This document shows positions 1 through 32,059 of a stretch of DNA of 32,059 bases, in pieces (position 1 is the first letter of the stretch; every line of letters begins with the position of its first letter). Where the stretch lies: the NCBI GenBank assembly GCA_019694895.1, contig JAIBBA010000024.1, forward strand, positions 1 through 32,059, read 5' to 3'. Below the pieces are notes generated by a model that worked only from the letters and a program-made list of their open reading frames with translations, had not been told where the DNA came from and did no database searches. The stretch comes from Chitinophagales bacterium (GTDB lineage Bacteria; Bacteroidota; Bacteroidia; Chitinophagales; BACL12). The translations under genes and the position numbers were made by a program.

Positions 1-189
1 GGAAGCCTGTCGCGCCGACTTAACATAATATTAATTATGGGCAAAAACAGGTAATACAAGAATAGAGTCGGAATTCAGCCATATCAACGGTTTGAGCTCG
101 TTTTAGCATATTGCACAATAGCCATGTTTATCAGCGCTTGCGAACCTATACGATGTTACTGCAAACAAGATGAGGCAGCTCCTAAAACA
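1..189. other. left-edge non-coding or gene-end stretch
   Basis: All three plus-strand frames at the left edge close within about 55 bases, so this could hold the last few codons of an upstream gene, but none of the three can be preferred. On the minus strand only very short frames exist. I see no tRNA-like cloverleaf, no strong hairpin and no repeat here. The stretch lies downstream of the S9 peptidase gene and its terminator. Confidence 0.4.
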
Positions 190-220
190 AAAACACCCGA
201 TCAAAATGACCGGGTGTTTT
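190..220 (-). terminator. intrinsic terminator of the S9 peptidase gene
   Basis: A perfect 10-bp inverted repeat (AAAACACCCG at 190-199, CGGGTGTTTT at 211-220) encloses an 11-nt loop. It lies 26 bases beyond the stop codon of the minus-strand peptidase gene. On the minus strand the stem runs into a T-rich tail, and the A/T-rich ends would let it act in both directions. Confidence 0.75.
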
Positions 221-245
221 GTTATGATTTATTGGAAGATTCAGC

Positions 246-2291
246 TTATAAAGTTTGATGCAACCAATCGAAAAACTCGCGTTGCCATGCCAGTCCGTTA
301 TGACATTTCAGCACCCAGTGGTTCTCATCAGGCAGGTAAACAAACCGAGATCGGATACCGCGTAATTGCGCCGCCTGAAATGCCTGGAAAGCCTGATCCT
401 CGGTTGTACGATAATCTTTGCCTCCCTGGAAGATGAGAATTGGCGTATTCCATTCAGATACAAAGGTGATCGGGTTAAACTGCAAATATGAGTTGTCCTG
501 CACTCCGCGCGACCAATACGGGCCACCGAGATCCCAGGTAGCAAACCACATTTCATCAGTTGTACCGTAGAACGACTGAAGGTTGAACAGTCCGTCATGG
601 GCTATAAATGTCTTAAATCTGCCTTGATGCGTTCCGGCCATCATATACACGCTATAGCCACCATAACTCGCCCCAACAGCCCCACAGCGATCAGCATCCA
701 CATAAGGAAGCGTTTTAGCGTAATCTATTGCGCTGTAATAGTCATTAATTGCCTGTCCGCCCCAATCTTTACTGATTTGTTCATTCCATTTAGTGCCATG
801 TCCGGGCATACCGCGGCGATTTGGTGCCACCACAATATATCCCTGAGAAGCCATCAACTGAAAGTTCCATCTGAAACTGTAAAATTGCGTGAGTGCACTT
901 TGTGGTCCGCCTTGACAGTATAATAAGGTTGGATACTTCTTATTAGGATCGAAATTCGGAGGATAAATGAACCAAACAAGCATATCGAGTCCGTCGGTGG
1001 TTTTTACCATTTTGCGCTCGGTTTTGCACATACCGATTTTATCGTAATTCGGTTTGTTGATCTCCGTGATTGCGGTCATAACGCCGGTGGAGGGGTTCAC
1101 AAGGAACAATTCGGCCGCATGATTCATGTCGGTTCTCGTTACCACGAGCATGCCATTAGTTTCGCCAACGATGCTGGCCACGTCATAATCGCCGGAAGTT
1201 ACCTGGCGGATGGGATTGCGTTTGCGACCATCAACCTTAGTGAAAACGTTTGTTACATCGAGCTCAAACAACTGTAAAGTTCCGTTGATAGGGCTGAGGA
1301 AGTAGATAAAATTACCATTATTGCTCCAGCGAAGAGCTTCAATAGATTCATCAAATGATTCTGAAGCATCGATCACCACCTTATTTTTAATATCGTTGAT
1401 ATAAAGTCGGTTTTTGTCAGCCTCGTAACCATTTCGAGCCATACTCAGCCAAGCCAGGCGATTGCCATCGGGTGAAAAATTTGGATTTGTATCATAGCCT
1501 TCCATGCCGGCTGTAATATTCTTGGTATCGCCGGTAGACATGGTATAGAGGTAGATATCCGTATTGGTGCTCTGGGTGTAATCGGTGCCGTGTAATGCTT
1601 TCGTCACATAGATGATATGATCGTTATCGTTGTGAAACATGAAGTCTTCCACACCGCCAAAAGGCATTTGCGGGCTATCGAACGGCAATCCATCCATGAT
1701 ATCTTTTTCAGGACCTATGATGCCATTATCCCAGGTGGCAAGCATGATGTGACTGTAAGCGCCATCCTCCCATGTATCCCAGTGACGATAGTTGAGCGAT
1801 TCATATATTCTAACTGAACTGTTTGGCAGATCCTTATATTTTTCGCTGGCCAGTACATCGATCAGTTTTACATCCTTTGAAAACAAGATATGCTTTCCAT
1901 CAGGAGAAAACCGCACATTTGACAAGCCATCAGGATAATTAGTAAGTTGCTTGGCATTAGAGCCATCCCATTCCGACTGCCATATTTGCCCCTGATAGAT
2001 ATAGCCCATTTTACCTCCCGGAAGTGTCATCACACTATTTTCACCGCCTTTTGTAGTGGTCAGTTGAATGGGTTTATGGTCGGTAAGGCCTATACTAAAC
2101 AGGTTGCGCTCCCCTACCCCTGTGGCGATGTCGTAATATGTCACGCCGAATATTACATGTTGACCATCGGGAGTAACAGTTTCCGCTCCTACCCTTCCCA
2201 GGCTCCACAATAATTCGGGTGTCATGACGCCTTGGGCACCGGCTATTGAAAGGAACAATCCGCATGCTCCCAAAATGAAGATCTTCTTCAT
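246..2291 (-). CDS. secreted S9 family prolyl oligopeptidase-type peptidase
   Basis: This is a 681-residue serine peptidase, predicted to cleave oligopeptides outside the cytoplasm. A signal peptide is visible (MKK, a hydrophobic core, then AGAQG near residue 20). The N-terminal two thirds is a WD40/PD40-like beta-propeller with repeated 'SPDG' strands, for example near residues 128 and 273. The C-terminal alpha/beta-hydrolase carries the triad: Ser542 in GASYGGYS, Asp626 in GGKDYR and His658 in DENHW. The spacing fits dipeptidyl aminopeptidase/acylaminoacyl peptidases. The ATG at 2291 is chosen because the signal peptide begins there. The gene appears monocistronic and ends at a strong hairpin. 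Exact specificity (acylaminoacyl versus dipeptidyl) cannot be read from the sequence. Confidence 0.93.
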   Translation of the reverse strand: MKKIFILGACGLFLSIAGAQGVMTPELLWSLGRVGAETVTPDGQHVIFGVTYYDIATGVGERNLFSIGLTDHKPIQLTTTKGGENSVMTLPGGKMGYIYQGQIWQSEWDGSNAKQLTNYPDGLSNVRFSPDGKHILFSKDVKLIDVLASEKYKDLPNSSVRIYESLNYRHWDTWEDGAYSHIMLATWDNGIIGPEKDIMDGLPFDSPQMPFGGVEDFMFHNDNDHIIYVTKALHGTDYTQSTNTDIYLYTMSTGDTKNITAGMEGYDTNPNFSPDGNRLAWLSMARNGYEADKNRLYINDIKNKVVIDASESFDESIEALRWSNNGNFIYFLSPINGTLQLFELDVTNVFTKVDGRKRNPIRQVTSGDYDVASIVGETNGMLVVTRTDMNHAAELFLVNPSTGVMTAITEINKPNYDKIGMCKTERKMVKTTDGLDMLVWFIYPPNFDPNKKYPTLLYCQGGPQSALTQFYSFRWNFQLMASQGYIVVAPNRRGMPGHGTKWNEQISKDWGGQAINDYYSAIDYAKTLPYVDADRCGAVGASYGGYSVYMMAGTHQGRFKTFIAHDGLFNLQSFYGTTDEMWFATWDLGGPYWSRGVQDNSYLQFNPITFVSEWNTPILIFQGGKDYRTTEDQAFQAFQAAQLRGIRSRFVYLPDENHWVLKCHNGLAWQREFFDWLHQTL

Positions 2292-2343
2292 AACAGTTTA
2301 TTTGCTGCGAAGATAAGAGAGATTATGGTGTTGTGATGCGGAT

Positions 2344-2748
2344 TTATCCCGGAATATGTAAAACGGGGACATACCTGAAAATCACTTGGAGGAAGATGAC
2401 GAAAACAGCCAGAAAAACATATATCCACGGACGGACAATACGCTTAACTTTTGCTCTTGAGAAGTTAAATCCTATAGATTCGAGGAGTTGGGCATAAAAC
2501 GTCATGTCGCCTTCCTCCGCCAGGTCGTGTTTGTCATTCATCAGGCAGCGGTTGAACACGGCAAATTGAATTACCACCAGCGCATATCCTGTTACCATCA
2601 GATACCAATCGAAAATAAAAGGTCCGATCCAGGCAATTACTACAAGGGCAAAATGCGACCAGAACCACATTTTAGAACTGATGGTATTACTCTCTGTGGC
2701 AGACATGGTGTGAAAATAGTCAGGGCTGCTGAATAATTCAATTTTCAT
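2344..2748 (-). CDS. small three-helix membrane protein, function unknown
   Basis: I do not recognise this 134-residue protein. Three hydrophobic segments are visible: one beginning with MWFWSHFALVV, one around DWYLMVTGYALVV and one near the C-terminus (WIYVFLAVFVIF). A charged, probably cytoplasmic or periplasmic loop (NDKHDLAEEGD) separates the second and third. The frame continues upstream to 2778, but the ATG at 2748 (MKIELFSS) is preferred because the longer version would overlap the divergent glycosylase gene. Even so, only 12 bases separate the two start codons, so each promoter must lie within the other gene or translation starts later. Hypothetical, but the frame is plausible as coding. 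Confidence 0.65.
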   Translation of the reverse strand: MKIELFSSPDYFHTMSATESNTISSKMWFWSHFALVVIAWIGPFIFDWYLMVTGYALVVIQFAVFNRCLMNDKHDLAEEGDMTFYAQLLESIGFNFSRAKVKRIVRPWIYVFLAVFVIFLQVIFRYVPVLHIPG

Positions 2749-2760
2749 GATATTTACCGC

Positions 2761-3357
2761 ATGGAATATGTAGAACATTTATCGAAGGACCCGGTAATGG
2801 CGGCGATGATTAAAAAACATGGAGCCTTTACTTTGAAGAAGCAAAAAGATATCTGCACCTATTTGTGTTACTCTATCATGAGTCAGCAACTATCCACCAA
2901 GGTAGCCGATGTATTTCATGCGCGTTTCGATAAGTTATATGACGGCAAACCTACGGCAGAAAAAATCATGGCAACGTCCATTGAAACATTTCGGGGAATG
3001 GGTTTAAGTCAGGCAAAGGCTAACTATGTGATCAACGTAGCCACCTTTGCACAAACGCAAGGCATGGAGGTTAAGCAATTACAGGCGATGGATGATATGG
3101 AGATCATCAAATATCTCACTCAAATAAAAGGTGTTGGCAGATGGACTGTAGAAATGTTATTGATGTTTGCCTTGGGAAGAAAAGATGTATTTGCAACGGA
3201 TGACCTTGGCATTCAACAAGCAATGATTGGTGCTTATGGATTGCGGCCCAGAGACAAAAAGAAATTTCGATTGCGCATGGAAAAAATTGCCGAGCAGTGG
3301 CGTCCATATCGCACTTATGCGTGTATGCATTTGTGGCGATGGAAGGATAATGGATGA
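2761..3357 (+). CDS. DNA-3-methyladenine glycosylase II (AlkA-like, HhH-GPD family)
   Basis: A 198-residue base-excision repair glycosylase that would remove alkylated purines such as 3-methyladenine. The helix-hairpin-helix is at about residues 119-135 (IKGVGRWTVEML). The catalytic aspartate is Asp148 in FATDDLGIQ, matching Asp238 of E. coli AlkA. The segment SIMSQQLSTKVAD near residues 38-50 is also typical. The protein lacks the N-terminal beta domain of E. coli AlkA, as is usual for this short Bacteroidota form. The ATG at 2761 is used because family members begin with a similar 'LSKDP' stretch. It is divergent from the small membrane protein gene and is followed by a hairpin. Confidence 0.9.
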   Translation: MEYVEHLSKDPVMAAMIKKHGAFTLKKQKDICTYLCYSIMSQQLSTKVADVFHARFDKLYDGKPTAEKIMATSIETFRGMGLSQAKANYVINVATFAQTQGMEVKQLQAMDDMEIIKYLTQIKGVGRWTVEMLLMFALGRKDVFATDDLGIQQAMIGAYGLRPRDKKKFRLRMEKIAEQWRPYRTYACMHLWRWKDNG

Positions 3358-3364
3358 AAAAATA

Positions 3365-3388
3365 AACGCCGACATTACTATCGGCGTT
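3365..3388. terminator. hairpin after the glycosylase gene
   Basis: An 8-bp perfect stem (AACGCCGA at 3365-3372, TCGGCGTT at 3381-3388) with an 8-nt loop starts 7 bases after the glycosylase stop. On the plus strand the tail is only weakly T-rich. On the minus strand the stem is followed by a better T tract, so it may also block transcription arriving from the right. Confidence 0.6.
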
Positions 3389-3633
3389 CATTCAAAACCC
3401 ATGAAACATATAACAGGCAAACAGATGGCATTTAACATCTGTAACCATCTTTGAGGTGATCATACAAACATATCGACCACCGGATTATCACATTTTATTC
3501 ATGTCACGTTATCATGTTCGTTGTGCATGACATCGTGATTTACGATACAAATAGATATCGGAATTACCGTTTAAAGAATGATTAACATTCCCAAAACGGG
3601 TGATAAAGGTTAGTGCAGATATGTACAAACAAA
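3389..3633. other. non-coding stretch with a 7-bp dyad
   Basis: No convincing gene lies between the two terminators that bracket this stretch. It contains a hairpin ACAGATG (3421-3427) / CATCTGT (3436-3442) with an 8-nt loop and no T tract. It also has a looser ATGTCA...TGACAT dyad around 3505-3532. Nothing identifies a known RNA family. Confidence 0.35.
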
Positions 3634-3657
3634 AAACCACGGTGGTCGCCGTGGTTT
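3634..3657 (-). terminator. terminator of the Cys-rich protein gene
   Basis: A 9-bp perfect stem (AAACCACGG at 3634-3642, CCGTGGTTT at 3649-3657) with a 6-nt loop lies 30 bases after the stop of the minus-strand gene. On the minus strand it is followed by a T-rich run. This is a classic intrinsic terminator. Confidence 0.8.
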
Positions 3658-3687
3658 CTTTGCCATTGGAAATCTGTTTTTAAGAGA

Positions 3688-3987
3688 TTATAAGGTAGCC
3701 GTTTTTGAGGCGGAATTACATTTCGACGGTGGGCATTCTTTAGTAGAAGGACATACATTATCAGCAGATTCTGTAGTTGCCTGTGCTGCTTTGTTAGCAT
3801 ATGGACATTTTGCTGCTTCTTCAGGAGAGCAGTTAGAAGGATCGCAATGTGCAGGATTTTCAGCACTTACTTGTTCTGTTGGAGCAGCAATCTGTGTTGG
3901 AGCTTCAGAACGATGATTTACAGCATAAACAGCAGCGATAGTTCCTGCCATTACTACTAAAATCGAAAGCAAAAGTTTCTTCTTCAT
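3688..3987 (-). CDS. small Cys-rich exported protein, function unknown
   Basis: A 99-residue protein that I cannot name. Residues 1-23 form a basic start (MKKK) and a hydrophobic helix, which is either an uncleaved membrane anchor or a signal peptide. The rest is rich in Ala, Ser, Thr and Pro and carries six cysteines in two groups: Cys48, 53 and 61 (CDPSNC then KC), and Cys79, 85 and 90 (CPSTKECPPSKC). Such clusters could bind metal or form disulfides outside the cytoplasm; this is inference. The frame extends upstream to 4029, but the ATG at 3987 is chosen because the MKKK signal starts there. The gene is divergent from the DPP III gene and has its own terminator. Confidence 0.7.
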   Translation of the reverse strand: MKKKLLLSILVVMAGTIAAVYAVNHRSEAPTQIAAPTEQVSAENPAHCDPSNCSPEEAAKCPYANKAAQATTESADNVCPSTKECPPSKCNSASKTATL

Positions 3988-4035
3988 ACGCGTAATTTTA
4001 TGTAAATATACTATGCCACATATTAACATGCAAGT

Positions 4036-4068
4036 ATCGGGCTGTGGATATATGAAATTCGGCCCGAT
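4036..4068. promoter_or_regulatory. inverted repeat between divergent genes
   Basis: ATCGGGC (4036-4042) and GCCCGAT (4062-4068) form a perfect 7-bp dyad with a 19-nt spacer. It lies between the divergent Cys-rich protein and DPP III genes, ending 32 bases before the DPP III start codon. It may be an operator or a 5' leader hairpin; the sequence alone cannot tell which. Confidence 0.3.
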
Positions 4069-4100
4069 TTATGCAATTTTGTATTCTCAACACTAATCAA

Positions 4101-6164
4101 ATGAATAAATCAATCATGACCTTGCTGTTTGGAGGTGTTATATGCTTCACTGCACAGGCACAAGGATTACAACAAGTTACAGGAACGAGTCAGCAATATT
4201 CCGTGAATAGCGCTGATGAACCTAGAATGGGTGACAGCTTTGTTTGGAATACAGAACAATTTGCTGATTTGGGCATACTAAGATATACAATTCCTGATTT
4301 TGATAAATTAACACTTAACCAAAAGCTGTTAGTCTACTATTTGACCGAAGCAGGTTATGCGGGAAGGGATATTATCTGGGATCAAAACTATAAATACAAC
4401 CTTACCATTCGCAAAGCATTAGAGCATATTGTAGAGAATTATACAGGTGATAAGCAATCGAAAGAATGGCAGGATTTTATGATTTACACGAAACGTGTTT
4501 GGTTCAGCAATGGCATTCATCATCATTATTCTACCGACAAGATTATGCCCGGATGTTCAAAGGCATATTTTATTTCGCTTGTAAAAACAACAGGTGCTCA
4601 ATTAGATACTAAAATAATCGACATCATGTTTGATCCTGTTGTAGATAACAAAAAGGTATATCTGCAACCTGATAAGGATTTACTATTGAATTCAGCTTCG
4701 AACTTTTATGCAGATGATGTATCAGAAAAAGAAGTAGAGGCGTATTATGCTGCGCAGCCCGGCATGAACGATGAAAAGGCGATTTCTCATGGATTGAACA
4801 GTCGCATGATCAAGACAGATAAAGGATTGGTTGAAGTGGTGTATAAAGCAGATGGATTGTATGGTGATGCCATTAAGCAGATCATCGCAAACTTAAAACT
4901 CGCCATGCCACATTGTGAAAATGACATGCAGGCAAATGCATTGCGATTACTGATCAAATATTATGAAACCGGCGATTTAAAAGTTTGGGATGAATATAAC
5001 ATTGCCTGGTTGCAGGATACGCACGGAGACATTGATTACATCAACAGTTTCATTGAGGTATACAATGACCCGATGGGGTATCGCGGCTCATTTGAGAGCA
5101 TTGTAGAGATTAAGGATTTCGAAGCTTCAGAACGCATGCAAAAATTAGCTGAGCATGCGCAATGGTTTGAGGATTATTCACCGATAATGAAATCGCATAA
5201 AAAAGACAACGTAGTAGGCGTTTCCTACCGAGTTGTCAATGTTGCCGGTGAAGCAGGAGATGCATCGCCATCAACGCCTATTGGTGTGAACTTGCCGAAT
5301 TCAAATTGGATACGCGCAGATTACGGCAGCAAATCAGTGAGCTTGGGAAATATTGTTTATGCATATGAGCAAGCGGGAAATTCAAGTTTACTCAGTGAAT
5401 TTTGTTATACCGAAGAGGAAAGACAACGCGCGGTAAATTACGGTTCATTGGCAGCAAAAATGCATACAGCGATGCATGAGGTTATCGGTCATGCGAGCGG
5501 AAAAATCAATCCCGGGGTTGGAACACCTAAAGAAACACTGAAGAATTATGCCAACACTTTAGAGGAAGCGAGAGCGGACCTTGTTGCATTGTATTACACC
5601 ATGGATCCTCAATTAGTTGAATGGGGATTGATTCCTTCACTGGAAGTAGGGAAAGCAGAATACGACAGCTATATCCGCAATGGTTTGATGTTACAACTTC
5701 GCCGTATTGAGCCCGGCAAAACAATTGAAGAATCGCATATGCGTAATCGTCAGATGATTGCGGCATGGGTTTTTGAAAAAGGGAAGTCGAAAAATGTGAT
5801 TGAACGCAAATATGAAAATGATAAAACCTATTTTGTGATCAATGATTACGAAGCATTACGCCAATTATTCGGAGAATTATTGAGAGAGGTGCAACGCATT
5901 AAAAGCGAAGGCGATTACGAAGCAGGAATGAAATTGGTAGAAACTTTCGGTGTTCAGGTGAATGAAGAAATACATGCCGAAGTATTGGCACGCACTGCTA
6001 ATATTAAAACACCACCCTATTGGGGCTTTATCAATCCGCAGTTGTCGATAGTGAAAAACGATCAGGGAGAGGTAACTGATGTAACGGTAAGCTATCCTGA
6101 AGACTTCACGCAACAAATGCTGTATTACGGAAAGCACTATAGCTATCTTAAAGGCGGGCAGTAA
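4101..6164 (+). CDS. dipeptidyl peptidase III (M49 zinc peptidase), exported
   Basis: A 687-residue zinc exopeptidase that releases dipeptides from peptide N-termini. The M49 signature HExxGH is at His459-Glu460-x-x-Gly-His464 (HEVIGH). The second signature, EEARAD, starts at 488, with Glu489 the probable third zinc ligand. Unlike the cytosolic eukaryotic enzyme, this one begins with a signal peptide (MNKSIMTLLFGG...AQAQ), so it likely works in the periplasm or outside the cell. An in-frame ATG-less extension reaches 4071, but the ATG at 4101 places the signal peptide correctly. Length fits bacterial DPP III. A strong terminator follows; the gene stands alone. Confidence 0.93.
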   Translation: MNKSIMTLLFGGVICFTAQAQGLQQVTGTSQQYSVNSADEPRMGDSFVWNTEQFADLGILRYTIPDFDKLTLNQKLLVYYLTEAGYAGRDIIWDQNYKYNLTIRKALEHIVENYTGDKQSKEWQDFMIYTKRVWFSNGIHHHYSTDKIMPGCSKAYFISLVKTTGAQLDTKIIDIMFDPVVDNKKVYLQPDKDLLLNSASNFYADDVSEKEVEAYYAAQPGMNDEKAISHGLNSRMIKTDKGLVEVVYKADGLYGDAIKQIIANLKLAMPHCENDMQANALRLLIKYYETGDLKVWDEYNIAWLQDTHGDIDYINSFIEVYNDPMGYRGSFESIVEIKDFEASERMQKLAEHAQWFEDYSPIMKSHKKDNVVGVSYRVVNVAGEAGDASPSTPIGVNLPNSNWIRADYGSKSVSLGNIVYAYEQAGNSSLLSEFCYTEEERQRAVNYGSLAAKMHTAMHEVIGHASGKINPGVGTPKETLKNYANTLEEARADLVALYYTMDPQLVEWGLIPSLEVGKAEYDSYIRNGLMLQLRRIEPGKTIEESHMRNRQMIAAWVFEKGKSKNVIERKYENDKTYFVINDYEALRQLFGELLREVQRIKSEGDYEAGMKLVETFGVQVNEEIHAEVLARTANIKTPPYWGFINPQLSIVKNDQGEVTDVTVSYPEDFTQQMLYYGKHYSYLKGGQ

Positions 6165-6185
6165 GATATCATCAAGCAACAAATT

Positions 6186-6220
6186 AAGCGGCATTTCATT
6201 TGAGATGCCGCTTTTTTTTT
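6186..6220 (+). terminator. terminator of the DPP III gene
   Basis: A 9-bp perfect stem (AAGCGGCAT at 6186-6194, ATGCCGCTT at 6205-6213) with a 10-nt loop is followed by a run of T through 6220. It starts 21 bases after the stop codon. Confidence 0.9.
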
Positions 6221-6276
6221 GACGTAAGGCACCTTAAACGGTGACGAAAATCATTTTTAGCCATATGACACATTAG

Positions 6277-6284
6277 TAGGTTTG
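6277..6284 (+). promoter_or_regulatory. Bacteroidota-type -7 promoter element for the CBS gene
   Basis: TAGGTTTG matches the TAnnTTTG -7 box of Bacteroidota housekeeping promoters and lies 19 bases before the ATG at 6304. The upstream -33 region (around 6252-6258) is T-rich but lacks a clean TTTG. This would give a short leader. Confidence 0.45.
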
Positions 6285-6303
6285 CAGAGTAAATTTTTAT
6301 CTT

Positions 6304-6732
6304 ATGATCTATAAACGCAACGCTTCAGACTTTATGACCGGCAATGTGATCGTAGCCGGTGTGAATAACACATTCGATCAGGTAATGGAATTTTTCACCC
6401 GGCACAAGATCCAGCATCTACCTGTTGCTGAAGGGACACGATTGATTGGCATCATCAGCATAAAGGATATGCTTACTTTCATGCAAGATTATCTTGCCGG
6501 TTCCGGTGATGTTTCTAAAGCCGCTTTAAATGCCGCATTCTCCATCGAAAAGGTCATGACTGCCAACCCTACCACTGTATCCCCCGATACCCCACAAAAA
6601 GACATTCTGGAAATATTGGCAGCCGGCAAATTTCAAGCAGTTCCTGTAGTTAAAAGTGGCGATTTGGTAGGCATTATAACCAACAAGGATATTACCCGCT
6701 TATACCATTACGATGCAACGCATATCCTTTAA
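6304..6732 (+). CDS. CBS domain pair protein
   Basis: A 142-residue protein made of two CBS motifs and little else, about residues 8-60 (FMTGNVIVAG...HLPVAEG...IGIISIKDML) and 79-135 (VMTANPTTVSPDTP...VPVVKSG...VGIITNKDI). Stand-alone CBS pairs bind adenine nucleotides and usually act as energy sensors or redox regulators of partner proteins. No catalytic domain is fused, so the partner is unknown. It lies just after a terminator, has its own likely promoter and is convergent with nhaA, with which it shares a short terminator region. Cytosolic. Confidence 0.88.
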   Translation: MIYKRNASDFMTGNVIVAGVNNTFDQVMEFFTRHKIQHLPVAEGTRLIGIISIKDMLTFMQDYLAGSGDVSKAALNAAFSIEKVMTANPTTVSPDTPQKDILEILAAGKFQAVPVVKSGDLVGIITNKDITRLYHYDATHIL

Positions 6733-6848
6733 TTGAGAGGAAAAACTTCAATGTTAAATCGCTTCTAAGCGCTTAAAAATATTGCTTTAGAAGTTGCAAA
6801 ATTTGACCGGTCGATGTATATTTGACCTGTTTTTAAGGGATAAACAAG

Positions 6849-6886
6849 CAGCAAGCGTCTCGAAAGGGATGGTTGCTGTTTTTTTT
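6849..6886 (+). terminator. terminator of the CBS gene
   Basis: CAGCAA (6849-6854) pairs with TTGCTG (6873-6878) around an 18-nt loop and is followed by eight T residues. The T tract overlaps the stop codon of the convergent nhaA gene. Confidence 0.55.
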
Positions 6887-8030
6887 ATGCAGAAATTTGT
6901 TTATCCATTTGCCTGCTCAAATACCATAATCCTGTAACTGCGGCAATGATAGAAGATATTAAAATCGCCAGTTTCGATATATTGATCATTTGATCATCTT
7001 CAAATGCCAGGAGGCTGATAAATATACTCATTGTAAATCCAATACCTGCGAGTAAACCAACACCTGCTAATTGTTTCCAATTCACACCTTCGGGTAATCC
7101 TGCAATTTTTAGTTTGACTGCTAAATAGCACATCAACAATATGCCAATAGGTTTTCCAAAAATTAAACCGAAAGCAATACCCAATGCATGTGTACTTTGA
7201 AGGCCGGAAAACAATTGTGTATTTAATACTATCGCTGTGTTTGCAAGTGCAAAAATCGGAAGCACAAAAAACGCTACCGGCTTGTGCAAAAAATGTTGCA
7301 GTTTATAGCTTGGAGAATGATTATCGCCTTCTCTGAAGGGAATAGCAAAAGCGATCAACACACCTGCAATAGTTGCGTGAATGCCACTCTGGAGCATACA
7401 GTACCATAACAATATTCCCGGTATTAGATATAAATACAGGCGCATTACTTTCATCCTGTTCATAATGATCATTATCATAAATAGGGTAAGTGCAGCTCCT
7501 AAATAAAGCAGACTCACGGATTGAGAGTAAAAAATAGCAATAACAATAATTGCTCCGAGATCATCGATAATTGCCAGGGCGGTAAGGAATATTTTTAAGG
7601 ATGCCGGCACCCGATTTCCGAGCAATGATAAAATTCCAATGGCAAATGCAATATCAGTAGCCATCGGGATCCCGAATCCATTCATATTATCAGAAGAAAT
7701 ATTAATACCGATATACACCAGCGCCGGTATTGCCATCCCCCCTATTGCGCCAAATATTGGAAGTGAAGCCTTTCGAAACTCTTTGAGTTCGCCGATATAT
7801 ATTTCACGTTCAATTTCCAATCCCACCAGTAGAAAGAAAAATGTCATAAGCAGGTCATTTATCCAATGTACAATAGAATGGCCCGCAATTTCATGATGCC
7901 AAAAAGCATTATAGCCGGTTCCGAGTGCAGAATTAGCTATGAGCAATGAAACAAATGTGCAGCAAATCAGAATGATACCGCCTGTACGCTCACTTTCAAA
8001 GAATTCGGTAAACAATTTTGTCAGCTTCAT
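6885..8030 (-). CDS. nhaA: Na+/H+ antiporter NhaA
   Basis: A 381-residue inner-membrane antiporter that exports Na+ in exchange for H+, for sodium and alkaline pH homeostasis. About twelve hydrophobic segments are present. The functional aspartates are Asp126 in ATDIAFAIG and Asp156-Asp157 in AIIDDLGA, matching Asp133 and Asp163-Asp164 of E. coli NhaA. The C-terminal FGKPIG segment supplies the conserved lysine. The frame could start at 8060, but that codon lies inside the terminator of the upstream gene. ATG 8030 (MKLTKLFTEFF) fits the family start, so it is used. The gene is convergent with the CBS gene. Confidence 0.95.
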   Translation of the reverse strand: MKLTKLFTEFFESERTGGIILICCTFVSLLIANSALGTGYNAFWHHEIAGHSIVHWINDLLMTFFFLLVGLEIEREIYIGELKEFRKASLPIFGAIGGMAIPALVYIGINISSDNMNGFGIPMATDIAFAIGILSLLGNRVPASLKIFLTALAIIDDLGAIIVIAIFYSQSVSLLYLGAALTLFMIMIIMNRMKVMRLYLYLIPGILLWYCMLQSGIHATIAGVLIAFAIPFREGDNHSPSYKLQHFLHKPVAFFVLPIFALANTAIVLNTQLFSGLQSTHALGIAFGLIFGKPIGILLMCYLAVKLKIAGLPEGVNWKQLAGVGLLAGIGFTMSIFISLLAFEDDQMINISKLAILISSIIAAVTGLWYLSRQMDKQISA

Positions 8031-8045
8031 ATTGGCAATAATAAC

Positions 8046-8079
8046 AAAAAAAACGACCATCGGTTTCCCAATGGTCGTT
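8046..8079 (-). terminator. terminator after the giant T9SS protein gene
   Basis: A 9-bp perfect stem (AACGACCAT at 8052-8060, ATGGTCGTT at 8071-8079) with a 10-nt loop runs into eight T residues on the minus strand. It lies 23 bases after the stop of the T9SS gene and ends before the nhaA ATG at 8030. It therefore insulates nhaA and also argues against the longer nhaA start. Confidence 0.85.
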
Positions 8080-8102
8080 TTTTATTGAAGGGTAAGAGTG
8101 AA

Positions 8103-11100
8103 TTATTTCACTACTGTGAGTTGTTGGTTGAATTGTTTTCCACCTGCAACCACCTTAACAAGATACATACCTGCAGCTGCATCAACACCAAGGTTGAGTT
8201 CGGCAGAAACGGCACCATTGTTTACAGTGAGTTGTTTGTTGAGAACGATATCGCCAAGCACGTTTGTAACGTAAACATCAGCAGTACCATTATATCCATC
8301 AGCCATCATCAAATCAATGTTAAACATAGATGAAGTTGGATTTGGATATACATTCATTGTTTCATTTCCGGAAACTTCAGCATCGCGACATGAAGTCACT
8401 GTTAAAGTAGCTGATTGTCTGAAACAACCTGTAGCACTTGTTACAATTGCATAGTAGTTACCTGCAACAGATGGATAGTATAAGAAGTTGGTAGCGCCGG
8501 CTATCGGAGTACCTTCTAAATACCATTGGTAAGTCCATGTTGCATTTTCGCTTACTTTCAATTTCACAACTGCACAAAGGCTAGTGCCATTTGGCGCGCT
8601 GATAGTAGCGTTTGGCAATGGGTTAACGGTCAGCAAGCTGGCGTCAGACATTGCAAAACATCCGCCGGGAACGTTTACTTGTACTTGATAGTAACCCGGT
8701 TTATCAGTAGCTAAGGTTGGACCTGTAGCACCAACTACAAGGTTACCATTTTTAAACCACTGATAAGTATAGCCAACACCGGTATTTGCGCTGAATGTAT
8801 AAGGATATGTTTTACATGTTACAGCACCAACAGCAGGTGTCACGGTTGCAGTAACTGTTCCTTCGTCGATAGTAGCATCGCAATCGTTATCAAGACCGTC
8901 GCACAATTCTGGTGCACCCGGATATACTGTGCTTTGGCTATCATCGCAATCGTCGGTATTTGTTGCACCGCATGGAGCAGGTGTAGCAGTTCCGTGACCA
9001 TCACCATCGGCATCAGTATACAATATTTGAGTATCGTCGCAATCAGATCCATCGGCTATATAACCTCCCGGAGCAATACATGCAGATACAGCTGTAGCTG
9101 CATCACCCCAAGTATCACCGTCGGCATCTACATACCATGAAGGAGCGCCAACTACTCCTGGATCAGCATCATCTGCCAAACCATCGCAGTTATCATCGAT
9201 ACCACCGTTACAAATTTCGGTAGCACCCGGATTGATTGCACTGTTAGTATCATCGCAATCTGAAGGATCAGCGGTATAACCAACAGGAGCGGCACATGCT
9301 TCTGCAATGATTGCAGCGTTACCATAAGTATCGCCATCTGCATCAGCAAACCATACAGAGAATCCGATCACATCAGGATCAGCGTCATCTGTCAAGCCGT
9401 CGCACTCATCGTCATAACCGTTACATACTTCAATTGCAGAAGGATTTACTGCTGCATCAGCATCGTTACAATCGAGGTTATTTCCAACATAACCTGATGG
9501 TGCAAAACCATCGCAAGTTGTTGTTGTTGAGAAGGCATCACCAAACAAATCGCTATCTGCATCTGCATACCAAACAGAATATGTCGCAGAATTAGATACG
9601 TTTAATGTATAAGTACCTTCATTTGCACTAAAACCTTCTACAATAATGTAATACGTTACACCACCTGAAACAGCATAGTTAATTGATGATAATAAACCTG
9701 CACATGATGGACCGTTATCATCGTTAGATGCGAGGATAGTACCTGTTGCATCTGCGATATGAATATAGGTATCAGAGATCGTACCACCTGAACAAAGGTT
9801 CAAGTTCAAAGTTCCGCTACATTCAGGAATTACACGATAATACACATCAGGTGAAGACTGACCGATTTGGTTAGTCCAACAGTTAGATGACAGGTTATTT
9901 CCTGTTGCAGTATACGGCAATGAAGCTATGATAATTGGATCAGCAAGCACATCGCCGGTTGGAGCCGGATTAAATGTAACTGAAACCGGAGTTGAAGTTG
10001 CAGAGAAGCCTGATGGAGTACAAGTAACCACACACTGATAGCTGGTAGTACCTGCTTCAGTAGTTGAATATGTTGAACTTGTAGCACCGATTATATCAGC
10101 ATATCCTGCACCTGCATCAGCTTGCCATTGGTAGGCAATACCTGCATCAGTTGATGCACCGGTTAGTGATAACGTAAAAGAAGTTCCGGTTCCGCACACA
10201 GAAGCAGCGGTTGAAGCTGCAGCGCCTCCTACAGGAGTGCCTGTGCATTCAGGAACAGATGTGAAGCTATAAATTGAGCATGAACCCGGATCACCGAGAT
10301 CGTTTTTAGGAACGATAGACCAGTAATAAGTAGTCAATGGTGCAAGTGCACCTGTAGACCAAGATGTTGATGCTGTATTTGTAGCAAAAGGAGGTGGCGT
10401 TACAGTGCCGAAATACACATCATAGCTTGTAGCATATGTTGCCGCATTCCATTGTAATGTAGTTCCCGCACCAACAATACCAACTGCTGCATCAGCAGGG
10501 CTGATATAAGTAGTACAAGAAGGAACAGGATTGTAAACACAAACCTGGAATGATCCTGAACCAGCACCGGCTGCGCTATGATAAATACGAATATAGTATG
10601 TCTGTCCAATTACAAGTCCTGTTGTATTTACAGTTTCAATACCTGCAGTTGAAGTGGCGTTGATACAATAAATATTAGCAAGTGCACCACAAGTTCCGCT
10701 GTAAACAGATAATACAGCATTGTAAGCTGCACCTGATTGAACAGTGATAACAGGATTAGTAGCCGTTGCAACAAATTTATACCAAACATCATCATCAGCT
10801 GTGCCGGTACAAGCAGCAACTTCACCTGCAGAAGATGTAGCAGTTAAAGAAGTGCCTGAAGTATAGCTACAAGATGTTCCAACTGCCAATGTGAATGCGC
10901 CTGCGCAATCGTCGTTAGCCGGAGGTGGTGTAGATTGGTAAACGTTTATTGAAAATTCACCGCTTGTTCCGGAACCTATTGAGTTAGCGTAAACGCGCAC
11001 ATAATAAGTAGTTCCACCCGCAGTAAGTCCTGTGGCAGCGATAGTTTCAGTTCCTGCAGTTGTAGACGTTGCTGCGCCTACAGCATTTGCACAACCAATT

Positions 11101-13148
11101 GATGTAAATGAAGCATCATATAATTGAACAACTGCATCATATCCCGGTGAAGGGCGAACACGAATATTATAATCGGTTACTCCTGTAGTTACGAATTTAA
11201 ACCAAACATCATCATCTTCATTACCTGCAGTAGCACATGGAGCGGCACCCATTCCTGAGTTTGTACCACCACGTGAAGTATAATAAGTACTGCAGAAGTT
11301 TGGTGATGTTACTTCGGCTGTTCCCACTGCGAGTGTATATGCACCGGCAGATTCGTTGTTAGTTGGAACAGGAATAGCAGGTGCCGTTACCGGACCTGTG
11401 TATGTTCCCGGAGTTAAAGTGTATTTAGAGAAACAGTAAGGGTTTACTGCATGAGATGCGGGATCAGAGGCGCTGGAGAAATGGTTAGTAAGAACGGTTT
11501 GCAATGCAAAGCGATCAGCTGCTCCGGTACCGGCAGGGTTAGAACCATTATAACCAATTGAATAAGTATGTGAAGTATAGTTGGTACCATCAAATCCTTC
11601 AAAGGTTCCATAGATATATTCAATATAGTTACCTGCTTCATACAATTTCACCTGGAAATTCCAGTTTGGTCCGGGGTTGCTGAAACGCTCCATACCGGCC
11701 CACTCCATTGTAATTACAGCCGTGCCGCTTCCCAACGTACCGTCAATTTTATAACGCATACAGTTGTCGCGGTTAGCATAATTATTTCCTGTCAATACAA
11801 GGTCATCCCAGAAAGGAGCCAATACCTTTGACTGTGAAGTTGAAGACAATGAATTTGAGAAGGTTGTGGTTGTAGTAGCTGTGTTGAATGACATCCAACC
11901 GTTAGTACAAGCACGGAATCCGGATACAGGTGCTCCTTGGTAGGTGAATGAAGTTCCTGTAAGGTCAACTGTAGTGGTTGTATTATCATCACCTGAAGTT
12001 CCTAACCAGCCGGGCATTGCAGAACCTGTGCCACCTGCTGCAGGCATAATAGAAGTAAATAATGTCCCGGTTGTATAAGTTACATCGAATGTACAGTTGG
12101 TTACAGATACCATGCAAGAACCGGTGTAATTAAATAAGGTACTTGGTGTACAAGTTACTTTTAAACGATAATAACGGGTAGATGCCAAAGCCGGAGTAGT
12201 ATATGAAGCCGTAGTTGCTCCTGTTCCACCAACTGCATTTGCCCAGGTATCCGTAACACCGTTGTCATCAGATTCTTCCCATTGAAAAGCAATACCGGAT
12301 ACACCTGCAGTATAGCCGGTAGCGGTAAGCGTTACACCGGTGGCTGCACCACTACATACAGCGGCTGTAGCCGGAATGGTACCCGGAGTTGGAGTGCCTG
12401 TACATGGTGTCGGCGGTGTCCATTGAAACGTTAAACCTGAAGAGGGTTTCACTGTAGAGCTAAAAGTACAAGAGGCGCTATTGCTAGCTCCTGCAGTTGT
12501 AGCCGACCAGTTTGTTGTGGTTGTTCTGTTGTTATAATCAGCAGAAGATGCACCACGCAAACCTACTTGTAAGGTTTTACTGGTTGTTCCCGGAGCTGAA
12601 CCATACACAATTTCAACATTGTTGGATGTTTCATACATTTTAATTTGGAATGAACATTCATTCAAACCTGCACTCCAGAATCCCCAGTTTTTCCATTCAA
12701 CAGTCATCACCTGACTTCCTGCCGCACCACTAAGCTGATACATCAGCTTTGCTCCCGGAGCTGCAACTGCATCCCCTTCAAGGTCGGCATTAAAGGCAGA
12801 GATAATGTTGTTGGATGAACCTGAAGAAATAGCAGTATAACTGCTTGAAGGAACAGCCCCCATACTAATGAAACCGTTTGCCTGAATACCAAAAGTGGTA
12901 TACACCGTTCCATTAAATGTGAAATTGAATCCGATGGGATACGTACCGAAGTTCGAATCATCGGTTGCAGTGGCAACGGTTACTGTTCCGGCACCGCCGT
13001 CGATCTATGTGAATGTGCCTGTAAATGAGCTAAATCCATAGGCGCTTACCTGTGCATTTACACTCACTACTGCTAACATACACACGACCAACATTAAGTG
13101 TCGCAGGCTCCTCAGCCACGACACTTTTGTTGTGTCAATGTTTCGCAT
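8103..13148 (-). CDS. giant multidomain T9SS-sorted surface protein, interrupted by one in-frame TAG
   Basis: Read from ATG 13148, the frame is 1681 codons long. It starts with a long signal peptide (MRNIDTTKVSWLRS..., cleavage near VNAQ, residue 33) and is broken only by TAG at codon 48 (13005-13007). The remaining frame is open from there on; GTG 12905 is the next plausible start. Approximate order: a jelly-roll-like module ending TFQWTPP (30-250), Ig-like (250-350), a related module (354-580), two PPC-like modules (594-737, 744-877), FnIII-like (877-963), Ig-like (967-1063), a third PPC-like module (1063-1190). Then come four MopE-type metal-binding repeats with DADGD and DCDD motifs (1190-1430), two Ig-like domains (1430-1585) and a T9SS type A sorting domain with YPNPTSS (1586-1681). 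It is probably exported by T9SS as an adhesin or matrix protein. It is either a recent pseudogene or a sequence error. Confidence 0.85.
13005..13007 (-). other. in-frame amber codon in the giant T9SS gene
   Basis: The plus-strand CTA reads TAG on the coding strand, at codon 48 counted from ATG 13148. Both sides translate in the same frame into family-like sequence (AYGFSSFTGTFT before it, IDGGAGTVTVATATDD after it). This is a substitution, not a frameshift. Confidence 0.9.
13096..13126 (-). other. two-step hairpin in the signal-peptide coding region
   Basis: AAGTGTCG (13096-13103) pairs with CGACACTT (13119-13126), and inside it GGCT (13106-13109) pairs with AGCC (13114-13117). In the mRNA this is a stable stem covering codons 8-18 of the giant T9SS gene. 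It is not followed by a T tract, so it is not a terminator. It may affect initiation. Confidence 0.5.
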
Positions 13149-13330
13149 AAAGTGTGTTTAATTAAAAAATTAGTTCTCAATGAGTTCGCCGCCCACACAT
13201 GCAGGATGCTCCTCGGTGATAAATGTAGGGAATTGGCTTTGATACCATGCAAGATTTACACCACGAAAAATGACAAAATGATGAGAAAAGTAAGGAATTG
13301 TTAAAAAATGGTAAAATCCGAAAGTTGGAT

Positions 13331-13948
13331 TCAACCTTTGAAATCCAGAATATTTAATGATTTCGAACAGAAGGTATACTCTCTTTCCTGATTGGAACCA
13401 ACTAGGATAATTCTGCCAACACCAAAATCCCGAATCAAATGCAAATACCATTCAACACCCGATTCATCGAGGTTGGTGGTAGGTTCATCTAAAATTACTA
13501 AAGGAGTTTCGGCGCACAATGCCAAAACGAGCTTCACCCGCTGACGCATGCCTGAAGAAAATGTTCTTAATTGTTTGTGCTTATGTTTCTCAAGACCGCT
13601 GAGTGAAATGATGGCCTGCAAATTCAATCCGCTCTTCCATTTTTTAAAAGAGAAATGAAATTGCACCATTTCAGACAGTGTAAATTCTTCTATGAGCTCT
13701 AAATATGGTGCTGCATAGCTGACCATTTGATAAACATTTTCTTGAGGAATTTCTTGTGTATCGCTATAAATTATGTTGCCGCTGCTTGGCGTTAATTGTC
13801 CGGCAATTACTTTCAATAATGTACTTTTTCCTGATCCGTTTGGTCCGATAATGGCGCAGCGATCATTTTCATCAAAAGCAAAATTCACATCACGAAAAAT
13901 CCACTCGTAATTAAATCGCTTTGAAATATTTTCGAGGGAAATAATCAT
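13331..13948 (-). CDS. ABC transporter ATP-binding protein in the lipid A operon
   Basis: A 205-residue ATPase subunit. Walker A is GPNGSGKST at 35-43. The signature motif is FSSGMRQR, Walker B is VILDEP and the D-loop is TNLDESG. The switch (H-loop) position reads ILVGSNQEREY, with no histidine where most ABC ATPases have one, so hydrolysis may be slow or differently controlled. No membrane partner is encoded next to it. The start codon overlaps the lpxA stop (ATGA), implying translational coupling. A role in lipid or envelope traffic is plausible from context only. The protein is short but complete. Confidence 0.9.
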   Translation of the reverse strand: MIISLENISKRFNYEWIFRDVNFAFDENDRCAIIGPNGSGKSTLLKVIAGQLTPSSGNIIYSDTQEIPQENVYQMVSYAAPYLELIEEFTLSEMVQFHFSFKKWKSGLNLQAIISLSGLEKHKHKQLRTFSSGMRQRVKLVLALCAETPLVILDEPTTNLDESGVEWYLHLIRDFGVGRIILVGSNQEREYTFCSKSLNILDFKG

Positions 13949-14733
13949 TCATTAATATGGCGGAACCCTTTCATCACACCTTCCTTAGAGTTGCGGATAA
14001 ATGTAACTATCATATCGCGTTCGGCGGACGCAGGCAATTCTGCTTCTATATATTGTAATGCCTTTGTTACGTTGTAACCACGCACAAATAGCAAGCGATA
14101 AATATTCTGGATATGTTCAATTGTTTCAGCTGCAAATCCTCTTCTGCGCAGTCCAACAGAATTCACACCAACAAAGCTCAGCGGCTCGCGACCTGCTTTT
14201 ACAAATGGCGGAACATCTTTCCGCACCAACGAACCACCGGCAATAAATGAATGTGCCCCTATTTTTATAAATTGCTGTACTGCTACAAGACCTTCTAAAA
14301 TTACCCAATCGCCTATTTCAATATGACCGGCAAGGTTTACTGAGTTTGCGAGTATCACATTATTTCCGATCACACAATCATGCGCCACATGCGAATATGC
14401 CATTAACAAACAATTGCTGCCAACAACAGTGCGGAATGCATACTTGGTTCCTCTGTTGATGGTCACACATTCGCGAATAGTAGTGTTATCACCAATCACA
14501 ACTTCTGTTTCTTCTCCGCGATATTTTAAATCTTGTGGCACTGCAGAAATTACTGCTCCGGGAAATATGCGACAGTTTTTTCCGATGCGTGCACCGGGCA
14601 TAATATTTACGTTCGGACCTATCCAGGTTCCCTCCCCTATCACCACATTTTTTGAAATGGATGCAAATGGTTCTATCACCACATTGTCGGCGATCTGTGC
14701 TTGCGGATGTACGTAGGCTAATGGCTGATTCAT
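13945..14733 (-). CDS. lpxA: acyl-ACP--UDP-N-acetylglucosamine O-acyltransferase
   Basis: A 262-residue cytoplasmic enzyme that performs the first step of lipid A synthesis: transfer of a 3-hydroxyacyl chain from ACP to O3 of UDP-GlcNAc. Hexapeptide repeats forming a left-handed beta helix fill residues 8-190. The catalytic histidine is His118 in AYSHVAHDC, matching His125 of E. coli LpxA. VAVQQFIKIGAHSFIAGGS is also family-typical. The C-terminal helical part is complete. It overlaps lpxC-fabZ by 4 bases (ATGA) upstream and the ABC ATPase gene by 4 bases downstream, so the three are one transcription unit. Confidence 0.97.
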   Translation of the reverse strand: MNQPLAYVHPQAQIADNVVIEPFASISKNVVIGEGTWIGPNVNIMPGARIGKNCRIFPGAVISAVPQDLKYRGEETEVVIGDNTTIRECVTINRGTKYAFRTVVGSNCLLMAYSHVAHDCVIGNNVILANSVNLAGHIEIGDWVILEGLVAVQQFIKIGAHSFIAGGSLVRKDVPPFVKAGREPLSFVGVNSVGLRRRGFAAETIEHIQNIYRLLFVRGYNVTKALQYIEAELPASAERDMIVTFIRNSKEGVMKGFRHINE

Positions 14734-16136
14734 GCTGTAGGATTACGCTTTACTACTTGTGCTGTCAATTCACCTTCGGTTACGATATTATTTCCTACGT
14801 AAGCGGTGGCTTTCATTTCGCAAATACCTCTTCTGATAGGTGCCATCAATTCCATTTTCAACAACAAACTATCACCGGGTAATACTTTTCTCTTAAATTT
14901 TACTTTATCAATCTTCAAAAAATAAGTATCATAATTTTCAGGATCCGGCACTTTACTCAATACAAATATTCCTCCCGTTTGCGCAAGTGCTTCAATTTGT
15001 AATACACCGGGTAAAACAGGATTGTTTGGAAAATGTCCTTGAAAAAATGCCTCGTTGAATGTAATGTTTTTTAATCCGACAATATGATTCTCTCCCATCT
15101 CGATAATCTTATCTACCAGCAAGAAAGGATAGCGATGTGGCAACATCTTCGATATTGAATTAATATCCAGTATCGGTTCTGCATTCGGATCATAATGCGT
15201 ACCAACCATTTGTGTGCGTCGCAATTTATAATAGGCTTTTAGTTTTTTTGCAAAAGCAACATTTGACGGGTGGCCGGGGCGACTTGCAATTACTTTCCCT
15301 TTAATTGGTTTTCCTGCCAATGCAAGATCGCCAACAACGTCGAGTAATTTGTGACGTGCAGGTTCATTCGACCAATGTAATTCAAGGTTATTGAGAATAC
15401 CTTCCTTTTTAACAGAAACGGATTCTTTATTAAACATCTTTTTCAGCTTCTCCATTTCATCATTGGTAACTTCTTTATCAACGATAACAATGGCATTATT
15501 CAGGTCGCCACCTTTGATGAGATTGTTTTCATACAACATCTCTAACTCATGCAGAAAACAGAAAGTCCGGCTATTTCCAATATTTCCTGAAAATTCTGAA
15601 ATGTGGTCGAGTGTGGCGTGTTGTTTACCTAAAACTTTTGAATCAAAATCTATCATCACCGTAACCTGATAATCATCGGCGGGCATCACCGTGATCTCTG
15701 TTTTTCGATTGGCGTCTTTGAAGGTGATATTTTCGGCAATATTGATGTATTCGCGTTCTGCCTCCTGCTCAACTGCACCTACTGAATGAATAGCTTCAAT
15801 AAATTCTTTCGATGAACCATCCATGATTGGTGTTTCAGGACCATTGAGGTCGATCAACACATTATCGATACCCATCCCAACCAGGGCAGCAAGTGTGTGT
15901 TCGATAGTACTCACACTGGCGCCGTTTTTGGCAATGGTGGTTCCACGAGCCGTGTCCGTTACTAAGTCGGCATCTGCCTCAATTACCGGAGAACCGGGGA
16001 GGTCGATGCGACGAAATTTATATCCGTGGTTTACAGCCGCAGGATGAAAGGTCATATCCACCTCTTTACCCGTATGTAATCCAACACCGGAAACCGTTAC
16101 GGACTGTTTGATGGTATGTTGATATTCTTTATTCAT
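14730..16136 (-). CDS. lpxC/fabZ: bifunctional LpxC-FabZ: UDP-3-O-acyl-GlcNAc deacetylase / 3-hydroxyacyl-ACP dehydratase
   Basis: A 468-residue fusion that is a hallmark of Bacteroidota and relatives. LpxC (residues 1-310) is the zinc deacetylase that commits the pathway. His80 (STIEHTLAAL), His262 and Asp266 (RHKLLDVVGDLAL) match the zinc ligands, and His289 (RPGHPSN) the catalytic histidine. FabZ (residues 320-468) dehydrates 3-hydroxyacyl-ACP; it carries LPHRYPFLLVD and the active-site His368 (FQGHFPNNPV) and Glu382 (LQIEALAQ). The fusion puts consumption and competing use of 3-hydroxyacyl-ACP in one polypeptide. It lies 19 bases after lpxD and overlaps lpxA by 4 bases. Confidence 0.97.
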   Translation of the reverse strand: MNKEYQHTIKQSVTVSGVGLHTGKEVDMTFHPAAVNHGYKFRRIDLPGSPVIEADADLVTDTARGTTIAKNGASVSTIEHTLAALVGMGIDNVLIDLNGPETPIMDGSSKEFIEAIHSVGAVEQEAEREYINIAENITFKDANRKTEITVMPADDYQVTVMIDFDSKVLGKQHATLDHISEFSGNIGNSRTFCFLHELEMLYENNLIKGGDLNNAIVIVDKEVTNDEMEKLKKMFNKESVSVKKEGILNNLELHWSNEPARHKLLDVVGDLALAGKPIKGKVIASRPGHPSNVAFAKKLKAYYKLRRTQMVGTHYDPNAEPILDINSISKMLPHRYPFLLVDKIIEMGENHIVGLKNITFNEAFFQGHFPNNPVLPGVLQIEALAQTGGIFVLSKVPDPENYDTYFLKIDKVKFKRKVLPGDSLLLKMELMAPIRRGICEMKATAYVGNNIVTEGELTAQVVKRNPTA

Positions 16137-16155
16137 GTTGTCGTGCAGTATAACG

Positions 16156-17208
16156 TTACTGCTTGTTTTCTAATTGACTTATTTTTTCTTCGAGAAGTTT
16201 GATGCGATCCATCAGTTCAGGTAATTTGCGGAACAGGACCTGACTGCGCATACCTGCACTGTATTCGAATGCAGGAGAGCCTGTAAGCGCCTGATCGGGC
16301 TCCTTAACAGATTTTGAAACACCGGATTGTGCATTAATCTTGGTGCCATCTGCAATGGTAATATGTCCAACAATGCCCACCTGACCACCAATCACGCAAT
16401 TCTTGCCGATCTTGGTGCTACCTGAGATGCCGGATTGAGCTGCAATCACCGTATTCTCCCCTATCTCTACGTTATGGGCTATCTGGATGAGGTTATCCAA
16501 TTTAGCCCCTTTACGAATAATGGTAGAACCCATTGTCGCCCTGTCGATAGTAGTATTTGCGCCAATCTCCACCATATCTTCTATCACCACATTTCCTGTT
16601 TGCGCAACCTTCTTATAAGTTCCATCAGCTTGTGGGGCGAAGCCAAATCCATCTGACCCTATTACCGTTCCTGCACCGATGATACAGTGGTCGCCAATCA
16701 CACATTCATCCAGAACAATCACCCCCGGGAAAATACAGGTATTCGCACCGATTTTGACACGTTTTCCCAGGTAAACCTGGGCGTGAATGATACTGTTATC
16801 ACCTACCACGACATCTTCAGAAATAGTACTGAAACTGCCAACATGCACTTTGGCGCCAATTTTAGCTGAAGGAGAAACTATTGCATTCGACTCAACCTTG
16901 TGGTTAGCAGCAGCGCTTTCACGTTGCATATTTTGATATTGGTCGAGCACTTTGGCAATAGCGGTATATGCATCTTTAACCCTTATCAGTGTTGACTTTA
17001 CAGGCTGTTCGAACACCTGATCGGCATTGACAATGAGCACCGAAGCAGCCGTTGTATAAGCAAAGGATAAATACTTGGGATTTGCGAGAAAACACACGTC
17101 GCCGGGTTGTCCCTCCTCTATTCTGGCCGGTTTGCGCACTTTAATGGAGGGGTCTCCTTCCAATGTGCCTTGTAGAAAATCACACAATTCGCGCGCAGTG
17201 AACTCCAT
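16156..17208 (-). CDS. lpxD: UDP-3-O-acylglucosamine N-acyltransferase
   Basis: A 350-residue cytoplasmic acyltransferase of lipid A synthesis that adds the N-linked 3-hydroxyacyl chain to the LpxC product. The N-terminal uridine-binding domain spans about residues 1-100. Hexapeptide repeats fill about 105-315. The catalytic histidine is His245 in [13 protein letters not shown], matching His239 of E. coli LpxD. The C-terminus ([21 protein letters not shown]) is a short coiled coil typical of the trimer. The gene starts 4 bases after the HD-domain gene stops, so the two are transcribed together. Confidence 0.97.
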
Positions 17209-17212
17209 CCGG

Positions 17213-18439
17213 TCAGGTTTCTTTCGGGTAGCAAATATAGTGCTTTACCACGGTATCAGCCAAAGCGGCAAGGTTCAAATGATCACTTGCACTGGCTACA
17301 TCCAGTATCCTGCCTGACCTGAACTTGATGTTGATATTATTTGCCTCTAGATTATAGGCACTATTGGTGGTAACATCATTGAACACAAAATACTGCAAAT
17401 CGAAGGGATCGGTGATCTTGTATGCCGATTGCACCTTCGCCCTGATATCTGCCAATCTTGAAGCGGAAATTTCCTCATTTCCCAATTCTATCCTGAATAA
17501 ATCGCGGTTGATGAGACTTTTGCTCAAGAAGGATAAAACCCTGTCATCGCAGTGCTGCCATTCTTTTATTGAGGCCCATACATCCACATCATCCAGCAAG
17601 GCATATTGTTCGAGGATATCGGCATCATCGTCAAAATCTCTGGTTGCCACATCGCGATACAGGAAAAAATGCAGGGATGGCGTTGCAAACAGTTGCGTTC
17701 CGCTCTTTGCAAGATATTTCGCCCTGTTCAGGGTTTTGATGAGCATTTGTTCGGCACAGATCACCGTTTTATGCAGATATACCTGCCAATACATCACTCT
17801 TCTGGCAATAATGAACTTTTCTACAGAGTAAATGCCCTTATGCTCGATCACCAGTTCATCATTTTCAACATCCATCATTTCGATGAGTCTGTCGTAACCG
17901 ATTACGCCTTCATGCACACCGGTAAAATAGCTGTCGCGGGTGAGATAATCGAGCCTGTCGACATCGAGCTGACTGCTCACCAGCTGGTGTAAAAAGCGCT
18001 TAGGGTAAGTATCTCTGAATATCTCGAGTGCCATTGACAATCGCGCCTGAAATTGCTCATTCAGGCGTTCCATGAAGCGAATGGACACCTCTTCGTGATG
18101 CACATTACTTAATATAGTTTTCTCAAGAGCATGCGAAAAGGGACCATGACCGATATCGTGCAACAAGATGGCAATTGCGGCGGCTTCCGACTCTTCTTCT
18201 GTAATTTGCTGACCTTTCTGACGCAACACATGAATTGCCTTACCCATCAGGTGCATGGCGCCCAATGCGTGGTTGAAGCGGGTGTGGATAGCGCCGGGGT
18301 ATACCAAATGACTGAGTCCCAGCTGCTGAATTCTGCGCAAACGCTGGAACCATGGATGTTCTATGAGGTCGAAAATGATCTCATGAGGGATGGTAATAAA
18401 TCCATGAACCGGATCGTTAATGATCTTTCTTTTATTCAA
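17213..18439 (-). CDS. HD-domain phosphohydrolase (dNTPase/SAMHD1-like family)
   Basis: A 408-residue protein with a complete HD metal site: His57 (FNHALG), His94-Asp95 ([12 protein letters not shown]) and Asp161 ([12 protein letters not shown]). This layout is that of dNTP triphosphohydrolases and relatives; the substrate is not proven. No in-frame ATG exists upstream before a stop, and the best start is TTG at 18439 (reading [14 protein letters not shown]), since that segment opens the family. It heads the lipid A operon and is divergent from porX, with about 100 bases between them. The position next to lpxD is conserved in many Bacteroidota to my knowledge, but a functional link to lipid A is unproven. 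Confidence 0.9.
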
Positions 18440-18525
18440 TACTGCAGTTTTTATCGTGATGTGAGAGGCTGCGCCAACGCCTAAGTATTTATCGAAGTAT
18501 CTTTACGCTACCAATAACAACAACG

Positions 18526-18533
18526 CAAAATTA
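18526..18533 (-). promoter_or_regulatory. possible -7 element of the HD-lpx operon promoter
   Basis: The minus strand reads TAATTTTG, matching TAnnTTTG, in the gap between the divergent HD and porX genes. It would give a leader of roughly 80 bases before TTG 18439. No clean -33 TTTG is seen at the expected distance, so the call is tentative. Confidence 0.35.
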
Positions 18534-18540
18534 GGGATTT

Positions 18541-20091
18541 ATGAAGAACGGAATCACCATTTTATGGGCTGATGATGAGATAGATATGCTAAAACCACAG
18601 ATCATGTTCCTCGAAGAGAAGGGATATGATGTTGTAGCCGTGAGCAATGGACTGGATGCTGTAGACAAATGTGTCAGTCCGGAATTGGATCTGATATTTC
18701 TTGATGAAGGGATGCCGGGCTTGTCGGGACTGGAGACTTTGCAGTTGATTAAAGAAAAGCGCCCTGCCATACCGATTGTGATGATTACCAAGAATGAAAC
18801 GGAGGGTTTAATGGAAGAGGCCATTGGTTCGCAGATCAGTGATTACCTTATTAAACCCGTGAAATCGCAACAGATATTACTGACGCTCAAAAAGTTGATA
18901 GACAACAAGCGATTGGTAACCGAGAAAACCGATTCAAATTATCAGAAGGAATTTCAAAAACTATTTTTTTCACTGCAAGATGCCAACGATTCGGAGCAGT
19001 GGTTTGATATTTATAAAAAACTCGTTCACTGGGAAATTCAACTCGATAAAACCGGCACTGCGGGAATGAAAGAAGTGCTGACTTCTCAGAAAGCAGAAGC
19101 CAATGTTGAATTCGGGAAATTCATCGATAAGAATTATTTGTCGTGGATGGCGGGAAAAGGCAAGCGTCCGGTAATGTCGCACACGCTGATGCAGGAAAAA
19201 GTGTTCCCATTATTACAGGATAAGGTGCCTACATTTTTTATTCTTATCGACAATTTGCGCTTCGACCAATGGAAGGTGATAGAACCATTGATCAGTGAAT
19301 CTTTCAAATTAAAATCGGAAGATTATTTCTTTAGCATTTTACCAACAGCCACACAGTATGCACGTAATGCCATTTTCGCGGGACTGACGCCTGCTGAAAT
19401 TGAAAAACGATTGCCTTCATTGTGGTTGAATGATGAGGAAGAGGGAGGAAAGAATATGCAGGAATCTGAATTCCTGAAAGACAATATTGTGCGCAATAAA
19501 ATGAATGTAAAATACAGTTATCACAAAATTCTCAACTATTCCGAAGGAAAGAATCTTGAAGATAATATTTTGAATTTATTGAATAACGATTTTAATGCTA
19601 TTGTTTACAATTTTGTCGACATGCTGTCGCATGCGCGCACAGAAATGGAAGTATTAAAAGAACTCGCCAGCGATGAAACAGCATATCGCTCGCTCACCCG
19701 TTCATGGTTCGACCACTCGCCATTGCACGATGCTTTGCGCAAATTGAGCTCGAAGAAAGTGCGCATTATCATCACTACTGATCATGGCACTATCAGAGTG
19801 CATACTCCGAGCAAGGTTGTAGCAGATAGAAACACCACCACGAATTTGCGTTACAAGAGTGGAAAGAATTTGCAATACAATAAAAAAGACGTGTTCGAAG
19901 TAAAGGTGCCTGCAGAAGCCGGTTTACCAAAGCAACACGTAACCAGCTCCTTTATATTTGCAAAGGAAGATGCTTTTTTTGCTTATCCGAATAACTACAA
20001 TTACTATGTAAACTATTTCAAAAATACGTTCCAACATGGAGGTATTAGTTTGGAGGAGATGATTATTCCGTTTGCGGTGTTTGAGAGTTGA
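18541..20091 (+). CDS. porX: PorX: response regulator with PglZ/alkaline phosphatase-like effector domain
   Basis: A 516-residue regulator of the type IX secretion system. The receiver domain (1-125) has the acidic pair Asp11-Asp12 (LWADDE), phospho-acceptor Asp55 (IFLDEGMPG) and Lys105 (YLIKPV). A helical linker follows, then a PglZ-type domain of the alkaline phosphatase superfamily (about 210-516). Metal-binding candidates there are Asp237 (ILIDNLRFDQW) and Asp414-His415 (TTDHGT). In Porphyromonas and Flavobacterium, PorX works with PorY and the sigma factor SigP to control T9SS genes; the phosphatase domain acts on cyclic oligonucleotides in reported work. The presence of two T9SS cargoes in this window fits. 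It heads the plus-strand group porX-tsaE-ald. Confidence 0.95.
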   Translation: MKNGITILWADDEIDMLKPQIMFLEEKGYDVVAVSNGLDAVDKCVSPELDLIFLDEGMPGLSGLETLQLIKEKRPAIPIVMITKNETEGLMEEAIGSQISDYLIKPVKSQQILLTLKKLIDNKRLVTEKTDSNYQKEFQKLFFSLQDANDSEQWFDIYKKLVHWEIQLDKTGTAGMKEVLTSQKAEANVEFGKFIDKNYLSWMAGKGKRPVMSHTLMQEKVFPLLQDKVPTFFILIDNLRFDQWKVIEPLISESFKLKSEDYFFSILPTATQYARNAIFAGLTPAEIEKRLPSLWLNDEEEGGKNMQESEFLKDNIVRNKMNVKYSYHKILNYSEGKNLEDNILNLLNNDFNAIVYNFVDMLSHARTEMEVLKELASDETAYRSLTRSWFDHSPLHDALRKLSSKKVRIIITTDHGTIRVHTPSKVVADRNTTTNLRYKSGKNLQYNKKDVFEVKVPAEAGLPKQHVTSSFIFAKEDAFFAYPNNYNYYVNYFKNTFQHGGISLEEMIIPFAVFES

Positions 20092-20110
20092 GGGTTGTTG
20101 GATGGAAGAT

Positions 20111-20216
20111 TCAGGTATCAGGTATCAGGTATCAAGTATCAGGTATCAGGTATCAAGTATCAGGTATCAGGTATCAAGTATCAGGTATCAGGTATCAAGT
20201 ATCAGGTATCAGGTAT
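20111..20216. repeat. 7-bp tandem array with 21-bp higher-order period
   Basis: Fifteen consecutive copies of a heptamer, TCAGGTA or its variant TCAAGTA, start 20 bases after the porX stop. The variants follow a regular order, two TCAGGTA then one TCAAGTA, giving a 21-bp superunit repeated about four times. This indicates expansion by copying of the triplet, not only of the single unit. Confidence 0.95.
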
Positions 20217-20229
20217 GAAGGATTGGAGA

Positions 20230-20253
20230 TTTGAAGGTTTGAAGGTTTGAAGG
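20230..20253. repeat. 8-bp tandem repeat (TTTGAAGG x3)
   Basis: Three perfect copies of TTTGAAGG follow 13 bases after the heptamer array. They end 17 bases before the recombinase remnant. Confidence 0.9.
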
Positions 20254-20270
20254 ATTAATCGACTATTTAA

Positions 20271-20529
20271 TTATTTAGCCTGGTAACCTTGCTCGAGGAG
20301 TTCCTGCAAGCATCAAAGTCCGGCAAGCGTCTTAAACGAGACGGAGGCGCCCTAAGCATTGGATTTGATCAAACTCACAAAACGGAATATAGAAAAAGTG
20401 AATGGGGATGCCTACCTCAAGGTTCGATCACAAAAGACTAATTGAAGAAATGCCGTTACAATTTATGCTTTAAACCAAAGTAAGAATTATTATAGTTGTA
20501 AGATTTACATGCAAATAAAAATAAAATAA
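20271..20529 (+). pseudogene. decayed tyrosine recombinase (phage integrase family) remnant
   Basis: Two stretches in different frames resemble parts of one integrase. From 20271 to about 20360, one frame reads SLVTLLEEFLQASKSGKR and LKRDGGALSIG, like the start of the SAM-like core-binding domain (FL..SksGkRl+.dG..ls.gT). From about 20359 another frame reads LDLIKLTKRNIEKVNG then DAYLKVRSQKT, like the catalytic-domain segment right after the conserved GLR arginine. It then hits TGA at 20443-20445 and continues as NAVTIYALN, resembling the 'V.IPL' strand. Roughly 150 residues between the two parts, including the arginine, are missing, as is the C-terminal HxxR...Y part. No start codon is present. 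Assignment rests on pattern memory, not a search. Confidence 0.5.
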
Positions 20530-20571
20530 ATTCACAGAGATTCTAGTTATTAAGCATTTTTGTATGAAGTT

Positions 20572-20997
20572 ATGAAGCCAAGAATTTTTACGCTGGACGA
20601 AACAACCCAAATAGCTAAAATGCTTAATGCAGAGGCAAAGCATTCTCACATTTTTCTTTTCCACGGCGAAATGGGTTCCGGAAAAACAACATTGATAAAA
20701 TCGATGTGCAGGCAACTTGGCGTAAATGAGCATACCTCCTCCCCCACTTTTGCGATCGTAAATACTTATCAGGGAACGCAGCATATCATATATCACTTCG
20801 ACCTTTTCAGGCTGCGCGATGTGCATGAATTGGAGGCCATAGGATTTTCGGAATATGTAGATTCGGGGAATATGCTGTTTATTGAATGGCCGGAACAAGC
20901 CTTGCCCCTGCTGAAGGGATATGAGGTAGTGAAGATAGTGCTGGAAACTATCGACACTGAGCATCGCAGGATTTCCATGCAGATAGAAACATTGTGA
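20572..20997 (+). CDS. tsaE: tRNA threonylcarbamoyladenosine biosynthesis ATPase TsaE
   Basis: A 141-residue P-loop ATPase that, with TsaB and TsaD, makes the t6A modification at position 37 of ANN-decoding tRNAs. Walker A is GEMGSGKTT at 32-40. Further family marks are TSPTFAIVNTY (about 56-66), HFDLFRL and FIEWPEQA near the C-terminus. ATG 20572 (MKPRIFTLDE) is preferred over the ATG at 20560, which adds only four residues. It lies between porX and alanine dehydrogenase, an order I know from other Bacteroidota. The array and recombinase remnant upstream lengthen the porX gap to about 480 bases, so it probably needs its own promoter. Confidence 0.93.
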   Translation: MKPRIFTLDETTQIAKMLNAEAKHSHIFLFHGEMGSGKTTLIKSMCRQLGVNEHTSSPTFAIVNTYQGTQHIIYHFDLFRLRDVHELEAIGFSEYVDSGNMLFIEWPEQALPLLKGYEVVKIVLETIDTEHRRISMQIETL

Positions 20998-21044
20998 ACT
21001 TTCAGGCATTTTGCTACATGATGCCCGTTGCTTAATTTTATAGC

Positions 21045-22274
21045 ATGAGCGACCCGACCCAGAAATCTATACTTACCGAATTGGCAGCGGCTGCCGGATT
21101 ACAGACATTGGAGAAGTATGCCGATGTTGACCAAAAAAAACAGCGATTGTTTATCGGAATTCCTCGTGAGACAGGCTTTCAGGAAAACAGGGTGCCGCTG
21201 ACTCCTGATAGTGTGGAGACATTGGTTGCGCAAGGTCATCGCATTGTGATTGAAACAAAAGCCGGTGAAGGCGCGCGGTTCAGCGATAAAGATTATGCCG
21301 ATGCCGGTGCGATGGTGATGTACGATCGCAAGCAGGTTTTTGAAGCGGATATCATATTAAAAGTTACGCCTCCTGCCATGGATGAAATGGAATTGTTCCG
21401 ACATGGTCAGGTGCTCATATCGCCATTACATCTCCCTACCCTGCGTAGAGAAATTATTCACGACCTGATGAAAAAACAGGTTACTGCACTCGCATTCGAA
21501 TATGTAAAAGATGAAAGCGGCACGTACGCATTTGTCAGATGTATGAGCGAAATCGCCGGTGCAAGCGCTATTTTACTAGCATCTGAATTATTAGCCGATG
21601 CTATTCATGGAAGAGGATATTTATTAGGCGGACTATCGGGCATTCCACCTACTCAGGTATTAATACTTGGCGCCGGTGTTGTTGGCGAATTTGCAACACG
21701 CGCCGCCTTGGGATTGGGTGCTACGGTGAAAATTTATGACAACAACGTATATAAATTATCGCGACTGCAAAACAATATCGGCGAACGTTTTTATACTTCT
21801 GTAATTAATAACAGACGATTATTAAATGATATCCGCACCGCAGATGTAGTGGTTGGCGCCATACATGCTGAAAGTGGTCGCACACCCGTTATCGTAACTG
21901 AAAGTATGGTAATGGAAATGAAACCCGGCAGTGTGATCATCGATGTAAGTATAGATCAAGGTGGATGTATAGAAACGAGTGAAGTGACTACACATCTTCA
22001 ACCTACTTTTATTAAACACGATGTGATACATTATTGTGTGCCGAATATCGCTTCACGTGTTCCACGAACTGCCAGTTATGCCATCAGCAATATCGCCAGC
22101 AGCACCTTACAGCAATTTACCGAGTATGGCGGATTAGACCCGCTCATCAGAAATCTGGAAGGCATACGCCATGGTGTTTATATTTATAAAGGACATCTCA
22201 CAAATTATTATCTCGCACAAAAAATGGAAATTAAATATACCGATATCAATTTATTATTGCCGAGTGTATTATAA
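21045..22274 (+). CDS. ald: alanine dehydrogenase (AlaDH/PNT family)
   Basis: A 409-residue cytosolic enzyme predicted to convert L-alanine and NAD+ reversibly to pyruvate, ammonia and NADH. The N-terminal AlaDH/PNT domain starts with IGIPRE (about 36-41) and carries the catalytic-type His129 (ISPLHLP). The Rossmann NAD-binding motif is LGAGVVGEFATR. Asp304 in DVSIDQGGCIE matches the second catalytic residue. An extension of about 35 residues precedes the usual start, as in other Bacteroidota members of this group. It lies 47 bases after tsaE and no terminator is evident between them. A transhydrogenase alpha subunit is less likely because the C-terminal membrane part is absent. Confidence 0.9.
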   Translation: MSDPTQKSILTELAAAAGLQTLEKYADVDQKKQRLFIGIPRETGFQENRVPLTPDSVETLVAQGHRIVIETKAGEGARFSDKDYADAGAMVMYDRKQVFEADIILKVTPPAMDEMELFRHGQVLISPLHLPTLRREIIHDLMKKQVTALAFEYVKDESGTYAFVRCMSEIAGASAILLASELLADAIHGRGYLLGGLSGIPPTQVLILGAGVVGEFATRAALGLGATVKIYDNNVYKLSRLQNNIGERFYTSVINNRRLLNDIRTADVVVGAIHAESGRTPVIVTESMVMEMKPGSVIIDVSIDQGGCIETSEVTTHLQPTFIKHDVIHYCVPNIASRVPRTASYAISNIASSTLQQFTEYGGLDPLIRNLEGIRHGVYIYKGHLTNYYLAQKMEIKYTDINLLLPSVL

Positions 22275-22296
22275 TTTCTTCGGTTGACATCACCAT

Positions 22297-22333
22297 AAAA
22301 AAAATCAGGCCGATACCATAGGCACCGACCTGA
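22297..22333 (-). terminator. terminator of the M43 metalloprotease gene
   Basis: On the minus strand, TCAGGTCGGT (22324-22333) pairs with ATCGGCCTGA (22305-22314) with two G-T wobbles, and a run of T follows (22304 down to 22297). It lies 23 bases after the protease stop. Confidence 0.8.
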
Positions 22334-22356
22334 ACAAAACCAAACTTAAAAATTTA

Positions 22357-24447
22357 TTATTGTAACACCAGTCGCGCAGTTGCGTTTGCACCATGTGCAT
22401 GAAGTGTAACAAAGTAGCAACCGGCCGATAAATGCAAATCAGCCAGGTTTAATTGAATTGTTTGTGGACCTGTTGAAGTCACTGCTGTTTGTTGGGTTGT
22501 GATTACGCGTCCGGCAATATCAGAAACTTGCACCTGCACAATACCCGCAGTTTCTGCAGTATAATGCAAGCTTACAACATCCTGAACCCCTGTGATATTA
22601 GGTGTTACAGCCAATGTGCCGTTACCGCCAAATCCTTCGATACCAAGGGTGCCATCAGTGAAATTAAAGTCATCAACAAATACGTTATTTACATAATTAT
22701 TGTAAACGAATTCAATTTTGAAACGCACATTTTCAGCTTTTGCACCTGAAGGAATAGAGAATGCAGCAACGCGCCATTGATCGGCAAACACAGGGAAAAA
22801 ATTACTGCTGCCGCCATAAGAAGTGATCAGATCATCACCGGTTATTTCGCCAACGCTTATCCAGGTTTTTGCACAATTCGTGCTGTAATACAATTTGAGT
22901 TTCATGGTATAATCATCCGCATCAAAACCATTTGAAGTGGTGCTATATTTGAAAAACACATTGTCGGTTAACCCGTCAGATAAATCAAAGGAAGGAGAAA
23001 TAACTTCATCTTTTTCCTGGTCAGGACCGAAGCGACTATTCAACCAGATACAAGGTGTATTCCAATAACCATTTTGTCCGCGCCAGTTCCACTGGTAATT
23101 GTCGGGATATCTGTTATACAATACCCAATCATTTAAAGCAGCATCCATATTATTAAAATTGCCAACATAATCGGCATTATACGATGCTACATCATCTGAT
23201 ACATAAATATATTGCTCAACAGTTTTTGTTGTTGTACCACTTGCATTGGTAACCTGCAGTGTAACACTGTGCCAACCCGGAGTATTAAAAGAAACTACAG
23301 GATCCATTTCTGTTGATGTCAGTGGAGAGCCTCCCTCAAAAGTCCACATACGAGAATCAACATCACCACGCCATGATACATCATGAAATGTAACGCTTTC
23401 ATCCTTACAAACAAATCGTTGTGAGGTGTAAAAATCAGCTTCAGGAGAACACAATCCTGCAACATATCCATCGTTTGTTCCCGTAAGCATGAGATTATCT
23501 GAAGACCACAAATGATTGCGTTGCGCATCGGTGCTGTTTAACGCGGCATACATACGCGTTTTCTGACCTTCCGTAAACATGGTAGAACAGTATGAATATT
23601 CCATAAAATTCTGCACGTTATCGAGTGGTTCGATACAAGTATGTCCGGCAAGATTACATGAAAGCCAACCTTTAGTAACCGGCGTATCATCAACCTGATC
23701 ATCGCCACATTCTACACCCGGATTATTTGTATTTCCCCAGGTGTGTTGCAGATTGAGATAATGACCAATTTCATGCGATAAAGTATGTGAAGAATATTCA
23801 CCTGCGGCACCAATACTTCCAACATAATCATAGCGACAAATTACACCATCAACAGGTGCTAAGGCGTCGAATATAGAAGTCGGATAATAGGCATACGCTG
23901 CAGCAGAACCGGCCAGGAATTTCACCACCCAGATATTCAAATAAAATCCATGTTGCCATCCGCCGAGTTTAGCAGCATCACCACCTGTGTAAGTGCGCAT
24001 GGAAGGAATGCGATCAATACCATTGGTACATGCTCCGGAAAGTTCGCGTTGTGCTAGACGGAATTCCACCTGCACATCGGCAGCAATACCCAAAAATTCC
24101 GTAACGGTTTCAGCAAGGTCGCTGTTCTCTTTATTGAAGTCCTCATTTATTTTTTCCATGGCATCAAATATCTGTTCGTCACTGATATTTTCTACACCAT
24201 AATCATGGATCACATGAAATACCACAGGTATGATATAAGTTCCCTCTTCAACCTTTAATTGCGAAAGATCGAATTTCTGTGCATAGATATTAAATGCACG
24301 TTCGCGTTGAATGATTTCGGGATATTGTTCAATTAATTGTCTGCGTACATCATCTGTCCCACAAGTAGTCGTCTGTTGCGCTTGCATTGGCCTTGCAAAG
24401 AGGACTGTACAGCATACAAATAGTAAACGTATAAGTTTAACTGTCAT
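22357..24447 (-). CDS. secreted M43 (pappalysin/cytophagalysin-type) metalloprotease with T9SS sorting domain
   Basis: A 696-residue zinc endopeptidase. A signal peptide (MTVKLIRLLFVCC...MQAQQ, to about residue 24) is followed by an M43 catalytic domain with the extended zinc motif HExxHxxxxxH: His225, Glu226, His229 and His235 (HEIGHYLNLQH). A PKD-like domain (starting SPEADFYTSQ) follows, then a beta-sandwich region with VNNVFVDDFNF. The C-terminal T9SS type A domain is recognisable by VQVSDIAGRV and LSAGCYFVTL. The frame extends to 24495, but ATG 24447 starts the signal peptide. It probably follows the unnamed gene at 24499-25077 on one transcript and ends at a terminator. Expected to be secreted through T9SS; PorX could influence it. 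Confidence 0.93.
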   Translation of the reverse strand: MTVKLIRLLFVCCTVLFARPMQAQQTTTCGTDDVRRQLIEQYPEIIQRERAFNIYAQKFDLSQLKVEEGTYIIPVVFHVIHDYGVENISDEQIFDAMEKINEDFNKENSDLAETVTEFLGIAADVQVEFRLAQRELSGACTNGIDRIPSMRTYTGGDAAKLGGWQHGFYLNIWVVKFLAGSAAAYAYYPTSIFDALAPVDGVICRYDYVGSIGAAGEYSSHTLSHEIGHYLNLQHTWGNTNNPGVECGDDQVDDTPVTKGWLSCNLAGHTCIEPLDNVQNFMEYSYCSTMFTEGQKTRMYAALNSTDAQRNHLWSSDNLMLTGTNDGYVAGLCSPEADFYTSQRFVCKDESVTFHDVSWRGDVDSRMWTFEGGSPLTSTEMDPVVSFNTPGWHSVTLQVTNASGTTTKTVEQYIYVSDDVASYNADYVGNFNNMDAALNDWVLYNRYPDNYQWNWRGQNGYWNTPCIWLNSRFGPDQEKDEVISPSFDLSDGLTDNVFFKYSTTSNGFDADDYTMKLKLYYSTNCAKTWISVGEITGDDLITSYGGSSNFFPVFADQWRVAAFSIPSGAKAENVRFKIEFVYNNYVNNVFVDDFNFTDGTLGIEGFGGNGTLAVTPNITGVQDVVSLHYTAETAGIVQVQVSDIAGRVITTQQTAVTSTGPQTIQLNLADLHLSAGCYFVTLHAHGANATARLVLQ

Positions 24448-24498
24448 AATAAATTGATTTAAGAAGAATAAAACTGAAAAAAAAACAATGGTCAATTG

Positions 24499-25077
24499 TC
24501 AGATCAGCTCATCCGGAGGATTGATTTGGCTATTGAGATAGCCTGAAGATTCTATAAACTTTGATACATTCGTTTGCATGATCAATGTTTGATCAGGTAC
24601 GAAATATGCAGTTAATGCAACCACATCAAATTGCGTATCGAGTTGCAACTTGGGCAGCGACTGATGTTTTTGATCAGTGTTGTTTTGATGTTGCAATTGG
24701 CTCGCTATTTTTTCTTCCAGGTCTTTTTCCTTGTCATCTCTTACGGCAATTATATGGTAGCCGTCAGATGCCATGTCCATTTGAATGATATCGTATAAAA
24801 AACCCTCGTAAGTAAATTCGTGTTTATCATCGCGCCAGGAGAATCCATTTAATGCGTGCTCTACATGATCAAGGGGGATTGTGAGGGTTGTAGCGATGTC
24901 ATTCACTTCACCGGCTTCTATTCGATTCCATACTTCTTGTTTCGCATGATATGTTGCAGCGCTTAGCCACAGCGTAAATCCATTACTATTGATGAGCAAT
25001 GTTGCCATCAACGTAATGCATCCGATATATGCGACAATTTTTTTCACTGCCTGAGATGGGTAAAAATACACATTCAA
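24499..25077 (-). CDS. membrane-anchored protein of unknown function
   Basis: A 192-residue protein that I cannot name. One hydrophobic helix is visible near the N-terminus (about 12-32, VAYIGCITLMATLLI). The rest is soluble and probably periplasmic. A notable core is FSWRDDKHEF followed by TYEGFLYDII and a GYHIIAVRDDKE stretch. I recall similar W-x-D-HEF-x-Y-x-G-x-x-YD patterns in small Bacteroidota proteins near outer-membrane transporters, but no function is known to me. A Gln/His/Asn-rich segment (QLQHQNNTDQKHQ) follows. It precedes the M43 protease on the same strand with a 51-base gap and no terminator, so co-transcription is likely. Confidence 0.75.
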   Translation of the reverse strand: MNVYFYPSQAVKKIVAYIGCITLMATLLINSNGFTLWLSAATYHAKQEVWNRIEAGEVNDIATTLTIPLDHVEHALNGFSWRDDKHEFTYEGFLYDIIQMDMASDGYHIIAVRDDKEKDLEEKIASQLQHQNNTDQKHQSLPKLQLDTQFDVVALTAYFVPDQTLIMQTNVSKFIESSGYLNSQINPPDELI

Positions 25078-25350
25078 GCGATAAGCATCATCAATTCCAT
25101 GTCATTTTGAAAACGCTTGCTTACTGATTGTATACAGTAGCGTACACGCAGAAAAAGAAGCCCGTTATTCACGTCTTCACCAATATTCAGGCAATTTATG
25201 TGCCAAATGTCATTCATTTTGACTTTTTGACATTCCTAATTCAATTATTTCGGCAGCCGGGAATTCGATGTATTTTAATACTGTATTACATTTCATTCAT
25301 TTTGTGCGATAAGAACTTCCGGGATAAGGATATTTTTTTTGACAATATTA
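25078..25350. other. AT-rich divergent regulatory region upstream of dinB
   Basis: No gene is supported between the divergent unnamed gene and dinB. The region is AT-rich. It includes an 18-bp element, TACTG (25122-25126) and CAGTA (25135-25139) with an 8-base spacer. Its half-sites are those of the proteobacterial LexA box, but the spacer is two bases shorter than in E. coli. No hairpin with a T tract is seen. Confidence 0.4.
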
Positions 25351-25390
25351 TTTGTTTTTGTCAGCAAATAGTCAGTATATTTGACACTGA
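25351..25390 (+). promoter_or_regulatory. dinB promoter with an overlapping dyad
   Basis: TTTG at 25351-25354 and TATATTTG at 25376-25383 are separated by 21 bases, matching the Bacteroidota -33 and -7 elements. Transcription would start close to 25390. TCAGT (25372-25376) and ACTGA (25386-25390) form an inverted repeat, extendable with mismatches to about 23 bases, centred on the -7 box. This is where a repressor would sit. Which protein binds is unknown. Confidence 0.5.
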
Positions 25391-25404
25391 TTATGCGATT
25401 ATCG

Positions 25405-26595
25405 ATGGATCATAGCGGGCGGATGATTGTGCACATTGACCTGGACACCTTTTTTGTGTCGGTAGAGCGGTTGAAGGATGACAGGTTGAAGGGCAAGCCT
25501 GTAGCTGTGGGCGGCACGGGTGATCGCGGTGTGGTGGCGTCGTGCAGTTATGAGGCGCGGGCTTTCGGGGTGCATTCGGCCATGCCCATGCGTCAGGCGC
25601 GGATATTGTGTCCGGAGTTGGTGACAGTGCGTGGTGATTATGAACATTATTCGCATTACTCTAATACGATCACTGAGATTGTGAAGGAGAATGTGCCATT
25701 ATATGAGAAGTCGTCGATCGATGAGTTTTATATCGACATGACGGGGATGGATCGTTTTTTCGGGACCTATACTTACATGCAGGAATTGCGGGAGCGCATT
25801 ATCAGGGAAACGGGATTGCCGATATCATTTGGCTTATCGGAGAACAAAACGGTATCGAAGGTAGCCACGGGGCAGGCCAAGCCCAATAATCACATGAAGA
25901 TTGATCATGGCGTAGAGAAATCTTTTTTGGCACCGCTGCCGGTGAAGAAAATTCCGATGGTGGGAGAAGTAACGGGACAGTTGTTGCGCAAGATGGGGAT
26001 AGTGCAGATCAAAACCATACAAGAGATGCCGCAGCAGGTGATGGAAAATATTTTGGGCGAAAACGGTCGCGTGATCTGGCGCAAGGCAAATGGTATCGAT
26101 ACCAGTCCGGTAGAACCCTACAGCGAGCGCAAATCTATTTCGAGTGAAGAGACTTTTGAAAGCGACACGATAGATGTTTCGCGCATTCGCACCATATTGA
26201 TGGCGATGACAGAAAATCTGGCGTATCAGTTACGAAAAGAAGGAAAGCTCACATCGGTGGTGGCAGTAAAAATCAGGTACTCCGATTTCGATACGCATAC
26301 CAAACAAATACGGATACCATATACATCAACAGATCACACTTTGATGCGCGTGGTGAAGGAATTATTTGATAAGCTGTATGAGCGACGTGTATTGATACGC
26401 CTCGTGGGTGTTCGTTTATCGGGATTGGTGAATGGCGGTTATCAGATCAACTTACTGGAAGATGCCGAACATACCATTCGCCTCTACCAGGAAATGGACC
26501 ATGTCCGCAAACGCTTCGGCGACACAGTAGTCCAGCGCGCATCAGCGATGGGATATAAAATGAGAAGATTTAATCCGTTTAAAGGAGAGAGATAG
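25405..26595 (+). CDS. dinB: DNA polymerase IV (Y family, DinB)
   Basis: A translesion polymerase of 396 residues from this start. The palm motif HIDLDTFFVSVERL carries the first two metal-binding aspartates (Asp12 and Asp14 here), and SSIDEFYID supplies Asp106-Glu107. GLSENKTVSKVATGQAKPN, HhH segments (KKIPMVGEVTGQLLRKMG) and a complete little-finger domain follow. Possible starts are ATG 25393, 25405 and 25423. I use 25405 because the promoter would leave almost no leader for 25393, but 25423 is equally compatible with the family. No clear QxxLxxF clamp motif is seen at the C-terminus. The stop is TAG. It pairs with the dnaE gene downstream. Confidence 0.93.
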   Translation: MDHSGRMIVHIDLDTFFVSVERLKDDRLKGKPVAVGGTGDRGVVASCSYEARAFGVHSAMPMRQARILCPELVTVRGDYEHYSHYSNTITEIVKENVPLYEKSSIDEFYIDMTGMDRFFGTYTYMQELRERIIRETGLPISFGLSENKTVSKVATGQAKPNNHMKIDHGVEKSFLAPLPVKKIPMVGEVTGQLLRKMGIVQIKTIQEMPQQVMENILGENGRVIWRKANGIDTSPVEPYSERKSISSEETFESDTIDVSRIRTILMAMTENLAYQLRKEGKLTSVVAVKIRYSDFDTHTKQIRIPYTSTDHTLMRVVKELFDKLYERRVLIRLVGVRLSGLVNGGYQINLLEDAEHTIRLYQEMDHVRKRFGDTVVQRASAMGYKMRRFNPFKGER

Positions 26596-26937
26596 AGTGT
26601 GGAAGTGTGGAGGTGTGAAAGTGTGCAGCGGAATGCAGGTTTCATAGTGTGACTAAACATGAACACAAACTAGTGTGAAAGTGTGCAGCGGAATGCAGGT
26701 TTCATAGTGTGACTAAACATGAACACAAACTAGTGTGGAAGTGTGCAGCGGAATGCAGGTTTTTCAGTGCACTTCAACACGAACACATGAGCACATGAAC
26801 ACAAACTAGTGTGGAAGTGTGCAGCGGAATGCAGGTTTTTTAGTGCACTTCAACATGAACACATGAACACATGAACACATGAGCACATGAACACAATTTA
26901 CACTTCCACACTTGCACACTTTCACACTTCCACACTC
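26595..26937. repeat. composite repeat island between dinB and dnaE with 15-bp inverted ends
   Basis: The island fills the gap from the last base of the dinB stop to two bases before the dnaE ATG. Its ends are a perfect 15-bp inverted repeat, GAGTGTGGAAGTGTG at 26595-26609 and its complement at 26923-26937. Inside are four tandem copies of a larger unit containing GCAGCGGAATGCAGG, at 26625, 26685, 26745 and 26821. The first two copies are 60-bp units (26614-26673, 26674-26733) identical to each other, the third is 76 bp, and the fourth is expanded by 8-bp GAACACAT repeats. The island contains AGTGTGGA-type octamers in one orientation at the left and the reverse orientation at the right. No unique spacers are present, so this is not a CRISPR array. 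Confidence 0.95.
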
Positions 26938-26939
26938 AA

Positions 26940-29906
26940 ATGTTTCTCAACACCCACTCATATTACAGCTTACGCTACGGGGTTTTGTCGCCGGAGGGAT
27001 TGTTGGCGGAAGCGCAGCGCTGTGGGGTGCATGCGTTTGCGATGACGGATATCAATAATTGTTCGGGATGGTTTGAATTGTATGCGGAGGCGAAGAAATT
27101 TAATATACATGTGGTGCCGGGAGTTGAATTTAAAAATGGTGATGATCATCTGTATATCGGGATTGCAAAAAATGAACATGGCTTTGCAGAACTGAACAGA
27201 TATTTATCGCACTATCTGAATACTAAAGAGCCTATTCCTGCCATAGCTCCTGAATTTGAACATGCCATAATTATTTATCCATTCGTTGCCGATAAGATTT
27301 ATGTTTTGGGTGATAACACATTTGTCGGCATACAGAAAAAAGACCTCAGCAAACTGCGTGTCGGCAAATCGGGGTTGCCACAGGAAAAACTGGTAGCGAT
27401 GCTGCCTGTTACCTTTTCGTCGAAAAAAGATTTTAGTGCACATCGCATATTGCGTGCGATAGATCACAATACCATCATCACCAAAATTCCGGAAAACGCC
27501 ACTGCCCTACCCGATCAGGTGTTCAGGCCGTACGACAGATTGTATGAAGATTTTGGCGATCATGGCTATCTGCTCGAAAATGCAAGAGAGCTGCTGGAAA
27601 ATTGCACTTTTGATTTCACCTATCATACCAATAAAAATATCCGGTCGTTCAGCGGCAATGAGGCTGATGATATCAATCAATTGTTGCAACTCACCTACGA
27701 AGGAGTGAAACGGCGATACGGCAAACTCACCAAGACTATCCAAGATCGCATCAATAAAGAACTGGAGATCATTATACAAAAAGGATTCGTTGCCTATTTT
27801 CTTATCAATTGGGATATTATCCGCTACGCACATAGCAAATCGTATTTTACAATTGGTCGCGGCAGTGGTGCCAACAGTCTGATTGCTTATTGCATGGGTA
27901 TTACCGATGTAGATCCGATAGAACTGGATTTGTATTTCGAACGCTTCATCAATTTATTTCGCGAAACACCCCCTGATTTCGACCTGGATTTTTCGTGGAA
28001 AGATCGTGAAGATGTTACGGATTATATCTTCAAACGCTATGGCGAAGAGCATACCGTTTTGCTGGCAACATATACCACTTTTAAAAGTCGCTCGTTTATC
28101 CGGGAGGTAGCAAAAACATTCGGACTGCCGAAATATGAGATCGATGCGATGATTAAAAATTATGGTGAAAGTATTTTTGGCGACAGCATACAGATTCCCG
28201 ATAAAATTGCACGCAGCATTTATAATTTCGGTGCTTATTTGCAAGGGAATCCAAACTACCTGGGTATCCATGCCGGTGGTATCTTAATATCGGAGTTGCC
28301 GGTGTATTATTATACCGCAACACATCTTCCCCCCAAAGGATTTCCTACCACACAATTCGACATGCATGTGGCGGAAGATATCGGCTTATATAAATTCGAT
28401 ATTTTGAGTCAGCGCGGACTGGGACATATCAAAGAAACCGTAGAAATTGTAAAACAAAATCGCGGTGATGACATCGACATTACACGCGTGCAGGATTTCA
28501 AAAAAGATCCGGTGCTGAATAATAATCTGGTGAAGGGAAATACGATAGGATGCTTTTATATCGAATCGCCTGCCATGCGCAGTTTACTCAATAAATTGTT
28601 GTGCGATAATTATCTCACCTTGGTTGCGGCGAGTTCCATTATTCGTCCGGGTGTGGCGCAATCGGGCATGATGGATGAATATATCCGCAGGCATCGCTTT
28701 CCTGAAGAACGCAAGCGCATACATCCTGTTATGGGCGATATTATGCCCGATACATATGGCGTGATGGTGTATCAGGAAGATGTAATCAAAGTAGCGCACT
28801 ATTTTGCGAAACTCACATTGAGTGAAGCAGATGTACTGCGTCGGGGCATGAGTGGAAAAAGCAGGAGTAAAGATGAATTTCAACGCATCAAAACAAAATA
28901 TTTCGAGAACTGTGCGCAATTAGGTTATGATAAAGCACTTGCCAACGATGTATGGCATCAAATAGAGAGTTTTGCTGGTTATTCATTTGCAAAAGGACAC
29001 TCTGCATCTTATGCCGTAGAAAGCTATCAGAGTTTGCATTTGAAAAGTTATTATCCGCTAGAATTTATGGTTGCCGTAATCAATAATTTCGGCGGATATT
29101 ACAGCACCGAATTATATTTTCACGAAGCGCGAAAAAGTGGCGCCACCATTGAAGCACCGTGTATCAATAACAGCCGGTATAACACTTGCATTTACGGCTC
29201 GGTGATCTATGTAGGATTTGTGCATTTATCCGGACTAGAATCGGCACTCGCTGAGCAAATGCTTGCCGAGCGTGCGCACAATGGGCCTTTTACTTCCTTC
29301 GACAATTTTCTCGATCGCGTGGCCATCAATCTCGAGCAACTGGAATTATTAATCACCATCAATGCTTTTCGCTTCACGGGTATCACCAAACGCGAGTTGC
29401 TGATAGAAGCATATACGCGCATGAACAAAACAAAAAAAACAATTCCTGCCGCTACCTTGTTCGAAAAAAGTGCGCCACCGAAATACACCTTTCCCCCACT
29501 CCACTTCGATGCCCGTGAAGATGCGTGGGATGAAATCAAATTATTGGGATTTCCACTGTCATCGCCCTTCCTTTTAATTAGCGATCCGATTATTGAAAAT
29601 CGCAATTTAAAACTGGTAAAAGATCTGCCGAAATTCGTTGGTAAAACGGTAGAGATCATCGGTTATCTCATCACGACAAAACGCACTTCAACAAAACACG
29701 GTGAGCCGATGTATCTTGGCACCTTCATCGATATGGAAGGCAACTGGTTAGATACCGCGCATTTTCCGGCGGTAGCAAAACAATATCGCTTTAAAGGAAA
29801 AGCTTGCTATCTCCTAAAAGGAAAAGTGCAAGAAAGTTTTCAAGCGCATACACTGATTGTTTCTGAGATGTATCATTTGAAGATGTGGGTGGAGGGGGAG
29901 AATTAG
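26940..29906 (+). CDS. short DNA polymerase III alpha subunit (DnaE-type, error-prone class)
   Basis: A 988-residue C-family polymerase, shorter than the replicative enzyme. It is the type found beside DinB in Bacteroidota and thought to serve translesion or damage-induced synthesis. The N-terminal PHP domain is degenerate: FLNTHSYYS has Asn in the first histidine position and MTDINN lacks the following histidine, so proofreading or metal-dependent activity is unlikely. Catalytic aspartates lie in PPDFDLDFSW (Asp346, 348, 350) and KFDILSQRGLGH (Asp487). GRGSGANSLIAYC is also conserved. An HhH region follows and an OB-fold closes the protein (VEIIGYLITTKRTSTKHG). No ImuA or LexA gene is next to it. 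The TAG stop lies in the first unit of an octamer array. Confidence 0.92.
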   Translation: MFLNTHSYYSLRYGVLSPEGLLAEAQRCGVHAFAMTDINNCSGWFELYAEAKKFNIHVVPGVEFKNGDDHLYIGIAKNEHGFAELNRYLSHYLNTKEPIPAIAPEFEHAIIIYPFVADKIYVLGDNTFVGIQKKDLSKLRVGKSGLPQEKLVAMLPVTFSSKKDFSAHRILRAIDHNTIITKIPENATALPDQVFRPYDRLYEDFGDHGYLLENARELLENCTFDFTYHTNKNIRSFSGNEADDINQLLQLTYEGVKRRYGKLTKTIQDRINKELEIIIQKGFVAYFLINWDIIRYAHSKSYFTIGRGSGANSLIAYCMGITDVDPIELDLYFERFINLFRETPPDFDLDFSWKDREDVTDYIFKRYGEEHTVLLATYTTFKSRSFIREVAKTFGLPKYEIDAMIKNYGESIFGDSIQIPDKIARSIYNFGAYLQGNPNYLGIHAGGILISELPVYYYTATHLPPKGFPTTQFDMHVAEDIGLYKFDILSQRGLGHIKETVEIVKQNRGDDIDITRVQDFKKDPVLNNNLVKGNTIGCFYIESPAMRSLLNKLLCDNYLTLVAASSIIRPGVAQSGMMDEYIRRHRFPEERKRIHPVMGDIMPDTYGVMVYQEDVIKVAHYFAKLTLSEADVLRRGMSGKSRSKDEFQRIKTKYFENCAQLGYDKALANDVWHQIESFAGYSFAKGHSASYAVESYQSLHLKSYYPLEFMVAVINNFGGYYSTELYFHEARKSGATIEAPCINNSRYNTCIYGSVIYVGFVHLSGLESALAEQMLAERAHNGPFTSFDNFLDRVAINLEQLELLITINAFRFTGITKRELLIEAYTRMNKTKKTIPAATLFEKSAPPKYTFPPLHFDAREDAWDEIKLLGFPLSSPFLLISDPIIENRNLKLVKDLPKFVGKTVEIIGYLITTKRTSTKHGEPMYLGTFIDMEGNWLDTAHFPAVAKQYRFKGKACYLLKGKVQESFQAHTLIVSEMYHLKMWVEGEN

Positions 29907-29942
29907 CCGATTAGCCGATTAGCTGATTAGCAGATTAGCTGA
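29903..29942. repeat. 8-bp tandem array (TTAGCCGA family, x5) overlapping the dnaE stop
   Basis: Five octamers, TTAGCCGA twice then TTAGCTGA, TTAGCAGA and TTAGCTGA, begin one base before the TAG stop of dnaE. The stop codon is therefore part of the first unit. Two more units (TTAGCCAA, TTAGCCGA) recur at 30052-30067. Confidence 0.93.
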
Positions 29943-29960
29943 TAAATGCGGAGGAATGGA

Positions 29961-30032
29961 AGTGCGCAAGTGTGGAAGTGTGCAAGTGTGGAAGTGTGGG
30001 AGTGTGGAAGTATGCTAGTGTGCAAGTATGCA
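29961..30032. repeat. 8-bp tandem array (AGTGTGGA family, x9)
   Basis: Nine consecutive octamers related to AGTGTGGA (variants AGTGTGCA, AGTGTGGG, AGTATGCA, AGTATGCT and AGTGCGCA). The same family forms the ends of the dinB-dnaE island, so it occurs on both sides of dnaE. Confidence 0.93.
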
Positions 30033-30051
30033 AGTAAATGGTAACGTTTAA

Positions 30052-30101
30052 TTAGCCAATTAGCCGATTTGGGTTCGCTCTGCGCCTCTGCGCCTCTGCG
30101 T
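30052..30101. repeat. second TTAGCCGA patch and CTCTGCGC x3 octamers
   Basis: TTAGCCAA and TTAGCCGA (30052-30067) are followed after ten bases by three octamers CTCTGCGC, CTCTGCGC, CTCTGCGT (30078-30101). Different unit sequences with the same 8-bp period lie side by side. Confidence 0.85.
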
Positions 30102-30152
30102 GAAAAACCCTCCACACCACAATCACCTGTCACGACTCACCCTTGTTTAATC

Positions 30153-30211
30153 GCGGAGTTTGCAGAGTTAGCGGAGTCACATCAGTCACCACTCACCATT
30201 CACCATTCACC
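30153..30211. repeat. 9-bp (GCGGAGTTT family) and 7-bp (ATTCACC family) repeats
   Basis: Three nonamers, GCGGAGTTT, GCAGAGTTA and GCGGAGTCA, occupy 30153-30179. Four heptamers, AGTCACC, ACTCACC, ATTCACC and ATTCACC, occupy 30184-30211. They complete the non-coding gap between dnaE and fic, in which I see no gene. Confidence 0.85.
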
Positions 30212-30278
30212 GAAAGTCCCCTAGTCGGATATCACTACGCTTCAATTTCAGGAGTAATTAATAGTGAATCTTCCCTTC

Positions 30279-31322
30279 TTACATAATCGTATACTGCGTG
30301 CCGGAACCCGTACCGTGTTTTTCAATAAGTTTTTTCTCAAGCAGGGAGGAAAGCAATCTAATTACAATCATTCTGGAGAAACCCAACCCTTTTGATATTT
30401 GTCCGGATTTGCAACCGGGATGATTTTGAATGAAACTTACGACTAATTTTTCGCGTGGGAGCAATTGATCTGTTTCAGTTTCATAAATGAGTAGTTTCCG
30501 CTCTAACAATTCCTGAATATTTTTTAATGCGTCAAAAAAGAAATTTACCCAAGTGCTTATATCTATATTCGGACGCAAGGTCTGACAGCTTCGCAGCACT
30601 TGATAGTAAGCATGTTTTCTGCTTTCAATTTCGTGTTCAAAACTGATATATTGAATCCATTTATATCCTGACTTTAATAAGAGTAAAGATGAAAGTAATC
30701 GACTCAATCTTCCGTTCCCATCCTGAAATGGATGTATACTCAAAAATTCATAAGTAAAAACAGCACATTTAACCAGAGGGTGAATCGCGTGTTCATTGTT
30801 GTACCAATTCACTAAGAGCCTCATTGCAGTTTCAGTTTCAACACCCGGTTCAGTTGTTTGAAAAAGAATTTGCCTGGTTCCATCAGTGTACCTGGCCTCA
30901 ACAGCATTGCTATGTTGCTTGTAGTTGCCTTTATGCCATTCATCCTTGGCACTGTACTTCATCAAAATATTATGTAAATTTTTGATGTCGCTTTCTGTAA
31001 TTTTTATTTCTTCAAATTGTTCGGAAATGATATCTAAAGCTTCAAAATAACCAACTACCTCCTGGGTGTCTCTGTCTTCAAGCTTGGAGATATCGATATT
31101 TCTCAATAAAACATCTACCTCTTCATCGCTCAATTTAGACCCTTCAATTCTGGTTGAAGCACCAACACTTCTAACTGTAGCAATTGATTTAAGCTCTTTT
31201 AAACCCTGTTGCTCTCTCCTTTCAATGGCCGTCCAGGCAGCATCAAATCTGTCGATCTGACTAATCAATTTAATCAGCTCCCAGTCTAAATTGAGATTGA
31301 ATATGTATACGTTACTCTTCAT
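30279..31322 (-). CDS. Fic family protein with C-terminal winged helix
   Basis: A 347-residue Fic enzyme, predicted to transfer AMP (or another nucleotide moiety) from NTP to hydroxyl side chains of a target protein. The active-site loop HPFQDGNGR is intact at 197-205, with catalytic His197. The inhibitory motif S/TxxxE(G/N) is present upstream as STRIEG (56-61, with Glu60), which makes this a self-inhibited class II Fic. The C-terminus (about 285-347, SGQISKGLGFSRMIVIRLLSSLLEKK) looks like a winged helix that could bind DNA. No separate antitoxin gene is seen. The target is unknown. The neighbourhood is AT-rich and repeat-laden, so acquisition by transfer is possible but unproven. Confidence 0.93.
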   Translation of the reverse strand: MKSNVYIFNLNLDWELIKLISQIDRFDAAWTAIERREQQGLKELKSIATVRSVGASTRIEGSKLSDEEVDVLLRNIDISKLEDRDTQEVVGYFEALDIISEQFEEIKITESDIKNLHNILMKYSAKDEWHKGNYKQHSNAVEARYTDGTRQILFQTTEPGVETETAMRLLVNWYNNEHAIHPLVKCAVFTYEFLSIHPFQDGNGRLSRLLSSLLLLKSGYKWIQYISFEHEIESRKHAYYQVLRSCQTLRPNIDISTWVNFFFDALKNIQELLERKLLIYETETDQLLPREKLVVSFIQNHPGCKSGQISKGLGFSRMIVIRLLSSLLEKKLIEKHGTGSGTQYTIM

Positions 31323-31333
31323 TATTCAAATTA

Positions 31334-31383
31334 AAATGATATGAAATGATACAATATGATACAAAGTTATACAATATGATACA
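31334..31383. promoter_or_regulatory. five direct 10-bp repeats over the fic promoter
   Basis: Five consecutive 10-bp units related to ATATGATACA (the plus strand reads ATGAAATGAT, ACAATATGAT, ACAAAGTTAT, ACAATATGAT) lie 12 bases before the fic start codon. The period is one helical turn. They overlap the probable -7 box and transcription start of fic, as expected for an operator array bound cooperatively. Confidence 0.6.
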
Positions 31384-31395
31384 AATAATTGCAAA
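31362..31395 (-). promoter_or_regulatory. fic promoter
   Basis: On the minus strand, TTTG (31392-31395) and TAACTTTG (31362-31369) are 22 bases apart and match the Bacteroidota -33 and -7 elements. Transcription would start near 31355, giving a leader of about 33 bases before the ATG at 31322. The -7 box lies inside the 10-bp repeat array. Confidence 0.5.
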
Positions 31396-31577
31396 AAGTT
31401 ACGATTTCATTCAAATTCAATAAAAGATCAGGATAATCTTAGATATATGTCATTGATTAACAATTAATTAGTTGCGATAAACGGGATTTATATAGAAAAC
31501 AAAATAGTCCTAATGAATATAGATGGAACAGGTGAAATGATTATCTTAGAATAATTAACTTCCTATTTAGGCCCCCA

Positions 31578-32059
31578 ATGAAACCGAAACTCACACTATT
31601 GCTTTTGATTCCACTTTTGGCTATGTCGTTTTTAATTAAAAATGATCCACAAACTAACGAGATCAATTTGAACACATTAGACCAACAACTGATTGGTGAA
31701 TGGGAATACAAGATATCCTTTTCAGATTCAAGTTATTTTACTGTGCCATTTAATAGAATCCTACCGGTACAAAAGTTGAGATTTGAGCATTGCCATGATT
31801 CTTCTGAATTAGAACGGTTTCCCAAAATTGTGATTGCTATGAGGAAACACAATTCCTTGGAAAACATTTCTTGCAAAGCATACAACGAAAACAATGAGGT
31901 GATTGACACCTACTACCCCGTTGTATTGTTTGGTAACGATTCTCTGGTAAATCAGATTGATGTCAGCCAATACGGACATATCCTAAAGTCTGAATATACA
32001 ATTTATACATTAACTTCAGATAGCCTAATTATTGGGGATGGGAAATTGTTTGAATCTCC
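31578..32059 (+). CDS. exported protein of unknown function, partial (cut by window end)
   Basis: An open frame begins at ATG 31578 and is still open at the right edge after 160 codons. It starts with a signal peptide (MKPKLTLLLLIPLLAMSFL). The mature part opens with LDQQLIGEWEYKISFSDSS and later reads YTIYTLTSDSLIIGDG. These resemble the 'L.G.W.' and 'Y.l..d.L.i' strands of small lipocalin-like domains in Bacteroidota. Four internal cysteine or histidine residues (FEHCHD, ISCKAY) have no obvious role. It is divergent from fic with about 255 bases between. The lipocalin-like reading is weak; the C-terminus is not visible. Confidence 0.7.
   Translation, partial: MKPKLTLLLLIPLLAMSFLIKNDPQTNEINLNTLDQQLIGEWEYKISFSDSSYFTVPFNRILPVQKLRFEHCHDSSELERFPKIVIAMRKHNSLENISCKAYNENNEVIDTYYPVVLFGNDSLVNQIDVSQYGHILKSEYTIYTLTSDSLIIGDGKLFES

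What the first reader, a model, noticed from the sequence alone, without database searches (positions are those of the whole stretch)
31334..31395. Five helically phased 10-bp repeats cover the promoter of an orphan fic gene
The repeats span the -7 box and the likely transcription start of fic, at exactly one turn of DNA per unit. Class II Fic proteins carry their inhibitory helix in cis, so a separate antitoxin is not expected. This protein also has a C-terminal winged-helix-like region that could bind the array and repress its own gene. Fic would then be controlled twice, by the STRIEG motif and by an operator array.
Basis: partly seen in the sequence, partly recalled or inferred. Interest (0 to 1): 0.55.

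Follow-up and report, generated by a model that had tools for sequence, protein, structure and literature searches.

The report
Self-read operator array before fic toxin
A toxin-like enzyme gene has in front of it a row of five 10-letter DNA repeats, one per turn of the helix, and in relatives the repeats and the protein's own DNA-reading helix change together, so the protein very probably controls its own gene.

Summary
In detail: five direct 10-bp units lie at 31335-31384 (fic strand) around a -7 box of Bacteroidota type, beyond every shuffle. Phased arrays stand before most orthologues of this Fic subfamily (best lag 10-12 bp in 87 of 90; 75 of 90 significant alone). Among other Fic genes of the same genomes, 1 of 63 scored as high as most orthologues do.

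Unit sequences differ by clade and track the C-terminal winged helix. Of all protein-column by unit-position pairs, recognition-helix residue 322 with unit position 6 is strongest, in training and hold-out sets alike. A rule written beforehand (R gives C, K gives A) was right in 48 of 51 new loci. The window alone of 141 has I321 and a unit reading TGTATC.

Best explanation: Fic's winged helix binds its own phased operator and represses fic. Fic-HTH autorepression is known (CccR, two inverted boxes). The phased direct-repeat operator with an evolving code is a new variant, not found in nine paper searches. Binding, repression and head-to-tail order are inferred; tree-based tests lack power.

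The parts
30279..31322 (-). fic, 347 aa: class II Fic (STRIEG residues 56-61; HPFQDGNGR residues 197-205) with C-terminal winged helix
   Evidence: PADLOC SoFic E 5.6e-46
30282..30473 (-). C-terminal winged-helix part (about residues 284-347), predicted DNA reader
   Evidence: AlphaFold2 helices 289-300, 306-313, 317-329 and strands 333-336/343-346; mean pLDDT 62 for residues 281-290, 83-91 for the blocks after it; structural matches to MarR-type repressors, SlyA-DNA and Z-alpha
30345..30377 (-). recognition helix, residues 316-326 (SRMIVIRLLSS); residue 322 covaries with the repeat unit, 321 and 317 less firmly
31375..31384 (-). operator unit 1 TTGTATCATA
31365..31374 (-). operator unit 2 TTGTATAACT, deviant; overlaps the -7 box
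31362..31369 (-). -7-like box TAACTTTG of Bacteroidota type (consensus TAnnTTTG recalled, from no call)
   Evidence: TAnnTTTG in 74 of 141 orthologue upstreams vs 97 of 1137 control windows, coding and intergenic alike
31355..31364 (-). operator unit 3 TTGTATCATA, probably over the transcription start
   Evidence: start inferred
31345..31354 (-). operator unit 4 TTGTATCATT
31335..31344 (-). operator unit 5 TCATATCATT, degenerate

Best explanation
The array is the operator of fic, and its reader is the C-terminal winged helix of the Fic protein itself. [quoted passage not shown] Fic is thus limited twice: by its inhibitory helix and by feedback on its own promoter. Shown here: the array, its presence before most orthologues, its rarity before other Fic genes, its covariation with the recognition helix. 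Inferred: binding, repression, one subunit per unit, head-to-tail order.
For: Best repeat lag is 10, 11 or 12 in 87 of 90 dereplicated orthologue upstreams (61.5, 20 and 5.5, ties split); score >=15 of 22 in 63 of 90 vs 11 of 1955 control windows; hold-out 34 of 51. Other Fic genes from 22 of the same genomes (70 of 146 listed places examined, 66 readable): 0 of 44 with no hit of the subfamily's winged-helix HMM and 1 of 19 with a remote hit score >=15. A unit lies within 25 bp of the -7 box in 67 of the 74 loci that have one. Covariation: residue 322 x unit position 6 ranks first of 2002 pairs in 90 training loci (automatic units), first of 1674 in 51 hold-out loci and first of 1722 in all 141 (APC Z 8.8, 8.2, 9.9). 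In 88 loci with partly hand-registered units R goes with C in 26 of 26 and K with A in 38 of 40. Pre-registered rule (note): 48 of 51 with automatic units; always guessing A would give 36 of 51. Window: sole I321 and sole TGTATC unit of 141. Precedent: CccR represses itself through its HTH (PMC9755527, section 10 part 1 read).
Against: No binding or expression data. Independent-pair tests on a Fic-only tree never go the wrong way for residue 322 but rest on 3 well-supported pairs (not significant). Nearest-neighbour prediction of whole units is about the same from the recognition helix (5.88 of 7) as from the Fic domain (5.75). The part of the rule that predicts G was tested in the hold-out by one locus only (L174) and failed, and V322 goes with A by eye in L249, L258, L320 and L322. 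Automatic calls obeyed the rule in 79 of 90 training loci. Some CGTATCA arrays have no fic beside them (24 of 45 places; 26 of 37 loci). At score >=14, 9 of the 63 other Fic genes pass. SoFic-type proteins are symmetric dimers, which fits direct repeats less simply than inverted ones.
Confidence: 0.82

Rival explanations
1. The array is bound by a different host regulator (or an antitoxin encoded elsewhere) that controls fic; the link with the Fic recognition helix is only shared ancestry.
For: Arrays of the CGTATCA type also lie away from fic. Unit and Fic-domain distances also correlate given the helix (0.176). Tree-based pairs are too few to exclude shared ancestry.
Against: The top covarying residue of the whole protein is in the recognition helix, in two separate locus sets; unit vs helix correlation given Fic domain and rest of the winged helix is 0.337, 0 of 499 permutations. 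The other regulator would have to change in step with Fic. The two-unit pattern is unique in the own assembly.
Confidence: 0.1
2. The winged helix binds the array, but mainly as activator or as a store that keeps Fic in a defined assembly (DNA-bound form inactive or active), not as a repressor.
For: DNA stimulates AMPylation by CbFic2 (PMC10628234, passages). Many orthologues have a further cluster of units upstream of the -7 box.
Against: Units lie within 25 bp of the -7 box in 67 of 74 loci with a box and on both sides of it in 44, a repressor-like place; CccR represses.
Confidence: 0.12
3. Unselected tandem repeat (slippage) in AT-rich DNA.
For: The window has many short tandem repeats.
Against: 0 of 5000 local shuffles; the same phase in orthologues with different unit sequences; rare at other Fic genes.
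Confidence: 0.01

Closest known systems
CccR of Yersinia pseudotuberculosis (PMC9755527; abstract and part 1 of section 10 read)
   Same: Fic domain plus C-terminal HTH; represses its own gene; 10-bp boxes near the promoter; bound by the C-terminal half
   Different: There two inverted 10-bp boxes 26 bp apart, for which dimerisation is needed; here direct units one helix turn apart (2-8 per locus, median 4), with unit sequence changing across orthologues
SoFic / Sofic (PMC12249575, abstract, introduction and results read; PDB 3eqx, 3zec)
   Same: Class II Fic with N-terminal inhibitory helix and a C-terminal domain; PADLOC SoFic model matches at E 5.6e-46
   Different: Far below NCBIfam's SoFic equivalog cut-off (60 vs 550 bits); no array or DNA binding described in what I read; E. 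coli Sofic has the 47-aa partner AS1
CbFic2 of Coxiella (PMC10628234, passages)
   Same: Class II Fic with a winged helix that binds DNA; top structural match (8cil, Z 15.4, rmsd 6.1 over 282 residues, tied with SoFic 3zec at 15.2)
   Different: DNA binding reported with random sequences; reported target histone H3
BldC of Streptomyces (PMC5859096, passages)
   Same: Winged-HTH subunits on direct repeats of about one helix turn and variable number, an Arg reading a guanine of a C-G pair
   Different: Small MerR-like protein without enzyme domain, 9-bp units, many target genes

Membership tests
Class II Fic with C-terminal winged helix (SoFic-like) | Fic motif HPFx[DE]GN[GK]R | tested here: met
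   HPFQDGNGR residues 197-205; Pfam Fic 65.4 bits vs cut-off 24; 115 of 141 orthologues strict
Class II Fic with C-terminal winged helix (SoFic-like) | N-terminal inhibitory motif [ST]xxxE[GN] (motif recalled) | tested here: met
   STRIEG 56-61; motif in 140 of 141
Class II Fic with C-terminal winged helix (SoFic-like) | C-terminal winged helix | tested here: met
   Predicted fold and structural matches; Pfam MarR_2 hit is below its cut-off (21.6 vs 27)
SoFic equivalog (NF046030) | NCBIfam curated cut-off 550 bits | tested here: not met
   60 bits
SoFic anti-phage defence | protection against phage | not testable with these tools
   PADLOC SoFic model match only
CccR-type autorepressor | two inverted 10-bp boxes as operator | tested here: not met
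   All five units in one orientation; family-wide 565 forward vs 45 reverse unit copies, though units were called as direct repeats on the fic strand, which favours forward
CccR-type autorepressor | own C-terminal domain binds own promoter and represses | not testable with these tools
   Covariation is indirect support
Type II toxin-antitoxin pair | adjacent antitoxin gene | tested here: inconclusive
   ORFs of 30 aa or more beside fic were listed and none judged convincing; smaller or distant ones not examined
BldC-like head-to-tail direct-repeat binder | co-oriented units about one turn apart, variable number | tested here: met
   spacing 10 bp 169 times, 11 bp 68 times; 2-8 sites per locus
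BldC-like head-to-tail direct-repeat binder | head-to-tail protein contacts on DNA | not testable with these tools
   no complex model was made

The most novel reading that the evidence does not exclude
The phased array is not just an operator but an assembly template: Fic subunits line up head-to-tail on it, one per turn, and this ordered DNA-bound form sets the enzyme's activity (for example holding subunits apart from the dimer needed for toxicity). The array would then act as both gene switch and toxin store, released when a phage damages or titrates the DNA, and unit sequences would diversify to insulate paralogues and escape phage decoys.
Probability: 0.13. Interest if true: 0.85.

Novelty: new variant of a known kind. 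Interest (0 to 1): 0.62.

Why it matters
What the winged helix of SoFic-like Fic enzymes does has been open: a role in regulating fic was proposed in 2009 (PMC2686095, passages), shown for CccR, and left for further work elsewhere (PMC7479194, passages). Here a subfamily found in Bacteroidota and, from a small sample, on plasmids of Pseudomonadota and Cyanobacteriota carries a readable operator, with a residue-to-base rule that predicts part of the operator of new members. That makes autoregulation of single-gene Fic toxins directly testable, offers a natural set of co-evolved repressor-operator pairs, and suggests an annotation rule: phased 10-bp array plus Fic means self-regulated Fic.

Tried and rejected
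Chance or slippage: rejected by shuffles and conservation. General property of Fic genes: of 63 other Fic genes from 22 genomes 1 scored 15 or more (9 scored 14 or more). These came from 70 of the 146 places: 30 given by the tool, 40 chosen by me, mostly away from contig ends. Some of the 44 without an HMM hit visibly have another HTH at the C-terminus. Reverse search as proof of exclusivity: it failed as such. Of 37 loci with a CGTATCA triple in 84,980 genomes, 11 stand before a wHTH-Fic and one more before a truncated fic start (L160); by eye the rest are GC-rich tandem repeats, repeats 3' of a gene that looks like mnmE, or arrays without fic. Nearest-neighbour prediction of units: no clear advantage for the helix. 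Independent-pair sign tests: too few pairs. Structure: the model is good only for the winged helix; much of the Fic core is under pLDDT 50 with 11 aligned rows, so no dimer or DNA docking was attempted. Papers: nine searches (listings seen) showed no description of direct-repeat operators before fic or of a recognition code; the library lacks most subscription papers. PDB code 8UQU gave no paper; titles it a Bordetella bronchiseptica Fic N-terminal domain.

Script errors: the first Fic motif expression was wrong and found nothing; corrected. Alignment A2 was of no use and was not used. Hand registration: 27 of 88 training units were re-registered by hand after the protein alignment had been seen and 2 loci dropped (L072, L021). 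Searches use automatic units for the rule test and the mutual information, but the nearest-neighbour and partial-correlation figures and the counts use hand units where they exist. Dropped before the hold-out count: 15 of 66 new loci (10 already used, 3 short or N upstream, 2 short protein). Dropped before the training count: 12 of 102 (two further copies of the window, two N-filled, two without usable upstream or start, six near-duplicates).

Full report
What is there. The fic gene runs on the minus strand from 31322 to 30279 (347 aa). Upstream of it, read on the fic strand, lie five 10-bp units: TTGTATCATA, TTGTATAACT, TTGTATCATA, TTGTATCATT, TCATATCATT, from 31384 down to 31335. Lag-10 identity is 31 of 40 positions; none of 200 whole-window and none of 5000 local dinucleotide shuffles reaches that. 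The second unit deviates where a -7-like box of Bacteroidota type, TAACTTTG (31362-31369), sits (the consensus TAnnTTTG is recalled, and that the window is from Bacteroidota is inferred from its relatives). The pattern of two units occurs nowhere else in the assembly at up to 3 mismatches. The protein has the Fic motif and the class II inhibitory motif STRIEG, and a predicted C-terminal winged helix: helices 289-300, 306-313, 317-329 and strands 333-336 and 343-346. That part matches MarR-type repressors, SlyA bound to DNA and Z-alpha domains, while the whole model matches CbFic2 and SoFic.

Orthologues. Searches of 149, 395, 396 and 86 genomes (overlapping sets) and two region fetches gave 102 loci. 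Six were dropped (two further copies of the window, two N-filled, two without usable upstream or start) and six more as near-duplicates, leaving 90 upstreams. The best repeat lag is 10 in 61.5, 11 in 20 and 12 in 5.5 of them (ties split), while 1955 control windows show no such peak at 10 and 11. A score of 15 or more of 22 is reached by 63 of 90 upstreams and 11 of 1955 controls. By shuffling each upstream on its own, 75 of 90 have p at most 0.05 and 15 do not. In the later hold-out 34 of 51 score 15 or more, and the best lag is 10 in 23.8, 11 in 17.8 and 12 in 4.8. Unit copies lie mostly 10 or 11 bp apart, 2 to 8 per locus, 565 in forward and 45 in reverse orientation; units were called as direct repeats on the fic strand, which favours forward. 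A TAnnTTTG box occurs in 74 of 141 upstreams against 97 of 1137 control windows (coding and intergenic), and 67 of the 74 have a unit within 25 bp, 44 on both sides.

Units differ by clade: CGTATCA, TGGCTCA, CGGATAA, TGGATAA, TGGGTGT, TGGGTAT, TGCGTAT, CTAATAA, TGCGACA and others, which can be laid without gaps in one 7-base register.

Negative control. In 22 of the genomes 146 Fic places were found; 70 were examined, 66 with a readable Fic ORF. Three were this family and had arrays (3 of 3). Of 19 with a remote winged-helix HMM hit 1 scored 15 or more, and of 44 without a hit none did, although the control was given the best of up to three start codons; at 14 or more the counts are 3 and 6. 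So the array goes with this subfamily, not with Fic genes at large.

Covariation. Among all pairs of protein column and unit position, residue 322 (recognition helix) with unit position 6 ranks first: normalised mutual information 0.55 with partly hand-registered units (next 0.38, 88 loci); with automatic units 0.44 in 90 training loci, 0.43 in 51 hold-out loci and 0.43 in all 141, each time first. With the hand-registered set R goes with C in 26 of 26, K with A in 38 of 40, V/G/E/M/L with G in 14 of 14, Y with A in 4 of 4, N with A in 3 of 4; with automatic units the rule holds in 79 of 90. Before fetching new orthologues I wrote down the rule. Two further searches (278 and 274 genomes) and one fetch gave 66 loci, 51 usable. 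The rule was right in 48 of 51, R with C in 14 of 15, K with A in 32 of 33; guessing A throughout would give 36. Fisher p for R against C is 1.7e-10 (relatedness not removed). Exceptions: L170, L174, L175. L174 was the only hold-out test of the part of the rule that predicts G, so that part is unconfirmed.

Further signs, weaker. Of 12 proteins with R or Q at 321, 9 have CTA or TGC at unit positions 1-3 instead of CGG or TGG; L185 and L188 do not fit and L220 is not in register (three of the nine, L016, L022 and L092, were hand-registered). In the R322 group 8 of 10 proteins with K or R at 317 have TGGCTCA or CGGATCA; the window and L084 do not. Only the window has I at 321 and only it has T rather than C in front of GTATC among 141. 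Of seven genomes with more than one copy, three have paralogues with different units (G539, G855, G1072); G068 has near-identical copies with the same unit, and G333 and G357 have copies with the same TGGGTGT unit (by eye).

Limits of the covariation. On a Fic-only tree residue 322 R changes 8 times and position 6 C 9 times; independent pairs never go the wrong way, but only 3 are on well-supported branches, so no significance is reached. Unit distance correlates with recognition-helix distance given the Fic domain and the rest of the winged helix (0.337, 0 of 499 permutations) more than with Fic distance given the helix (0.176), yet nearest neighbours by helix predict whole units about as well as those by Fic domain (5.88 vs 5.75 of 7; exact 14 vs 15 of 51).

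Beyond the phylum. In the plasmid collection 71 records match; I fetched 9, 8 distinct by upstream: lag 10 is best (one tie with 12) in all 8, from Paraburkholderia, Devosia, Methylocystis, Thiothrix, Rhizobium, Stanieria, Chroococcidiopsis and Geminocystis, though weak in Thiothrix. Of 80 IMG/VR loci I examined the first 37; 22 were distinct with enough upstream, and lag 10 is best or tied in 17. There V at 322 goes with A, by eye, in L249, L258, L320 and L322, so that part of the rule is at best local. These proteins carry wHTH or DUF977 hits in Pfam, two of four over the DUF977 cut-off.

Reverse search. CGTATCA-N3-CGTATCA in 396 genomes of the order: 45 places in 37 genomes against 3 for the reversed pattern; 21 places in 14 genomes lie just upstream (within about 400 bp) of a fic. 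The triple in 84,980 genomes: 37 loci, 11 directly before a wHTH-Fic. Arrays without fic include some with the spacing of fic operators in genomes where one search lists no fic at E<=1e-50 (L103, L107, L122, L126, L119): relics of lost fic, or other users.

Reading. The kind is known: HTH control of fic was proposed in 2009 (PMC2686095, passages), and CccR does it with two inverted boxes 26 bp apart (PMC9755527). Direct units about one turn apart recall BldC (PMC5859096, passages). What is new, as far as nine paper searches show, is the phased direct-repeat operator as the habit of a subfamily and its evolving code.

Noticed in passing
L357, L384, L375, L369, L383, L390, L392 (upstream of other Fic genes): Other, remote Fic families with a C-terminal HTH in the same genomes show 10-bp inverted repeats before the gene (for example TAATCGGCTC-N17-GAGCCGATTA in L357 and L384), as in CccR. 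Of 16 loci chosen by eye, these 7 are equalled by at most 1 of 30 shuffles; the other 9 are not exceptional.
   Followed up: partly
L103, L107, L122, L126, L119: Arrays with the spacing of fic operators but no fic beside them, in genomes without a fic hit at E<=1e-50. L103 is from the window's own genus. Relics or other users.
   Followed up: partly
L110, L116, L142, L144, L164 (and L104, L146): GTATCA-type repeats lie just 3' of a gene that looks like mnmE (C-terminus FSKFCIGK or FSRFCIGK; name recalled), in several genomes.
   Followed up: no
L121, L160: CGTATCA arrays in front of a fic-like start whose reading frame does not continue as an intact fic in the stretch held.
   Followed up: no
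window 26596-26936, 29902-30211, 20111-20253: Clusters of short tandem repeats, mostly with 7-8 bp units and longer composite periods, outside the large ORFs seen near them.
   Followed up: no
L009, L053, L057, L159, L161: A branch of orthologues of about 486-495 aa carries an extra C-terminal part of about 140 aa after the winged helix, yet keeps the array.
   Followed up: no
L139, L143: Perfect runs of CGTATCAAAT at contig ends of one Balneolia assembly, cut off by the ends.
   Followed up: no
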